A stretch of DNA of 64,000 bases, taken from Prolixibacter bellariivorans ATCC BAA-1284. GTDB lineage: Bacteria > Bacteroidota > Bacteroidia > Bacteroidales > Prolixibacteraceae. The notes beneath the pieces were generated by a model that had not been told where the DNA came from, made no database searches, and worked only from the letters and a program-made list of their open reading frames with translations. Made by a program: the position numbers and the translations under genes. Below, piece by piece: positions 1 through 64,000 of the stretch (within the stretch, counting starts at the first letter, position 1; every line of letters starts with the position of its first letter). Location of the stretch: NCBI RefSeq assembly GCF_000621705.1, contig NZ_JHXO01000001.1:434001-498000 (forward strand). The letters are read 5' to 3'.

Positions 1-3000
1 CGTCGTTACCAGGATGTTGGTTTGGATGGGTTGGATTCGAAGGATGAGGAGACATTCTACAAGACGTATCTCGACCAGTTAAAAGGATTGGTGAGTGACA
101 GTGTGTTTGCGAAGTATTATGCCGACCCGGCCAACGATAATTTCCACTATTTCCGCGGAAGCGACTATGACGACGAAAGTTTGGGCATTCTTCAACGATA
201 CAAGGATTATAACAACCCCGACGGAAACTCGCCCACTTCCGATATGTCGCCGGAGCCATATAGTACGGCTGCAACTTCAATTCCGGATGCAGAAGACATC
301 AACGATGATAACACGTTAAGTGAGAATGAATCTTATTTCCAGTATCACTTGAAGTTGGATCGGCAGGATCTGCAGGTAGGAAAAAACTTCATCGCCGACT
401 CAAAAACAGCACGGGTTGAGTTGAAGAATGGTAAAACTTCGGAAATTACCTGGTACCAGTTCAAGATTCCGGTGAAACAACCAACCTCGACGATTGGTAC
501 TATCTCCGATTTTCGCTCCATCCGGTTCATGCGAATGTTCCTGCGTGGGTGGCAGAAGCCAGTAGTGCTGAGGTTTGCCACACTCGATTTGGTGCGCTCC
601 GACTGGCGGATATACGAGAAAGATCTATCAGAGAACAACAGTGTTCCTTCTCCCGATACCAAATTTGAAATTTCGGCTGTTAATATCGAGGAGAATGCCA
701 ACCGGGAACCGGTGAACTATGTGCTTCCTCCGGGAATTAGCCGGGTGATTGACCCGGCCAACCCGCAAATCAGGCAGCTGAATGAGCAGTCGATGGTGCT
801 GCGAACGCTGGATTTGCCGACCGGAGATGCCCGGGCAGCATATAAAACTACCACAGTGGACATGCGGCGGTATAAAACGCTGAAAATGGAGGTGCATGCT
901 GAAGCAATCAAAGATCATGCGCTGAACGATGATGATCTGTCGCTCTTCATTCGCATCGGGTCGGATTACCGATACAACTACTACGAATACGAAATTCCTC
1001 TGAAACTGACGCCTCCGGGTTACTACAGTAATGATTCGCAAAACGACCGGTTCATTGTGTGGCCCGAAGCCAACCGAATGTATATCCCGCTCGATCTGTT
1101 GCCAAAATTAAAGCTCGAGCGGAATGCCAAAATGCGGCAAGCCGGTTCCCAGCTTTCGATGAATGATGTCTTTGAAAAGATTCAGAATGGTGTGAACAAC
1201 AACCAGAATATCATCAAGGTAAAAGGTAACCCGAACCTGGGAGAAGTGACTTCGGTGATGATTGGTATCAGGAACAAGGATGGCAGTCCGCATCCGGGAA
1301 GTAAGTCGGTGGAAGTATGGGTCAACGAGTTGCGTCTGACGGATTTTGATGAGAAGGGCGGTTGGGCAGCCCTGGGCCGCGTTTCGGGTAACCTGGCCGA
1401 TTTGGGAACCTATTCGTTTGCCGGAAGAACCAGTACGGCTGGCTTTGGAAGCATCGACTCGAAGATGCAGCAACGTAGCATGGAGGATAGTCATGAGTAT
1501 GATGTTTCCACAAATCTCCAACTGGGAAAATTCTTTGGTGAGAAATCGGGTGTTCAGATACCAATGTATCTCGGCTTTTCAAAGGCTGTACAAACACCTG
1601 AATATTCGCCGCTCGATCCGGATGTGAAGTTAAAAGACGCGCTGGACGCTGCCGCAAATAAATCGGAAAGGGATTCGATCAAACGGATTTCGCAGGATTA
1701 TACGACCCGTCGTAGTATCAACTTCACGAATGTGCACATCGATAAGCCCAACAAAAAAGGAAAACCCAAGGTCTATGATATTTCAAATTTCGCGGTAACC
1801 TATTCATTCAACCAGTATTATCACCGTGATATCAACACCACGAGGAATGAGACGCGTAATACTCGCATGCTGTTTTCGTACAACTACAACACACGTCCAA
1901 AGGCTGTGGAGCCCTTCAAAAATGTGAAACTATTTCGTTCGCCATGGTTCTCACTGATTCGTGATTTCAACTTTTATTATTCGCCCGAACAGATCTCTTT
2001 CCGTTCGGATATGAACAGGCGGTACAGCGAGCTACAGTACCGTAATATTACCAATCCCGATTTCATCATTCCTTCATCCTATGAAAAGGATTTCATTTGG
2101 GATCGTTATTACGATTTGCGTTACAGCCTTACCCGGAGCTTGAAGCTGGACGTTTCAGCTCAGAATACATCGAGAGTCGAGGAACCTTTGGGTGCCAGGT
2201 TAAATAAGAACCAGGATGAGTATGAGGCGCGGCGCGATACGATTATTCAGAGTATTCTCGACGGAGGTCGAAATACGCATTATCATCACACGGTGAATGC
2301 ATCCTATACGTTGCCGATCAATAAAATCCCGTTACTGAACTGGACTTCGGCTTCTGCTCGCTATCAGTCAACATTCGACTGGGATACCGGGCCGATTACC
2401 AGCAGCGATTACCAGCTGGGTAATATCATCCAGAATTCGCGCTCGATGCAGTTTAACGGACAAGCGAACCTGGTTAATCTCTATAACAAGGTTCCTTTCC
2501 TGCGAAAAGTGAATCAGAAATATTCCGGCCGACGAAGAACCGGTGGAAGAAGACCTTCGCCAATGCGGCCTACCGGCGGAAATGGCAAAGAGGTCCGTTT
2601 TGCAGATAAAGGTCTTAATCTGAAGGCTGGTAAAGCCCGCTCCATTTTCCATAAACTGGGAACAAAAGAGGTGAGGGTTACTGTTACTGATGCCACTGGA
2701 AAACCCATCAATGGAGATGTGAAAGTGGTGAATGAAAACCGGGTGACCTTTACAGCACCTAAAGATTATAGCAACGCCAATGTGTTGGTTATTGGTACTC
2801 AGAAACCTTCTGCAAATATCGCCTTGAAGGTGGCAGAATACACGTCGCGTTTTCTGATGATGGTTCGCGATCTGAATATTTCCTACACACAAACCGATGG
2901 TACCGTTCTTCCGGGGTATTTGCCGAATACCAGTTATTTTGGATTGAATAATTATACTCCCGATGGCAGCACGGGTAATTCGCTGGCTCCGGGTTGGCCA

Positions 3001-4260
3001 TTTGTATTGGGACAACAAGATCCGAATTTTGCCTGGAAAGCTATAGAGAATGGCTGGATGACCACGGACTCAGTTCAAAGCAGCCCGTACCAAATGACCC
3101 ATAACAATACGCTGAATTTAAGGGCAAAGCTCGAACCGATTCCGGGATTGAAAATTGATTTGACGGCTAACCGGAGTTACTCCGAAAATTCATCGGAGTT
3201 CTATTTGTATGACGATCAGGATGGCTGGGGAGCGTTCAATAAAAACTACTACGGAAACTTTACCATGTCGGTAATCACGCTTGGTTCAGCGTTCGATAAG
3301 TTGGGAACCAGTGGTGTGCAGCAATCTTCCGCATGGGACAAATTCCGTGAATATCGGCATACGATTGCCAATCGGTTAGTCGCACAACGTGTTCCCAATT
3401 CAAATCAGGGATACGATCCAACGAAAATCGATCCGGAAACGGGTTTCCCCGATGGTTACGGACCAACTGCACCTCAGGTGTTGATACCGTCATTCTTTGC
3501 AGCTTATACGGGAACCGATCCGAATAAGGTGGCTCTCGATCCGTTCCCTTCGGCTAAACACATGATGCCGAACTGGCGGGTGCAGTATAATGGTGCCGCT
3601 AACAGTATTCCCGGTCTGAGGAACTTGATGAAAACATTGAGCATTTCACATGCGTACCGCTCTTCTTATAATGTGGGTTCGTTTATCAGTAACCTGAATT
3701 ATGACCAGATTGGCGATGGTTTTAGCTATGTACGTGACTTTCAGAATAACTTCCTACCCCAAAATGATATTAATGCCATTAGTATTAATGAGTCATTCAG
3801 TCCGCTGTTTAACCTGGATGTAACCTGGCTGAATAACCTGACCACTCGTTTTGAGTACCGGAAATCGCGGAATTTAACGTTGAGTTTGACGAACAACCAG
3901 CTGACGGAGGTTTACAACAACGAAATGAGTGTTGGGCTTGGGTACCGGTTTGAAGATTTGAAGTTGTTCATTAAAACCAAGAATTCGCAAAAAACATTGA
4001 ATAATGATTTGCAAATCAGGGCTGACTTTGGTTTGCGGAAGAATAAAACGGTCTTGCGGAAACTGGTGGAAGCAGATAATCAGCTCACCGCGGGCCAGCA
4101 GGCGATGACCATCAAATTATCGGCTGATTACAACTTGAGTGAGGCCTTTATTGTCCGGTTGTACTACGATCGCATCGTCAACAATCCGTTCATTTCGCTC
4201 TCTTATCCTACCGCCAATTCCAATATCGGTGTAAGCTTCCGGTTTACTTTGTCACAGTAG
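1..4260 (+). CDS. sprA: SprA, T9SS outer-membrane translocon (C-terminal part, 5' end outside window)
   Basis: The reading frame is open from base 1 and the gene starts upstream of the window; the TTG at 22 is only an internal codon. About 1419 residues remain of a family that is usually around 2400 residues. SprA forms the giant outer-membrane beta-barrel channel through which type IX secretion cargo leaves the cell and is also needed for gliding in motile species. The visible part is rich in alternating aromatic strands and ends in a barrel-like run (IGVSFRFTLSQ). Its presence fits the three proteins in this window that carry T9SS C-terminal sorting domains. It is followed by a perfect palindrome and a convergent flippase gene. 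Confidence 0.93.
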   Translation, partial: RRYQDVGLDGLDSKDEETFYKTYLDQLKGLVSDSVFAKYYADPANDNFHYFRGSDYDDESLGILQRYKDYNNPDGNSPTSDMSPEPYSTAATSIPDAEDINDDNTLSENESYFQYHLKLDRQDLQVGKNFIADSKTARVELKNGKTSEITWYQFKIPVKQPTSTIGTISDFRSIRFMRMFLRGWQKPVVLRFATLDLVRSDWRIYEKDLSENNSVPSPDTKFEISAVNIEENANREPVNYVLPPGISRVIDPANPQIRQLNEQSMVLRTLDLPTGDARAAYKTTTVDMRRYKTLKMEVHAEAIKDHALNDDDLSLFIRIGSDYRYNYYEYEIPLKLTPPGYYSNDSQNDRFIVWPEANRMYIPLDLLPKLKLERNAKMRQAGSQLSMNDVFEKIQNGVNNNQNIIKVKGNPNLGEVTSVMIGIRNKDGSPHPGSKSVEVWVNELRLTDFDEKGGWAALGRVSGNLADLGTYSFAGRTSTAGFGSIDSKMQQRSMEDSHEYDVSTNLQLGKFFGEKSGVQIPMYLGFSKAVQTPEYSPLDPDVKLKDALDAAANKSERDSIKRISQDYTTRRSINFTNVHIDKPNKKGKPKVYDISNFAVTYSFNQYYHRDINTTRNETRNTRMLFSYNYNTRPKAVEPFKNVKLFRSPWFSLIRDFNFYYSPEQISFRSDMNRRYSELQYRNITNPDFIIPSSYEKDFIWDRYYDLRYSLTRSLKLDVSAQNTSRVEEPLGARLNKNQDEYEARRDTIIQSILDGGRNTHYHHTVNASYTLPINKIPLLNWTSASARYQSTFDWDTGPITSSDYQLGNIIQNSRSMQFNGQANLVNLYNKVPFLRKVNQKYSGRRRTGGRRPSPMRPTGGNGKEVRFADKGLNLKAGKARSIFHKLGTKEVRVTVTDATGKPINGDVKVVNENRVTFTAPKDYSNANVLVIGTQKPSANIALKVAEYTSRFLMMVRDLNISYTQTDGTVLPGYLPNTSYFGLNNYTPDGSTGNSLAPGWPFVLGQQDPNFAWKAIENGWMTTDSVQSSPYQMTHNNTLNLRAKLEPIPGLKIDLTANRSYSENSSEFYLYDDQDGWGAFNKNYYGNFTMSVITLGSAFDKLGTSGVQQSSAWDKFREYRHTIANRLVAQRVPNSNQGYDPTKIDPETGFPDGYGPTAPQVLIPSFFAAYTGTDPNKVALDPFPSAKHMMPNWRVQYNGAANSIPGLRNLMKTLSISHAYRSSYNVGSFISNLNYDQIGDGFSYVRDFQNNFLPQNDINAISINESFSPLFNLDVTWLNNLTTRFEYRKSRNLTLSLTNNQLTEVYNNEMSVGLGYRFEDLKLFIKTKNSQKTLNNDLQIRADFGLRKNKTVLRKLVEADNQLTAGQQAMTIKLSADYNLSEAFIVRLYYDRIVNNPFISLSYPTANSNIGVSFRFTLSQ

Positions 4261-4262
4261 GT

Positions 4263-4280
4263 TTTCCGGTTAACCGGAAA
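4263..4280. terminator. 18-bp perfect palindrome between convergent genes
   Basis: TTTCCGGTTAACCGGAAA is a perfect palindrome lying between the stop of sprA (4260) and the stop of the flippase gene (4284, minus strand). AT-rich sequence lies on both sides, so it may work as a bidirectional terminator for the converging transcripts, but neither side has a long U-tract. Confidence 0.45.
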
Positions 4281-4283
4281 TAT

Positions 4284-5726
4284 TTATTGCTCTGTTAATA
4301 TGGTTCGCAGCGTTTTTACACTGATGAGTCCGGTTCCAAAAGCCAGTAGTATGCCACCTGTTAGCATGGTCAAATAACCCTGTAACCAGTTTTGCCATCC
4401 CGAGCAGAAAACGCCCAATGTAAATATGGCTATTGTGTAAAATAGTATCCTGAGAATAAGTTTGAAATCCGGTGTAAACCGGAAGAGATAATACACTAAA
4501 ATAACCTGCGACAAAGCCATCACTGATTGCGTAATCAATGCGGCCCATGCTGCGCCGGCGGCCATCATTTTCGGTATCAGGAACAAGTTGAGGCTGAGAT
4601 TCAGCATCACGCCTCCCGCGGCCAGAATGTTGAGTTGTGTCAACGTCCCTTTTGCTGTTAACAAAGTTCCGAAAATATAGGTAGTGGCTATCGAAATAAA
4701 GGTAAACATCAACAAGCCAAGGATGAGCGGAGATTGTGACGTGTGGTGGTGATATAACACCTCCATGATTTCGCGGCGGAAGAACCACGAAGAGAAAGCA
4801 AGTAATAAGGCCGGTGCAATGATCAGGAGAAATGAAAAACGCAACATCGGGCGAATGTCCTCTCGTTTTTTTAACATCCTGGAAAAGATAGGTAGCAACA
4901 GTCCGGCGAAAAGCACTCCAAAATTCGAAACTGCTTCCAACAGGCGGTATGCCTGCGCATAAATTCCGGCTTCTGTTTTTCCTTCTGATACTGGAAGCAA
5001 CCGTTCAATGAGAACCGAATCTAATCGTGTATATAACGACATCAATAGAATCAGCAGTGCATATGGATAGGATTTCCGGAGAAAGATGATGAAAAAGGAA
5101 CGATTGAAACTAAGTTTGATATGCCCGGAATAGTGTTTCACAACACCGAAAATGATGATAGAAGCCAGCAGATAGGAAAAAGTCTGAATGTAAACAAACC
5201 ACTCAATTTGCATGGTATGGCCGGTTACATTGGTAAATAGAATAATGCTGCAAAATAAAATCATTAATGTACGATCGAGTATCGATAAGAGGCTATCCGT
5301 CCGGAACAGATGGAGTGCCGTTAAATTGGAACGGAAGTAGAGACTGAAGGATATGAAGATCTGATTCAGAATCAGGAATAGCAACAATGAAATTTGTTTG
5401 GCTGAATAGCCGATGATGAGGGCTACTATCATAGAAATAATGGCATAGACAGTAGCCAGTATAATTTTCAGGCCCGAAACATTGGCCAGGTGTTTATTCA
5501 GAAGCTGCGTGTGGCGGGCAATGTTCCGGTTATTGTAATTGGTAATTCCCAGGTCGGGAATCATGTTAAGTAACAAAGTGAAATTGAGCAGAGAAAAATA
5601 GAATCCGTATGATTCGGCTCCAACCATGTTTTGTACCGTACGGTCTATCCCGAATATCCAGAATGGCTTAATCAGTAGATTCAGGACGATCAGCAGAATC
5701 AGGTTGGTGACGAATTTCTTTTGCAA
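4284..5726 (-). CDS. Polysaccharide/oligosaccharide flippase (Wzx/MATE-like)
   Basis: A 480-residue, almost wholly hydrophobic protein with about 12-14 predicted membrane segments, typical of the polysaccharide transporter (Wzx, MOP superfamily) that flips lipid-linked glycans across the inner membrane. The N-terminal pattern LLIKPFWIFGIDRTVQN followed by GAESYGFYFSLLNFT is typical of Bacteroidota members. The start is a TTG codon at 5726; an in-frame TGA lies just upstream and the next ATG would remove the first helix, so TTG is the best start. It is divergent from a GT4 glycosyltransferase, suggesting a role in surface glycan assembly. The substrate cannot be told from sequence. Confidence 0.85.
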   Translation of the reverse strand: MQKKFVTNLILLIVLNLLIKPFWIFGIDRTVQNMVGAESYGFYFSLLNFTLLLNMIPDLGITNYNNRNIARHTQLLNKHLANVSGLKIILATVYAIISMIVALIIGYSAKQISLLLFLILNQIFISFSLYFRSNLTALHLFRTDSLLSILDRTLMILFCSIILFTNVTGHTMQIEWFVYIQTFSYLLASIIIFGVVKHYSGHIKLSFNRSFFIIFLRKSYPYALLILLMSLYTRLDSVLIERLLPVSEGKTEAGIYAQAYRLLEAVSNFGVLFAGLLLPIFSRMLKKREDIRPMLRFSFLLIIAPALLLAFSSWFFRREIMEVLYHHHTSQSPLILGLLMFTFISIATTYIFGTLLTAKGTLTQLNILAAGGVMLNLSLNLFLIPKMMAAGAAWAALITQSVMALSQVILVYYLFRFTPDFKLILRILFYTIAIFTLGVFCSGWQNWLQGYLTMLTGGILLAFGTGLISVKTLRTILTEQ

Positions 5727-5790
5727 GGTTAATGGTTTTGCTTTAATTCAAAATTAATAAATTTTCTGTGCGAGGTTAGCTTAGGATAAA

Positions 5791-5798
5791 TACCTTTG
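5791..5798 (+). promoter_or_regulatory. Bacteroidota -7 element upstream of the GT4 gene
   Basis: TACCTTTG matches the Bacteroidota housekeeping -7 consensus TAnnTTTG. It lies 28 nt before the start codon at 5827, giving a short leader. The -33 element is weak (TGTG around 5767). Confidence 0.55.
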
Positions 5799-5826
5799 CT
5801 GTTTAAGCAATTCTATTTAACGGAAT

Positions 5827-6960
5827 ATGAATATTGTTGTGAATACAAGGTTGTTGCTTCCCGGAAAACTGGAAGGAATCGGTCGGTTTACGCATGAAAC
5901 CCTGCGTAGAATCACGGCTAGCCATCCGGAACACCGGTTTTTCTTCCTTTTCGATCGACCTTATTCACACGAGTTTATTTATAGTTCGAATGTTACGCCG
6001 GTCGTTTTTGGCCCTCAGGCACGTCATCCGTTGCTTTGGTATTTGTGGTTCGAAAGAGTTGTTCCGCGCGTGCTGAAGGGGTTGAATGCTCATTTGTTTT
6101 TATCGACTGACGGATTTGCTTCGCTGCGAGCAAAAGTCCCGCAAACATTGGTGATACACGATTTGAGTTTTGAGCACCGCCCTCAGGATTTGCAGTTGTC
6201 TCATCGCTGGTTTCAGCAATATTTTGTTCCGCGTTATGCAAGAAAAGCCGAACGACTGGTCACTGTATCCTCATTTTCCCGGGACGATCTGGTTCGAAAA
6301 TACCATATGCGGGAGGGGAAAATTGATATCGTTCCCAACGGCGTTAGCGAGATGTTTCAACCGTTATCTGGACCGGCTATCCGGAACGTTAGAGAAAAAT
6401 ATACGGGGGGTCGCCCCTATTTCCTTTTTGTTGGTGCCCTCCAGCCACGCAAAAATGTTGTAGGTCTTTTGCTCGCCTACGAACAATTTTGCCGGCAAAC
6501 CGATGAAGAGGTCGATCTGCTAATTGTTGGCGGAGCGATGCATAAAACCCGTGAAATTGTTAAAACGCATCGCTCAATGAAATGTGGAAATAGGGTTCAT
6601 TTTACAGGGCGTGTACCCGATGTGGAATTGGTACAATTGATGGGAGCTGCATTGGCTTTGACATTTGTTCCTTTTTTCGAGGGCTTTGGCATTCCGGTTA
6701 TCGAAGCGATGGCTGCCGGCATTCCGGTTATTTGTTCCAATTCATCGTCATTGCCCGAAGTGGGCGGAGAATCGGTTTGTTATGCAACTCCGGAATCTGT
6801 TGATGACATTGCTGAAGCGATGATGAAGGTTTATACGGATCAGGATTATGCCGGAGACTTGATAATGAGTGGAAAAGAGCGATCGGAAAGTTATACCTGG
6901 GAACACTCGGCTAAATTATTATGGGAATCCATGATGAAAACGGTAGAAACTCCTTCCTGA
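5827..6960 (+). CDS. Glycosyltransferase family 4 (GT-B fold)
   Basis: A 377-residue GT-B glycosyltransferase that moves a sugar from an activated donor to a glycan acceptor on the cytoplasmic face of the membrane. Seen: an N-terminal acceptor domain with HETLRRI and VIHDLSFEHRP; the link LFVGALQPRKNV; and the C-terminal donor motif PFFEGFGIPVIEAMAAG, with the family E-x7-E pair near residues 285 and 293. It is divergent from the flippase and probably belongs to the same polysaccharide pathway. Donor and acceptor are unknown. Confidence 0.88.
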   Translation: MNIVVNTRLLLPGKLEGIGRFTHETLRRITASHPEHRFFFLFDRPYSHEFIYSSNVTPVVFGPQARHPLLWYLWFERVVPRVLKGLNAHLFLSTDGFASLRAKVPQTLVIHDLSFEHRPQDLQLSHRWFQQYFVPRYARKAERLVTVSSFSRDDLVRKYHMREGKIDIVPNGVSEMFQPLSGPAIRNVREKYTGGRPYFLFVGALQPRKNVVGLLLAYEQFCRQTDEEVDLLIVGGAMHKTREIVKTHRSMKCGNRVHFTGRVPDVELVQLMGAALALTFVPFFEGFGIPVIEAMAAGIPVICSNSSSLPEVGGESVCYATPESVDDIAEAMMKVYTDQDYAGDLIMSGKERSESYTWEHSAKLLWESMMKTVETPS

Positions 6961-6985
6961 AAAGGGAATTCATTATTTTTGAAAC

Positions 6986-7585
6986 ATGCTTGCATCGTTT
7001 TTACATGAGGGATTGGTTGAAGCTGGTTGTGATGAAGCCGGACGGGGTTGCTTGGCCGGACCAGTGTTTGCTGCAGCTGTTATCCTGCCTGCCGACTTCC
7101 GGAATGAGTTGCTGAATGATTCGAAGCAGCTAACAGAAAAAAACCGGTACCTACTAAGGGAAGTTATTCAAAAGGAAGCCATTTCCTGGGCCGTCGGTTC
7201 CTACGATAATACGGAAATTGACGAGGTCAATATTCTCAATGCCTCTATCTTTTCAATGCACAGGGCGTTGGCTCAGTTGAAAGTCAAACCGGATCATATT
7301 TTGGTCGATGGTAACCGCTTCAAGCCTTACCAGGATATTCCCCATACCTGTGTGGTAAAAGGCGATGGAAAGTATTTGTCAATTGCCGCTGCTTCCATTT
7401 TGGCGAAAACCTACCGGGATGATTTTATGCTTGCACTTCATCAGGAATACCCTTTTTATGCATGGAAACAGAATAAGGGCTATCCGACGAAAGCTCACCG
7501 CGAAGCGATCAAACAATACGGTATCACTCCATATCATCGCAAATCATTCCGGTTAACCGATGACCAGCTTTCTCTTAAATTTTGA
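6986..7585 (+). CDS. rnhB: Ribonuclease HII
   Basis: A 199-residue RNase HII, which removes single ribonucleotides and RNA primers from RNA-DNA hybrids. The active site is visible: AGCDEAGRG carries D16-E17, followed by VDGNRFKP and the helix [17 protein letters not shown]. The ATG at 6986 gives the usual short N-terminus. It starts 25 nt after the GT4 stop codon; TATTTTTG at 6974-6981 resembles a -7 element but lies only 5 nt from the start, so co-transcription with the GT gene is as likely. Confidence 0.95.
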
Positions 7586-7596
7586 AAGGATATTAA

Positions 7597-7667
7597 GTTA
7601 GTCTGCTCGAACTAACATAGGGAGCATACTAAATGCACTTCGCATCATGTGCGTGGCATTTTGTTTT
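7597..7667 (+). terminator. Possible terminator region after rnhB (two hairpins)
   Basis: A small hairpin GTTAGT/ACTAAC (7597-7616) is followed by an imperfect stem AAATGC...CGCA...TGCG...GCATTT (7631-7661) and the T-rich stretch TTTTGTTTT. The second stem plus the T-run looks like an intrinsic terminator of moderate strength. Confidence 0.45.
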
Positions 7668-7701
7668 GCAATGGTAGACCAAACCGCAAGCGGGGCGGAT
7701 A

Positions 7702-7732
7702 TTGTTCTGGTTTTCATTTTTCACTATCTTGA
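7702..7732 (+). promoter_or_regulatory. Promoter candidate for the CPBP-type gene
   Basis: TTG at 7702-7704 and TATCTTGA at 7725-7732, with 20 nt between them, fit the spacing of Bacteroidota -33/-7 elements, although the last two bases differ from TAnnTTTG. The start codon follows at 7770. Confidence 0.4.
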
Positions 7733-7769
7733 AGCAATAAGCTTTTCCCTAACTTAATTTCCTTTCCGT

Positions 7770-10700
7770 ATGGATCAATTTTCGCTTTTTCGCAAGCCGA
7801 TTACCTGGGTGATACTTGTGCTTCTTTCACTGGGTAGTGGAATCTTTGTTTACCGGAATTTTGAGAAAGCCAATCCGCTCGTACATGTCGATATTACCAT
7901 GTCGCGCGATTCTGCACTGGCGATGGCTTCCAGGATGTCGCAGAAATTACGAATTGGTCCCGAGCGCTTTCGGCAGGCAGCCAGTTTTACCAACGATTAC
8001 CGATTCCAGAACTACATAGAGCTGGAAGGCGGCGGTCTCGATACTTTTTCGGTGGTGATGCAGCGGGGAGATTACCATCCGTATCGGTGGGTAGTTCGGC
8101 AATTTCACGAATATAACCCACGGGAAGTAATGTTTCGGTTTACACCGGAAGGAAAACCATACGGATTTAAGGAAACACTTCCGGAGGATTTTAAAGGGGC
8201 AGCTTTGGATTCAGCCCGTGCCCGGTATGTTGCGGAAGAATCAGCAGAAAAGGACTGGTACGCGAATCTGGCTGATTATCATTTGGTGGAGCACTCCATT
8301 GAGGTTCTTCCCAGTGAACGAATCGATCACACCTTCGTATACGAGAATGATAAAAAGAGTATTGCCGACGGGAAATATCGGCTGAGGTTGGTCGTGAGCG
8401 GTGACCGGTTAACGGAATTGACTTGGTTTGTGAAAATTCCGGAAGCCTTCGACCGGAAATACGAGGAGATGCGCTCATCGAACACCACGCTATCTTCCAT
8501 TGCCACGTTACTGATGGCACTGCTTTATGGTCTGGGTGGTATCGTAATTGGTTTGTTCTTCCTCATGAAAAGGAGCTACGTTTTATGGCGGAAAGCATTT
8601 ATTTGGGGATTTTCCATTTGTTTCTTTTCGGTATTCCTGGTAGAGGCTAATCAGTTTCCGTTATCCTGGCTATACTACGAAACGTCGACCTCGGCTTCCA
8701 ATTTTATTGCCAGGACGCTTCTTTATGGATTCTTGAGCGCCATCGGAATGGGAGCTTTGGTCAGTTTGTCAATTACCGCCGGCGAAGGTATGGGACGTAT
8801 CGCCTTTCCGCGCCACGCTCAATTTTGGCATGTTTGGTCAAAGCGAGCGGGTAGTTCCAAACTGATTCTCGGACAAACATTGGGCGCATACCTTTTTATG
8901 GTAATTGTGCTGGCATTTGATGTTGCATTCTATATGTTTACTACCCGGAATTTAGGATGGTGGAGCCCGGCGGGAACACTTTCTGATCCGGATATTCTGG
9001 CTACTCCATTTCCCTGGCTAAGCCCGTTTTCAATATCGTTGCAGGCTGGTTTCTGGGAGGAAGCGATGTTTCGTGCCATTCCACTGGCAGGTATCGTTTT
9101 GCTTACGCGAAACTGGAAAAGCCATCGCTTCTGGGTGATTTTGGTGCTTATTTTGCAAACGGTAGTATTTGGATTGGGACATGCCAATTATCCCAATCAG
9201 CCATCGTATGCACGTGTTGTTGAAATGCTGGTACCGTTTGTGATCTTCGGGATTATATACCTGCAGTTTGGATTACTCCCGGTAATCATCACACATTATA
9301 CGGTGGATGTTTTCTGGATCTCTCTGCCTCTCTGGGTTGCGAGTTCTCCAGGAATTTGGATCGACCGACTCATCATTGTTTTATTGTTTCTGACTCCTCT
9401 GTTCATCGTCTTGTTCTTCAGGGTACGAAATAAAAAATGGACCGAGTTGCCGGATACTTATCGAAATTGGGCGTGGCGGCCTCCGGAAGCGAGCGAAGAA
9501 GAACCGATTCACAGGTCAATGTCACCTTTTGCTGTTGAAACAGGCTCAGTGAAGAAACCGGTGTTTAGGTGGATTCTTCCGGTGGCTGTGTTTGGCGTTC
9601 TTTTATGGGCATTCTTCTCAAGGTTCAACCATGATGATGAGTCGATGACCATCAAGCGAAAAGCTGCTCTCAGTATTGCACAAAAAGAGATGGCGCAGCG
9701 AATCCCAATTGACTCGGCCAAATGGACAGTCGCTACAACTGTTCGGTCAGGAGGAACCGATCACCGGTTTGTCTGGCAGGAAGGAGGTCCTGATATTTAT
9801 AAACAACTTCTGGGGTCCTTCCTGGAGCCTGCTCATTTTATGGTGAGATATATGAAAACAGAAGGTTCGGTGGAGGAACGGACGGAGGAGTTTCGGATTG
9901 GAATTTCAGGTAATGGAGAGCTTGAGTCTTATCGTCACGTATTTCCGGAAAAATGGCCCGGAGCTAATCTATCCAGAGGAGAAGCGACAGAGTTGGTCGA
10001 TTCGTTGTTGCACGTAGAGTTTCAAACGCGGATTTTTCGGTTAAAGGAGGTATCGGTGACTCCGGAAAAACTGGATAAACGGACAGACTGGAAATTTACC
10101 TATGCCGATACAGCAAACTATCCTTTGCGAACAGGTGAAGCGCGTTTTCAAATTCAGCTTGCCGGCAACAAAGTTGCTTATTTTGGTCGTTCTATTCACG
10201 TGCCCGAGGAATGGCAGCGCGATCTCCGTGATCACGAGAGTAAATTGTCGGTTTGGCGTACCATCAGCTGGTTGATTTTGGTTGCTGTGATAATTGCGGG
10301 AATTGTTATTGGAATCGTTCGCTGGACAAAAGGCTATTTCTCGATCAGGCTATTCGGTATCGTGACCGTTTTCCTGACTGTTGTGAAGCTGTTGGCGGTG
10401 GCAAACGGATGGAGTCGGAGCCTTTATGCTTATCCCACCGGACAGGATTTTGGGAACTACATTACGGTCGCACTTATTTTTCAGTTGCTTGGACCTCTTT
10501 TCCTTGCTTTGGGTATGGGTGTTGTTGCGGGGATGTTGCCATATACAATTGTAGCTTCCGAACGTATTGATGTTTCATCGCGAAGGCAGTTTGGATTAGG
10601 ACTATTGTTGGCAGGCATTATTGCTCTTCTACGTTACTTCAGACCTGAGCTTGCACCCTATATTCCATGGTTTGGTGCCGCAAACGATTATATTCCTTGG

Positions 10701-11132
10701 CTGGGAGCAGTTTTTCACAATATCGATAATTTCATATTATTGCCCGTTTTTGCCTGGTTAATAACCTTGGGATTAAACCGGATAACCCATATGGGTAAAA
10801 AAAGAAATGCTGCGGGTGTAATGATTTCATTGTTGATGGGACTATCAATTACAGGAAGCTCGCTGCATCAGTTTGCGTATATGGTGCCTGCGGGTGTTGT
10901 GGTTGGGCTGATGATTTGGGGTGTCTGGTATTTTGCATTCCGGTATTCTCCGTCAATCATTCCGGTTGTTATGGCAGGAATTTTGGTTCCTGAAGCTGTA
11001 CGACAGGCTGTCATATCGGCGTATCCGGGCGCAATGACCGGTGAAATAGTAACATTGGTTGTTGGATTGATTATTGCAATTTTCTGGGGCCGTGAGGTGA
11101 GGAAAATTACGACTCAAGGGGATACTGTTTGA
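7770..11132 (+). CDS. Large CPBP-family intramembrane protease-like protein with duplicated layout
   Basis: A 1120-residue membrane protein. Order: one N-terminal anchor; a periplasmic domain (about 35-235); a membrane bundle (about 240-555) with the CPBP/Rce1-like motifs WEEAMFR (E430, E431, R435), GHANYPNQ (H471) and HYTVDVFW (H509); then a second anchor, a second periplasmic domain (about 625-830) resembling the first (both end VKIPE or VHVPEEW before a helix), and a second membrane bundle (about 835-1110). The second bundle has no EExxxR or paired histidines. CPBP proteins are intramembrane glutamate-type endopeptidases; the family is usually 200-350 residues, so this is greatly enlarged. 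The substrate is unknown. Confidence 0.8.
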   Translation: MDQFSLFRKPITWVILVLLSLGSGIFVYRNFEKANPLVHVDITMSRDSALAMASRMSQKLRIGPERFRQAASFTNDYRFQNYIELEGGGLDTFSVVMQRGDYHPYRWVVRQFHEYNPREVMFRFTPEGKPYGFKETLPEDFKGAALDSARARYVAEESAEKDWYANLADYHLVEHSIEVLPSERIDHTFVYENDKKSIADGKYRLRLVVSGDRLTELTWFVKIPEAFDRKYEEMRSSNTTLSSIATLLMALLYGLGGIVIGLFFLMKRSYVLWRKAFIWGFSICFFSVFLVEANQFPLSWLYYETSTSASNFIARTLLYGFLSAIGMGALVSLSITAGEGMGRIAFPRHAQFWHVWSKRAGSSKLILGQTLGAYLFMVIVLAFDVAFYMFTTRNLGWWSPAGTLSDPDILATPFPWLSPFSISLQAGFWEEAMFRAIPLAGIVLLTRNWKSHRFWVILVLILQTVVFGLGHANYPNQPSYARVVEMLVPFVIFGIIYLQFGLLPVIITHYTVDVFWISLPLWVASSPGIWIDRLIIVLLFLTPLFIVLFFRVRNKKWTELPDTYRNWAWRPPEASEEEPIHRSMSPFAVETGSVKKPVFRWILPVAVFGVLLWAFFSRFNHDDESMTIKRKAALSIAQKEMAQRIPIDSAKWTVATTVRSGGTDHRFVWQEGGPDIYKQLLGSFLEPAHFMVRYMKTEGSVEERTEEFRIGISGNGELESYRHVFPEKWPGANLSRGEATELVDSLLHVEFQTRIFRLKEVSVTPEKLDKRTDWKFTYADTANYPLRTGEARFQIQLAGNKVAYFGRSIHVPEEWQRDLRDHESKLSVWRTISWLILVAVIIAGIVIGIVRWTKGYFSIRLFGIVTVFLTVVKLLAVANGWSRSLYAYPTGQDFGNYITVALIFQLLGPLFLALGMGVVAGMLPYTIVASERIDVSSRRQFGLGLLLAGIIALLRYFRPELAPYIPWFGAANDYIPWLGAVFHNIDNFILLPVFAWLITLGLNRITHMGKKRNAAGVMISLLMGLSITGSSLHQFAYMVPAGVVVGLMIWGVWYFAFRYSPSIIPVVMAGILVPEAVRQAVISAYPGAMTGEIVTLVVGLIIAIFWGREVRKITTQGDTV

Positions 11133-11162
11133 AAAACAGTATGGAAAAGATCTAAATAAAAT

Positions 11163-11170
11163 TAAATTTG
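11163..11170 (+). promoter_or_regulatory. -7 element candidate upstream of dpp7
   Basis: TAAATTTG matches TAnnTTTG, 26 nt before the dpp7 start. No clear -33 TTG at 19-23 nt upstream was found. Confidence 0.4.
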
Positions 11171-11196
11171 CGGGACAGTAAATCAAAAATTAAAAG

Positions 11197-13353
11197 ATGA
11201 AGAAAGGTATTATCGTCCTTATTGCTTTTATCGCTACGTTTTCGGGTAGCGTAAAAGCCGATGAGGGAATGTGGCTGCCTGCTCTTGTTCAGAAGCTGAA
11301 TATCGACAAGATGCACGCTATGGGGTGTGAGTTAACGGCAGATCAAATATACAGTATCAATCATTCCAGTCTGAAAGATGCCGTTGTGGCGCTGGACCAT
11401 GGATCGTGTACCGGTGAGATGATCTCACCCGACGGGCTGCTGTTAACCAATCATCACTGTGGTTTTGACGAGATTCAGGCACACAGTACGGTGGAGCATG
11501 ATTACCTGAAAGACGGATTTTGGGCGAAGTCAAGGGATCAGGAACTTCCTAATCCGGGAAAAACGGTTTCTTTCCTGATAAGCATTACCGATGTAACTGC
11601 TAAAATTGACAGTGCCCTGACTCCTGATATGGACGAAAATGCCAGGGAAACCAAAGTGGAAGAGATTGCTTCCAAACTGGAGAAAGCCGCTTCGGATGGT
11701 ACCGATTATCAGGCTCGTGTTCGCAGCTTTTTCGAATCGAATAAATACTACCTGTTTGTTTACGAAACGTTCCGCGATATTCGGTTGGTTGGCGCTCCGC
11801 CGCAGTCTATAGGTAAGTTCGGTGGTGATACTGATAACTGGCAATGGCCACGTCAGACAGGCGATTTCAGTATGTTCCGTGTGTATTGCAGCCCGGATGG
11901 TAAACCTGCCGACTATTCGCCTAAAAATGTGCCTTTTCATCCCAAGCACTTCCTGCCTATTTCGCTGAAAGGTGTCCATAAAGGCGATTTTGCCATGATT
12001 ATGGGATATCCGGGAAGAACTGAGCGGTACAAAAGTTCGTATGGAGTTGAGTTTACAATGAATGTGACCAACCAAGTGCGCATGAAGGTACGGTCCAAAA
12101 AATTGGCGATTATCAAAAAATATATGGAGACTGGCCCGAAAGCACGTATTCAGTATGCTTCGAAATATGCACGTAGTGCCAATTATTACAAATATTCCAT
12201 TGGTCAGAATAAAGGTTTGAAGGCGTTGAATGTGATTAGTGATAAAAAAGCGCTGGAGAAACATTTTACGAACTGGGTTGATGAGGATACTGCACGTGAA
12301 GCAAAATACGGAAAGGCGCTAAGCCTCATTAAAGACGCTTACGAAAATACCGACGATGAAGTAGCCGGCGCTTATATGCGCGAAGCTTTTCTGCGCGGTC
12401 CTGAAATCTTTAGGTTGGCTATGCGGGCAAATGGCCTGTATGAGGTAATGAAAAACCAGCCGGAGAATAAGGATGCTATTCGTGCCATGTCAGCCCGTAT
12501 TCAGGGTTCACTCGATGAATTCTTCAAGGATTACAATGCACCAACCGACCAGAAACTGGCGGCTGCCTTATCGAAAATTTATGCGGATAATGTCAATCCG
12601 AAGTATTATCCGGCTTATATAAACACCATCAGAGACAAATACAAAGGCGATTACAGCAAGTTCGCTGAGAAGATGTTCAAGAAAACCATTTTCAGTAATG
12701 AGGAATCGTTGAAAGCATTCCTGAACGCTCCTTCTTTGAAGGTACTGAAAAAAGATCCGGCATTTCAGGCTACAGAACAGATAATTGACGCGATGCGTGT
12801 TATTAACAGTGATAATATGACCACTGTTCCTGAACTGGAAAAAGGACGCCGATTATTTGTAGGCGGGTTAATGGAAATGGACAAAGGCCAGAAACTATAT
12901 CCGGATGCCAATTCAACGATGCGGTTGACCTACGGTACCGTTGGTGGTTACAGTCCGCGTGACGGGGTGTGGTATAAATATTTCACGACGTTGGCCGGAT
13001 ATATTCAGAAAGATATCCCCGGCGACGATGAGTTTGACACACCACAGCGCTTAAAAGATCTGTATTACGCGAAAGATTATGGTCAGTATGCCGATAAAGA
13101 CGGAACGCTGCATACCTGCTTCCTCACCAATAACGATATTACCGGTGGTAATTCGGGTAGTCCGGTTATTAATGCCAAAGGCGAACTGATTGGAGCTGCT
13201 TTCGATGGTAACTGGGAAGCTATGAGTGGAGATATCGCTTTCGAGCCTAAAATCCAGCGGACCATTTGTGTCGATATCCGGTTTGTTCTTTGGGTAATCG
13301 ATAAGTATGCCGGTGCAACCAATCTGATTGATGAGATGACGATTGTTCGTTAA
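11197..13353 (+). CDS. dpp7: S46 family dipeptidyl peptidase, DPP7-type
   Basis: A 718-residue secreted serine exopeptidase that removes dipeptides from the N-termini of oligopeptides in the periplasm, feeding amino-acid catabolism. A signal peptide ends near residue 20 (SGSVKA). The chymotrypsin-type triad is visible: H87 in TNHHCGF, D223 in QTGDFSMFRVY, and S653 in TGGNSGSP. Eighteen residues after the serine, at 671 in AFDGNWEAMSGD, stands Gly. In characterised S46 enzymes Gly here gives the DPP7 preference for hydrophobic P1 residues, whereas Arg gives DPP11 (Asp/Glu). Specificity is therefore inferred as DPP7-like. A terminator follows the stop codon. Confidence 0.93.
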   Translation: MKKGIIVLIAFIATFSGSVKADEGMWLPALVQKLNIDKMHAMGCELTADQIYSINHSSLKDAVVALDHGSCTGEMISPDGLLLTNHHCGFDEIQAHSTVEHDYLKDGFWAKSRDQELPNPGKTVSFLISITDVTAKIDSALTPDMDENARETKVEEIASKLEKAASDGTDYQARVRSFFESNKYYLFVYETFRDIRLVGAPPQSIGKFGGDTDNWQWPRQTGDFSMFRVYCSPDGKPADYSPKNVPFHPKHFLPISLKGVHKGDFAMIMGYPGRTERYKSSYGVEFTMNVTNQVRMKVRSKKLAIIKKYMETGPKARIQYASKYARSANYYKYSIGQNKGLKALNVISDKKALEKHFTNWVDEDTAREAKYGKALSLIKDAYENTDDEVAGAYMREAFLRGPEIFRLAMRANGLYEVMKNQPENKDAIRAMSARIQGSLDEFFKDYNAPTDQKLAAALSKIYADNVNPKYYPAYINTIRDKYKGDYSKFAEKMFKKTIFSNEESLKAFLNAPSLKVLKKDPAFQATEQIIDAMRVINSDNMTTVPELEKGRRLFVGGLMEMDKGQKLYPDANSTMRLTYGTVGGYSPRDGVWYKYFTTLAGYIQKDIPGDDEFDTPQRLKDLYYAKDYGQYADKDGTLHTCFLTNNDITGGNSGSPVINAKGELIGAAFDGNWEAMSGDIAFEPKIQRTICVDIRFVLWVIDKYAGATNLIDEMTIVR

Positions 13354-13386
13354 CAAACGAATGCTCTAAAATATAGATAGATGAAA

Positions 13387-13414
13387 GGACCGGTTGTACG
13401 CCGGTCTTTTCTTT
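13387..13414 (+). terminator. Intrinsic terminator after dpp7
   Basis: GACCGG (13388-13393) pairs with CCGGTC (13401-13406), followed by TTTTCTTT. Because the stem covers 13394, an upstream-extended start of the next gene at 13394 is unlikely. Confidence 0.75.
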
Positions 13415-13432
13415 ATGCATACATTTGCATTT

Positions 13433-13906
13433 ATGACTGATGTGAAGAAACCCAATATTATTGTTTATACCGATGGCGCTTCCCGCGGAAATCCGGGACC
13501 TGGTGGTTATGGCGTTATTCTACAATCGGGGCGTCACCGGAAGGAATTATCAGAAGGTTTCCGGCTGACAACGAATAACCGGATGGAGTTATTGGCGGTG
13601 ATTGTGGCCCTTGAGGCGTTAAAAGTTGAAGGAAGCCAGGTGACCATTTATACCGATTCGAAGTATGTGGCCGATGCAGTGGAAAAGGGGTGGGTTTTTT
13701 CCTGGGCAAAGAAACGGTTTAAAGGAAAGAAGAATCCTGATCTGTGGATCCGTTTTCTGAATATTTACCCGAAACACCAGGTGCGTTTTGTCTGGGTAAA
13801 AGGCCATGCCAATAATCCGGGAAACGAACGTTGCGACGAACTGGCTGTTGAGGCTGCATTGCAGTCAAATCTGAAGGAAGATACAGGTTATCAGCCTGAA
13901 ACATAA
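13433..13906 (+). CDS. rnhA: Ribonuclease HI
   Basis: A 157-residue RNase HI that degrades the RNA strand of RNA-DNA hybrids. Catalytic landmarks in order: YTDGASRGNPGPGGYG, NNRMELLAVIVAL (catalytic Glu), YTDSKYVADAV, and VKGHANNPGNERCDELA with the His/Asp pair. ATG at 13433 is chosen because the longer frame from 13394 runs through the dpp7 terminator and family members begin a few residues before the IIVYTDG strand. TACATTTG (13419-13426) matches the -7 consensus but would place transcription start almost at the ATG, so a very short or absent leader is possible. Confidence 0.92.
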   Translation: MTDVKKPNIIVYTDGASRGNPGPGGYGVILQSGRHRKELSEGFRLTTNNRMELLAVIVALEALKVEGSQVTIYTDSKYVADAVEKGWVFSWAKKRFKGKKNPDLWIRFLNIYPKHQVRFVWVKGHANNPGNERCDELAVEAALQSNLKEDTGYQPET

Positions 13907-13945
13907 TTTTCGGAAAAACCTTGCCTCCATTTCTCAAAAGTAATT

Positions 13946-13953
13946 TACCTTTG
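13946..13953 (+). promoter_or_regulatory. -7 element upstream of waaA
   Basis: TACCTTTG matches TAnnTTTG and lies 14 nt before the waaA start at 13968; TTG at 13921-13923 could be the -33 part (22-nt spacer). Confidence 0.5.
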
Positions 13954-13967
13954 CCCGCTGAAAAGTT

Positions 13968-15197
13968 ATGAGATTATTATACGACATAGGAGTTCGGGGG
14001 TACAAGCTACTCATCAGGCTGGCATCGTTACGCAGCGAAAAGGCGCGCAAATGGTTGGATGGCCGTCGTAATATTTTCAGTCGGCTGAAAGAAGAATTAC
14101 CGTCGAACAAATCCATCTATTGGTTCCATGTAGCCTCGTTGGGCGAATTTGAACAAGGAAGACCCGTGATTGAAGCCATCCGGAAAAAAGCGCCGGATGT
14201 GAGAATTTTACTTACTTTTTTCTCTCCATCTGGTTACGAGGTGCGTAAAAATTACGAGTTTGCTGATTACGTTTATTATCTCCCACTTGATACACCCTAC
14301 AATGTCAAACGATTTCTGGATATCGTAAATCCGGAGAAGGCGTTTTTTGTGAAGTACGAATTCTGGTATCATTACCTTACTGCATTAAAAAAGCGCGGAA
14401 TTCCTACGTATATCTTTTCAGCTATTTTCCGCCCTTCTCAAATTTTCTTCAAGCCCTGGGGAAGCTGGTACCGGAAAGCATTGCGCGCTTATAATCATAT
14501 TTTTGTACAAAATCAGGAGTCGCTTGATTTGCTTAAGAAATTCGGTTTTACTAATGTTTCCCTTTCGGGTGATACCCGGTTCGATCGGGTTGGGCAGATT
14601 GCTGACGCAGCTCCCCGACTTTCGGTACTCGATGAGTTTGCTAGCGGAAAGAAACTCGTAGTTGCGGGAAGTACATGGAAAGCTGATGAAGCTTTACTCC
14701 TTGAATATATCAACTCGTCGGAACTCCCGGTTAAATATGTCATTGCACCACACGAGGTTTCCGATAAATCAATACAGCGCATTACCGAATCCCTCAATAA
14801 AAAATATGTCCGGTTTTCGAAGGCCGGAAACGGTGATTTGAAGGGGGCAGATGTTTTAATTGTAGATGGTTACGGGTACCTGACATCGGTTTACCGTTAT
14901 GGAAACCTGGCTTATATTGGCGGAGGTTTTGGTAGTGGCATTCATAATATCCTCGAAGCGGCAACCTTTGGTATGCCCGTCGTTTTTGGCCCAAACCATG
15001 AAAAGTTTCAGGAAGCATTGGATTTGCTCGAGAAAAAAGCAGCTTTTTGTATTCACGATTACGAAGAGTTCAAATCGGTCATGGATGAGTACCTGAAAGA
15101 CGACAAAAAATTGCAGGTTACTTCCGATTTAGCTAGTAATTATGTTTCACAGAGCCGAGGGGCTTCGGATGTAATTGTCCGGTATATTTTCAACTGA
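13968..15197 (+). CDS. waaA: 3-deoxy-D-manno-octulosonic acid (Kdo) transferase
   Basis: A 409-residue GT30 enzyme that attaches Kdo to lipid A precursor at the inner membrane during lipopolysaccharide synthesis. Family signs: N-terminal helix; WFHVASLGEFEQGRPVIEAIRKKAP; LTFFSPSGYEVRKNY; VKYEFWYHYLTALKKRGIP; AGSTWKADEALLLEY; and the C-terminal nucleotide-sugar site AYIGGGFGSGIHNILEAATFGMPVVFGPNHEKFQEA. Length is normal. It has its own promoter-like element and no close partner downstream (the next gene is 300 nt away). Confidence 0.94.
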   Translation: MRLLYDIGVRGYKLLIRLASLRSEKARKWLDGRRNIFSRLKEELPSNKSIYWFHVASLGEFEQGRPVIEAIRKKAPDVRILLTFFSPSGYEVRKNYEFADYVYYLPLDTPYNVKRFLDIVNPEKAFFVKYEFWYHYLTALKKRGIPTYIFSAIFRPSQIFFKPWGSWYRKALRAYNHIFVQNQESLDLLKKFGFTNVSLSGDTRFDRVGQIADAAPRLSVLDEFASGKKLVVAGSTWKADEALLLEYINSSELPVKYVIAPHEVSDKSIQRITESLNKKYVRFSKAGNGDLKGADVLIVDGYGYLTSVYRYGNLAYIGGGFGSGIHNILEAATFGMPVVFGPNHEKFQEALDLLEKKAAFCIHDYEEFKSVMDEYLKDDKKLQVTSDLASNYVSQSRGASDVIVRYIFN

Positions 15198-15498
15198 TAT
15201 TTCATAATTGTTTCATTGTTTATCCGGCATACAGAGCTATTCCGGAAGGAAAAATTTTGCTTCTGTTTTTTTGAATTTATTTCTGTTTTGGTCAACTTTT
15301 AGTAGTTATCAAAAATGTAAGTTGCACGTATACAGAAAACAAACAGGTGGAAGTTGATAACTTTTACAGGAAATGGAAAATAAAGTGTTCCATTCTTGCC
15401 ACATGAAAAGTAAATTGCATATCGGATTAACAGCCTCGATTCCGGGCACGAAAAAATCCGACAGACAACCGAATTACGAAACCCAAATTTAGTTCACC
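15198..15498 (+). other. Intergenic region before nrdJ (301 nt)
   Basis: AT-rich, without a convincing gene. It contains a 9-bp inverted repeat, AGTTATCAA (15304-15312) and TTGATAACT (15354-15362), 41 nt apart, which might be an operator. I looked for the conserved core of a cobalamin riboswitch because nrdJ needs B12 and did not find it. No clear NrdR-box pair was recognised. Confidence 0.4.
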
Positions 15499-18048
15499 AT
15501 GGATTTGAAAGAAGTATCTTCAGGACGGTCGGCCGCGCACTCAAAAGTATACTCGACAGAGGACGCTTTTCAGGCGTCGCTGAAGTATTTTAAGGGAGAT
15601 GATTTGGCAGCCCGCGTATGGGTGAATAAGTATGCCTTAAAGGACTCCTACGGAAATATTTTTGAATTAACCCCAGACGATATGCATCGTCGTTTAGCTA
15701 AAGAAATTGCGCGTATAGAAAATCGTTACCCTAATCCCCTCTCAGAAGAAGAAATTTATAGCCTGCTGAAAGATTTTAAATATATCGTTCCTCAAGGTGG
15801 CCCGATGACTGGTATTGGAAATGAATATCAGGTAGCTTCGCTGTCGAATTGCTTTGTCGTAGGCAATAATGCCGACTCGTATGGCGGAATCATGATGGTT
15901 GACCAGGAACAGGTTCAACTGATGAAACGCCGTGGAGGAGTTGGTCATGACTTGTCTCATATCCGGCCAGCCGGTTCACCGGTAAAAAACTCAGCTCTGA
16001 CCTCTACCGGTATCGTACCGTTCATGGAACGTTTTTCCAATTCCACTCGTGAAGTGGCTCAGGATGGCCGCCGTGGTGCGTTGATGCTTTCGGTGTCGAT
16101 TAAACACCCCGACTCCGAAAATTTCATCGATGCCAAGATGACGGAAGGCAAAGTGACCGGAGCCAATGTGTCGGTAAAGATCGATGATGAGTTCATGCAA
16201 TCGGTTCGTGAAAACAAACCTTATACGCAGCAATATCCTGTAGAGAGTAAGAATCCGTCGTTTACCCGCGATATTAATGCCGGTGAGCTTTGGAAAAAGA
16301 TTGTTCACAATGCCTGGAAATCGGCTGAGCCGGGAATTCTTTTCTGGGATACCGTGATCCGTGAATCGGTTCCGGATTCGTATGCTGATTTGGGTTACAA
16401 GACTGTTTCGACCAATCCCTGTGGTGAGATTCCGCTTTGCCCCTATGATAGTTGTCGGTTGCTGGCTATTAATCTATTCTCATACGTCGAGAAACCATTT
16501 ACCAAGAAGGCCAAGTTCAATTTTGAGCTCTTCCGTAAGCACGTCCGTTATGCACAACGCATTATGGATGATATCATCGATTTGGAGCTCGAAAAAATTG
16601 AGGCCATTACCGGTAAAGTTGAATCGGATAAGGAAGATGGCGAAATCAAACGGGTAGAATCCAATCTCTGGAATAAGATTCGTGAAATGGCTATTAATGG
16701 CCGTCGTACCGGAATTGGGATCACTGCTGAAGGTGATATGCTGGCAGCTTTAGGACTGGTTTACGGAACCGACAATGCCATCGATTTCTCGGTAGAGGTA
16801 CATAAATTGGTTGCATTGGAAGCGTATCGTGGCTCTGTATTGATGGCGAAAGATCGTGGTGCGTTCCCGATTTACGACGCGAATCGCGAAAAAGAGAATC
16901 CGTATATCAAGCGTCTGGCAGAAACCGATCCGGAGCTGTATAATGATATGGTGAAATACGGTCGTCGTAACATCGCTCTTCTGACCATTGCCCCTACCGG
17001 AACAACTAGTTTGATGACACAAACAACTTCGGGTATCGAGCCCGTATTTATGCCGGTTTATAAACGCCGCCGGAAAGTGAATCCTAACGATAAAGGCATT
17101 CGGGTTGATTTTGTAGATGAAGTAGGCGATAGCTGGGAAGAATACATCGTTTTCCATCATAAATTCAAAGACTGGATGGAAATGAATGGATATGATATAA
17201 ATAAAAAATATTCAGATGAAGAATTAGATAAGATGGTAGCAAAATCGCCTTATTATAAAGCTACTTCCAATGATGTGGATTGGGTGGCTAAGGTGAAAAT
17301 GCAGGGCCAGATTCAGAAGTGGGTCGACCATTCTATTTCGGTGACAATTAACCTCCCCTCAGATGTTGATGAGGAACTGGTAGGTGAACTTTATTTCACT
17401 GCCTGGGAAAGTGGCTGTAAGGGTGTTACAGTATACCGCGATGGTTCCCGTTCAGGTGTATTGATTTCGGCAAAAGACAAGACTGAGAAAAAAGGTGTTT
17501 TCTCGACAAAACGTCCGGAAGCACTCGAAGCCGATGTGGTTCGCTTCCAGAATAGCAAGGACAAGTGGATTGCCTTTATCGGACTTATCGATGAGCAGCC
17601 TTACGAAATCTTCACCGGATTGGCAGACGACGAAGATGGAATTTTGCTTCCCCGTTCGGTTACCCGTGGAAGTATTATTAAAAGTAGGGACGAAAACGGA
17701 ATTGCGCGTTACGATTTCCAGTACATTAATAAGCGTGGATACAAAACAACGATTGAAGGACTTTCATACAAATTCAATCCGATATTCTGGAATTATGCCA
17801 AGTTGATTTCCAGTGTGCTGCGGCATGGTATGCCTATCGAGAAAGTGGTGGATTTGGTAACCAGCCTTCAGTTCGATATTGATACAATTAACACCTGGAA
17901 GAATGGTGTAGCCAGAGCATTGAAGAAATATATCCCCAACGGAACATCTGTTGATGGTGCAACTTGTGCTGGTTGTGGCTCTGAAAATGTAGTCTACCAG
18001 GAAGGTTGCCTGATTTGTAAAGATTGTGGCTCTTCGAAATGCGGTTAA
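15499..18048 (+). CDS. nrdJ: Adenosylcobalamin-dependent (class II) ribonucleotide reductase
   Basis: An 849-residue class II reductase that turns ribonucleotides into deoxyribonucleotides by a radical made from adenosylcobalamin, without oxygen. Key parts: N-terminal ATP-cone-like region; C118 in SLSNCFVV; the radical-site loop TNPCGEIPLCPYDSCRL with N306, C308 and E310; the substrate loop IAPTGTTSLMTQTTSGIEP; and at the C-terminus a zinc-ribbon-like region, CAGCGSENVVYQEGC and CKDCGSSKCG, holding the redox-active pair that re-reduces the active site. The organism must therefore make or import B12. A strong terminator follows at 18073. Confidence 0.95.
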   Translation: MDLKEVSSGRSAAHSKVYSTEDAFQASLKYFKGDDLAARVWVNKYALKDSYGNIFELTPDDMHRRLAKEIARIENRYPNPLSEEEIYSLLKDFKYIVPQGGPMTGIGNEYQVASLSNCFVVGNNADSYGGIMMVDQEQVQLMKRRGGVGHDLSHIRPAGSPVKNSALTSTGIVPFMERFSNSTREVAQDGRRGALMLSVSIKHPDSENFIDAKMTEGKVTGANVSVKIDDEFMQSVRENKPYTQQYPVESKNPSFTRDINAGELWKKIVHNAWKSAEPGILFWDTVIRESVPDSYADLGYKTVSTNPCGEIPLCPYDSCRLLAINLFSYVEKPFTKKAKFNFELFRKHVRYAQRIMDDIIDLELEKIEAITGKVESDKEDGEIKRVESNLWNKIREMAINGRRTGIGITAEGDMLAALGLVYGTDNAIDFSVEVHKLVALEAYRGSVLMAKDRGAFPIYDANREKENPYIKRLAETDPELYNDMVKYGRRNIALLTIAPTGTTSLMTQTTSGIEPVFMPVYKRRRKVNPNDKGIRVDFVDEVGDSWEEYIVFHHKFKDWMEMNGYDINKKYSDEELDKMVAKSPYYKATSNDVDWVAKVKMQGQIQKWVDHSISVTINLPSDVDEELVGELYFTAWESGCKGVTVYRDGSRSGVLISAKDKTEKKGVFSTKRPEALEADVVRFQNSKDKWIAFIGLIDEQPYEIFTGLADDEDGILLPRSVTRGSIIKSRDENGIARYDFQYINKRGYKTTIEGLSYKFNPIFWNYAKLISSVLRHGMPIEKVVDLVTSLQFDIDTINTWKNGVARALKKYIPNGTSVDGATCAGCGSENVVYQEGCLICKDCGSSKCG

Positions 18049-18072
18049 ACGCAAATGTTCATAAAAATAAAG

Positions 18073-18102
18073 AGAGGTTCCCTTTTGGAGAACCTCTTTT
18101 TT
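18073..18102 (+). terminator. Intrinsic terminator after nrdJ
   Basis: AGAGGTTC (18073-18080) pairs with GAACCTCT (18090-18097), followed by a run of six T. Confidence 0.88.
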
Positions 18103-18243
18103 GATTATGGTTATTGTTGTCGTATTCTTTCGGATAGTGCACTTCCTAAATGTTCGAGGAAAACAGCTGTAAAAGGAAATGCTGTTTTGTATCCTTCAGA
18201 ACGGACGAAAATTTTAAAACAGGTAAAGCTGATGGGAATCTGC

Positions 18244-18441
18244 TCAGGCTGCAATGTCTGAAAAAGCATCGTCCAGAATATCCGGATAGATGGTACCAAA
18301 CTGATCATAACACCAATCTCTCAATTCTTCCAATTCCTTTCCATTGTCATTCGTCCAGCCAATGCATTTCAGTAGCTCTTTTTCAAAAAGCTCCTGACTG
18401 AAACTTACCTTCGGTAAGATAACTTTTGCGTATTCCATCAT
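18244..18441 (-). CDS. Small conserved Bacteroidota protein (65 aa), unknown function
   Basis: A 65-residue soluble protein beginning MMEYAKVILPKVSFSQELF and ending DAFSDIAA. The pattern (short strand, FEKELLKCIGW, then LEELRDWCYDQFG) resembles small orphan proteins I associate with Bacteroidota genomes, but no function is known to me. It has coding-like composition, lies in an otherwise empty stretch between nrdJ and trpA, and has a -7-like TATCTTGA 49 nt upstream. It may start at the second Met (18438). Confidence 0.65.
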   Translation of the reverse strand: MMEYAKVILPKVSFSQELFEKELLKCIGWTNDNGKELEELRDWCYDQFGTIYPDILDDAFSDIAA

Positions 18442-18489
18442 AGTGTTTCAATTTTAAAAGAACGTGGTACAGAATTTTCATTCTCTTCC

Positions 18490-18497
18490 TCAAGATA
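18490..18497 (-). promoter_or_regulatory. -7-like element upstream of the 65-aa gene
   Basis: On the minus strand TATCTTGA, a near match to TAnnTTTG, lies 49 nt before the start at 18441. No -33 TTG at good spacing was seen. Confidence 0.3.
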
Positions 18498-18528
18498 ACA
18501 AATCAGAGCGAAAAATCAGGTATGCAAT

Positions 18529-18578
18529 CACAGCTTTTAATCTATTTTAACAATGTCATTTTTCGATTCAAAGCTGTG
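18529..18578 (-). repeat. Inverted repeat downstream of trpA
   Basis: CACAGCTTT (18529-18537) and AAAGCTGTG (18570-18578) are perfect complements 32 nt apart, just past the trpA stop at 18590. There is no U-tract after the arm in either direction, so it is at best a weak terminator or an RNA 3'-end stabilising stem. Confidence 0.35.
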
Positions 18579-18589
18579 TTTCCGGTCAT

Positions 18590-19378
18590 CTAATTTTCCT
18601 CCGGAAGACGAATAAAATCAACAAACTTTTTCACATTCTGCGAAATAGAACCTTCGTTCGAGAGGGCCTTGATGAAGGCACTTCCCACAATGGCTCCGTT
18701 ACTATAACGGCAAGAATTAACAAAAGTTGTGTTGTTGGAAATTCCAAATCCGATCAGGCGGGGATTCTTCAGGTTCATTTCCTGAATGCGTTTAAAGTAA
18801 GCCTCCTGATGTTGGGTTACGCTCGATTTGGCACCTGTAGTGGATGACGAGGAAACCATGTAGATAAATCCGTTCGAGAGTTCATCGATTTTCCGGATAC
18901 GTTCATCATGGGTTTGCGGTGTGATAAGGAAAATGTTCCGGAGGTTATTCTGCTCGAAGTAAGTCCGGTATTCGTGTTCGTAAACTTCCAGCGGCAAATC
19001 GGGTAAGATGATGCCATCAATGCCAATTTCATTTGCCTTCCGGCAGAATTCTTCAACGCCGTATTGAAGTACATTGTTGAAATAGCCCATCAGCACCAGT
19101 GGTAGTTTTACCTTCTGGCGAATATCTTTCAGTTGCCCGAATAGCAATTTCATCGACATGCCATTTTTCAATGCTTTGTCCGAGCTTTTCTGAATGGTTG
19201 GTCCGTCGGCAACCGGATCAGAAAACGGGATTCCTATTTCTATGAGATCGGCACCGCTTTTCTCCAGTTCAATAATTACTTCTTCTGTATCCTGAAGCTT
19301 GGGATAACCGGCCGTGAAATAAACCGATAATATGTTGTTTTGCTTCTCTTTAAAAAGCTGATTGATGCGATTTTCCAT
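18590..19378 (-). CDS. trpA: Tryptophan synthase alpha subunit
   Basis: A 262-residue TIM-barrel enzyme that splits indole-3-glycerol phosphate to indole and glyceraldehyde 3-phosphate, passing indole to TrpB. Diagnostic segments: YFTAGYPKLQDT, then DLIEIGIPFSDPVADGPTIQKSSDKAL with the catalytic Glu, LPDLPLEVYE with the catalytic Asp region, and the phosphate site IGFGISNN. Last gene of the trp operon, 28 nt after trpB. Confidence 0.96.
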   Translation of the reverse strand: MENRINQLFKEKQNNILSVYFTAGYPKLQDTEEVIIELEKSGADLIEIGIPFSDPVADGPTIQKSSDKALKNGMSMKLLFGQLKDIRQKVKLPLVLMGYFNNVLQYGVEEFCRKANEIGIDGIILPDLPLEVYEHEYRTYFEQNNLRNIFLITPQTHDERIRKIDELSNGFIYMVSSSSTTGAKSSVTQHQEAYFKRIQEMNLKNPRLIGFGISNNTTFVNSCRYSNGAIVGSAFIKALSNEGSISQNVKKFVDFIRLPEEN

Positions 19379-19406
19379 CTTGTTAATCTTTCGTTTCGAT
19401 GTTCAT

Positions 19407-20594
19407 CTATTGCTTGGCGTGAAAATGCTTCAGGTACGTTTCCATATCCTTGTCTCCACGGCCCGAAATGTTCACAACCACTACTTCGCCGGAAGTAAAT
19501 TTTAGTTTCTCCAATGCAGCTAGCGCATGCGCTGATTCCAGCGCCGGAATGATACCTTCTTTCTCTGTTAGGTTGTAAGCTGCTTCGAGTGTTTCTTCAT
19601 CGGTTACGCTCATAAATTGGGCACGGCCGGTTTCATACAGATTCGCATGCATTGGCCCTATGCCCGGGTAATCGAGTCCGGCAGAAATAGAATAGGGCTC
19701 AATTATCTGTCCGTCTTCTGTTTGCATTAGCAAACTCTTACTACCGTGAAGTACACCGGTTTTTCCAAGGGCAGTTGTTGCCGCTGATTCGCCGGTATCG
19801 ATACCTTTCCCGGCTGCTTCCACAGCAATTAGTTTCACCGCCTTATCATCCAGAAAATGATAGAACGCTCCGGCTGCATTACTCCCGCCACCAACACATG
19901 CAATAACAGCATTGGGTAACTCAAAGCCTGTCTTTTCTTTCAGTTGTTGCCGCATTTCCTGACTGATGATAGCTTGAAAGCGAGCCACCATATCGGGATA
20001 AGGATGCGGGCCAACCACCGAACCAATAATGTAGTGGGTGTCTTCCGGATGGTTAATCCAATCGCGAATGGCCTCGTTGGTTGCATCTTTCAATGTTTGG
20101 TTGCCGCTGTAAACCGGACGGACTTCTGCGCCAAGCATTTTCATCTTCTCTACGTTGGGTGCTTGCCGCGATACATCGAGGGCTCCCATATAAACAATGC
20201 ACTGCAATCCTTCGCGGGAGCAAACTGTCGCGGTGGCTACACCGTGCTGACCGGCTCCTGTTTCAGCGATGATGCGATGTTTCCCTAGTCGTTTTGCCAG
20301 TAAAATCTGACCAACGGTATTATTGATTTTGTGAGAACCGGTGTGGTTCAAATCTTCTCGCTTCAGGTAAATTTGTGCTCCGTATTGTTGTGACAAACGG
20401 TTGGAAAAATAAAGTGGTGAAGGTCTTCCGACGTAATCGCGGAGTAAATCGGTGTACTCCTTCCGGAATTCTTCGCTCTCAATAATTTCGAGATACCGGT
20501 TTCGGAGCTCATCCACATTCGGATACATCATTTCCGGGATAAATGCCCCGCCAAACCGTCCGTAATAGCCATTCTGATCTACATGATAACTCAT
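19407..20594 (-). CDS. trpB: Tryptophan synthase beta subunit
   Basis: A 395-residue PLP enzyme that joins indole and L-serine to L-tryptophan in the TrpA2B2 complex. K89 in HTGSHKINN is the PLP lysine; AETGAGQHGVATATV carries the substrate-carboxylate loop; CVGGGSNAAGAF binds the PLP phosphate. It is the standard TrpB1 type expected with an operonic trpA. It begins 26 nt after trpF. Confidence 0.97.
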   Translation of the reverse strand: MSYHVDQNGYYGRFGGAFIPEMMYPNVDELRNRYLEIIESEEFRKEYTDLLRDYVGRPSPLYFSNRLSQQYGAQIYLKREDLNHTGSHKINNTVGQILLAKRLGKHRIIAETGAGQHGVATATVCSREGLQCIVYMGALDVSRQAPNVEKMKMLGAEVRPVYSGNQTLKDATNEAIRDWINHPEDTHYIIGSVVGPHPYPDMVARFQAIISQEMRQQLKEKTGFELPNAVIACVGGGSNAAGAFYHFLDDKAVKLIAVEAAGKGIDTGESAATTALGKTGVLHGSKSLLMQTEDGQIIEPYSISAGLDYPGIGPMHANLYETGRAQFMSVTDEETLEAAYNLTEKEGIIPALESAHALAALEKLKFTSGEVVVVNISGRGDKDMETYLKHFHAKQ

Positions 20595-20620
20595 GATATC
20601 TGATTTATTTCTTGTGTTCG

Positions 20621-21283
20621 TTATAGATAATCGGAATAAGATCTTTTTGTTCCCGTATTGTTCTGGCGAATAGTCGCGATGAATCGTTTGAGCGCCTCGA
20701 TGTTTTTGAGCGCCGGTTCGGTTTCAAAACCACTGTTCACATCTACTCCGTAAAGTCTGGGATGTTGCAAGTTGCTTATGATTTCCGCATCGGTCGGACC
20801 AATACCGCCACTCAGGAAAAACGGTGTTTCGCCTGTGTATGCATCTAGTAATTCCCAGTTGAATTTCCGTCCGGTGCCGCCCAGCAGTTCGCCTTTGGTG
20901 TCGAACAGGAAGAAATCGCAGTTTCCGGTATATGGTGCTGTCTTCGTAAAATCAAAATCGTTGCCAACACTAAAAACCTTGATGACCGGAATTCCCAATT
21001 GCTTCAGGCGTGCGCTGTATTCGGGTAATTCATTGCCATGAAGCTGAACCAGTTCGAGTTTGTTGTTCCGGAACTGTTCCAGCAGCGATTCGAATGGCTC
21101 GTCCACAAAAACACCCACTTTTTGAATAAAAGTCGGGACCAGGTCAACCGCCTCGGGAGCAATTTGCTCGCCCACATACCGCTTCGATGTCGGGTAAAAT
21201 ATGAAACCAATATAGTCGGGGCCAAGCTCCACCAACTGACGGATATTCTCCGTCTCCCGCATCCCGCATACTTTAATTTTCAT
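20621..21283 (-). CDS. trpF: Phosphoribosylanthranilate isomerase
   Basis: A 220-residue TIM-barrel enzyme isomerising N-(5-phosphoribosyl)anthranilate to CdRP. Start set at 21283 (MKIKVCGMRE): the longer frame from 21313 adds non-family residues, and this ATG overlaps the trpC stop as ATGA, implying translational coupling. KVCGMRE holds the catalytic Cys; QLHGNE and SGGIGPTDAEI fit the family. Confidence 0.94.
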   Translation of the reverse strand: MKIKVCGMRETENIRQLVELGPDYIGFIFYPTSKRYVGEQIAPEAVDLVPTFIQKVGVFVDEPFESLLEQFRNNKLELVQLHGNELPEYSARLKQLGIPVIKVFSVGNDFDFTKTAPYTGNCDFFLFDTKGELLGGTGRKFNWELLDAYTGETPFFLSGGIGPTDAEIISNLQHPRLYGVDVNSGFETEPALKNIEALKRFIATIRQNNTGTKRSYSDYL

Positions 21284-22068
21284 CGTTTCAGTTGATTTAT
21301 GAATTCCCGGCAAGCTTCCGCCGGATGTTCCTGTTTCATGAAATTCTCGCCCATTAAAAAACCATGGAAACCGCTTTCGCGGAGATAATCCACCGTAGCC
21401 GGATCGCTGATGCCACTTTCGGCAACTTTTACCGCTTCTGCAGGAAGCTTCTCCAGCATCCGGATGGAATGTTCCAGGTCGACGGTGAAATCTTTCAGGT
21501 TTCGGTTGTTGATGCCAATCAAATCGACGCGCGGATCGACCTTCTGCAGTTCTTCTTCGGCGTGCAACTCAAGCAGTACTTCCAGTCCGAGTTTGTGAGC
21601 CAGTGTGGTAAAGTGCTCGATTTCTTCCTTTTCCAATACGGCAGCAATCAGCAGAATGACGTCGGCTTTTGTTACACAAGCTTCGTAAATCTGGTATTCA
21701 TCTACCATAAAATCCTTCCGCAACATCGGCGTATCCGGATTGGCTTCTCTTGCTTTCGCAAAGTCGTTCAGGCTTCCGCCGAAATAGGTTTTGTCTGTCA
21801 ACACCGAAATCCCGCTGGCTCCGGCTGCTGTATAACCTTCAGTGACAACCTCCGGCTCAACCTTATCGTTGATGATTCCTTTGGACGGGGACTTCCGCTT
21901 GAATTCGGCGATAATTCCGGAAGATTCCGGATTCCGTAGCTGTTCCTTTAGTGAGTTTCCTTTTCGGTTAGAGGGAATCTGTTTTTTCAGTTCCTCCAGC
22001 GAAACGTGTTTTTTCACCTCGGCAACTTCCTTTTTCCGGTTGGCTACTATTTTGTCCAGGATTGTCAT
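21280..22068 (-). CDS. trpC: Indole-3-glycerol phosphate synthase
   Basis: A 262-residue enzyme that closes CdRP to indole-3-glycerol phosphate. Start set at 22068 (MTILDKIVANRKKEV), which overlaps the trpD stop as ATGA; the frame from 22146 runs into trpD. Diagnostic: AEFKRKSPSKG with the catalytic lysine, ISVLTDKTYFGGS, LRKDFMVDEYQIYEA, LIGINNRNLKDF and VAESGI. Confidence 0.95.
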   Translation of the reverse strand: MTILDKIVANRKKEVAEVKKHVSLEELKKQIPSNRKGNSLKEQLRNPESSGIIAEFKRKSPSKGIINDKVEPEVVTEGYTAAGASGISVLTDKTYFGGSLNDFAKAREANPDTPMLRKDFMVDEYQIYEACVTKADVILLIAAVLEKEEIEHFTTLAHKLGLEVLLELHAEEELQKVDPRVDLIGINNRNLKDFTVDLEHSIRMLEKLPAEAVKVAESGISDPATVDYLRESGFHGFLMGENFMKQEHPAEACREFINQLKR

Positions 22069-23066
22069 TTCTGAATCTCCATCAGTTGGGTAAATACTTT
22101 CAATGCCTTTTTCCCGGCTAGCGACGAACGGGCTTCCTCGATGCATTGCTCAATACTTTTCTTCGGTTCGATGCAATGCAGGGCCATGGCTGAGTTGGCG
22201 ATGACAGCTGAGTTTTGTGCTTCTGTGCCGTTGCCGTTTAATACATCGGTGAATATTTTTGCCGTACCCGGAATATCTCCGGTGCTGGCCAGTTCGTCGG
22301 GGCTTACTTTTGGCAAACCGATGTCTGATGGACTCAACAGTCGGTCGACGTAATTAGTTTGCATCTTGAAATCACCGGTGAGTGAAATTTCATCGTATCC
22401 GTCGAGGCTGTGCAGAATGCAAAAGTTTTTGTCTGATTTTTGGTACAAATAACTGTACATGCGGCCCAGCTCCAGACTAAAAACGCCGACCATCTGGTTC
22501 TTCGGCTGACTGGGATTCACCATTGGGCCCAGCATGTTGAAGAAGGTTTTAAGTCGCAGTGCACGGCGTACCGGCGCTACATTTTTCATAGCCGGGTTGA
22601 ACAGTGGTGCGTGCAGGAAAGTGATGCCACAACTGTCGAGTTCTTTCCGTAACCGGTCGGCATCGTTGCTGAAGCGGTAGCCCAGGTGTTCCATCACATT
22701 GGAAGATCCACAGCTTGACGAAGCGCCGTAGTTACCGTGTTTGGCGACCTTGGCTCCGGCTCCTGCGACGACAAATGCCGAGAGGGTGGAAATATTGAAT
22801 GTATCTTTTCCATCTCCTCCGGTCCCACATAAGTCGATGGTTTCAAAATCGGAGAAGTCAACCGGGATACGAGTTTTCAAAAGTGCATCGCGAAAACCTT
22901 CCAGCTCTTCGATGCTGATGGTGCGCATATTGAATACCGTGATGAAAGCCGCAATTTCAGCATCGGTGTATTTCCCTTCCGTGATTTCCAGAAGAATGGC
23001 TTCTGCCTGTTCGCGGGTGAGTTTTTTATATTCGAATAGGTAATTGAGTATCTCTTTCATGATCAT
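22065..23066 (-). CDS. trpD: Anthranilate phosphoribosyltransferase
   Basis: A 333-residue enzyme transferring phosphoribosyl from PRPP to anthranilate. The PRPP site DLCGTGGDGKDTFNIST, KHGNYGASSSCGSSNVMEHLG and RTFFNMLGP-type helix (LKTFFNMLGPMVNP) are typical. It starts MIMKEIL; the second ATG at 23060 is equally possible. Its stop overlaps the trpC start. Confidence 0.95.
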   Translation of the reverse strand: MIMKEILNYLFEYKKLTREQAEAILLEITEGKYTDAEIAAFITVFNMRTISIEELEGFRDALLKTRIPVDFSDFETIDLCGTGGDGKDTFNISTLSAFVVAGAGAKVAKHGNYGASSSCGSSNVMEHLGYRFSNDADRLRKELDSCGITFLHAPLFNPAMKNVAPVRRALRLKTFFNMLGPMVNPSQPKNQMVGVFSLELGRMYSYLYQKSDKNFCILHSLDGYDEISLTGDFKMQTNYVDRLLSPSDIGLPKVSPDELASTGDIPGTAKIFTDVLNGNGTEAQNSAVIANSAMALHCIEPKKSIEQCIEEARSSLAGKKALKVFTQLMEIQK

Positions 23067-23090
23067 ATCTTTCTTTTTTCACGAATCGCA

Positions 23091-23657
23091 TTAATGATGA
23101 ATCCAGTTTTCCAGAATTTTCATTCCCATGGGTGTTAACACCGATTCGGGGTGGAACTGCACACCAACCATATCATAAGTCTTGTGCTGAAACGCCATGA
23201 TGCGGCCCAGTTCATCCTCGCATGTAATTTCCAATTCTTCAGGGAGGTTTTCTTTTTCCACTATCCATGAGTGGTATCTACCGGCATCGAAGTTTTCCGG
23301 GACACCGTTGAAAAGATAAGATGGCTTAATCTGGATAATTGGGGTAGACACACCGTGTAACACGTTGTCCATGTTTTTCAGCCTGGCTCCAAAACTTTCA
23401 GCAATGGCCTGATGTCCCAGACAGACTCCTAAGAAGGGTTTCTTTCCGGCATATGTTTTAATGATTTCAGGCATCAGACCAGCTTCTTCCGGAATTCCCG
23501 GGCCGGGAGAGAGGACGATTTTATCGTATTCATTCAACTCTGGCAGCTCAATTTCATCATTCCGCTTCACAATAACCGTTACGCCCTCAAATTTTCGAAG
23601 CGCGTGCACCAGGTTGTAGGTGAATGAATCGTAATTATCGATAACTAATATCTTCAT
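23091..23657 (-). CDS. trpG: Anthranilate synthase component II (glutamine amidotransferase)
   Basis: A 188-residue class I amidotransferase that releases ammonia from glutamine for TrpE. Triad: C79 in GVCLGHQAIAESFG, H169 and E171 in VQFHPESVLTP. PGPGIPEEAG is the oxyanion-side loop. It could also serve folate synthesis (PabA), as TrpG often does, but its position between trpE and trpD points to tryptophan. It lies 18 nt after trpE. Confidence 0.94.
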   Translation of the reverse strand: MKILVIDNYDSFTYNLVHALRKFEGVTVIVKRNDEIELPELNEYDKIVLSPGPGIPEEAGLMPEIIKTYAGKKPFLGVCLGHQAIAESFGARLKNMDNVLHGVSTPIIQIKPSYLFNGVPENFDAGRYHSWIVEKENLPEELEITCEDELGRIMAFQHKTYDMVGVQFHPESVLTPMGMKILENWIHH

Positions 23658-23675
23658 CTTCTGATTTTTTCGGGA

Positions 23676-25085
23676 TTATTGTATTTCACGGGCCAGCTGG
23701 ATAGCTTTCTTCAAGGCAGCCAGCTTATTACCTACTTCCTGCAACTCATTTTCTTCGTTCGATTCGGAGACAATACCTGCACCAGCCTGATAAAATAGAG
23801 TAGTATTTTTACTCAAAAAGGAGCGAATCATGATGGCGTGGTTAAAATGATTGTCGAAACCGATGTAGCCGATGCACCCACCGTAATAACCACGGTTCTG
23901 ATTTTCGTACTGGTCAATCAGTTCCATGGCACGGTATTTCGGTGCTCCGGATAACGTCCCGGCCGGGAAGGAGTCGCCATTCACCCTAAACGCGTTGCTG
24001 TTTTCGGGAAGATAGCCTGAAACCTTCGAAACGAGGTGAATGACATGCGAATAGTATTGAACTTCCCGGAATTGTTCTACTTCCACGTTTTCCGCATTGC
24101 GACTTAAATCGTTACGGGCGAGGTCTACTAACATCACGTGTTCGGCATTTTCTTTCGGGTCGGCTGCCAGTTTTTTGGCCAGTTTCCGATCCTGCTCATC
24201 ATCGCCAGTGCGCCGGAATGTGCCAGCAATGGGGTTGATGGAAACTTTCCGTTCTCGGATCTGCAACTGGGCTTCAGGAGAGGAGCCGAAGATTTTGTAA
24301 TCGCCGCAGTCGAAATAGAATAAGTAAGGCGATGGATTAATGTTCCGTAAGGCACGGTATACATTGAATTCATCACCGTGGAAAGGTTGGTTATATTGCC
24401 GTGAAAGAACAATCTGGAACACGTCGCCGCGATGGCAATGTTCTTTCCCGCGAGTAACCATTTTCTTGTATTCTTCGTCGGTGATGTTGGATGTTTCGTC
24501 ACCATGTGTTTCGAAAGTGAACGTGGCATAATTCCGGTTTGCCAGCAATCCTTCCAGTTCATCGAGCGATTCGTCTTCTCCTTCCGGAAGATTTTCAATT
24601 AGCTGTACGCGATTCATATGGTGATTGATGGCGATGATGTACCGGTAAAAAGAATACCGAATTTCCGGAATGGCGTATTCCGGTTTAACCGGATTTTTGA
24701 ATTTGATGGTCTCGAAATATTGAACTCCATCGTAACTGATATAGCCAAACAAACCGTTCGCAGGAATATTTGATAAACCGTTGGTGGGCTTAAACGATTG
24801 GAAAAAAGCATCCAGCTCGTCAGCTACCTGACCGTGTTTTTCCACAGGCCGGATTTCATCCTGGCGGTCGGGATATTTGATGCGGATGTTATTCTGTTCT
24901 ACCATAAAAGTTGCCTCCGGCTTGATGCAGATAAATGAATAACTGTTCTCATTGCCATGATAATCCGAACTCTCGAGCAATAGTGTGTTTGGGTAAATGT
25001 CGCGCAGCTTTAGGTAAATACTGACCGGTGTTACCGTGTCGGCAAGAATCTCTTTTACGCGTGGACTGAATTTGATGGTCTTCAT
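23676..25085 (-). CDS. trpE: Anthranilate synthase component I
   Basis: A 469-residue chorismate-using enzyme making anthranilate with TrpG. LLLESSDYHGNENSYSFI carries the LLESx motif linked to feedback inhibition by tryptophan. The chorismate site is visible in FQIVLSRQYN, YLFYFDCGDYKIFGSSPE, NPIAGTFRRTGDDEQD, DLARNDLSRN, FPAGTLSGAPKYRAMELID and YYGGCIGYIG. It is the first structural gene, 31 nt downstream of the second leader terminator, so its expression depends on read-through of that leader. Confidence 0.96.
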   Translation of the reverse strand: MKTIKFSPRVKEILADTVTPVSIYLKLRDIYPNTLLLESSDYHGNENSYSFICIKPEATFMVEQNNIRIKYPDRQDEIRPVEKHGQVADELDAFFQSFKPTNGLSNIPANGLFGYISYDGVQYFETIKFKNPVKPEYAIPEIRYSFYRYIIAINHHMNRVQLIENLPEGEDESLDELEGLLANRNYATFTFETHGDETSNITDEEYKKMVTRGKEHCHRGDVFQIVLSRQYNQPFHGDEFNVYRALRNINPSPYLFYFDCGDYKIFGSSPEAQLQIRERKVSINPIAGTFRRTGDDEQDRKLAKKLAADPKENAEHVMLVDLARNDLSRNAENVEVEQFREVQYYSHVIHLVSKVSGYLPENSNAFRVNGDSFPAGTLSGAPKYRAMELIDQYENQNRGYYGGCIGYIGFDNHFNHAIMIRSFLSKNTTLFYQAGAGIVSESNEENELQEVGNKLAALKKAIQLAREIQ

Positions 25086-25115
25086 GATATCTTATGATTA
25101 TGTTTTAATTTCTCG

Positions 25116-25160
25116 TATAAAAAGAAAGCGGCTTACCGTGATTCGATAAGCCGCTTTCTT
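25116..25160 (-). terminator. trp leader terminator 2 (attenuator)
   Basis: On the minus strand a 14-bp perfect stem, AAGAAAGCGGCTTA with TAAGCCGCTTTCTT (arms 25147-25160 and 25122-25135), an 11-nt loop, then TTTTTATA. It stands just before trpE and after leader peptide 2, so it is best read as an attenuator rather than the end of a gene. Confidence 0.9.
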
Positions 25161-25190
25161 CTGCATTACTACATACCAAGCTCACTCTCT

Positions 25191-25256
25191 TCACGGTTGT
25201 AAAAAGTTGCGGTGCCACCACCAACGCCAGGTCATATTGTTTGTATGCAGATTCAT
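25191..25256 (-). CDS. trp leader peptide 2 (21 aa, Trp-Arg-Trp-Trp-Trp)
   Basis: A 21-codon frame starting ATG at 25256 and ending TGA at 25191. It contains MTWRWWWH: Trp codons at 10, 12, 13 and 14, four Trp in five codons, followed by NFLQP. Such density of a rare residue right before a terminator and trpE is the signature of a leader peptide sensing charged tRNA-Trp. An A-rich stretch precedes the start, as usual for Bacteroidota. Complementarity: ACCGTGA, overlapping the stop codon (plus strand 25191-25197), matches TCACGGT in the terminator 2 loop (25135-25141). CCGC...TTTTT (25201-25212) could pair with the 5' arm of terminator 2 (25151-25159). Confidence 0.85.
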   Translation of the reverse strand: MNLHTNNMTWRWWWHRNFLQP

Positions 25257-25275
25257 CGTTTTTGTTTTTTCTGAT

Positions 25276-25309
25276 AATAAAAAAGCTCACCTTGTCGAGA
25301 AGGTAAGCC
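25276..25309 (-). terminator. trp leader terminator 1 (attenuator)
   Basis: On the minus strand GGCTTACCTT (25300-25309) pairs with AAGGTGAGC (25285-25293), with one G-U pair and a 6-nt loop, followed by TTTTTTATT. It lies between leader peptide 1 and leader peptide 2. Confidence 0.88.
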
Positions 25310-25334
25310 GTCATATCTTAAAATTCAATATGGC

Positions 25335-25394
25335 TTAGCCTCTCAAAAAGAGGAAAGTGCCCCACCAAAGCCATATTGATTGATTCAATTTCAT
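25335..25394 (-). CDS. trpL: trp leader peptide 1 (19 aa, Trp-Leu-Trp-Trp)
   Basis: Translation is MKLNQSIWLWWGTFLFLRG, ATG at 25394 and TAA at 25335, with Trp codons 8, 10 and 11. The RNA around it shows the classical four-segment attenuator layout. Segment 1, CAATATGGCTT (25368-25378), overlaps the first Trp codon and pairs perfectly over 11 bp with segment 2, AAGCCATATTG (25326-25336), which overlaps the stop codon. Segment 2 can instead pair through TAAGCC with GGCTTA at the start of terminator 1 (segment 3). A ribosome stalled for lack of charged tRNA-Trp would cover segment 1 and free segment 2 to block the terminator. Confidence 0.88.
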   Translation of the reverse strand: MKLNQSIWLWWGTFLFLRG

Positions 25395-25499
25395 TTTCTT
25401 CACGTTTATGTGGTAAAGAAAAAATAAAAATTCCAGATTGGCAATATTTTTGAGTTAAAATAAATACAAAATTTCTAATTCCGACAATTAATGTAATTC

Positions 25500-25733
25500 T
25501 TAAGCTGATTTTCTGAGTCGGGCCAGAAAGCGTTCCACCATAGGAACTGTGGTTAATGTAGGTATCTTCTCGTCTTCTACCGTAACTCCAAACTCTTTTT
25601 CAAAGTAGTAGGTTAACAAACGATTATCCAACTCGTCAAGAAACAACTCTTCCTTGTTGTTGGCAATGAGTATTCGCTTTTTCTGCAGTCCTACGCGACG
25701 TAAAATTCTATACAGTTTAACTTTTGTTGTCAT
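25500..25733 (-). CDS. Small acyl-carrier-protein-like protein lacking the phosphopantetheine serine
   Basis: A 77-residue protein. Its second half, FLDELDNRLLTYYFEKEFGV followed by VEDEKIPTLTTVPMVERFLARL, resembles helices 2-4 of acyl carrier proteins (the DSL-x-x-x-E-x2-EEFG...I-TV-D pattern). At the position where carrier proteins have DSL, the modified serine, this reads DNR, so it should not carry a phosphopantetheine arm. The N-terminus is basic (MTTKVKLYRILRRVGLQKKR). It sits alone between the trp leader and an ABC-type operon. Function unknown; the ACP likeness is my reading and is uncertain. Confidence 0.6.
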   Translation of the reverse strand: MTTKVKLYRILRRVGLQKKRILIANNKEELFLDELDNRLLTYYFEKEFGVTVEDEKIPTLTTVPMVERFLARLRKSA

Positions 25734-25887
25734 GTCTCTCTTCTTAATTCATCATCGACGCTTACTCTGTCAAGATTCGGGCCAAAATTAAATCGAATTT
25801 CTAAAAAATCGAAATTATCGTTTTAAAAGTCCATAATGGGAGTGTTTTAATCGCTTTAGGGAATCTTTTGACAATCTGGCAGTCAGG

Positions 25888-27123
25888 TTATCTTTTCACC
25901 GCAGGCAACAGAAGCACACCCAGAAATCCATATAGTCCGGTCAGAAGAATAATTACCAACTCGGCGATAACCAACCTCTTTCGTTTTCTTGCGAAGAAGA
26001 TTACCAGGTAAAGTAAAAGAAAGAACAGGTTCCCGATGATAAAGAGTACGTTTTTAGGGAACTGTATCATAATCCGATGGAAATCGGAGGTTAAAGGTCC
26101 GGACTCAATTTTGAATGGAAACAGAAGATCATTAGCAATTTGGGCTCCACGGGAAAAACTGGGCGCTAGTTTTTCGTGAAATTCATTCTGAAGTATGTAT
26201 TGACGGTTGCTCGCGTACGCATAGACTTCGTCGGGTTTATCGATAATGGCCAGACGGGAATCGAGGTTACCTCTTAGGCTCAGCTTATCGGTTCTGGCAT
26301 TATAGTGTTTTATCGGCCAGTTTATTATGTGGTACGTGTCGGTTTGCAGAACAAAGATATGATTGTCACTTGTGATGATGTAGCCATAAAATTCCCGGTT
26401 TCTGAAATCGGTGCAATCGATGTGGAGGATGTGAAAGTCCTCCGGCAACGGAATTTCAACGCAGTACGGTAACCCTTTTTCCATTTTTAGATGAAAGAGA
26501 TGTTCCTGTTTGTCGACAATGAAGTACCCCTGATCGTACTTCTTCCGAATGGTTGGAATGCCGGCGATCATCCTTACCGGGAAAGTCATTCCTTTTTTCT
26601 TTAAAACTCTTGTGAATAGCTCACTCTTTCCGGGTTTAATGCCATTGGAAGCCGGGTCGATAAATTCGATTCCTTTGTTGTTTATCCGGAAATAGTCATC
26701 GGGTTTTTCGAGTGCGACACGGCCGGATTCTGACTCAAATAGCGGGTACAATCCGGCTTGTGGAGCGTCGATATCGGAGGGTGTTATTCGCGAGAAGAAA
26801 TTGGCATTGTTGATTTCTAATACGTCCACTGGTTTCCCGAAAAGGGAATCTGGCATCAGGCCGTCGGTCATCAACTGGCGGAAATGAAACAGCGGCAATT
26901 GTTGTTCGTACTGACTCCGGTTAAAGTGCCTTCCTTCAGAGTCATAGTAAAGGGTTTTTCCATCCTCCGCTTTGCGTATCACAAATTGATGGGAAACAGA
27001 ACTGTACATGACGAATGGAACAGGAACATGTCGTTCGAAAGTTGTCCGAAAGAAATCTGGCAGAAAAGCGGACAAAGTAAAGATAGACAGGAGAATGAGT
27101 ATGTAGCGACTTACCTTAATCAT
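25888..27123 (-). CDS. Membrane-anchored DUF4857-like protein, ABC-transporter partner
   Basis: A 411-residue protein. Start set at 27123 (MIKVSRYILILLSIFTLSAFLPDFF), whose ATG overlaps the permease stop as ATGA; the longer frame from 27357 runs into the permease gene. Layout: N-terminal membrane helix, a long extracytoplasmic region (about 30-340), and two C-terminal helices (LFIIGNLFFLLLYLVIFF and LVIILLTGLYGFLGVLLL). It resembles the Bacteroidota DUF4857 family found next to ABC transporters; that naming is from memory and moderate in certainty. Position suggests it completes the transporter as an accessory or sensor subunit. Confidence 0.65.
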   Translation of the reverse strand: MIKVSRYILILLSIFTLSAFLPDFFRTTFERHVPVPFVMYSSVSHQFVIRKAEDGKTLYYDSEGRHFNRSQYEQQLPLFHFRQLMTDGLMPDSLFGKPVDVLEINNANFFSRITPSDIDAPQAGLYPLFESESGRVALEKPDDYFRINNKGIEFIDPASNGIKPGKSELFTRVLKKKGMTFPVRMIAGIPTIRKKYDQGYFIVDKQEHLFHLKMEKGLPYCVEIPLPEDFHILHIDCTDFRNREFYGYIITSDNHIFVLQTDTYHIINWPIKHYNARTDKLSLRGNLDSRLAIIDKPDEVYAYASNRQYILQNEFHEKLAPSFSRGAQIANDLLFPFKIESGPLTSDFHRIMIQFPKNVLFIIGNLFFLLLYLVIFFARKRKRLVIAELVIILLTGLYGFLGVLLLPAVKR

Positions 27124-27791
27124 TGATGAATCCCTTTCCTGAATCGGTATGCAGTGTATAAATGCGTGAAAAATGTCAATATCGTTATGATGGCAAGTAG
27201 TGGTAGTGCCGGCCGATAGGCGCCGGTTGTAGCCGTTTGATAGAACAGCGAAATGAAGGCGGAGGCCACGAGAATCAGCGACAGCCTGCGAACAGGCATT
27301 GATTCGAAGACAATCATCGTGGTTAGATGATAAGCGGTAATGCCTCCCAGAAACCACGGAGCGACGGTGATGAACGCATCCAGAATCAGTTTTTTGGGCA
27401 ATACGAATGTTATTCCAACCAAAGCAATTACCAATTCCGAGAGGAAAATGGTTAACAAAAACAGGTTGCCCATCAGTGTCAGTTGCATTAACATTTGGTT
27501 TTCGTTAACCGGAAGATGGAACATCAGCTTGATGCGTTTTTGCTGAACTTCGGGAATGAATTGCGCCAAAGCAACGGCTATTCCCGTAAGGAGTGGAACA
27601 TATTCCATCCATCGGTACGGATTAAAGTTATTGAAAAGCAAGATGTCCCATAAGTTTCCAGCTCCCATCAACTCAATCTGGTGGTGAATGTCTAATAGCA
27701 ATTTGGCCCCCGAAAACAGGGCGACTGCAAAGAATCCAATCAGAATCCACCGGATTTTAGTCCATTCCTTTATAAACAATGCTTTTAGCAT
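27120..27791 (-). CDS. ABC transporter permease subunit
   Basis: A 223-residue protein with about six membrane segments, beginning MLKALFIKEWTKIRWILIGFF, the amphipathic start typical of ABC-2 type exporter permeases. It follows its ATPase by 15 nt and is translationally coupled (ATGA) to the DUF4857-like gene. Substrate unknown. Confidence 0.82.
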   Translation of the reverse strand: MLKALFIKEWTKIRWILIGFFAVALFSGAKLLLDIHHQIELMGAGNLWDILLFNNFNPYRWMEYVPLLTGIAVALAQFIPEVQQKRIKLMFHLPVNENQMLMQLTLMGNLFLLTIFLSELVIALVGITFVLPKKLILDAFITVAPWFLGGITAYHLTTMIVFESMPVRRLSLILVASAFISLFYQTATTGAYRPALPLLAIITILTFFTHLYTAYRFRKGIHQ

Positions 27792-27807
27792 CCTGAATTT
27801 TTTTCTA

Positions 27808-28692
27808 TTAATATTTTCCGGTCAGGCCGATGAAGGCGTCTTCCAGATTCATGTTCTCCTGTGAAAAATTTTCTGCTAAAATTCCATTTCCATCCAGAAA
27901 GGATTTCACTTCAATTTCCTCAGACCATGTATAAAGCTCTACATGTTGGTTCAATTGTTCCACATTGACAGCCGGAGCCTGACTCCAGTCCTCCACTTTT
28001 CGATCGGTTGTGAAGGTAAACTTCCGAAAGTGCTCCATGAAGTCGTTCAGCGGTTGTTGAGCAACGACCTGCTTCGAATCCAGAATCAGCACATCGTCTA
28101 TTAAGCGTTCCATATCCTGGATGATATGGGAGGTCGTAAACACTGTTTTGTTTCCGGCCCGGGCATATTCGCGCAGATAATCAATAAATAGTCTGCGATA
28201 GCCAGGATCGAGGCCCATGCTGAAATCATCCAAAATCAGTAATTCCGGATCTTGTGCCAGAATGAGCCCCAGTGCCACCTGCGACCGTTGCCCGGTTGAC
28301 ATGGACGAAATCTTCTGATTCGGTGCCACATCCAACTTGGCCATTAACTCGTAGTATGGTTCTTTCTTCCATGCGGAATAATAAGCAGAATAGTATCGCT
28401 CAATTTCGGCGATGGTCATGAAGCCGTATTGAATGTGCCCCTCCAGCAGATAACCGATGCGTGCTTTGGTTGTAGGGGAAAGAAGTTGCGAATCTTCGCC
28501 AAAAATGTAACACTGACCTCCGGTCGGCTGCAGAAAACCATTCAAAATATTTATCGTCGTGGTTTTGCCGGTTCCGTTCTTTCCCAACAATCCGAGTATG
28601 CTTCCGGCAGGTACATTGAAATTCAGATTTTCGAAAACCGGTTTGGTTCCGTAATGATGCGTCAGGTTTTTACACTCGATGATATTCTCCAT
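27808..28692 (-). CDS. ABC transporter ATP-binding protein
   Basis: A 294-residue ATPase of the ABC-2/BcrA-like kind that drives the adjacent permease. Walker A is GLLGKNGTGKTTT; the signature is SSMSTGQRSQ; Walker B reads ELLILDDFSMGLDPG, with Asp where most ABC ATPases have the catalytic Glu and no Pro after it; the switch His is in TTSHIIQD. It lies only 10 nt after the T9SS beta-propeller gene, so they are probably co-transcribed. Confidence 0.9.
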   Translation of the reverse strand: MENIIECKNLTHHYGTKPVFENLNFNVPAGSILGLLGKNGTGKTTTINILNGFLQPTGGQCYIFGEDSQLLSPTTKARIGYLLEGHIQYGFMTIAEIERYYSAYYSAWKKEPYYELMAKLDVAPNQKISSMSTGQRSQVALGLILAQDPELLILDDFSMGLDPGYRRLFIDYLREYARAGNKTVFTTSHIIQDMERLIDDVLILDSKQVVAQQPLNDFMEHFRKFTFTTDRKVEDWSQAPAVNVEQLNQHVELYTWSEEIEVKSFLDGNGILAENFSQENMNLEDAFIGLTGKY

Positions 28693-28702
28693 ACCGGTTC
28701 TA

Positions 28703-30379
28703 CTAATGTTGAATGATCAATTTATGATTGTTTGTTCCCTGTGTGCTGGTTACCCGCAAAATGTATACTCCTTCGGGCAGACCCGAAACGGCCAACTGGT
28801 TTTGATAATCGGTCGATTTGATGAGTTGTCCGCGCATATCGTAAAGGGTCGAGCGAACGATATTTTCGCCCGGTTGCGGTACGAGGTGAACGTAATTGCT
28901 GGCCGGATTGGGATACACTTTTAATTGAGCGATCGGTCGCACCAGATCTTCTGTCCCAACACTGCTGTCGTCATGAAGCGAGAGCAGAAGTCCATTGTAA
29001 ATGGCGCCAGGCGCCTGGTAATTTTGTGTGCCAACGGCCAGGTTTCCTTTGAAATGACCTCCGGCAAGTATCTCGCCATTGGCATCCAATGAAAGTGTCC
29101 AAAGTCGGGCGCTGGAAACACTGCTGTTAAAATCAACCGCCCAATCGGGCACCCCTTCCGGCGAAAGCTTAATGAGCAAAGAAGCAAAGCCGTCTGTCGA
29201 ATAAGTTTGCTTGTTGAAGTCCAAATCGGAACTCAGGTAATAAGCGGTGGAATAAACTTCGCCGTATTGGTTCACCGCAATATCACCCAGGTTGCCATCG
29301 CTGGCTGAGCCGCCCATGATGAACTGCCAAATCAGATTTCCTGCCGAATCGTATTTTGCTGCAAAGTAATCCATGCCATCGGCTGTTGCCGAATAGAAGT
29401 TTCCATCGGCTGAATCCATCGTGAAATCGCCGTTCACATTTCCTGAAATGAAAATATTATTATCTGCATCAGTCGCTAGCGCATATGCATAATCGTAGCT
29501 GGTTCCTCCGATTCGCTGGCTCCAGAGCAACGAGCCATCAGTAATATCAATCTTTCCGGTGTAAGCATCCATGTTCCCGGCCGATTGTTTCATGGGAAAT
29601 TGTCCGGAGACCGCTGTCGAAGATACATACACGTTCTCGCTTGCCTCGACGGCAAAAGCAATATTTCCGTCAGGTGAAAGATTGACTTCCCGCAAGAAAC
29701 CAGACTGTGTGTTAAATACATCGACATACAGCAGTTGACCGGTAGCATCGAACACGGCGATAAACGGTGTATGTTCGTCGGTAACCCCCGGATAAGTTGA
29801 TTGGAGTGTGGTACCATCAATCGTCATGGATTGTGTGAAGGTTCCTCCGGCTACGATGTGTGATTGGTTGGCGGAAACCGATTCAACTCTGGAACTTCCG
29901 TTACTGGAAAATGCTTTGGCCCAGCTAACCGTTCCATCCGGATTGTAGCAGGTTAAGAAACCGGTTGTTTGAGCAGTGGATGTGCCGGAAAGTTTTGTAT
30001 TATCGTCGAATCGCATATCGTTGTAGAACATTCCTCCCGTGTAAACGCGGTTATCGGGTGCTACGGCCACCTTGTATGGCGTGAGTGTATAAATTGAGGA
30101 ATCGGAACCTGCTGTTTGACTCCATATAATTTGTCCGTCTTTTGAAGTTTTCAGCAACAGCATTTTTCCGGCAGTGTCGGTTGGTTGAATTTGATAGCTG
30201 TCGATGGTTAAATCTTTTCTGAATTTCGCTAACCAGTAATAACTTCCGTCAGGTGAAGCCGCGCAAGAATAAACTTCCACGTCATCCGGGCTGGACAGAA
30301 AATCTGACCAGCTTTCTTGTTGTGCGCTCACTGTTTGAATGGTGGCAAGCACAAAAATGACCGGAAGAAGTCTTTTCAT
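28703..30379 (-). CDS. Secreted beta-propeller protein with T9SS sorting domain
   Basis: A 558-residue protein with a signal peptide (MKRLLPVIFVLATIQTVSA). The middle consists of repeated blades of the SBBP/delta-propeller kind (repeated DGSLLWSQRIGGTSYDYAYA, GNLIWQFIMGGSASDG-type segments). The last 75 residues are a type A T9SS signal: VYPNPASNYVHL, LYDMRGQLI, GLPEGVYILRV and NHKLIIQH. It is therefore exported through SprA and anchored or released at the cell surface. Its place inside a TonB/ABC operon suggests it is a surface part of that system. Confidence 0.88.
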   Translation of the reverse strand: MKRLLPVIFVLATIQTVSAQQESWSDFLSSPDDVEVYSCAASPDGSYYWLAKFRKDLTIDSYQIQPTDTAGKMLLLKTSKDGQIIWSQTAGSDSSIYTLTPYKVAVAPDNRVYTGGMFYNDMRFDDNTKLSGTSTAQTTGFLTCYNPDGTVSWAKAFSSNGSSRVESVSANQSHIVAGGTFTQSMTIDGTTLQSTYPGVTDEHTPFIAVFDATGQLLYVDVFNTQSGFLREVNLSPDGNIAFAVEASENVYVSSTAVSGQFPMKQSAGNMDAYTGKIDITDGSLLWSQRIGGTSYDYAYALATDADNNIFISGNVNGDFTMDSADGNFYSATADGMDYFAAKYDSAGNLIWQFIMGGSASDGNLGDIAVNQYGEVYSTAYYLSSDLDFNKQTYSTDGFASLLIKLSPEGVPDWAVDFNSSVSSARLWTLSLDANGEILAGGHFKGNLAVGTQNYQAPGAIYNGLLLSLHDDSSVGTEDLVRPIAQLKVYPNPASNYVHLVPQPGENIVRSTLYDMRGQLIKSTDYQNQLAVSGLPEGVYILRVTSTQGTNNHKLIIQH

Positions 30380-30464
30380 AGTAAGTGCTAATGAATCGTC
30401 TAATAATAATTCGCGTCCAGGGGGAGTGAAAACGCAAGTGAGGAATGCCGGAATTCAGGTTGTA

Positions 30465-32012
30465 TTAAAAATAGCTGCCCAAACCTATTTCCACAAAACT
30501 GTTTGTTTCCTCCATTGCTGTGAATCTGTTTGCTCCGCCTGCTAAGCGAATATAAGCATTTGGCGCGGGTTTCCATTCAGGATACCAGGTGATTTGAGAG
30601 AAAACCTTCACATCTCCAGCGGAAAGATAGCGGAAATTATGGCGAACAACCGGGCCTGTTATTTCTGATGTTTGCGGAATAAATACCGAGGCCGGAGCAA
30701 TATTCAATGTGCTTCCCAAATCGGTTTCCCACGAAGCGGCCAACTCAGTTTCAATTCGTCCTTTTTGACCTGTAAAAAAGGAATGAAATACAGAACCGTG
30801 TGCTGTCAGTGTTTCGAGCTTTTGGTATCCGTACAAAATATTATTGGTTTTTCCGGAAAGGAGATTGACACTGGCGTTGAAAATCCAACGAACCTGCATT
30901 TCCTCTTTCAATAATGCCTTCCAGTCGATTTGAGCATTCAGGTATTGCGTGGTTAAATTTGTCTGCGCGGATTGGGTCATGAAATTTCTTCCATCGTTGT
31001 ACTGCGCGGCGACACTGAAATGCTGATTCCATTTTTCTCCCGGAAGGGTAAATGAAACTAGGCCGTCAAATCGTTCCAGCGAATATTGCGCATCGGTTTC
31101 CGGATTGGATTCAAGTCTTCCGGTTTCCTGATTTAGGCTACTGGCATACGGTGTTTCAATCGCTGATTCTTCCCATATTTTGTAGCCCAGTTTTCCAGTC
31201 CATCGCTTTCCCCACGAAACTTTATTCTGAAAGAAAATGGTTCCACCTTTACCTGTTGCATCGTACCGGTAACTGAAGTTGATGCGGTTCAGGGGATGTC
31301 CGTATAGACTCAAACCGTTGATGAAAAAGTAGTCGTAACCAACATTGTTCTGGTAGGTCAGAAAATCAATGTCCTCCCGCGAACCTCGATACCACCCCTC
31401 GATTCCCAAATTCCAGTTCCCGGTTCGGTAAGTCAATGACGGTGTTACCGTGATTTCGAAAGCATTGTTGCCTGCCCGGGGATTTTGATCTTTCCCGCCG
31501 CTTTCGACCCGATAATTGAGGCCGAGTCCGGCTGCCCAATGTTGAGTAAGTGGAGCCAATCCGTGTACTTGAAGATGATACTGGTCTTTTTTCCAACTTC
31601 CGCCAATCGAATCAACTAATTGAAATGGATTGACCGGATGCGAAGATAAACGGTCGTGCCACATGATGTTGTCCTCGGTGCTGTGCCCGTAGTCGAATTT
31701 TCCAAAGAACCGTAATTGTTTGACCTGCTTGTAACCGTACGTCGAGAAGTTAAGGCCTTTAAACTTATCCGGAGTCCCGGTTTCCCGGAAAGGTTGACGG
31801 CGGATTGTTCCTGATAGTTCAAGCCGGTTAAAGTCCGGAAGTGAATCACCCAAAATAAGAGAAAAGGGAAGCTCGGTTCCCGGTTTCCCGAAGAGGAAAA
31901 GAGCTTGCTCATCCATTTCTGTTTGAACTGGATTTTGTGCAAACCCGGTTAGGGAGAGGAGCATGAAACTCAACATGCAGAGGATAATATGTCTGTTCAG
32001 AAATCTTTTCAT
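30465..32012 (-). CDS. Outer-membrane beta-barrel protein, DUF6850-like
   Basis: A 515-residue protein with a signal peptide (MKRFLNRHIILCMLSFMLLSLTGFA) and many alternating aromatic strands, ending in FVEIGLGSYF, the terminal aromatic expected of an outer-membrane barrel. It starts 1 nt after the DUF4876-like gene. The set TonB receptor, DUF4876, DUF6850-type barrel recurs in Bacteroidota as far as I recall; the family name is a moderate-confidence recollection. Function unknown. Confidence 0.7.
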   Translation of the reverse strand: MKRFLNRHIILCMLSFMLLSLTGFAQNPVQTEMDEQALFLFGKPGTELPFSLILGDSLPDFNRLELSGTIRRQPFRETGTPDKFKGLNFSTYGYKQVKQLRFFGKFDYGHSTEDNIMWHDRLSSHPVNPFQLVDSIGGSWKKDQYHLQVHGLAPLTQHWAAGLGLNYRVESGGKDQNPRAGNNAFEITVTPSLTYRTGNWNLGIEGWYRGSREDIDFLTYQNNVGYDYFFINGLSLYGHPLNRINFSYRYDATGKGGTIFFQNKVSWGKRWTGKLGYKIWEESAIETPYASSLNQETGRLESNPETDAQYSLERFDGLVSFTLPGEKWNQHFSVAAQYNDGRNFMTQSAQTNLTTQYLNAQIDWKALLKEEMQVRWIFNASVNLLSGKTNNILYGYQKLETLTAHGSVFHSFFTGQKGRIETELAASWETDLGSTLNIAPASVFIPQTSEITGPVVRHNFRYLSAGDVKVFSQITWYPEWKPAPNAYIRLAGGANRFTAMEETNSFVEIGLGSYF

Positions 32013-32013
32013 G

Positions 32014-33258
32014 CTAATTAAACGTGCCGGGGGTTGGAAATGGAATCACTTCAAAATCTTCGCTTGAGTTATTGGTATCCGTCAGAATGATGCGACCATC
32101 TTGGTCCTGTTCAATCTTTCGCCGGCAACTTTGCAGGTTGAAGTTCCCATCGCAGTAAACAAAGCCGGCATCGATAGAATAAGGTATATGGTGGTACGCT
32201 CCGGCATCTGCCGAAGCCAGTGCTTCCACGCCGTCAAGTACCCATTCAGCCGGAATAACCATTAATGTCCTGCCCTTGGTGTCGTTAGGGCGGGGAACAA
32301 AATGGACTTCACTTGGCTGGTAGTTGTGGTAAATGACTATCCCGGTTCCGTAACTACTGAAAATCCAATCAAACGTCGACTGCATGCTGGCGAAGATTTC
32401 AGTCAGATTTGGTACTTCGGCAAAGTCAATATCCCGTTGTTTGTCGGGACGGTAAAGGAATGTTTCCCAATCGGCGTGTGACAGGTCGATGCTGTTTGGA
32501 TTTCCGTTCGGGTCGTCCCGGTGGTTCATTCCATCCTGGGCAATCACGATGCTTTTTCCCGGTTCCAACGGATGTTGCTTTCCGGTTCCGGGAATCATCC
32601 AGACAAAGTCGAGGAAAACACTGTCCTGCACGCTGGCATATGGTGAAGGAGCAATGGCTGTCGAATTTCCGCTGGCGCCGTAAACACTGGCAATGTAAAG
32701 GCTGTCGAGGTAGATGGTTTCATCGCTGTTGTTAAAGATTTCGACAAACTGATCGGACCAGTAGGCTTTTCCATTGGGTGTCCGGGAACCGGTGTAATAC
32801 AACTCTTTGATCACCAGTAAGCCGGCCAGGCTTTCTTTCAGTGTTTTACTACCTAAATCTGTATTCCCGGTTACGGTAATACCGGCCTGGCTGTAGTTGA
32901 GTGAAACATCCCGGTTTTGCAAAATATCTCGATCGGTGACTAATGATGACCCCAACGAGCGTGCTTCGGCTGCTGGATACTTTTTACCAGCCCACAGGCG
33001 GTAGTTCCCGGAAGTTACTTTATGAAACGTACATTGTCCATTGGCATCCGTCACACCTTCACTCGCCAACTGGTTATCGATGTTAATCAACCGAACGGTT
33101 GTATTTTCAGGTGAGCCACCAGAATAGTTTTCAGGTAATGATAACTGAATCGAAATATCGTACAACTGTGGCTCGATGTCGAATTTGTCATCGCGGCATC
33201 CGGTCAGTAAGAGCAGTGCCCAGAGCAAAAGAAATCCTATGTTCTTTAGTCTTTTCAT
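32014..33258 (-). CDS. DUF4876-like lipoprotein
   Basis: A 414-residue lipoprotein: MKRLKNIGFLLLWALLLLTGC has a clear lipobox. It begins with a carboxypeptidase-regulatory-like or prealbumin-like fold (NTTVRLINIDNQLASEGVTD, NGQCTFHKVTSGNYRLW) followed by a region with LVIKELYYTGSRTPNGKAYW and QFVEIFNNSDETIYLDSLYI, typical of DUF4876. It is encoded directly after the TonB receptor with no spacer, in the manner of a SusD-like surface partner, although it is not SusD. Confidence 0.78.
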   Translation of the reverse strand: MKRLKNIGFLLLWALLLLTGCRDDKFDIEPQLYDISIQLSLPENYSGGSPENTTVRLINIDNQLASEGVTDANGQCTFHKVTSGNYRLWAGKKYPAAEARSLGSSLVTDRDILQNRDVSLNYSQAGITVTGNTDLGSKTLKESLAGLLVIKELYYTGSRTPNGKAYWSDQFVEIFNNSDETIYLDSLYIASVYGASGNSTAIAPSPYASVQDSVFLDFVWMIPGTGKQHPLEPGKSIVIAQDGMNHRDDPNGNPNSIDLSHADWETFLYRPDKQRDIDFAEVPNLTEIFASMQSTFDWIFSSYGTGIVIYHNYQPSEVHFVPRPNDTKGRTLMVIPAEWVLDGVEALASADAGAYHHIPYSIDAGFVYCDGNFNLQSCRRKIEQDQDGRIILTDTNNSSEDFEVIPFPTPGTFN

Positions 33259-35970
33259 TTAAAAGTGAAATGCCAGTTCTCCGCCAAAATAGAGATTGGG
33301 ATTTCGTTTTTCAATGTATCCGGTGCGATTGTTCGCGTAAGCCGGGTTGTGCATAAACATGTTATTGGCAAAAAACGAGAAACGATAATTCTTCCCGATT
33401 TCTTTTGCCAGTTTCAGGTTGAGATTCCATAATGCCGGGCGGTTAACCGTTTCATAGGTTACCGGATCGATCGTTCGTATCAGAAATGGAAAATCGTTTT
33501 CCGCCTGTGCGGAAGTCAAGGGAATTGTATTGCCGTTTTCATCAATATATCCTACCGGGACGGAGCCCCGAAAAGTTGATTCGTATTTGTAAATCCATTT
33601 ATTTTGCAGCGCAACCGTTGCCACAAACCGAAGTACCGGAATGTGCTGAACAATGCGAAAAGTTGTCAGAAATAGTTCACGCCGGGTCTTGTTTGACTCG
33701 TATAGCCCCATGTATCCGTTGGGATTGTTCGGGAAATTCCGGCTAATTTCGAGTATGTCCGGGGCGTCACTCCAGGATGTGTTGGTCGACCAGGCACCGC
33801 TTAGATTGAAGGAGGTGCCTGTTTGGGTAATTTGGGGTGATTGAATTGTGAATTCGATTCCTTTGCGGTCGATGTTCAGCGAATTATTCGGTTTTAGATA
33901 AGCACTCCGGTACGTTAATGTATCAACATTCACTTCGTCGAGTTGTGGCTTTTCCCCGTTTCCCGGAAGGTAAAAATAGGTGTCGTACACCGGATATGGA
34001 AATGCGGCCGACACATCGGTAAATGAATAGGCATTCCTTGTGTTTTCGTTGAAAAGGGTAGTATGAGCGCTCCATTTTCCGCCTTTTAAGTCAATTCCAA
34101 TTTCTGCTTTCCGGTTAGTCATGAACTTCAGTTGATTATTCTTTGCATCGAAAACCCGGGTGGTCATCAACGCCAGACTTTCATCGGGATAGGTAGCCGA
34201 ATAATACATGTAGCTGACCGCATCGAAGTAAGCCGCTTCGGGATAGAGATATACCAGGGAAGGAGCCTTGGCCGTGATTCCGTAACCTCCGCGAAGGCGT
34301 AAAAACGGGAATAGTTGATACGTTAAATTTGTTCTCGGCTGCCATTTCGTGTCGAAGCCACTTCTAAATAATCCGTCGGGTTGCACATTGTCGAACCGGA
34401 TACCTGCCTGCCACCGGACTGATTTTCCTGCTAACGGAAAAGTGAAAGTATTTTCGGCAAAAAGTGAAAACTGATTCAGTGCCGGAACATCGTTATAAGA
34501 TCTTGGTCGGTATGACGACGGTGGCAGATAACCTGTGTCGAATGTTTTTCCATTTCCGTGATTGACATCGGTTCGCCATTCGGCTCCGACAAAAAAACGG
34601 TCGCGGACTTTTTCTCCGCTTACAGCGAAATGCTGAATGAGTGACGCGAAAAAATTCACTGGTTTGCCCTCGATGCGTGTGGCCGTGTAGTATTCAGCGG
34701 GAGCAAAGGGAACTTCGAATGTTCCTGCAACCTGACTTGTGGGCAGAGGTTGTGCTTCGCCTGAACGGAGTTGTTTATTGTAGGCATCCTGATTCCGCAT
34801 GGAAAGGGACGCCTTGTAGGTTAGCCTCTTCAGTATTTTTTCGCCGGATTTGATTTCACCTTTCGTACTTAAACGCAATCCTTTATCGCTGGCATATCGA
34901 TTTTCTTCCAATGCAGCGTTCTTGTCTCCTTTATCCTGATCTTTTGCGTACAGGAAGGAAAGATTCACCTGGTTTCGCCAGTTCTGGTTGTCGCTATGCG
35001 AATCCCAGTTGATATTGGCTGTAGCCCGGTTATAAGTGGGTACGGGAATACGTAAATCCTGCTGTGAATGTGTGAGATCAAATCCGATGTTCAGTGTCTG
35101 GTTGCTTTTCCCCAAAGCAATTCCTTTTCCTAAACTGGCTTCCTGTGTGGTTGGGTCGAGACGAACTTTCCCTCGAAAGGGAGCTTTGCCCTGTGTGGTT
35201 TCCACACGGATAACACCTGACGTGAGATTCCCGTATTGCACGGAAGGGATTCCGCGAATGACTTCGACCTGACTGATTTGGTCCGCGGGAATGTCGCGCA
35301 GGTCGATTCCTCCACCACTTACAGTTGAGAAAAGTCCGTTGGCACCAATGGTGGCTGTGTTGCTCACTTGCAAGTTCGCATCGTTTGAAAGAGGTGTTCC
35401 ATCGACAATAATGGCCGTTCCCAGTGCATCAATCTTATCCTCGGTTGAGGAACCGGTTCCTCTTAACTGTGCTTGCCCGGCTGAATTGAGGTCGGGATTT
35501 TGTGCCGGTCGTCCGGGAAGAAGTTGTAGGATATCGCCCAGATTGGTGGCCTGAACCAGTTCGATGGCTTGCTGCCCTATCGTGGTGGCAGAGGTCAGAC
35601 TTTGCTCGTTCTCTCGGGCTAAAACCTTTATTTCTTTGAGACCAAGGGATTGAATCTGTAAGTTGATGTCTCGCTGAATGGACTGACCGGGAGAAATGTC
35701 TATCGCAAATGCTTTAGGATGGTATCCGAGGTGGCGGATGATGATTTCTGATTTCCCGGTAGGTACTTTTAGATGATAATTCCCCAGACTGTCTGTTAAA
35801 TTCCATTCCCCTGTCTCGCTGCTGATAACGGATACATCGGATATCCCTTTTCCGTCGGGCCCGATAATTCTGCCATACAATTCGCCTTCATTTGCCTGCG
35901 CAAAAAGTACAGGAATACTGATTATCCAGAAATAGATAAGTAAGATGTATTTTTTGAAGTGAACTGTCAT
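33259..35970 (-). CDS. TonB-dependent receptor with carboxypeptidase-like N-terminal domain
   Basis: A 903-residue outer-membrane receptor. Signal peptide (ending VLFAQA), then a CarboxypepD_reg-like domain (GELYGRIIGPDGKGISDVSVIS, about 27-110), a plug (about 120-260; DGTPLSNDANLQ, GGGIDLRDIPADQISQVEVIRGIPSVQYG), and a 22-strand type barrel ending GELAFHF. It takes up a large or rare ligand using TonB energy. It is the first gene of a probable seven-gene operon running to 25888. It is not a classic SusC because no SusD follows. Ligand unknown; no Fur-type or other operator was recognised upstream. Confidence 0.9.
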   Translation of the reverse strand: MTVHFKKYILLIYFWIISIPVLFAQANEGELYGRIIGPDGKGISDVSVISSETGEWNLTDSLGNYHLKVPTGKSEIIIRHLGYHPKAFAIDISPGQSIQRDINLQIQSLGLKEIKVLARENEQSLTSATTIGQQAIELVQATNLGDILQLLPGRPAQNPDLNSAGQAQLRGTGSSTEDKIDALGTAIIVDGTPLSNDANLQVSNTATIGANGLFSTVSGGGIDLRDIPADQISQVEVIRGIPSVQYGNLTSGVIRVETTQGKAPFRGKVRLDPTTQEASLGKGIALGKSNQTLNIGFDLTHSQQDLRIPVPTYNRATANINWDSHSDNQNWRNQVNLSFLYAKDQDKGDKNAALEENRYASDKGLRLSTKGEIKSGEKILKRLTYKASLSMRNQDAYNKQLRSGEAQPLPTSQVAGTFEVPFAPAEYYTATRIEGKPVNFFASLIQHFAVSGEKVRDRFFVGAEWRTDVNHGNGKTFDTGYLPPSSYRPRSYNDVPALNQFSLFAENTFTFPLAGKSVRWQAGIRFDNVQPDGLFRSGFDTKWQPRTNLTYQLFPFLRLRGGYGITAKAPSLVYLYPEAAYFDAVSYMYYSATYPDESLALMTTRVFDAKNNQLKFMTNRKAEIGIDLKGGKWSAHTTLFNENTRNAYSFTDVSAAFPYPVYDTYFYLPGNGEKPQLDEVNVDTLTYRSAYLKPNNSLNIDRKGIEFTIQSPQITQTGTSFNLSGAWSTNTSWSDAPDILEISRNFPNNPNGYMGLYESNKTRRELFLTTFRIVQHIPVLRFVATVALQNKWIYKYESTFRGSVPVGYIDENGNTIPLTSAQAENDFPFLIRTIDPVTYETVNRPALWNLNLKLAKEIGKNYRFSFFANNMFMHNPAYANNRTGYIEKRNPNLYFGGELAFHF

Positions 35971-36136
35971 GTATGGTTAAAAACAAGGATGGTAGCAAAT
36001 AAAATAATATTTATCGAAACATCATGTTTTTAACAGCATGAAACCTGAAATTCCATGGAAGATCAGTGTTTATGAGAATATTTATTTCTCAGTTAGGAAA
36101 CGGAAGTCTATAATTATTTATCATAAAATTACAACG

Positions 36137-38863
36137 CTATCTCCGGATCAACTTAAATGTTTTCGGATGACCGGAATTATCGCTGACCTGCAGTAGGTAA
36201 ATACCCGCGGGTTTATTGCTCAGGGAAACGGCCAGGTTATTTTCGCCGGAATGTACTTCTTTTTTCAGGATGGTTGATCCGGTCAGGTTCATAACCGAAA
36301 CTTCATACGTTTTATCCGATGTTCCCAGATTTAACATGAAACGACCGTCGCTGCTCGGGTTGGGGTACACATTCATCTGGTCTGCCAATGGCGTATCGAC
36401 TGCTGTATCGATAATGACATTATCCACAGTAATTGTATCGCGTGCAGTACGATTCGAGGCAATTAAACTTACCTGATATGTTCCGTCGAAAGCATAGTCG
36501 TGAATGGGATCAACTTCATTACTGGTCGATTGGTCGCCAAAATCCCATTCATAGTTAATGGCATTTGTCGATGTATTGGTGAAAGTCACCTGTTTCCCAT
36601 CGGCCAGCATTTCAAACCCGGCTTTAGGTTTGAGGAAGTTATCTTGCAGACTGAAATATAAAGCACTGTTGGATAGAATGAAAACTTTATCGCCGAAATT
36701 GGCCAGTTCGTAAAAATAGGCCGGCCGGCCGGCATCTGCCGATTCCCAGGTGGTTCCCCAATCATCTGAGGTTTGAATCAACTGATCGATTTTTCCGGCA
36801 ATAAGCGTGCTGTCACCTACCTGAATCATATCGGTTAGTACCGATGTGCTGAGTAAATTGAATGTCGCCATGCCGTCTGTACTGGCTACCATACCGGCTG
36901 AAGAGGACATATATATTGTATCAGGATTGATAACCAGAATATCGGAAATTACTCCCATGTTAGCATCTGCTATTGTTGTCCAGGTTTTGCCGTAATCGTT
37001 CGTTTTCCAGATGGTTTTATTTCCGCCTAAGTACCCGGTTTTTCCGTCAACCGAAAATTCCATGGCGAACAGATAGGATGTGTAACCGCTGTATAAATCG
37101 TCTGATGTTTCCGTCCAGGTGGTTCCATGGTCAGTTGATTTGAATATGAAGCCATGATATTCCTTGCTGTCAGCCGGGTTAGTCCAGCGAGCAGCGGTAT
37201 AAACCGTATCACCGACTGTAGCTAATGGCATGAATTTGATATTGGCTCCGGCTACCAAATCTGTGAGATAATTTCCTGAGCCGTCCGAGAAATTGGACAA
37301 AGGCAGCGGGCTCCAGGTTTTTCCTGAATCAGATGTGGCTATAATAAAGTTGTTATTTCCTCCAAAGTAGTATGAAATGTAACCATGTGTACTGTCTGCC
37401 TCAAATTTCATATCCATTGGAGTGTAGGCTGAAAGTGAATCGCTTACTACAACTTTAGGCCAGGTCAATCCTCCATCGGTACTTCTAAAAATCTCTCCTT
37501 TCAGACCAAGAAGTACTGCAGAGCGGTCATTCAGTTGAACCAACTTGGCCAGGTGTGTATTCGAATTGATAGGAACCTGCGTCCAGAGGCTGGTGATATT
37601 ATTCACTGCAACGCTTTGCGCTGCAGATGTCACTTTGGCAACAGCATTGGTCGCCGTAAGGGTGACGTCGTATGCCCCAAAGGCGGGATAACTGTGCGTG
37701 AGGTCTATACCATCCATAACAACACCATCACCGAAATCCCATGTCAGCGTTCCGAAATTCTCGGCCTGATTGGTAAAGGCGTATTCGTTATCCGTTTGTG
37801 TATAGGTAAAATCTGCTTTTGGATCCAAAATTTCATTGGGACCTATGTGTTCCATGATTCCATTGCTGCCTAAAGCCCAAACTTTGCCGGCGAATTCGTC
37901 GAGATGAAAGAGTGTGGTATTTTGTCCAATATTGGCCGATTGCCACGTTTTTCCTTTATCGATTGTGCGGGCCGTTTTGGTATCACGGCCTCCTATGGAA
38001 AGGAATGTGGTATCGTTCAGCACGAACGCATCGAACGCATAAATGATGCTGTCGCTGGGAACGATTGTTGTTCCGCCATCTACGGTTGTGGAAACACCAT
38101 ACTGACCGGCAATTACAGCTGTGTCACCGAGCGCAGGAATAATATCGTTGAGTGAGCCAAGTGTTGAGCTTGAAAGATCGTTCCAGGAATCGCCACGGTT
38201 GGTTGTTGTGAGAAAAGCGCCCAGCGAACCGACTGCATAACCTCTGCTGGCATTAAATGCTATTCGGTTGATTGTCGAGCGGCCAAAATCGGGCGAAGTA
38301 ATGTGCCAGCTCACTCCGGCATCGGTACTTCGGAAGATGTAGCCGTAAGTTGTTCCGGTAGCCGGATCGGCCCAGGAAAGAGATGTGAGAATGGTATCGC
38401 TATTTAAAGCTACTACCGATGAAAAGTTGGCCTTTTCACCTGCCATCGGATCGGTGGTTATATTGGAAGAACCATCGCTGAAAGCACTCAGAGGAACAGG
38501 AGTCCATGTGTCGCCACCGTCGGTAGTGTGCAGCATGGTTCCGTTCTGATAAACTCCGGATAAATCTTTCGCTTTTGTTCCGGCTACGTAGCCGTTCAAC
38601 TGCTCGGAAAAAGAAATATCCATGAAATCGTACGGAATTTTCTGCGGCAGCGTGAGTTGCACCTGTGTCCAGGAATTTCCACCATCAGTGGTCTTCATAA
38701 GCAGCGTATCCTTTCCGGAAAGCATCGCTTCTTGTGTGCTAATCGGATATAATTTCATCAATGTTTTGCCGGTTCCGGTATCATACGGAATCCATTGGGC
38801 ATATACGGAAGGAGAAAAAACAAAAAGCGTAACAATCAGGATGAAAAGTGCAAATCCTTTCAT
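36137..38863 (-). CDS. Secreted BNR/PKD protein with T9SS sorting domain
   Basis: A 908-residue protein. Start set at 38863 (MKGFALFILIVTLFVFSPSVYA), which gives a proper signal peptide; the frame from 38956 adds 31 unrelated residues. It has two similar halves, each with Ycf48/BNR-type blades (MLHTTDGGDTWTPV, IFRSTDAGVSWHIT, IFKSTDHGTTWTET) followed by a PKD domain (YAFTNQAENFGTLTWDFGDG and VTFTNTSTNAINYEWDFGD). It ends in a type A T9SS signal: VYPNPSSDGRFML, MNLTGSTILKK, KPAGIYLLQVSDN and KTFKLIRR. A surface-exposed protein of unknown ligand. Confidence 0.87.
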   Translation of the reverse strand: MKGFALFILIVTLFVFSPSVYAQWIPYDTGTGKTLMKLYPISTQEAMLSGKDTLLMKTTDGGNSWTQVQLTLPQKIPYDFMDISFSEQLNGYVAGTKAKDLSGVYQNGTMLHTTDGGDTWTPVPLSAFSDGSSNITTDPMAGEKANFSSVVALNSDTILTSLSWADPATGTTYGYIFRSTDAGVSWHITSPDFGRSTINRIAFNASRGYAVGSLGAFLTTTNRGDSWNDLSSSTLGSLNDIIPALGDTAVIAGQYGVSTTVDGGTTIVPSDSIIYAFDAFVLNDTTFLSIGGRDTKTARTIDKGKTWQSANIGQNTTLFHLDEFAGKVWALGSNGIMEHIGPNEILDPKADFTYTQTDNEYAFTNQAENFGTLTWDFGDGVVMDGIDLTHSYPAFGAYDVTLTATNAVAKVTSAAQSVAVNNITSLWTQVPINSNTHLAKLVQLNDRSAVLLGLKGEIFRSTDGGLTWPKVVVSDSLSAYTPMDMKFEADSTHGYISYYFGGNNNFIIATSDSGKTWSPLPLSNFSDGSGNYLTDLVAGANIKFMPLATVGDTVYTAARWTNPADSKEYHGFIFKSTDHGTTWTETSDDLYSGYTSYLFAMEFSVDGKTGYLGGNKTIWKTNDYGKTWTTIADANMGVISDILVINPDTIYMSSSAGMVASTDGMATFNLLSTSVLTDMIQVGDSTLIAGKIDQLIQTSDDWGTTWESADAGRPAYFYELANFGDKVFILSNSALYFSLQDNFLKPKAGFEMLADGKQVTFTNTSTNAINYEWDFGDQSTSNEVDPIHDYAFDGTYQVSLIASNRTARDTITVDNVIIDTAVDTPLADQMNVYPNPSSDGRFMLNLGTSDKTYEVSVMNLTGSTILKKEVHSGENNLAVSLSNKPAGIYLLQVSDNSGHPKTFKLIRR

Positions 38864-39010
38864 TGCTGTCGGGTTTAGGTAAAAAGCAAAAACTAAATTG
38901 CGGTTTTGAGGGAAAAACCAATCGCTCAAATTTAATGTTAAAAATTTGGACATCATATTTTTCAGGGATAAAATTCAAATCCCTGAAAGAGAAACGTATA
39001 TGTTAAAGAA

Positions 39011-40933
39011 TTAATTTTCGGAACGAAATGGATTATTTTTGGAACCCGTTTTTCCATTGGCATAATGTATTTCCAGCATATCGGCATTTGCCCATTCATT
39101 TATTTGGTTCGCGCTTGCCTTTTTTTTGTTGAAAAAGATTTGAAGTTCCGGATTATTCTGTACAATGGTTGTTCTTATTCCCAAAACGGGCGGGTGAACT
39201 GATAGGTGACTTGTCAGGTAAGGAAGCATTCGTTGGTAACTACTTTCTCCCGGGTGGTTGTATTTCAGTCGTAACGTGTCAATTAAGTTTATCGGCGTTT
39301 GTTCAAACCGGCTAAAAGTTTGTCGAAAGGGAATAAACATCGTTTTTATAAAGTCATTTCGTGCAATGGAGGTGTCTTGAATGGCTGTACCCGATAGTTG
39401 ATAATTGAGTTTTACCTTCCGGATATTCAGTCCGTTTTCGATGCGTATTTCTCGCTTTTCGATAATTTTTTTTAGCGTATTTGGGCCAATATTGGTTCTC
39501 TTGTCGTAATAGATATTTACCCTCACCGGACAATCGAACGTTGTTTCGAAACCGTAAACTGCCGGTAAATTTTGCAGCAAGAGATGTTGCAAATATTCGG
39601 CGTCGTAAATGTCATATAATTGGTCGATGCCAGCTGTTATCACGCCGAGTTCTTTGACCTCTGGCAGAACGGGTTTAATTTGACGTCGAACGGGGGTGAA
39701 AATATTTTTCCTGATATCGGTGGGGGTCACTTTGCTGGCATCGTACCAAATTTTGACCGAATGGTTGTCTACATAAGTGGCAACGCCCAGCACACCATTC
39801 ACCTTCTTCATCCCGGAAGCAAAAGCCATGGAACTTCCGTAGCATTTCACATTGTCAAGTCCGCTGAGGGTCATCGTTGATGCATTTTCCATATCTGCCG
39901 TCTCTCCCCATTGCTGCTCGATTGTGGGGATACGTACCGAAGCGCCCAAAAACAAGCCTAAAACGATTAGTAAGGATGCAATGGCTATCGGATACCATTC
40001 GCGGTAGCGGTGATTGATGGTTAAACTCTTTTGTTTGTGGCAGGAAGCTACACAGGCTCCGCAAAGGTTGCAATCAATGTGGCGCACCTCTGTTAATTTT
40101 CCTACCGGGATGCCCTGCGGACAGCTATCGGTGCACTGTTCACAGTTATTGCAGGTGTTGTTGTTGCGGGTAATTCGGTGTAACGGCAACGGGAAACTGG
40201 CCTTTCGCTGAATTTCGAATAACCAGGCTAAAATGGTCACGGCAGCCAGCGGCCAGACATATGATAGTTGTAATCCTGCTGCATTGGTCAAAATGTATGC
40301 AATGGTCACCACGCTGAACATGAGGAAGTACCTGAAAATATTGGAGACTGCACCTAACGGACAGAGATACCGGCACCAGGCAGTGCGGATAAAAATGGGG
40401 GTCACAATGAAGACCAACAGGGCGATACCAGCCCACAACGGATTCACATCGGAGCCAAAGCCAGTGGTGGCTGCATAATATGGGTCGTATGTCTTGCAGA
40501 ATAGTTCGCTGCTGCCAACGGTGTAGTAAACGGTTACAAATAGCAGGATGTATTTCAGGCTGCGAAGGAACTTGTCAGCAATTTCAGGGACTTGTTTTAC
40601 CTGCAATTTCCATTTCCGCCCCAGCGATGAGAGTTTTTCGGTAATGGTTCCCAGCGGACAGACTACGCCACAAAATAATTTGCTGAAAATAATAACACCG
40701 ATGGCGAGAACTGCTCCCATGACAATTTGCACACTACTCATAGTGCAAGCCAGCGAGCCCTGTTCGAAAAGACTGGCAGCTGCCTGCAGACCGCCGAAAG
40801 GACAGTAAGCTTCGTAATCGGGTTGAAATGCCCGGTCGAAGAAGCTACGTACAACGAGATAGAGAATCCAGGCAATGACGCCGAAGCGGAAAAATTCGCG
40901 CCACGGATGGAGCGATTTGATCCTTTTGAACAT
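39011..40933 (-). CDS. Membrane 4Fe-4S polyferredoxin (NapH/NosR/CcoG-like) with HMA-like module
   Basis: A 640-residue protein. The N-terminal 330 residues form about six membrane segments with two CxxxCP motifs (CGVVCPLGT, CRYLCPLGA), followed by two 4Fe-4S sites (CNNCEQCTDSCPQG, CNLCGACVASCHKQ). This is the layout of NapH/NosR/RdxA-type membrane electron carriers. After a further helix comes an extracytoplasmic part; its start, LSGLDNVKCYGSSMAFASGM followed by VNGVLGVATYVDNHSVKIWYDASKV, resembles a heavy-metal-associated (HMA) fold but with one Cys instead of CxxC. It probably moves electrons across the membrane; a metal-related role is suggested, not shown. Confidence 0.8.
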   Translation of the reverse strand: MFKRIKSLHPWREFFRFGVIAWILYLVVRSFFDRAFQPDYEAYCPFGGLQAAASLFEQGSLACTMSSVQIVMGAVLAIGVIIFSKLFCGVVCPLGTITEKLSSLGRKWKLQVKQVPEIADKFLRSLKYILLFVTVYYTVGSSELFCKTYDPYYAATTGFGSDVNPLWAGIALLVFIVTPIFIRTAWCRYLCPLGAVSNIFRYFLMFSVVTIAYILTNAAGLQLSYVWPLAAVTILAWLFEIQRKASFPLPLHRITRNNNTCNNCEQCTDSCPQGIPVGKLTEVRHIDCNLCGACVASCHKQKSLTINHRYREWYPIAIASLLIVLGLFLGASVRIPTIEQQWGETADMENASTMTLSGLDNVKCYGSSMAFASGMKKVNGVLGVATYVDNHSVKIWYDASKVTPTDIRKNIFTPVRRQIKPVLPEVKELGVITAGIDQLYDIYDAEYLQHLLLQNLPAVYGFETTFDCPVRVNIYYDKRTNIGPNTLKKIIEKREIRIENGLNIRKVKLNYQLSGTAIQDTSIARNDFIKTMFIPFRQTFSRFEQTPINLIDTLRLKYNHPGESSYQRMLPYLTSHLSVHPPVLGIRTTIVQNNPELQIFFNKKKASANQINEWANADMLEIHYANGKTGSKNNPFRSEN

Positions 40934-40978
40934 CAGGTTAATTGTTAGTTAGTCGGTTTGTTGTATAATGTTGCCGGG

Positions 40979-41428
40979 TTATTCCCCCAGCCAGCCGTGT
41001 TTTTTCAGGTATTGGCGGGCTTCTTCACGCGTTTGCCAGAAAGCCCCTCGTTTTTCCCAATAGGTTTGTCCGCTCTTTACTTCTGCCGGGCAGTTTTTAG
41101 CCGGAGCAACCATTACCGATTCCAGAAAACGGAGTTTCAGTTCCCTGTCAGTTTTGCGAATAACACGTGCTTTGATTGGCCGGCCATAATAATGACCATT
41201 AATCGGAGCGGTTACGACAGCGTATCCTTCTGTACCTTCCTTTACCCAGCCTAATTTTCGCTGAAACTCTTTGGCTGAAATAGCGGTCGTATCGCGTGGA
41301 CCTGCCTTCGCCTTTTCCAATGTCATTAGGTATTCACCTTCTGTTTGCGCCGCCTTTTTGTCGACCCGGTGACAGGCGGAAAGAAATCCTAAGCCTGACA
41401 GTAATATGATTAATAATGAAATTTTCAT
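40979..41428 (-). CDS. Small lipoprotein next to the polyferredoxin, unknown function
   Basis: A 149-residue protein. Start set at 41428 (MKISLLIILLSGLGFLSAC), which yields a perfect lipobox; the frame from 41524 has no such signal. The mature part is basic and hydrophilic with AKNCPAEVKSGQTYWEKRGAFW near the middle. I do not recognise the family. Its stop is 45 nt before the polyferredoxin start, so the two are probably co-transcribed and may work together at the periplasmic side of the membrane. Confidence 0.72.
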   Translation of the reverse strand: MKISLLIILLSGLGFLSACHRVDKKAAQTEGEYLMTLEKAKAGPRDTTAISAKEFQRKLGWVKEGTEGYAVVTAPINGHYYGRPIKARVIRKTDRELKLRFLESVMVAPAKNCPAEVKSGQTYWEKRGAFWQTREEARQYLKKHGWLGE

Positions 41429-41636
41429 GTTAATACTTGAACGTATTTCAAAGGAAATAAAAATTGGTGAATTTCGATTCAAAACAACCGGCGATTGCCA
41501 TATTATATAGATAAATAGTATCACTTATTAACATTATGTATCTGTTTTTAGAAAAAATAACATTTAGATGCAGATTTGGAGTACGAAAAGGTAATATAAT
41601 TCGTTTGTATGGAAAAGATTTTGATTTATTTCGGGC

Positions 41637-42221
41637 ATGGATGCAATATTAACACAACAGCTTCACATCTGGACACCATTGATTTATGTAATCCTCTTTG
41701 TAGGGTTGCTGATTGAAGGGGAAAGTATTCTGTTTGCAGCATTCTTTTTGGTGAATCAACAGGAGCTGCAACTGTTTTATACTATCGTGGTAGCTATCGC
41801 CGGTGTCCTTACAGGTGACTTGCTCTGGTATTATGGAGGAAAGTTGCTAATGCGCGTACCATTCGTACAACGTCTGTCGGAGCGTATGCCTAAAACCATT
41901 GACCACTTTATCCGGCGAAAGCCAATACTAAGTATTGTAGGTTCTAAATTTTTATACGGAATGCACCGGCCCACTTTGTTGCGTCTGCATGCGGCCCGTA
42001 TCAATGTGAAAACCTTTCTGCGTGCTGATATTCCCGGAACCATTGTCTGGATTGCGGTTATCGGAATTGCGGGTTACCTCTTTTCCGAGTCCGCCGACTT
42101 GCTCGACGGAAAAATGAAGTACTGGCAACTGGGAATGATTGGTGGCTTGTTGGTATTTACCGTGGTAACTCATTTTGTTTCCAGATTGGTTGTAAAATAC
42201 ATTACAGTAAGAAAAAAGTAA
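41637..42221 (+). CDS. DedA/SNARE-associated family membrane protein
   Basis: A 194-residue inner-membrane protein of the DedA (VTT) family. Members move undecaprenyl phosphate or phospholipids across the membrane. Family landmarks: GLLIEGESILFAAFF near the N-terminus, VLTGDLLWYYGGK, and the basic loop SKFLYGMHRPTLLRLHAARI. Size is normal. It converges with kbl through a shared terminator. Confidence 0.85.
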   Translation: MDAILTQQLHIWTPLIYVILFVGLLIEGESILFAAFFLVNQQELQLFYTIVVAIAGVLTGDLLWYYGGKLLMRVPFVQRLSERMPKTIDHFIRRKPILSIVGSKFLYGMHRPTLLRLHAARINVKTFLRADIPGTIVWIAVIGIAGYLFSESADLLDGKMKYWQLGMIGGLLVFTVVTHFVSRLVVKYITVRKK

Positions 42222-42252
42222 TTGATCGGTTTGAGAACTTAAGACATACAGA

Positions 42253-42280
42253 AAAGGCTGTCCTAAACGGGCAGCCTTTC
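42253..42280. terminator. Bidirectional terminator between dedA-like gene and kbl
   Basis: AAAGGCTG (42253-42260) pairs with CAGCCTTT (42272-42279); A- and T-rich flanks on both sides let it serve both converging genes. Confidence 0.75.
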
Positions 42281-42301
42281 GTATTTATATATGATGGTGT
42301 G

Positions 42302-43492
42302 TTATTTCAACACGTTCAGCTCTTTTCCAATTTTGGTAAAAGCAGTAATGGCTTTGTCCAGATGAGCCCTATCGTGGGCGGCTGACAACTGAACACGAAT
42401 GCGAGCCTGACCTTTCGGGACAACCGGATAATAGAACCCAATCACGTAAATACCTTCCTCCAGCAGTTTGGCAGCAAACTCCTGCGACAATTTGGCATCG
42501 TACAGCATTACAGCACAGATGGCCGACTTGCTGGGCTTGATATCGAAGCCTGCTGCCTGCATTTTACCCATGAAGTATTCCGTATTTTCATGCAGTTTGT
42601 CTTGCAGTTCAGTGGTTTCAGCCATCATATCGAACATCCGGATTCCCGCATTAACAACTACCGGCGGCAGCGAATTGGAGAATAGATACGGACGGGAACG
42701 TTGGCGCAGCAGCTCAATGATTTCTTTCTTCCCGGTAGTAAAACCGCCAATGGCGCCACCGAAAGCTTTACCCAATGTTCCGGTAATGATATCTACTTTC
42801 CCGCGAAGGTTGAACAACTCGGTTACACCGCGACCGGTTTCGCCTACCACTCCGGCAGAGTGACATTCGTCGACCATTACCATGGCATCGTACTTCTCGG
42901 CCAGTTCGTTGATTTTATCCATGGGAGCTACGTTGCCATCCATAGAAAATACACCGTCGGTGACGATGACGCGGAAGCGGGCTTTTTGAGCTGCTTTTAG
43001 TTGCTCTTCCAAATCGGCCATATCGGCATTCTGGTAACGGAAGCGTTGTGCCTTACACAACCGCACGCCGTCGATGATGGAGGCATGGTTCAGTGAATCG
43101 GAGATGATGGCATCCTCATCCGTAAGAAGTGGCTCGAATACTCCGCCGTTGGCATCGAATGCAGCGGCGTAGAGAATGGTGTCCTCGGTGCCGAAGAATT
43201 CGGCGATTTTCCGCTCCAGCATTTTGTGCAAATCGGTGGTACCGCAGATGAACCGGACGGATGACATCCCAAAACCGTGACTGTCGAGCGCCTCTTTAGC
43301 CGCTTCAATCAACTGCGGGTGGTTTGACAAGCCCAGGTAATTGTTGGCGCAAAAGTTTAGTACTTCCTTACCGTCTTCGAGATGGATAACCGCACTTTGC
43401 GGTGAAACAATAATGCGTTCGTCTTTGTACAAACCCGCTTCCCGGATGTTATCCAGTTCCTGTTGCAGGTGATTTTTTATTTTGCCGTACAT
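42302..43492 (-). CDS. kbl: Glycine C-acetyltransferase (2-amino-3-ketobutyrate CoA ligase)
   Basis: A 396-residue PLP enzyme of the alpha-oxoamine synthase family, which splits 2-amino-3-ketobutyrate with CoA to glycine and acetyl-CoA in threonine breakdown. K242 in TGTLGKAFGGAIGG is the PLP lysine; VDECHSAGVVGETGRG and CGTTDLHKMLE fit Kbl closely. No threonine dehydrogenase gene is beside it. 8-amino-7-oxononanoate synthase is related but the N-terminal length and CANNYLGLSNHP segment favour Kbl. Confidence 0.92.
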   Translation of the reverse strand: MYGKIKNHLQQELDNIREAGLYKDERIIVSPQSAVIHLEDGKEVLNFCANNYLGLSNHPQLIEAAKEALDSHGFGMSSVRFICGTTDLHKMLERKIAEFFGTEDTILYAAAFDANGGVFEPLLTDEDAIISDSLNHASIIDGVRLCKAQRFRYQNADMADLEEQLKAAQKARFRVIVTDGVFSMDGNVAPMDKINELAEKYDAMVMVDECHSAGVVGETGRGVTELFNLRGKVDIITGTLGKAFGGAIGGFTTGKKEIIELLRQRSRPYLFSNSLPPVVVNAGIRMFDMMAETTELQDKLHENTEYFMGKMQAAGFDIKPSKSAICAVMLYDAKLSQEFAAKLLEEGIYVIGFYYPVVPKGQARIRVQLSAAHDRAHLDKAITAFTKIGKELNVLK

Positions 43493-43582
43493 AATACTTA
43501 TGGTATAAAAAGTTTGTCGAATTGTGTGGAGAAAATACTCTCTGTTTTACCGGCCTGCTATTGGTCAGTCCAAAATCAATTA

Positions 43583-43590
43583 CAAAAATA
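43583..43590 (-). promoter_or_regulatory. -7 element upstream of kbl
   Basis: On the minus strand TATTTTTG fits TAnnTTTG, about 90 nt before the kbl start. The -33 side is unclear. Confidence 0.4.
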
Positions 43591-43768
43591 ACGGAAAATT
43601 CACGGTTTGAGGGATGATATTTGGCAGGGAAGCAAAGAACGTTTCGCAGACTTCTACGAAAGGATAATTTGTGATTTCACTTTTTTTAACAAAAAACCCA
43701 TGTCTCCGGACCAACTTTTAATGTTCGGTTGCGTATGGATAAGTTGGAAACTCAACAAAAATAAATTT

Positions 43769-44185
43769 ATGGACAGACGTAAAGCCTTACAACGAATGGT
43801 AACCGGGAGTGCGACACTCTTTATGGTACCCACCGCCCTGGCTGCATGCGGAAACACTAAAAAGAAAAGCGCAGACAATTCTCAGCTGACGGTAAACCTG
43901 GCTGATGCTGCCAATGCACCGCTCAAACAGCAGGGGGGATTTGTGGTAACCGACAATACCATTATTATCAATACTGCTGCTGATGGTATCATTGCGTTGT
44001 CGAGTATTTGTACCCATAAGGGATGCACGGTAGAGTACGATAAAACGAACAAAGACATTCTGTGTCCGTGTCACCAATCGGAATTTGCTTTCGACGGCAG
44101 CGTACTCCAGGGACCCGCTGTGAAACCGCTCCCAAAGTATAAGGTGACGCGTAACGGCGATACGCTGACCATTGATCGTTCATAA
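43769..44185 (+). CDS. Rieske 2Fe-2S lipoprotein, copy A
   Basis: A 138-residue protein. Start set at 43769 (MDRRKALQRM); the frame from 43607 adds 54 non-family residues. It has a twin-Arg N-terminus and a lipobox ending at C27 (TALAAC), suggesting folding in the cytoplasm, Tat export and lipid anchoring. The Rieske site: C81 and H83 (CTHKGC), C99 and H102 (CPCHQS) bind the cluster, and C86 with C101 form the usual disulfide. The partner is unknown, as no cytochrome b is nearby. A terminator follows and then a paralogue. Confidence 0.88.
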   Translation: MDRRKALQRMVTGSATLFMVPTALAACGNTKKKSADNSQLTVNLADAANAPLKQQGGFVVTDNTIIINTAADGIIALSSICTHKGCTVEYDKTNKDILCPCHQSEFAFDGSVLQGPAVKPLPKYKVTRNGDTLTIDRS

Positions 44186-44227
44186 GACTACAATTCATAA
44201 TCTCCCCCTCTGTAATGTTGACCTCGG

Positions 44228-44249
44228 CCCGGAAATTTTTCCGGGTTTT
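44228..44249 (+). terminator. Intrinsic terminator after Rieske copy A
   Basis: CCCGGAAA pairs with TTTCCGGG (loop of a few T), followed by TTTT. It separates the two Rieske genes into independent transcripts or a partial read-through pair. Confidence 0.75.
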
Positions 44250-44376
44250 CTTGTTTTGTCCTGCTTCCGGTTCGTTCATAATTTATTGTTCAGTAGTTTT
44301 TAAGGAGGTTTTAATTTTTCGTCTTATTCATTTTCAGCATATTGCTATTGTATTTAATGAGTCTAAATAATGATTT

Positions 44377-44802
44377 ATGGAAAGACGTAAAGCCCTTCAG
44401 CAAATGTTTTTAGGAACCGGAACACTCATGGTTGTTCCTGCCGCTTTGGCATCGTGTTCCAAATCGGCCAGTGCAGGGGCTCCGTTAACAGGGGACCTCA
44501 CACTTGATTTGACCAATTCGAAGTACAGTCAGCTAACACAGAGCGGAGGCTCGGTGATTGTTGGCAGTACCATTGTGGTGAATACGGGAAGTAACAATTT
44601 TATTGCGCTTTCGGCTATTTGCACGCATGCTGGTTGTCTGGTGGAGTATCAATCTTCGCAGAAAGACTTCTATTGTCCTTGCCACGGTTCGGTATTCTCT
44701 ACTTCGGGTAGTGTGATGCGTGGACCGGCTGGCAGTCCATTGGCTAAGTATCAAACTACTTACGATGCTACGGCCAAGACCGTCACTGTAAAAGGCGCCT
44801 GA
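44377..44802 (+). CDS. Rieske 2Fe-2S lipoprotein, copy B
   Basis: A 141-residue paralogue of the preceding gene, with the same plan: MERRKALQQM twin-Arg start, lipobox LASC, and Rieske motifs CTHAGCLVEY and CPCHGSVF. The N-terminal twenty residues and the Rieske core are clearly alike between copies while the linker differs (SASAGAPL here), so this is an old tandem duplication. Probably an electron carrier at the outer face of the membrane; partner unknown. Confidence 0.88.
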   Translation: MERRKALQQMFLGTGTLMVVPAALASCSKSASAGAPLTGDLTLDLTNSKYSQLTQSGGSVIVGSTIVVNTGSNNFIALSAICTHAGCLVEYQSSQKDFYCPCHGSVFSTSGSVMRGPAGSPLAKYQTTYDATAKTVTVKGA

Positions 44803-44827
44803 AAAAAATTGTATAGTCCTCTCTTTC

Positions 44828-44862
44828 CCGTTTCCCTGCTCGTTAGGGGAGCGGTTTTTTTT
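44828..44862 (+). terminator. Intrinsic terminator after Rieske copy B
   Basis: CCGTTTCCCT (44828-44837) pairs with AGGGGAGCGG (44845-44854), with wobble pairs, followed by eight T. Confidence 0.8.
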
Positions 44863-44904
44863 GCCTTTTAATTCCTACCGGGAAGAGAAGGTGTCGATTC
44901 TATA

Positions 44905-45477
44905 TTATGAATTCACCCGCGTTATTCCGCCCGAGACAATAAATTTCATGGCTTCAGCCGGATTGATGTCGATGGGATGAACGCTGGAAGTGGGAACCAT
45001 GTACAACTCGCCTGAGAAGTTATAAGAGTGTGGGAAATAAATCGCCACTAATTCCTTCCGGCCAATCTGTTCGAGTGTTTCCTGGGTGATGAATCCCATT
45101 TTCCACAATTGATTTTCGTGATTGATGAGCACCATGGCTGGTTGGTTGAACTTTTTCTCCTTCCCCACGAAGGCAGAGAAGAGATCGCGCAGTGACGAAT
45201 AGATGACCCGAATTAACGGTGCCCGTTCGAGCAGTTTGTCGATAAAACGGGTCAACGGCCGGGCAATGATGGTTTTTCCAAACATTCCCAGGAGGGTGAT
45301 AAAAGCAAATATGATTAGGATACCTAATCCCGGCAGACTTATTCCAAACCAGGCATCGAGGTTGGCGCGCAGTAATCCGTCGATGAAATTGAATACGATG
45401 AAGATAACATAGATGGTGATGGCTAGTGGCGCTATTAGCAGCAGCCCTTGCAGGAACCAGGTTGTAATACGTTTCAT
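44905..45477 (-). CDS. DUF502 family membrane protein
   Basis: A 190-residue inner-membrane protein with two N-terminal helices (FLQGLLLIAPLAITIYVIFIVF and LGILIIFAFITLLGMFG) and a cytoplasmic C-terminal region with PLIRVIYSSLRDLFSAF and VPTSSVHPIDINPAEAMKFIVSGGI, typical of DUF502 proteins. Function is not known for the family. It follows the CHAD gene by 11 nt, suggesting one transcript. Confidence 0.85.
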   Translation of the reverse strand: MKRITTWFLQGLLLIAPLAITIYVIFIVFNFIDGLLRANLDAWFGISLPGLGILIIFAFITLLGMFGKTIIARPLTRFIDKLLERAPLIRVIYSSLRDLFSAFVGKEKKFNQPAMVLINHENQLWKMGFITQETLEQIGRKELVAIYFPHSYNFSGELYMVPTSSVHPIDINPAEAMKFIVSGGITRVNS

Positions 45478-45488
45478 AAGTTTCTTGT

Positions 45489-46268
45489 TTATGATTTATT
45501 CAAATCAGGTGCTTTGGTAGCTGTTGTTTTACACGATTCCAGTATCTGGATTTGTTCGGCTACAATCGCCCTGGTGATTTGCGATAGCCAAAACGGCATA
45601 TGTCCCCGCGGGTGAAGACCGGCAAATTGTCCGATAAATTGAAGGAGTACCTGCAGGTCGTGCCAGGCGCCCAGTTTTGCATCGAGTTTTTCTAACCTGG
45701 CTGTGATGGTTTCATCCCAAACGGATGAATCTTTTGTCAGCAACCGGTTGAGGTATATCAGCTTCTTTAGCTGTTTCCGCTGCCAGTGCAAATTCCCGGT
45801 TATTTCCGGGGCGAGGTGGGCTGCCTTAATCTTTTCCATCAGTTGCTTCATTTGCTGCGAAATGACGCCCGGGAGCTCTTCCGTAGGAATTTCGTTTCGG
45901 TGTTGCCGTTCAAATGTATCGATATCCGGAATGGAAACGTGTTTCATTTGCTTTTCTTCTGCGAGATAGCCTTGCCACAACCAAGCGGAAAATCCATTGT
46001 GCCGGATATGATTTTTCAGGCAAATTTTGCGAAAGCGTTGCCGGGCAACCGTGAAATCGCGTAGGCGGCTGGTTTGCTGGTAATAATTCCGGAAGGAAAT
46101 AAATAATGATTTGGCCGGATACCGTTCGGGGAAAGCGAATTCGAGGAGTAGGCATTGCACTCGTATGGCCTTGAACCGAAGCCTGAGTTGATGCAACTCT
46201 TTTTCCTGTTCCCGACGAAGAATGTGATTTCGGGAACCAACGGTTCCGGTTTTGCTTACAGCATTCAT
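45489..46268 (-). CDS. CHAD domain protein
   Basis: A 259-residue helical protein. Start set at 46268 (MNAVSKTG). CHAD domains bind inorganic polyphosphate through conserved His/Lys/Arg faces on two four-helix bundles; here basic helices such as HQLRLRFKAIRVQCLLLEFAF, FRNYYQQTSRLRDFTVARQRF and RKQLKKLIYLNRLL are seen, with the second-half landmark LGAWHDLQVLLQFIGQF. Polyphosphate binding is inferred from the family. Divergent from gltX. Confidence 0.75.
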   Translation of the reverse strand: MNAVSKTGTVGSRNHILRREQEKELHQLRLRFKAIRVQCLLLEFAFPERYPAKSLFISFRNYYQQTSRLRDFTVARQRFRKICLKNHIRHNGFSAWLWQGYLAEEKQMKHVSIPDIDTFERQHRNEIPTEELPGVISQQMKQLMEKIKAAHLAPEITGNLHWQRKQLKKLIYLNRLLTKDSSVWDETITARLEKLDAKLGAWHDLQVLLQFIGQFAGLHPRGHMPFWLSQITRAIVAEQIQILESCKTTATKAPDLNKS

Positions 46269-46379
46269 GTCAAAACAGATCAACAATTAAGGTCGGAAAT
46301 CGGTTGCAACAATCTGTTCCTGTCCGGTCTTTAGAGGTTTATTGCCGGGCTTTTTCCGCAGCAGCGTGATCATATTTCT

Positions 46380-46387
46380 TATCTTTG
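46380..46387 (+). promoter_or_regulatory. -7 element upstream of gltX
   Basis: TATCTTTG matches TAnnTTTG and lies 43 nt before the gltX start at 46431; the -33 element is not clear. Confidence 0.5.
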
Positions 46388-46430
46388 TCCCAGTTTTTTG
46401 AAAGAACGTGAAACTGAAAAATATACCATC

Positions 46431-47960
46431 ATGAGTGATAGAAAAGTGAGGGTTCGTTTTGCCCCCAGTCCGACCGGACCGCTGCACATGGGCGGGGTGC
46501 GTACCGCGCTGTTCAATTACCTGTTTGCCAAGGGACGCGGTGGCGATTTCCTGCTCCGCATCGAAGATACTGACCAAAACCGTTACGTGCCGGGCGCCGA
46601 GGAATACATTATGGAAAGCCTGGCGTGGTGTGGAATGAAGCTTGACGAAGGCCCCAAAGAAGGCGGACCACATGGACCTTACCGCCAGAGTGAGCGTAAG
46701 GAGTTGTACCACCAGTATGCCGAACAGCTGGTTGCAGGCGGGAATGCCTATTATGCGTTCGACACACCGGAAGAGCTGGATGCTGCCCGCAGTGAAGCGG
46801 AAGCAAAAGGAGAAACCTTTACTTATAATGCCGCTACCCGTGGCAACATGAAGAACTCAATTTCGCTATCGGAAGCAGAATGGAAAAAACTGCTAGCTGA
46901 CGGCGTTCCTGCAGTGGTTCGTTTCCGGATGCCCGACAACGAGTCGGTCACAGAGGATGACCTGATCCGTGGCCGTGTGACTTTCGAAACTTCGTTGCTC
47001 GACGATAAGGTGCTGTACAAAGCCGATGGTATGCCAACCTATCACCTGGCCAACGTGGTAGACGATCACTTGATGGAGATTACGCATGTGATTCGTGGTG
47101 AGGAGTGGTTGTCGTCGATGCCGTTGCACGTGCTGCTGTACCGTGCACTGGGCTGGGTCGATACGATGCCTCGTTTTGCTCATCTGCCGCTTATTCTTAA
47201 ACCGGTGGGCAAAGGAAAGCTCTCGAAACGTGATGGTGATAAAATGGGATTTCCGGTTTTTCCACTGGAGTGGAAAGACCCGAAGTCGGGCGAAATTTCA
47301 AGGGGGTACCGCGAAGATGGATATTTCCCGGACGCGTTTATCAACGTTTTGGCACTGCTGGGCTGGAATCCCGGTACAGAGCAGGAGCTTTTTTCGATGG
47401 ATGAATTAGTAGAAGCCTTCTCGCTGGAGCGAGTTGGTAAGTCGGGTTCCCGCTTCGATCCGGAAAAAACCAAGTGGTTCAATCATCAGTATTTGGTAGC
47501 GAAGAGCGATGAAGAGCTGGCCAAATTATTCCTTCCGCTGTTGCGGGAAAGGGGAATGGAGGCTAACCCAGAGATGGTTGCGCGGATCTGCAGTATGGTG
47601 AAAGAACGCTGCAATTTTGTTCCGGAAATCTGGGACCAGAGTTATTTCTTTTTCGAGTCACCGAGCGAGTATGATGCCAAAGTGGTGAAGAAGCGTTGGA
47701 AAGAGGGTACGCCAGAGATGATGACGGAAATAGCAGATTTCTTGGAAACCTTGGAAACCTGGAAAGCTTCGGAAATCAAAGAACCGTTCTCAGCTTTCGT
47801 AAACGGAAAAGAGTGGGGATTTGGTGCGGTCATGAATGCTTTTCGGCTTTGCCTCGTTGGCGGTGGATTCGGCCCTGACTTATTCGAGATTTGCGAAATC
47901 ATTGGAAAGGAAGAAACCCTTCGTCGGATACGGAACGGTATCGCTAATATCAAGAGATAA
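46431..47960 (+). CDS. gltX: Glutamyl-tRNA synthetase
   Basis: A 509-residue class I synthetase charging tRNA-Glu. Start set at 46431 (MSDRKVRVRFAPSPTGPLHMGG); the frame from 46398 adds eleven residues not expected. The HIGH-type motif is PTGPLHMGG and the KMSKS-type motif is KGKLSKRDGDK. RIEDTDQNRYVPG and the C-terminal anticodon-binding domain are normal. Terminator directly follows. Confidence 0.96.
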   Translation: MSDRKVRVRFAPSPTGPLHMGGVRTALFNYLFAKGRGGDFLLRIEDTDQNRYVPGAEEYIMESLAWCGMKLDEGPKEGGPHGPYRQSERKELYHQYAEQLVAGGNAYYAFDTPEELDAARSEAEAKGETFTYNAATRGNMKNSISLSEAEWKKLLADGVPAVVRFRMPDNESVTEDDLIRGRVTFETSLLDDKVLYKADGMPTYHLANVVDDHLMEITHVIRGEEWLSSMPLHVLLYRALGWVDTMPRFAHLPLILKPVGKGKLSKRDGDKMGFPVFPLEWKDPKSGEISRGYREDGYFPDAFINVLALLGWNPGTEQELFSMDELVEAFSLERVGKSGSRFDPEKTKWFNHQYLVAKSDEELAKLFLPLLRERGMEANPEMVARICSMVKERCNFVPEIWDQSYFFFESPSEYDAKVVKKRWKEGTPEMMTEIADFLETLETWKASEIKEPFSAFVNGKEWGFGAVMNAFRLCLVGGGFGPDLFEICEIIGKEETLRRIRNGIANIKR

Positions 47961-47985
47961 CAATATTCACTCAATATTCTGAAGG

Positions 47986-48017
47986 AAGGTCATCTGAGAA
48001 ATCAGATGGCCTTTTTT
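47986..48017 (+). terminator. Intrinsic terminator after gltX
   Basis: AAGGTCATCTGA pairs with TCAGATGGCCTT (one G-U), with a GAAA-type loop, followed by a T-run. Confidence 0.88.
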
Positions 48018-48392
48018 ATTTGACGTTTTTATTGAAAAAAATGTGTTGTTTTTAGGATCTATTATGATAGATGACATATGGTTATATTTCTATAAATGAT
48101 AATTATGTTTTGTTTATAGGATGTTTCAGGGATAGTATTCATAATCAGAATAGTATGTTAAATGACATATGGAGAGACTACCGGACTTGTCTGAAAGTGC
48201 TAATTCTATTGACTTTTGGTTGATTTAGAGTTAACTTTCTTGAACATAATCATTCTTTATGTATTGATAATCAGTGCATCTTTGTTTGTTGTGCTCTTAC
48301 ATTTCAAACCTTTTTGCCTTATATTTATATACGGTAAAGATGCCTCCTGGCATCTTTCTGCGGCTTAATACTAACCTCTAACCTCAGTTTTT
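48018..48392 (+). other. AT-rich region before the cadherin gene, with direct repeats
   Basis: About 375 nt with no gene. ATGACATATGG occurs twice (48071-48081 and 48162-48172), 91 nt apart start to start, and each copy is preceded by a similar TTGTTTWTAGGAT element (around 48050 and 48112). This may be a regulator-binding array. CATCTTTG near 48272 is a near match to the -7 consensus. Confidence 0.45.
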
Positions 48393-51300
48393 ATGAAGAA
48401 ACCTCTACTCTTGTCATTTATTATCCTATTAATCGGAATAAATGTTATGGCAGCAGGGGGACCTGGCTTTACTGACTTTTCGTCCCCCGAGAATACCTTT
48501 AACGGTGTCACGCTTTTGGCGGCGGCACCTCCCCCGACAATTACCGGTGGACAGAGTTTTTCAGTTCTGGAGAATAGCGCTTTGGGAACAGATGTAGGTA
48601 CTGTTGGTGCCAGTGATGTTACGACGAATCCGTCCTGGTCGATTTCCAGTAATGTGAACCCCGATGGAGACGGTGAAGATGCCTTTGCTATTAATGCAAC
48701 GACGGGACAGATAACCGTGAATGATCCCACCGATCTGGATTATGAAACCAATACTTCTTTCGTTATCGAAGTATCGTTATCCGATGATTCCGGTGCGGCT
48801 ACACCTGTGAATGTGACTATTAACCTGGAAGATGTGAACGAATTTGCTCCGGTCGTTAATTCAGTGACGGCTATTGATATTGCGGAGAATTTGGCAGACA
48901 ACACGCCTGTAGGTACAGCTTTGTCAGCAGATGATCAGGATGGAACAACTAATATACAGAATTGGGCAATCGCATCCGGCAATACCAATAACGCATTTGC
49001 AATAGATGGTTCAGGGCAGATATCAGTGAACTCGAGTGCTGCGTTGGACTATGAGACGACAACCACGTTTACCTTGGGAATTACGGTTGATGATGATGAT
49101 TATACCAGTGCAGAGCAAACCGTGACCATTAATCTGACGGACTTAAATGATGTTGCTCCGGTGGTGACAGCCAGCCAAAGTTTTACCACTGATGAGAATA
49201 CTACTGCCGGAACCGACTTGTCTCCGGTTCTTGTGGCCACGGATGGCGATGTTACATCAACGACTTTCTCCAACTGGACGATCAGTACCAATGTCGATCC
49301 GGATGGAGATGGGACGGATGCGTTCGCTATCAATGCAAGTAACGGTCAAATAACGGTAAATGATGCCGGTGATCTAGATTATGAAACAAATACATCTCTT
49401 ACGATTCAAGTAACGGTATATGACGGTGCCAACACCAGTGCTCCGCAGGATGTGACCATCAATCTGAATAATCTGAACGACGAAGCTCCGGTCATCACGG
49501 CTAGTCAGGAGTTTACTGTGGCAGAAAACAGTGATTACGGAACGGTGGTTGGAACGGTAGCTGTTACCGATCCGGATGATGCATCAACGGTTTATCATGA
49601 CTGGACCATTACTACCGGAAATACCAATGGAGCGTTTGCCATTAATTCAACGTCCGGACAAATTACGGTAGCCAATACCTCACAACTCGATCGGGAAACA
49701 ACCGCTTCATTTACACTTGGCTTGACTGTAAATGACGGAACCAATACCAGTGCGGAGGCAACCGTAACAGTGCTCTTAAGTGATGTGAATGATGTGGCTC
49801 CGGTTATTACCGCCAGTCAGTCGTTTGATATTCCTGAGGGGAGTAGCAACGGAACCGTTGTGGGCACTGTTGCAGTGACAGATGGTGACGTAACTTCTAC
49901 AACCTTCTCTAGTTGGACCATTACGAATGGAAATACGGATAACGCATTTGCGATTAATGGGACAACCGGCGAAATTACAGTGGCGACCTCTTCGGCTCTG
50001 GATATTATGGTTAATCCAACTTTCACATTAACGTTAACTGTTAGCGACGGCGTCAATACCAGCGCAGATGAGACGGTAACCATTAATCTAACGGATATCA
50101 ACAATCAAAATCCGGTTGTCACCAATGGTCAGACATTTGACGTGGATGAGAATAGTGCCGCGACCACATCGGTAGGAACGGTGGCTGCAACAGACGCCGA
50201 TTCCAATACAACTTTCCAGGATTGGACGATTACCAGCAATGTGAATGGTGACGGTGACGCTAATGATGCTTTTGCTGTTGATGCTTCTACGGGAGAAATT
50301 ACCGTCAACGATGCGGATGATTTGGATCGGGAGGCGAATGCTTCTCTGGTCATTCAGGTTACGGTTAGTGACGGAACGAACACATCAGTAGCAGAGAACG
50401 TAACCATTAATTTGAATGATTTGAATGACGTCGATCCGGTTGTTGATAGCGGACAATCTTTCAGCATTGCTGAAAATCGTCCGAACGGGACGGTTGTCGG
50501 AACGGCTATTGCGACGGATGGTGATGTTTCATCGACAACTTTCCAGGACTGGACCATTGCTTCGAGTACCACTGCCGGTGCTTTTGCCATTAATGCTTCC
50601 ACGGGAGAGATCACTGTGGCTGATTCGACTTTGCTGGATCGGGAAACTGTGGCGTCCATCACACTGGGTTTAACGGTAGGAGATGGCGTTAATACCAGCG
50701 ATTCACAGGATGTGACCATTTCATTATCCGATGTAAATGATGTAGCTCCGGTGATTACTGCTGACCAGGTTTTCAATGTGGATGAGGGAAGTGCCAATGG
50801 AACAGTTGTTGGAACAGTTGATGTAACCGATCAGGATATCACTTCAACGACTTATCACGACTGGACCATAACCGGAGGGAATACCGACAATGCATTTGGA
50901 ATTAGTGCGTCTTCCGGAGAAATTACCGTGACAAATAGTTCAGCTTTAGATTTCGGAGTTAATCCATCGTTTACACTGGTATTAACCGTCAATGACGGAA
51001 CGAATACGAGTGCTGCGGAAAGTGTTACCATCAATTTGAACGATATCAACGATAAAGCTCCTGTTATTACAGCAGATCAAAATTTCGCGATAGACGAGAA
51101 CAGTGACAATTCAACCATCGTTGGAACAGTAGCAGCGACCGATCCGGATGCAGGAACCACTTTCCAGTATTGGACCATTGTTTCCGGCAACACCGATAAT
51201 GCGTTTGCCATCAATAGTTCAACGGGTGAAATTACGGTAGCGACCAGTACTGCTCTCGACAAAGAGACAACGCCTTCCTTCACCCTTAGTTTAACCGTTA

Positions 51301-54300
51301 GTGACGGCGCGAATACCAGTGCTGAGCAAACCGTTGTCATTACTTTGAACGATTTGAACGATGAAGTGCCGGTAATAACAGCCGATCAAACTTTCTCTAT
51401 CGATGAGAACAGTGCGAATGGTTCATCGGTGGGAACGGTGCTGGCTACAGACGGTGATGTAACGGCGACAACCTTCCAAAACTGGACGATTACTGATGGT
51501 AATACGAATGGAACCTTTACCATCAATGGGTCTACCGGTGAAATCACTGTGGCTAAATCAACGGAGCTCGACAGGGAAGTAGTTACTTCTTACACGTTGA
51601 CGGTAACCGTTGATGATGGAGTGAATACCAGCGACGCTCAAACGCTCATTGTAAATGTAAATGACGTGAATGATGTGTTGCCGGTGATAACCGCATCACA
51701 ATCCTTCACCATTGATGAGAATAGTGTTGGGGGAACCGTTGTGGGAACCCTGACCGCAACGGATGGCGATGTGACAGCTACTACTTTCGGGTCATGGCAG
51801 ATTGTTTCCAATGTGAACGGAGATGGAGACACGAACAATGCTTTTACCATAAACACCGGGACGGGCGAGATAACGGTGAACGATGCCGGCGATTTGGACC
51901 GCGAAGCTGCGGCTTCATTTACGATTGGCGTTACGGTGAGCGATGGAGTTAATACCAGTTTGCAACAGGACGTGGTTATTTACCTTGATGACTTGAACGA
52001 CGAAGCACCGGTCGTAACGGCTAACCAAAGTTTCTCGCTTGATGAGAATTCACCGGACGATACCGTTATTGGAACTGTGGTAGCAACCGATATTGATGTA
52101 ACGGCCACCACTTTCGGGAACTGGAGAATTGTTTCGAACGTGAACCCGAATAACGATGTTCTGGAGGCTTTCGGTATTGACGATGTGACGGGTGAGATTT
52201 TCGTGAATGATTCTTCGGATCTGGATCGGGAACAAAATGCTTCACTGACCATACAGGTGACGGTTTCGGACGGAGAAAATACCAGCGATCCAGTGGATGT
52301 GGTAATCAATTTGAATGAATTGAATGATGTAGCGCCAGTAGTTACAGCCGATCAGTCGTTTACCATCAAAGAAAAAAGTGATGTTGGAACGACGGTTGGA
52401 ACACTTGTGGCAACTGATGGTGATATAAGTGCCACCACTTTCCAGGATTGGACCATTGCAACCAACACGGATGTGGATGGTGACGGAACTGGTACTTTTG
52501 CACTGAATACCGATACAGGAGTACTTACTGTTGCTGATTCAGATGATTTGGACCGTGAACAAAATGCGTCACTGACCATTCGGGTAACGGTTGGCGATGG
52601 TGTCAGTACCAGCGATACTACTGATGTGGTCATTAATTTGAGTGACACTAACAACCAGCCTCCTATGGTTACAGCAGGACAAACTTTCCCGGTTGATGAG
52701 AATGCTACCAATGGAACCGAGGTAGGAACTGTGGCCGCGACTGATGCCGATGTAACAGCTACCACGTTCCGCGATTGGACTATTGTTGGTGGTAATGATG
52801 CCGGAACATTTGCAATCAATGATTCGACAGGAGTCATTACGGTTGCGGACAGTACGCTGCTCGATCGGGAAACGATTGAATCCATTGTGTTAAGTATTAC
52901 GGTGAGCGACAGTATTAATGTAAGTACTCCGGAGGATGTAACCATTACATTGACCGATGTGAATGATGTGGCACCGGTTGTAACCGCCAATCAATCATTT
53001 ACGATTGAAGAGAATAGTGCCAACGATTTGGTTATTGGTACGCTGGCAGCAACCGATGGTGATGTGTCGGCTACTACGTTCCAAAACTGGAGTATCCTTA
53101 CGGGAAATGCTTCCGGAACCTTTGCGCTTGATGAATCCAGTGGAGCATTATCCGTTGCTGATAGTACGGCGCTCGATCGCGAAACAACATCCTCAATTAC
53201 GATAGGTGTTGTTACAGGCGACGGAGTGAATACCAGCGATACGTTAGATGTAGTCATTAATCTCACGGATGTGAACGATGTAACGCCGCTCGTTACGGCC
53301 GATCAGTCATTCAATGTCGATGAAAACAGTGCGGCTGGCACGACCATTGGAACGGTGCTTGCCACGGATGGTGATGTAACCCCAACAACCTTTACGAACT
53401 GGACAATTAGCTCGGGAAATGATGACAATGCTTTTGCCATCGATAGTTTGTCGGGTGTTCTCTCAGTCAATGATCCGGCAACGCTTGATCGCGAAGTCCT
53501 CGATTCATTAATTATCGGTGTATTTGTCAGCGATGGATTGGATACCAGTGCTGTGCAGAATGTAACGATACATCTGAACGATGTGAACGACGTTCTTCCG
53601 GTTATTGCAGCTGATTCGACGTTCACCATCGACGAGAATAGCCCTGCTGGTACTATTGTAGGAACTGCTTCAGCTACGGATGGGGATGTGACAGCAACCA
53701 CTTTTTCCAACTGGGCTATTATTGATGGAAATACCGAAGGAGCTTTTGCCATTGATGGTAGTTCCGGCCAGATAACGGTTGCACAAAGTTCGGCATTGGA
53801 TCGGGAGAAAATCGATACCCTGAAGCTGAGTGTAACGGTTAGCGATGGAGTGAATACCAGCGCTCCAGAATTGGTGATTGTAACACTTAACGATGTGAAC
53901 GATATTCTGCCGGTGATTGCTGCCGGACAATCCTTCACCCTTCCCGAGAATACGGTGGCAGGAACCTCTGTTGGAACGATCCAGGTAGCTGACAGTGACG
54001 TAACGGCGAGTACATTCAATAACTGGCAAATATCGACCAATTTCGACGGAAACGGTAATGGCAATCCCGCTTTTGCCATCGATAGTTTATCGGGTAACTT
54101 GACGGTGAACGATCCGGGCGATCTGAATTTCGAAACAACACCGGATTTCAACATTGCGGTAACGGTTGACGACAGTGTAAATACCAGCCTTCCGGTAGAA
54201 GTGGCATTGCATCTGACTGACAAAAATGACAATGCACCGGTTATCATCACAATGCCGTATTTCACCATTCAGGAAAATTCCGAAATCGGAACGTTGGTGG

Positions 54301-54806
54301 CCCAGTTTGAAGCTACCGACGTAGACGTTACGCCGGCAACCTTCACCTGGCACATTGTCAAAAATGCCGATCCCGACAAAGATGGAGCGGAGGCATTCAT
54401 CATCAATGAAACGAATGGTAACCTGTATATCCGCGACAAGGATGACTTCGATTATGAAACCAACGACGAACTGAAAGTCCAAATTTCGGTTTGGGATGGC
54501 ATTAACCGGAGCGATTATCTGGAAGTGATTGTCGGGATAACCAACGATACAAGCGACGACGTGACAACCGGTCTGGACGATCTTGCCTTGAAAGAAGTGA
54601 AGGTTTATCCGAACCCGGCTCAAAGTTACTTCTATATCGACGGTCCTGTCGGGGAAACCGTACAACTAGTCGACATGAATGGCCGATTGGTTAAAACGGC
54701 GTTGATGGAATCAAACATCCAGCGCTTTGATCTATCCGGAACTCCAAAGGGAATCTACCTGGTGCAGATACAGCACAAAACCGTATCGAAAGTAATTATC
54801 AGGTAA
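48393..54806 (+). CDS. Giant secreted cadherin-repeat protein with T9SS sorting domain
   Basis: A 2137-residue protein: signal peptide (MKKPLLLSFIILLIGINVMA), then 19 cadherin-like repeats of about 95-110 residues, and a T9SS type A signal (VYPNPAQSYFYIDG, LVDMNGRLVKTA, GIYLVQIQHK, VIIR). A typical repeat runs APVITA-QSFTIDENS, VGTVAATDGD, TTFQNWTI, AFAIN, TGEITV, LDRE, SFTLTVTVSDG, NTS, VTINLNDVND, containing the calcium ligands of cadherins (xEx, DxD, LDRE, DxNDN). Some repeats carry an extra DxDGDG-type loop. It is very acidic and should form a long calcium-stiffened surface fibre for adhesion or gliding. No enzymatic domain is visible. Confidence 0.92.
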   Translation: MKKPLLLSFIILLIGINVMAAGGPGFTDFSSPENTFNGVTLLAAAPPPTITGGQSFSVLENSALGTDVGTVGASDVTTNPSWSISSNVNPDGDGEDAFAINATTGQITVNDPTDLDYETNTSFVIEVSLSDDSGAATPVNVTINLEDVNEFAPVVNSVTAIDIAENLADNTPVGTALSADDQDGTTNIQNWAIASGNTNNAFAIDGSGQISVNSSAALDYETTTTFTLGITVDDDDYTSAEQTVTINLTDLNDVAPVVTASQSFTTDENTTAGTDLSPVLVATDGDVTSTTFSNWTISTNVDPDGDGTDAFAINASNGQITVNDAGDLDYETNTSLTIQVTVYDGANTSAPQDVTINLNNLNDEAPVITASQEFTVAENSDYGTVVGTVAVTDPDDASTVYHDWTITTGNTNGAFAINSTSGQITVANTSQLDRETTASFTLGLTVNDGTNTSAEATVTVLLSDVNDVAPVITASQSFDIPEGSSNGTVVGTVAVTDGDVTSTTFSSWTITNGNTDNAFAINGTTGEITVATSSALDIMVNPTFTLTLTVSDGVNTSADETVTINLTDINNQNPVVTNGQTFDVDENSAATTSVGTVAATDADSNTTFQDWTITSNVNGDGDANDAFAVDASTGEITVNDADDLDREANASLVIQVTVSDGTNTSVAENVTINLNDLNDVDPVVDSGQSFSIAENRPNGTVVGTAIATDGDVSSTTFQDWTIASSTTAGAFAINASTGEITVADSTLLDRETVASITLGLTVGDGVNTSDSQDVTISLSDVNDVAPVITADQVFNVDEGSANGTVVGTVDVTDQDITSTTYHDWTITGGNTDNAFGISASSGEITVTNSSALDFGVNPSFTLVLTVNDGTNTSAAESVTINLNDINDKAPVITADQNFAIDENSDNSTIVGTVAATDPDAGTTFQYWTIVSGNTDNAFAINSSTGEITVATSTALDKETTPSFTLSLTVSDGANTSAEQTVVITLNDLNDEVPVITADQTFSIDENSANGSSVGTVLATDGDVTATTFQNWTITDGNTNGTFTINGSTGEITVAKSTELDREVVTSYTLTVTVDDGVNTSDAQTLIVNVNDVNDVLPVITASQSFTIDENSVGGTVVGTLTATDGDVTATTFGSWQIVSNVNGDGDTNNAFTINTGTGEITVNDAGDLDREAAASFTIGVTVSDGVNTSLQQDVVIYLDDLNDEAPVVTANQSFSLDENSPDDTVIGTVVATDIDVTATTFGNWRIVSNVNPNNDVLEAFGIDDVTGEIFVNDSSDLDREQNASLTIQVTVSDGENTSDPVDVVINLNELNDVAPVVTADQSFTIKEKSDVGTTVGTLVATDGDISATTFQDWTIATNTDVDGDGTGTFALNTDTGVLTVADSDDLDREQNASLTIRVTVGDGVSTSDTTDVVINLSDTNNQPPMVTAGQTFPVDENATNGTEVGTVAATDADVTATTFRDWTIVGGNDAGTFAINDSTGVITVADSTLLDRETIESIVLSITVSDSINVSTPEDVTITLTDVNDVAPVVTANQSFTIEENSANDLVIGTLAATDGDVSATTFQNWSILTGNASGTFALDESSGALSVADSTALDRETTSSITIGVVTGDGVNTSDTLDVVINLTDVNDVTPLVTADQSFNVDENSAAGTTIGTVLATDGDVTPTTFTNWTISSGNDDNAFAIDSLSGVLSVNDPATLDREVLDSLIIGVFVSDGLDTSAVQNVTIHLNDVNDVLPVIAADSTFTIDENSPAGTIVGTASATDGDVTATTFSNWAIIDGNTEGAFAIDGSSGQITVAQSSALDREKIDTLKLSVTVSDGVNTSAPELVIVTLNDVNDILPVIAAGQSFTLPENTVAGTSVGTIQVADSDVTASTFNNWQISTNFDGNGNGNPAFAIDSLSGNLTVNDPGDLNFETTPDFNIAVTVDDSVNTSLPVEVALHLTDKNDNAPVIITMPYFTIQENSEIGTLVAQFEATDVDVTPATFTWHIVKNADPDKDGAEAFIINETNGNLYIRDKDDFDYETNDELKVQISVWDGINRSDYLEVIVGITNDTSDDVTTGLDDLALKEVKVYPNPAQSYFYIDGPVGETVQLVDMNGRLVKTALMESNIQRFDLSGTPKGIYLVQIQHKTVSKVIIR
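48540..54570 (+). repeat. 19 tandem cadherin-coding repeats
   Basis: The coding sequence is built of 19 in-frame units of roughly 285-330 bp. At the DNA level the words GTGAATACCAGCG and GATGTGAACGATGT recur about once per unit, but codons have drifted, so the array looks old rather than recently expanded. Confidence 0.88.
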
Positions 54807-54831
54807 TTTCCGAATTTCTCCTACAATCCGG

Positions 54832-54860
54832 GGCTCTCCTGTTTCAGGGGAGCCTTTTTT
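54832..54860 (+). terminator. Intrinsic terminator after the cadherin gene
   Basis: GGCTCTCCTG (54832-54841) pairs with CAGGGGAGCC (54845-54854), one wobble, followed by six T. Confidence 0.88.
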
Positions 54861-55009
54861 ATATTAATACAGTCCGCTTAATGGCGACTGCGATAAATTG
54901 AAGATTAGATTATGTTTTGTTGAAAATCAAGACTTTTTTGTTATTTCTTTGGCAGCGCGTTCCCGAAACAGTATTTTCGTGGTAACGAGACGTTCGCTAA
55001 TCATCTGTT

Positions 55010-55924
55010 ATGGTTTATACAACACATCAGAAAAAACCGGTTACTGCCCGACCCTTTCTTAAGTGGGCTGGTGGAAAGAGGCAGCTTTTGCCGGTCATTA
55101 CAGATGCTTTGCCGAAGAATTTGGCTCGGGATGCATTCGTCTACGTCGAGCCTTTTGTGGGGAGTGGTGCTGTTCTTTTCCGTATGCTACATCATTTTCC
55201 CAATATCGAAAGAGCCGTTATCAACGATGTCAATGAAGATTTAATTGACGCCTACCGAACGGTTCAGGAGGAACCGGACGCATTGATCGATGCCTTGCAG
55301 CAACTGGAACGGGAATATTACGGTAACCCGGAAGAAGAATTCCGGCAAATGCATTACCAAATGGTTCGCGAACTGTTTAATGGCCGAAGCGCTTCGCGGG
55401 CGAATCATACAGCTTACCTGATTTTTCTGAACCGGACCTGTTATAATGGATTGTACCGGGTAAATAAAGACAATCAGTTCAATGTTCCTTTCGGGAAACA
55501 CAAGAATCCCAGAATTTGTAACGAAGCGAATATCCGTTTGGTACACGAAGCGTTGCAGAAAGTGGAGATTCGGTTGGGCGACTTTGACGCTTTGAGCGAT
55601 TTAGTGACACCCAACGCATTTTTCTATTTCGATCCACCTTACAAGCCCATTAGCTCAACGGCTTCGTTTAACGCTTACTCGCAAAATGGCTTTGGTGATG
55701 GCGACCAGGAGCGCCTGAAAGCTTTTTGCGATAAACTACATAAAACCGGGTCCCGCTGGATGCTTAGTAATTCTGATCCGAAAAACGAAAATCCGGAAAA
55801 TCATTTCTTCGACGAATTGTATGGCGACTTCCACATCGAACGTGTGAAGGCACGGAGGGTTATCAATTCACGCGGAAGTAACCGGGGTGAAATCAGTGAG
55901 TTGCTAATTCGGAATTACGACTAA
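55010..55924 (+). CDS. dam: Solitary DNA adenine N6-methyltransferase (Dam/DpnM type)
   Basis: A 304-residue alpha-class m6A methyltransferase. The SAM site is FLKWAGGKRQL (16-26) with VEPFVGSGAVLF; the catalytic motif is DPPY at 208-211 (FYFDPPYKP). These enzymes usually methylate GATC. No restriction endonuclease is recognised beside it, so it may be an orphan regulator or repair mark, or a remnant of a defence system. Its end overlaps the stop of the convergent gene at 55921 by 4 nt. Confidence 0.9.
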   Translation: MVYTTHQKKPVTARPFLKWAGGKRQLLPVITDALPKNLARDAFVYVEPFVGSGAVLFRMLHHFPNIERAVINDVNEDLIDAYRTVQEEPDALIDALQQLEREYYGNPEEEFRQMHYQMVRELFNGRSASRANHTAYLIFLNRTCYNGLYRVNKDNQFNVPFGKHKNPRICNEANIRLVHEALQKVEIRLGDFDALSDLVTPNAFFYFDPPYKPISSTASFNAYSQNGFGDGDQERLKAFCDKLHKTGSRWMLSNSDPKNENPENHFFDELYGDFHIERVKARRVINSRGSNRGEISELLIRNYD

Positions 55925-56403
55925 AATCCTTTTTCCAGCATCAGCTTATCTAGTTCGTTTGCCGATTTTCCTTTGCTGAAAGTGGCAGCCTGTTCCGGTG
56001 ATTTGTCCTCTATTAATATTTGATGAATACCCAGCCGCTTGACACGTTTCTTCAGGATCGCATGCTCCTTGTTTTCTTCCGCAACCATGCCATAATAAAC
56101 GACGGTTAGCCATTGTTCCACTTCGTCGGTCATCTCACCGTATTGCAACGAAAGTTGTTTGATGCGCCATAGAATCAAGGGGTCGATTATTTTCCCGGTA
56201 GGTGCATAAACCGATACAAAATCGTTGTGCAATTTTTGCCTGCCGAAACGATTTCCGATGGTTTTAAGCCTTTGAAAATATGCCACATCACGCGGTGCAG
56301 TTGTTTTTCCTTCCGGAGAACGAAGGAAAACGCACCACGCATCGAACTTGCCACGGCCAAAGAAAACGACCGCCCCATTGGTTAGCCTGGTTGGATCGTG
56401 CAT
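55921..56403 (-). CDS. Conserved protein of unknown function, convergent with dam
   Basis: A 160-residue soluble basic protein, MHDPTRLTNGAVVFFGRG at the start, then WCVFLRSPEGKTTAPRDVAYF, DPLILWRIKQLSLQYG, WLTVVYYGMVAEENKEHAIL and KKRVKRLGIHQILIE. It looks like a family found in Bacteroidota without known function. No nuclease motif is obvious, so I do not call it a restriction partner of the methylase. Confidence 0.72.
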   Translation of the reverse strand: MHDPTRLTNGAVVFFGRGKFDAWCVFLRSPEGKTTAPRDVAYFQRLKTIGNRFGRQKLHNDFVSVYAPTGKIIDPLILWRIKQLSLQYGEMTDEVEQWLTVVYYGMVAEENKEHAILKKRVKRLGIHQILIEDKSPEQAATFSKGKSANELDKLMLEKGF

Positions 56404-56436
56404 TGGTAATCTCCATTTCTGTGAAAATAACCCGGT

Positions 56437-57111
56437 CTAAGGTTTCCGTACAATATTGAAATTGAATTCCACCGTTCCAATTTTGCTGAACAAGCGAAGC
56501 CAGAGCGGAAGCAACATTTCGGTTCCACGTGCAGCAGTAATATCGCCTAAATCGGTGATATTATCAGCCTTCCATCCGAATTCCTGAAGCAATGCGGATA
56601 CCTTCATCCTTGCATCGGAATCGTTGCCACAAACGAATACATTGTGATCGCCGGGAATGCCTTCGGGATGCAACATGATTTCGCAATTCATTGTGTTGAG
56701 GGATTTCACTACGCGAGATTCGGGGAAATGTTGCTGAATCTGTTCACCCAATGAACTATCGTTGCAGAAAAGCAATTTAGGCGGCATACCGTGTGTAAAA
56801 TCAAGCGGATTGGCCACATCGATGATGATCTTCCCTTTCAAATTATCGGCACCTGCCAGTTCAAGTGCTGTAATGGATGCATGCCCGTTGGTACAGTTGA
56901 AAACAATTTCGTCGGCAAAAATAGCCGCATCGGCAAAAGTTCCGTTTTCGGCTAAGTCACCGTATTTTTCAGAGAAAGCCAGGGCTTTTTCATTTTCCGC
57001 TGAGCGTGATCCCATGCAGACCTCATAACCTCTTCCAACTAAGCGGGATGCAATGGCCTGACCGACCATCCCTGTTCCCAGAACACCAATTTTACTCATA
57101 GCTTTTGTCAT
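56437..57111 (-). CDS. NADP/F420-oxidoreductase-like Rossmann protein
   Basis: A 224-residue protein with an N-terminal dinucleotide fold, KIGVLGTGMVGQAIASRL followed by GSRS (NADP-type Arg/Ser), and DVANPLDFTHGMPPKL, KSLNTMNCEIM, VFVCGNDSDAR. It matches the F420-dependent NADP oxidoreductase/NADP oxidoreductase family (NpdG-like fold). Most Bacteroidota lack F420, so the true cofactor partner and substrate are unknown. It starts at MTKAM or at the next Met (57099). Confidence 0.82.
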   Translation of the reverse strand: MTKAMSKIGVLGTGMVGQAIASRLVGRGYEVCMGSRSAENEKALAFSEKYGDLAENGTFADAAIFADEIVFNCTNGHASITALELAGADNLKGKIIIDVANPLDFTHGMPPKLLFCNDSSLGEQIQQHFPESRVVKSLNTMNCEIMLHPEGIPGDHNVFVCGNDSDARMKVSALLQEFGWKADNITDLGDITAARGTEMLLPLWLRLFSKIGTVEFNFNIVRKP

Positions 57112-57146
57112 TGGTTATATTATACATGATTAGGTTGATTTCAGAA

Positions 57147-58139
57147 TTATTTTTCGTCGCCGTAAATAGCCACCTGCTTTTCTCCATCCGATTTTACGAA
57201 GCCGCGAAACATGCCCGGTGTGTTCGTCATCATCACGATATTTCCCTCTTTATCCACACCAATCATACCGCCATCGCCACCAGCTTTTACCAGTTCGTTA
57301 TTGATAACTTCATCGGCGGCGTCATGAAACGAAAGATGTTTGTATTCCATCAGGGCGGAAATGGTCCGCGCAACGGTGTACCGGATGAAAAACTCGCCGT
57401 GGCCGGTACAGGAGATGGCACAACTTTGATTGCTGGCGTAGGTGCCGGCACCGATAATGGGGGAGTCGCCAATGCGGTGAAATTTCTTATTCGTCATTCC
57501 GCCGGTGGAGGTTCCGGCCGCCAGATTGCCATACTGGTCGAGCGCGGCACAACCAACGGTTCCGAATTTGTTTTTTCCTTCGGTGGCTAGATAATGCTGC
57601 AGCGCGTCCCAGCGGTTTTGCGTAAAGAAGTAACTGCTGTCGACGGTGGTCAAACCTTGTTGCCGGGCAAATTCCGATGCCCCGGAACCGTAAAGCATTA
57701 CATGCTCCGATTTTTCCATCACTTTCCGCGCCAGCGAGATGGGATTTTTTACATCGCCAACTCCGGCTACAGCTCCGGCATTCAACGTTTTGCCATCCAT
57801 CAAAGAGGCATCCATTTCGTTGGTACCATAGTGCGAAAAAACGGCGCCTTTCCCGGCATTAAATAACGGGGAATTTTCCATTACCCTAATAGTATGCTCT
57901 ACGGCATCGATGGAGGTGCCTCCACGACTCAAAACTGCCTGTCCGGTGTCAAGTGCTTCACTAAGCTTATCGCGAAATTGTTTCTCCAGCTCCGGACCAA
58001 GATTTTCGCGGCTGACAACACCAGCACCTCCGTGAATCACCAAAACATATTTCGGTGGCTGCGCTTGTGCCGGCCCGGATAGAAAGCTTGCGAAGAGGAG
58101 TAAGAAAAGAAAACCCGGGAGAAAGGCTGTTCGGTTCAT
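57147..58139 (-). CDS. Isoaspartyl peptidase / L-asparaginase (Ntn hydrolase), exported
   Basis: A 330-residue type III asparaginase-like Ntn hydrolase. Start set at 58139 (MNRTAFLPGFLFLLLFASFLSGPAQA), giving a signal peptide; the frame from 58229 adds 30 residues. After autocleavage before T194 in KFGTVGCAALD the threonine acts as nucleophile to release Asp from isoaspartyl dipeptides. VLVIHGGAGV, FNAGKGAVF, NEMDASLMDG, GTSTGGMTNK and SGTGHGE-type (SCTGHGEFFIR) motifs fit. It acts in the periplasm. Confidence 0.92.
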   Translation of the reverse strand: MNRTAFLPGFLFLLLFASFLSGPAQAQPPKYVLVIHGGAGVVSRENLGPELEKQFRDKLSEALDTGQAVLSRGGTSIDAVEHTIRVMENSPLFNAGKGAVFSHYGTNEMDASLMDGKTLNAGAVAGVGDVKNPISLARKVMEKSEHVMLYGSGASEFARQQGLTTVDSSYFFTQNRWDALQHYLATEGKNKFGTVGCAALDQYGNLAAGTSTGGMTNKKFHRIGDSPIIGAGTYASNQSCAISCTGHGEFFIRYTVARTISALMEYKHLSFHDAADEVINNELVKAGGDGGMIGVDKEGNIVMMTNTPGMFRGFVKSDGEKQVAIYGDEK

Positions 58140-58210
58140 TTTGCAGGTATTGGATTCTTTCTGATGAAGATAGGAAAAACCGCTGCCAAATGAAAAGCCT
58201 TCAAACAGGG

Positions 58211-58254
58211 AAAAAGAAAAAGGCTGCAACGGACTTTATTCCATCGCAGCCTTT
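58211..58254 (-). terminator. Intrinsic terminator after the ABC-F gene
   Basis: On the minus strand AAGGCTGC pairs with GCAGCCTT (58246-58253 and 58220-58227) with an 18-nt loop, followed by TTCTTTTT. Confidence 0.75.
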
Positions 58255-58291
58255 GATACTATATTATTAATCAGTCAAGCCTTGAAAATGC

Positions 58292-60073
<1,782 letters not shown>

Positions 60074-60081
60074 TCAAATTC

Positions 60082-60113
60082 CGGCGCAAGTTTTTTTACC
60101 TTGAAGTGTCCAA
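60082..60113 (+). promoter_or_regulatory. Candidate ECF-type promoter, upstream of the sigma gene
   Basis: CCGGCGCAAGTTTT (60082-60094) then GTGTC (60106-60110) with 15 nt between GCAAG and GTGTC. The same two parts with the same spacing recur before the anti-sigma gene. An AA-x-TT -35 and a GTC-containing -10 are usual for ECF sigma factors, so this may be recognised by the sigma factor encoded just downstream. Confidence 0.6.
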
Positions 60114-60145
60114 AAGAAAAATCCGGACAACGATTGAACCCATTA

Positions 60146-60718
60146 ATGGACGAAAAACAACTGGTCATTGATTTGCAGGCAGGCGACGAAAAAGCTTTTC
60201 GTCACCTTGTCGGGAAGTACCAACAACAGGTATTCCGGACGGCTATGGGATTTGTCCACGATGGTTCGGATGCGGATGACATTGCACAGGAAGTTTTTGT
60301 GGAGGTTTTTCGTTCGGTCGACAAATTTCGGGGCGAGGCAAGTCTTTCGACCTGGATTTACCGGATGACCGTCAACCGTTCGCTAAACCGGTTACGGAGC
60401 CGGAAACGAAAAGGCTTTTTTCAGCGAATCGAAGCGTTCTTTCAGGATGATGCAGATTGGACCGGAGAACCGGAAGCTGATTGTTCTATCCACCCCGAAA
60501 CGGTGGTAGGTAACCAGGAAATGGCTCAGGCGTTACAACAAGCGCTGGAAAGTCTACCGGAAAATCAACGGACTGCTTTTGTGCTTTATCATTACGAAGA
60601 TATGGCTTACAAGGAAATCGCTTCCGTAATGAAGGTATCGCTGGCTTCGGTTGAGTCGCTGATTCACCGGGCACGTAAGAATCTGCAAAAGAAACTGATG
60701 AATTTTTACAAAAAATGA
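60146..60718 (+). CDS. ECF-type RNA polymerase sigma factor
   Basis: A 190-residue sigma-70 family member. Start set at 60146 (MDEKQLVIDL). Region 2: DEKAFRHLVGKYQQQVFRTAMGFV with DADDIAQEVFVEVFRSVDKF and STWIYRMTVNRSLNRLRSRKRK; region 4: LPENQRTAFVLYHYEDMAYKEIASVMKVSLASVESLIHRARKNLQKKL. The linker is long (RIEAFFQDDADWTGEPEADC). It is followed by its anti-sigma gene and two Spy-like periplasmic proteins, indicating an envelope or metal stress response. Confidence 0.93.
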   Translation: MDEKQLVIDLQAGDEKAFRHLVGKYQQQVFRTAMGFVHDGSDADDIAQEVFVEVFRSVDKFRGEASLSTWIYRMTVNRSLNRLRSRKRKGFFQRIEAFFQDDADWTGEPEADCSIHPETVVGNQEMAQALQQALESLPENQRTAFVLYHYEDMAYKEIASVMKVSLASVESLIHRARKNLQKKLMNFYKK

Positions 60719-60723
60719 TGATC

Positions 60724-60756
60724 CCGGCGCAAGTTTTCCCGGGCAACGGTGTCAAA
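60724..60756 (+). promoter_or_regulatory. Second copy of the ECF-type promoter motif, upstream of the anti-sigma gene
   Basis: CCCGGCGCAAGTTTT (60723-60737) then GTGTC (60749-60753) with 15 nt between GCAAG and GTGTC, exactly as upstream of the sigma gene. It lies between the sigma stop (60718) and the anti-sigma start (60776). Confidence 0.6.
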
Positions 60757-60775
60757 CAGTAAAACGAGGTAAAAA

Positions 60776-61204
60776 ATGATGAACGAGCAACATATCACAG
60801 ACCAACTTTGGGAGTTCCATCTGGGAAATCTTTCGGAAGAGGAAAGCCAACAGGTTCAACTCCACCTCGAAGTTTGTGAAGCGTGTCTTCGTGAATCGGA
60901 GGTGGTGAAGCAAGCCGTTCAGGAGATGGCAGTTGAACGTTCGCAGGAAGTTCCGCCTTTTCTTTTTACCCGGATTCAGGGACGGCTGGAATCAGTAAGA
61001 AAACCGGCACCATTGTGGAAACGTACCCTGGTCACCTCATTGGGAACCATTTTGTTATTAGTGAGTATCTGGGGTGGCGTGAAGCTCGGGACGATGGATG
61101 TACGACAAACTTCCGGCACTTCGTTGGAAAACCCGATGGGAAATCTGGCCATTAACGAGATGGTGAATGAGCCGATTGAGGGCTACTTATTCGACTTTAA
61201 TTGA
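60776..61204 (+). CDS. Zinc-binding anti-sigma factor (ZAS type)
   Basis: A 142-residue membrane protein. The cytoplasmic N-terminus has a ZAS motif, H30-x3-C34-x2-C37 (HLEVCEAC), that holds the ECF factor inactive; one helix (VTSLGTILLLVSIWGGVKLG, about residues 82-101) anchors it and a short tail faces the periplasm. It may begin at the second Met (60779). It follows the sigma gene and probably inhibits that protein until a periplasmic or redox signal releases it. Confidence 0.85.
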   Translation: MMNEQHITDQLWEFHLGNLSEEESQQVQLHLEVCEACLRESEVVKQAVQEMAVERSQEVPPFLFTRIQGRLESVRKPAPLWKRTLVTSLGTILLLVSIWGGVKLGTMDVRQTSGTSLENPMGNLAINEMVNEPIEGYLFDFN

Positions 61205-61211
61205 TTCGGCG

Positions 61212-61757
61212 ATGAAAAAAACACAATTCCTGATATGGGCAGTGATTATCTTGTTTGCCATGAATGTGGCAACCATCGTGACGATTGTGGTGAGCCGCAG
61301 CCGGACCGTTAAACAGGAAACGACCAATGTTCAGCCCCCTCCGACCGATCCGGACGCTGTTCGGTTTCACTTTTTTGCACAGGAATTGGGACTGAAGCCG
61401 GACCAGATGGACGCGTTCCGGAATGCCAACCGGAATTTTAACCCGCGGGTTAGGCAACTCTCCATGCAAATGGCTGGCATGCGGCAGGAGATGGTCAATG
61501 AACTGGGTAAAGAGAATCCCGACAGGCAAAAGCTCGATTCTTTGGCAGCTGCCTTTGGAAATTTACACCGGGAACTGAAGGAACAAACCATTAATTACTA
61601 TATGGAATTACGCTCGGTATGTACACCTGAGCAACAACATCAACTGCATGTACTGTTTCGTACGATGCTGAATCCGAACAACGATCTTCCTTTGCATCGT
61701 TACGGAAGAGGCTGGCGACACGGTCGGGGAATGGGTAGAGGCAGACCCGGAAATTAA
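61212..61757 (+). CDS. Membrane-anchored Spy/CpxP-like (metal-resistance family) periplasmic protein
   Basis: A 181-residue protein. Start set at 61212 (MKKTQFLIW), 7 nt after the anti-sigma stop. An N-terminal helix (FLIWAVIILFAMNVATIVTIVV) anchors a helical periplasmic domain (LGLKPDQMDAFRNANRNFNPRVRQL and QKLDSLAAAFGNLHRELKEQTINYYMELRSVCTPEQQHQL). This is the layout of Spy/CpxP/CnrX-type proteins that act as chaperones or metal sensors. It ends in a basic His/Gly/Arg tail (HRYGRGWRHGRGMGRGRPGN), suggesting metal binding. Confidence 0.82.
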   Translation: MKKTQFLIWAVIILFAMNVATIVTIVVSRSRTVKQETTNVQPPPTDPDAVRFHFFAQELGLKPDQMDAFRNANRNFNPRVRQLSMQMAGMRQEMVNELGKENPDRQKLDSLAAAFGNLHRELKEQTINYYMELRSVCTPEQQHQLHVLFRTMLNPNNDLPLHRYGRGWRHGRGMGRGRPGN

Positions 61758-61874
61758 CTTATCGGAATTTAATAACTGAAAAATACCCTGGTTTTCGAAA
61801 AAGCTTTGAAGGCCTGAATGGGGAAAGTATGTCTTAAAAATCAAGAATGTATCAACTTTAAAAATCAAAAAATC

Positions 61875-62327
61875 ATGAAAAATCAAATGTTTAAAGTCGT
61901 GTTGACGATTATGTTTGCCGGTTTACTGGCATTGGGAGCCAACGCTCAACCTCGTGGTAACGGTTACGGAAAAGGTCAGGGAAATGGCTATGGTTACCGG
62001 AATGCAGGCATTTGCCAGAATATTCCCGGATTGACACAGGAACAGCAGGATAAAATTGCTGATTTACAGAAAACTCACTGGAAGCAAATGGACGAATTGC
62101 GTCTGAAACGGATGCGCGCTGCAACTTTGAAGGAACGCGACCAAATTGGTATTCAAATAGCTGAAGCTCGCGCGGCTCATCATGCCGATTTAATGGCAGT
62201 GCTTGACAAAGACCAACAGCAATGGGCCAACGATCATTTAGCTATGCGTTTCGGACGTGGCCAGGGACGCGGTGCCGGTTGTGGCAGAGGCAACGGCCAG
62301 GGACGTCACGGACGCGGTGGGTGGTAA
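61875..62327 (+). CDS. Spy/CpxP-like periplasmic protein with Gly/Arg/His tail
   Basis: A 150-residue secreted protein. Start set at 61875 (MKNQMFKVVLTIMFAGLLALGANA), a clear signal peptide. After a Gly-rich linker comes IPGLTQEQQDKIADLQKTHWKQMDEL, the LTxxQ element of Spy/CpxP, then EARAAHHADLMAVLDKDQQQWANDHL, and a tail with repeated GRGQGRGAGCGRGNGQ. It probably serves as a periplasmic chaperone or metal binder of the same stress regulon. The intervening 117 nt has no copy of the ECF motif. Terminator follows. Confidence 0.85.
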   Translation: MKNQMFKVVLTIMFAGLLALGANAQPRGNGYGKGQGNGYGYRNAGICQNIPGLTQEQQDKIADLQKTHWKQMDELRLKRMRAATLKERDQIGIQIAEARAAHHADLMAVLDKDQQQWANDHLAMRFGRGQGRGAGCGRGNGQGRHGRGGW

Positions 62328-62373
62328 AATCCAAATTTTTTAATCAACTGTCATATTAATTTAAGTGAAGCCA

Positions 62374-62402
62374 GGCCCGGGGAAATTTCTCCGGGCTTTT
62401 TT
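62374..62402 (+). terminator. Intrinsic terminator after the Spy-like cluster
   Basis: GCCCGG (62375-62380) pairs with CCGGGC (62391-62396), extended by GAAATTTC inside, followed by six T. Confidence 0.85.
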
Positions 62403-62579
62403 GATTGGGTGGTAGAATTCTCTGATTGCCCGAATGATTGATGACAACAGCTCTTTGCTTTGTTGCGGAGGCGAATTGAAAAATTCAACAGCGCCAAATG
62501 TTGAACCGGGAACCTTCTGAAAAATTTCAGAGCAGCCACGAAAGGTTGTGTCAGTTTGAAATCCCCTATCTTTACGGTC

Positions 62580-62960
62580 ATGGTGAATGTAGTATGTGCA
62601 ATTATTCAGGACGACGACAAATTTCTGGCTTGCCGGCGGAAACAAGGTAAAGCAAGAGGCGGAAAATGGGAATTCCCCGGAGGGAAAGTAAAAAAGGATG
62701 AATCGCCGGAAGAAGCCGTTGAAAGAGAATTACACGAGGAGTTGTCATTGGAAGTGAAAGTTGATAAAATGTTGGGTTCCGTCGTTCACCACTATCCCGA
62801 TATTTCTATCCGGCTAATTGCGATGAAGTGTTTTGTCAACGGGGGAACTATCTCTTTATCCGATCACGATGAGATTCGTTGGGTGTCGCTTTCGGAACTA
62901 AAATTGGTTGATTTTAGCGAAGCGGATTGTCGTATTATTGATGAGATCCTGTTGTCCTGA
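62580..62960 (+). CDS. Nudix hydrolase, MutT-like (8-oxo-dGTP diphosphatase family)
   Basis: A 126-residue Nudix enzyme. Start set at ATG 62580 rather than the TTG at 62556. The Nudix box is complete: G35-x5-E41-x7-R49-E50-L-H-E53-E54-L. WEFPGGKV, the CxRRKQGKARGG segment and size match MutT/8-oxo-dGTP hydrolases that clean the nucleotide pool, though substrate cannot be fixed from sequence. It stands alone after the stress cluster. Confidence 0.88.
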   Translation: MVNVVCAIIQDDDKFLACRRKQGKARGGKWEFPGGKVKKDESPEEAVERELHEELSLEVKVDKMLGSVVHHYPDISIRLIAMKCFVNGGTISLSDHDEIRWVSLSELKLVDFSEADCRIIDEILLS

Positions 62961-62980
62961 TTTCAGACAGATGGAATCGA

Positions 62981-62992
62981 GTTGTTAACAAC
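62981..62992. repeat. 12-bp palindrome after the Nudix gene
   Basis: GTTGTTAACAAC is a perfect palindrome with no U-tract; its role is unclear and it could be an operator. Confidence 0.35.
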
Positions 62993-63109
62993 CCGGATAT
63001 TTTTGTGTGGAAAAAATAGACGAATGAGGTATTGACTTTCTACCTGCCAAGGTTGTACCTTGAACTCAGTTATAAAAAGAGTTCCTTCCTAAAATTATAT
63101 CTGTCTTGA

Positions 63110-63232
63110 ATGATGCAGCATAAAAATAATCGGGTTACGGCCATTCTTTACCTGCTAATCTCTTTCGTGCCTATACCGATAGCCGTATCAATATTTCTTC
63201 ATCCCGAAGTGCTGCACAAAACAGCCTGTTGA
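63110..63232 (+). CDS. Possible 40-aa single-helix membrane protein
   Basis: A 40-codon frame: MMQHKNNRVTAILYLLISFV then PIPIAVSIFLHPEVLHKTAC. A basic head and one hydrophobic stretch (about residues 9-30) suggest a small inner-membrane protein, and the stop falls within the stem of a terminator. TACCTTGA at 63054-63061 resembles a -7 element. Without homology data it remains uncertain. Confidence 0.35.
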   Translation: MMQHKNNRVTAILYLLISFVPIPIAVSIFLHPEVLHKTAC

Positions 63233-63257
63233 TATCCACATCGGGCTGTTTTTTTAT
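63221..63257. terminator. Terminator stem between the small gene and the pgeF-like gene
   Basis: ACAGCC (63221-63226) pairs with GGCTGT (63245-63250), followed by TTTTTT on the plus strand; A-rich flank on the other side may serve the minus-strand gene too. Confidence 0.6.
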
Positions 63258-64000
63258 GTCCGAATCATGATTCCTGTAGCCATGCGTCCGGTAGCTGCAC
63301 CGTCGCGGCGGGCAGAGTAAAATTCTTCCGGGTGACTTAATGTGCACAATTCTGCGATTTCAATATTTTCTTCAGGTAAGCCGGTTTCCAGTAGTTGTAC
63401 GTAATTTGCTTTCCACAAGTCCAGATGAGGTGATTGTTGATGGTCACTTTTTTGCGGATAATATTGGATGAGTCCGTGATTTTTGCCGAGCTGTTGATGG
63501 ACAATTTCCACAACTTCAGGGCCAACTTCGTATACGTCAGGCCCGATTCCTGGCCCAATGCCAGCGATGAGATTCTCAGGAAGAGTACCGTATTCCTGCT
63601 TCATGGAATCGATGGTTTTGGCAACAATCCGGCCAACCGTTCCACGCCAACCGGCGTGGATGGCAGCCATTGCCTTGTGTTGAGGGTCGTATAGCAGAAC
63701 CGGGATGCAATCAGCGGTTTTTATTGCAATGCAGATGTTGGGCACATTGGTTATTAACGCATCGGTCTCGTTAAGTTTTTCGCGACGAGTTTGATCATTC
63801 CAACTAAGCACTTCGGACGTGATTTTGGCAACACGGGATGAGTGCGTTTGCACAGTGAAAACTAAATGCCCGGGCTTCAAATCCAAGGCGTTGCTCAGTA
63901 TTTCACGATTGGCTTGTACATTATATTCTTCATCACCCGAGTTAAAGCCGAGATTTAGCGTTTTATAACGACCGTGGCTTTGTCCGCCGTTTCGGGTGGT
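63254..64000 (-). CDS. pgeF: Laccase-domain (PgeF/YfiH) purine nucleosidase-family protein, 5' end outside window
   Basis: 248 residues are visible and the frame stays open to the window edge, so the start is missing; the ATG at 63886 is internal. TRNGGQSHGRY at the edge corresponds to the N-terminal STRxGG motif of the family. ALITNVPNICIAIKTADCIPVLLYDPQ, AIHAGWRGTVGRI with the Zn ligands (Cys, His), GIGPGIGPDVYEV and CTLSHPEEFYSARRDG match YfiH/LACC1-type enzymes, which release bases from purine nucleosides and edit peptidoglycan precursors. Confidence 0.93.
   Translation of the reverse strand, partial: TTRNGGQSHGRYKTLNLGFNSGDEEYNVQANREILSNALDLKPGHLVFTVQTHSSRVAKITSEVLSWNDQTRREKLNETDALITNVPNICIAIKTADCIPVLLYDPQHKAMAAIHAGWRGTVGRIVAKTIDSMKQEYGTLPENLIAGIGPGIGPDVYEVGPEVVEIVHQQLGKNHGLIQYYPQKSDHQQSPHLDLWKANYVQLLETGLPEENIEIAELCTLSHPEEFYSARRDGAATGRMATGIMIRT

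Follow-up and report, generated by a model that had tools for sequence, protein, structure and literature searches.

Two tryptophan leader units in series upstream of the trp operon of Prolixibacter bellariivorans and its relatives

Two leader units precede the trp operon

The DNA analysed here (the window) is a 64,000-nt stretch of the Prolixibacter bellariivorans genome. Its minus strand carries seven ORFs with Pfam matches to trpE, G, D, C, F, B and A, the gene order (trpEGDCFBA) given by the original prediction. The TrpE protein shares 95% identity with its counterpart in Prolixibacter denitrificans (L001), and further close matches bear the titles Mariniphaga or Prolixibacteraceae bacterium. 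Upstream of trpE are two Trp-codon leaders, each followed by a terminator, as listed below in the 5' to 3' direction of the minus strand.

25500-25733, 5' of the leader region on the minus strand: 77-aa ORF
25414-25444, minus strand: candidate Bacteroidota-type promoter (TTG at 25442-25444 and TTTCTTTA at 25414-25421)
25335-25394, minus strand: leader peptide 1, MKLNQSIWLWWGTFLFLRG, with Trp codons in the order W-L-W-W (3 Trp), from sequence reading
25279-25309, minus strand: terminator 1 (3:4), GGCTTACCTTCTCGACAAGGTGAGCT at 25284-25309 and a U-run to 25279; -12.6 kcal/mol, z -4.1
25191-25256, minus strand: leader peptide 2, MNLHTNNMTWRWWWHRNFLQP, with Trp codons in the order W-R-W-W-W (4 Trp), from sequence reading
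25119-25159, minus strand: terminator 2 (3:4), AGAAAGCGGCTTATCGAATCACGGTAAGCCGCTTTCT at 25123-25159 and a U-run to 25119; -25.4 kcal/mol, z -7.5
23676-25085, minus strand: trpE, first gene of the operon, 3' of both leaders
18590-25085, minus strand: trpE-G-D-C-F-B-A operon (Pfam matches of seven ORFs), the putative target of control

Two complete units in series had been proposed, and both can be read directly from the sequence, unit 1 at 25279-25394 and unit 2 at 25119-25256. Together the leaders hold seven Trp codons in 40 sense codons, in line with the earlier estimate of about 40, and terminator 2 is the stronger of the two terminators, as anticipated (-25.4 versus -12.6 kcal/mol). The label "ACP-like" for the 77-aa ORF proved baseless, with no Pfam match even at E 10. 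A scan for a peptide plus a terminator in the 600 nt upstream of trpE gave two units in the real sequence and none in any of 1,000 dinucleotide shuffles, which rules out a chance origin of the units. A simple consensus terminator scan listed terminator 1, together with two short hairpins within leader 2, and missed terminator 2, probably because the stem of the latter runs into its U-run.

Leader 1 is three codons longer before its stop in the window than in three congeners (L047-L049). Relative to L048 and L049 the difference amounts to one extra T within 25335-25350, which shifts the leader-1 stop so that the peptide ends three codons later. The units are also joined by weak direct repeats, one of 77% identity over 22 nt (25177-25198 in unit 2 versus 25386-25407 at the start of unit 1) and one of 92% over 12 nt (25218-25229 in unit 2 versus 25362-25373 in unit 1), which are either a trace of duplication or chance. 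The candidate promoter was picked by its likeness to the Bacteroidota consensus. On inspection by eye of an alignment of 16 representatives, most share its TTG and its T-rich box resembling TTTG, and one recurrent promoter-like block was seen, upstream of leader 1. E. coli has a Trp repressor; no member of the Trp-repressor family, the repressor family covered by our search, was found among 31 genomes, so trp control here may rest on attenuation alone.

Alternative RNA pairings in both units

Three further pairings in the window would allow each leader RNA to switch between structures.

25326-25378, minus strand: unit-1 protector hairpin (1:2), arms CAATATGGCTT (25368-25378) and AAGCCATATTG (25326-25336)
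25295-25346, minus strand: unit-1 antiterminator (2:3), TTGAGAGGCTAAGCC (25332-25346) with GGCTTACCTTCTCGA (25295-25309), from fold and duplexes
25135-25197, minus strand: unit-2 antiterminator (2:3), ACCGTGA (25191-25197) with TCACGGT (25135-25141) and TGAGC (25180-25184) with GCTTA (25147-25151)

The unit-1 protector encloses the Trp codons of leader 1, is the highly conserved hairpin discussed below, and folds in the window at -19.6 kcal/mol (z -3.1). Across 59 sequences its stem (AATACAATATGGCT with AGCCATATTG(G)TATT) is paired in 97.2% of cells, and 7 of the 14 aligned pairs show a two-sided change in one or more sequences (mean of shuffles 2.4); neither this number nor the 38 two-sided cells was equalled in 500 shuffles. 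As 32 of those 38 cells fall at two adjacent pairs, mainly as one difference between g1/g10 and the rest, they represent few independent events. The unit-1 antiterminator has a fold energy of -17.7 kcal/mol over 25284-25346 (z -3.1). It was scored in relatives by per-sequence duplexes because its alignment was off register, and these have a median of -14.5 kcal/mol, 31 of 59 lying below p 0.05 against shuffles and 28 above. In the 45 sequences whose terminator is of the CCTGCT type, three core positions of this antiterminator are always paired, two of them by several pair types; this count is biased towards pairing since the duplex program picked the pairs.

For unit 2, the ACCGTGA strand of the antiterminator holds the leader-2 stop codon in the window genome, and its TCACGGT partner falls in the terminator-2 loop and the upper part of the 3' arm. 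The duplex reaches -18.3 kcal/mol in L046. Duplexes taken from the alignment columns of 69 sequences have a median of -15.0 kcal/mol (46 below p 0.05, 23 not), and 94.4% of cells are paired. The 10 two-sided cells exceed all 500 shuffles, and they fall in two pairs, a number of pairs that 13 of the 500 shuffles reach. The clearest case of covariation is L095, in which the stop is TAA for TGA and the partner letter is altered to match. Terminator 2 is paired in 99.4% of 965 cells from the same number of sequences (69), with two-sided changes in 5 of 14 pairs and in 53 cells (0 of 500 shuffles as high for the cells). The putative unit-2 protector is a small hairpin right after the Trp codons, paired in 97.1% of cells; covariation beyond shuffles was not found for it (one pair, with 356 of 500 shuffles as high). 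The antiterminator clearly excludes the terminator in unit 1. In unit 2 the exclusion has weaker support; the antiterminator pairing there is split in two and takes in the stop codon.

The sequences show both leaders, both terminators, and alternative pairings that are conserved and marked by two-sided base changes. The expectation that Trp codons would be kept and stems compensated in relatives held for the Trp codons of both leaders and for most stems, and failed for the unit-2 protector.

We folded ten unit-1 and ten unit-2 leaders under different ribosome states. With no ribosome, 9 of 10 unit-1 leaders formed the protector (L070 gave the antiterminator instead); a stalled ribosome with a half-made terminator gave the antiterminator in 10 of 10, and a ribosome at the stop codon gave the terminator in 10 of 10. 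In full-length folds with a stalled ribosome, the terminator was still favoured in 6 of 10 unit-1 and 10 of 10 unit-2 leaders, so antitermination in these cases must win kinetically; the window's own unit 1 keeps its antiterminator in this fold.

Conservation within the family

A genome search covered 140 genomes of the family (f1), and 127 of them gave a TrpE match with an E value no higher than 1e-100. Our main counts come from 100 trpE upstream regions, to which 20 further regions were added later. Under a strict rule (at least three Trp in six codons, each peptide with its own terminator), 47 of the 100 regions hold two complete units, and another 6 hold two peptides with only one scored terminator. 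A looser rule (two Trp in five codons), applied to the 98 family regions of at least 400 nt, gave two units in 55 and at least one in 88, with none in 980 shuffles. Leader 1 reads IWLWWG in Prolixibacter and in the majority of g10, and most of the remaining genomes have IWLPWWG. Its Trp ORF is ATG-led in 62 of the 100 regions; leader 2 keeps a Trp run, mostly WRWWW, WRW or WWW.

An RNA model of unit 1 matched 106 of the 140 family genomes at E 0.01 (104 at 1e-4 or better). Among 393 genomes of the order it matched 21 at E 0.01, and below 1e-4 family members only. Of 295 genomes sampled from the class, the window's own was the only one to contain the exact hairpin pattern.

Several regions depart from the common layout. 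L119 and L123 (g23) have a unit-1-type leader and terminator but nothing that scored as unit 2, and may carry unit 1 alone. In L126 (g13), read by eye, a frame from an ATG within the hairpin continues into the leader-2 Trp run (MANSWWDPSKEG...NIWWW), so that the units look fused into one frame. L106 has extra sequence between leader 2 and trpE, including a palindromic stretch, and unit 1 lies more than 900 nt upstream of trpE in G045 and G132; insertions are possibly behind the extra sequence in these three.

A conserved hairpin in unit 1

The unit-1 motif is present in 78 of the 100 family regions, of which 57 have both ORF 1 and terminator 1, five the ORF only, none the terminator only and 16 neither. 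The ORF-only regions carry a weaker terminator that falls under the threshold and is visible in the alignment as a short stem with a long loop. ORF and terminator are associated at p 1e-12 (Fisher's test, with relatedness ignored). Among the 20 later regions, 17 have both, none has either alone and one has neither, the remaining two being without the motif (one of them ended by the contig end). On a TrpE tree, in which L143, L126 and L112 form long branches and the root serves for drawing only, the state with neither ORF nor terminator needs three changes and therefore reflects few events.

Six genomes with the hairpin only are 94-100% identical over its 33-nt and 17-nt strands, versus 33-49% at fourfold-degenerate trpE sites. 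UGGUGGG is invariant in all 16 hairpin-only regions, and the inner stem forms in 16 of 16 folds despite differing letters. These sequence comparisons suggest an RNA-level role, and since the hairpin is kept where ORF and terminator are missing, that role seems to depend neither on translation of the Trp frame from an ATG nor on terminator 1. Its conservation goes beyond what attenuation needs, and unit 1 is not simply one more classical attenuator.

The 16 of 78 motif regions that keep the hairpin without an ATG-led Trp frame or terminator 1, and the near-identity of its strands in six of these genomes, would also fit an alternative in which only unit 2 works as a Trp attenuator. Unit 1 would then be a structured RNA element (a sensor, protein site or pause hairpin), its UGG triplets being Trp codons by chance and terminator 1 its expression platform. 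L126 and L128 (g9) likewise keep the UGGUGGG letters outside the Trp frame. We nevertheless judge this alternative unlikely: the Trp frame is ATG-led in 57 of 57 regions with terminator 1 (17 of 17 in the later set), and L113, L119, L122 and L123, all of g23, keep Trp codons, ORF and terminator although the motif is altered. L261, also of g23, retains the RNA motif of unit 1.

An inverted repeat of this kind could also be a DNA operator for a repressor, and its half sites (CAATATGGC and GCCATATT(G)) are almost invariant. However, half-site spacing is variable, the inner stem changes yet stays paired, the outer stem has two-sided changes, and the 31 genomes searched held no member of the Trp-repressor family; an operator is thus very improbable. 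Unit 1 might instead be a duplicate in decay that has been inherited and contributes little to regulation. The weak repeats that link the units in the window genome would agree with this and, if the ancestor was tandem (a candidate direction of the three changes), the terminator and start codon of unit 1 disappeared on more than one occasion. Yet the Trp codons, stems and terminator 1 survive divergence that has scrambled fourfold sites, and double leaders are present in three other families, which makes decay highly unlikely.

A bolder and rather improbable reading is that the hairpin represents a novel RNA of this family with a sensory or protein-binding role, which is also a Trp-codon leader in the tandem genomes. 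Its candidate parts would be the outer stem (CAAUAUGGC/GCCAUAUU), the invariant UGGUGGG on the 5' strand of an internal loop, and the variable, paired inner stem. If so, it would work without an ATG-led Trp frame or terminator in 17 hairpin-only genomes (16 plus 1 from the later regions), and a direct sensor and a ribosome-mediated attenuator would be combined on one RNA. A conserved arrest peptide in leader 1 fits less well than RNA-level constraint, because bases at synonymous positions are conserved too and persist where the frame has no ATG start. Where the ATG is missing, the leader-1 frame may use non-ATG starts.

The UGGUGGGG loop was considered as a candidate site of pairing with tRNA-Trp. 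A consensus scan of one hairpin-only genome (L078) found no terminator formed by the hairpin itself. The unit-1 model gave weak extra matches in G087 and G117, as well as upstream of an ilvD-like gene in G081, G084, G090 and G139 and of a cysK-like gene in G102. Given the genes that they precede, the matches in the latter five were rejected as second unit-1 copies.

Tandem leaders beyond the family

The survey was extended to 111 trpE upstream regions beyond the family sample. Of these, 86 carry one or more Trp leaders with a terminator under the looser rule and 77 under the stricter, with none in 1,110 shuffles, implying that a single leader is a general pattern of the class. Double units were flagged in 4 of 111 by the looser rule and 2 by the stricter. 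Those accepted were L163 (f7), L183 (f57) and L236 (f80, with two Trp per leader); L171, flagged as double by the scanner, was dropped, as it rested on a short AWW peptide in the upstream sequence. The tandem arrangement described in the original prediction is present in the window without being peculiar to it: much of the family shows it as its usual layout, and a few other families have it too. Tandem leaders likely had a repeated origin, the tree being one of family f1 only.

Other leaders were noticed in passing. In L150 (family f63) a trpB-like gene is preceded, at about 1490-1720, by two Trp-rich frames of which the first has a terminator, a possible further tandem case. Leu-, Val- and Ile-rich leaders with terminators (for example MKNLNLYSLLLVVILILVDNG in L154, read by eye) occur in L154, L155, L156 and L157 (three of g10, one of g23), before what we take from sequence to be an ilvD-like and then an ilvB-like gene, and are probable branched-chain attenuators. 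On the reverse complement of L158, at about 265-365, the frame ATG TGT TGT TGG TTC CTT TGT TAG lies in a unit-1-like hairpin with a terminator, before a cysK-like gene; it is possibly a cysteine-codon attenuator.

Two probable attenuators in series

Taken together, these features very probably represent two ribosome-mediated transcription attenuators that follow one another on a single trp leader transcript. When charged tRNA-Trp is scarce, a ribosome on either leader would stall at the Trp codons and open the protector hairpin of that unit, so that region 2 could pair with region 3 and block the terminator. A ribosome at the stop codon would instead mask region 2 and let the terminator form. 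Transcription would reach trpE only when terminators 1 and 2 both fail. For independent units, read-through would be the product of the two, basal expression would drop multiplicatively and logarithmic sensitivities would add. Repression factors would in this way be multiplied and the response sharpened, as originally proposed. We infer the stalling, the coupling, the single transcript, the independence of the units and the size of the effect. The framework for sensitivity is that of PMC1183508, the sections of which used here contain no terms for tandem units.

If both units act in this way, attenuators in series that answer to the same signal would provide a naturally occurring system in which to examine how dynamic range and sensitivity are set. 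Textbook attenuation has one sensor and one switch. Genomes with one unit, with two units, and with the hairpin but neither ORF nor terminator offer ready-made natural variants, and the conserved unit-1 hairpin poses a concrete, testable puzzle.

Comparison with known systems

The closest described element is the Bacteroidete tryptophan peptide leader RNA (RF01692, Bacteroid-trp), listed in a table of Weinberg et al. 2010 (PMC2864571). It resembles the present units in being a Trp-run leader in Bacteroidota; however, it describes one leader whereas the window has two. Within family f1 it marks the single leaders that directly precede trpE in G035 (g4), G036 (g5), and G117 and G121 (g19). Its gathering cut-off was passed by 14 of 140 family genomes, the window's not among them; the window had no match to it at gathering, and a listing up to E 10 gave 18 chance-level matches, none of them to this element. 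Unit 1 of L072 reached 35.8 bits where the cut-off is 49. A flavobacterium has been reported to show strong signs of attenuation by leader peptides ahead of amino-acid operons (PMC9723704), and classical trp attenuators have been described in actinobacteria (PMC1262725). A literature search, mostly of open-access text, returned no recognised report of two ribosome attenuators for the same amino acid in series. The single Trp leader was already known, and judging by that search the tandem form appears to be new.

The E. coli trpL attenuator (RF00513, Trp_leader) has a leader peptide, as the window units do, and the 1:2, 2:3 and 3:4 scheme proposed for them. It has one unit with two adjacent Trp codons (PMC3641672), in contrast to the two units with three and four Trp codons found here. 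Two attenuators are also described in the leader of Salmonella mgtCBR, termed a "singular example" where a single attenuator is normal (PMC3641672). Its two signals are ATP and proline, whereas here both leaders carry Trp codons, and by the account in that source it lacks the two sites of termination that a tandem riboswitch leader has (PMC3641672), while here each leader has its own terminator. Both systems have two leader ORFs on one leader mRNA, if the window units share a transcript as we propose.

No T-box or other Rfam leader matched at gathering score in the whole 64,000-nt window. T-boxes and riboswitches bind tRNA or a small ligand directly, whereas here ribosomes on the leader peptides would be the sensors. 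Tandem T-boxes and riboswitches resemble the present arrangement in placing two sensors of one signal in series, and double T-boxes have been suggested to sharpen the response (PMC9413887).
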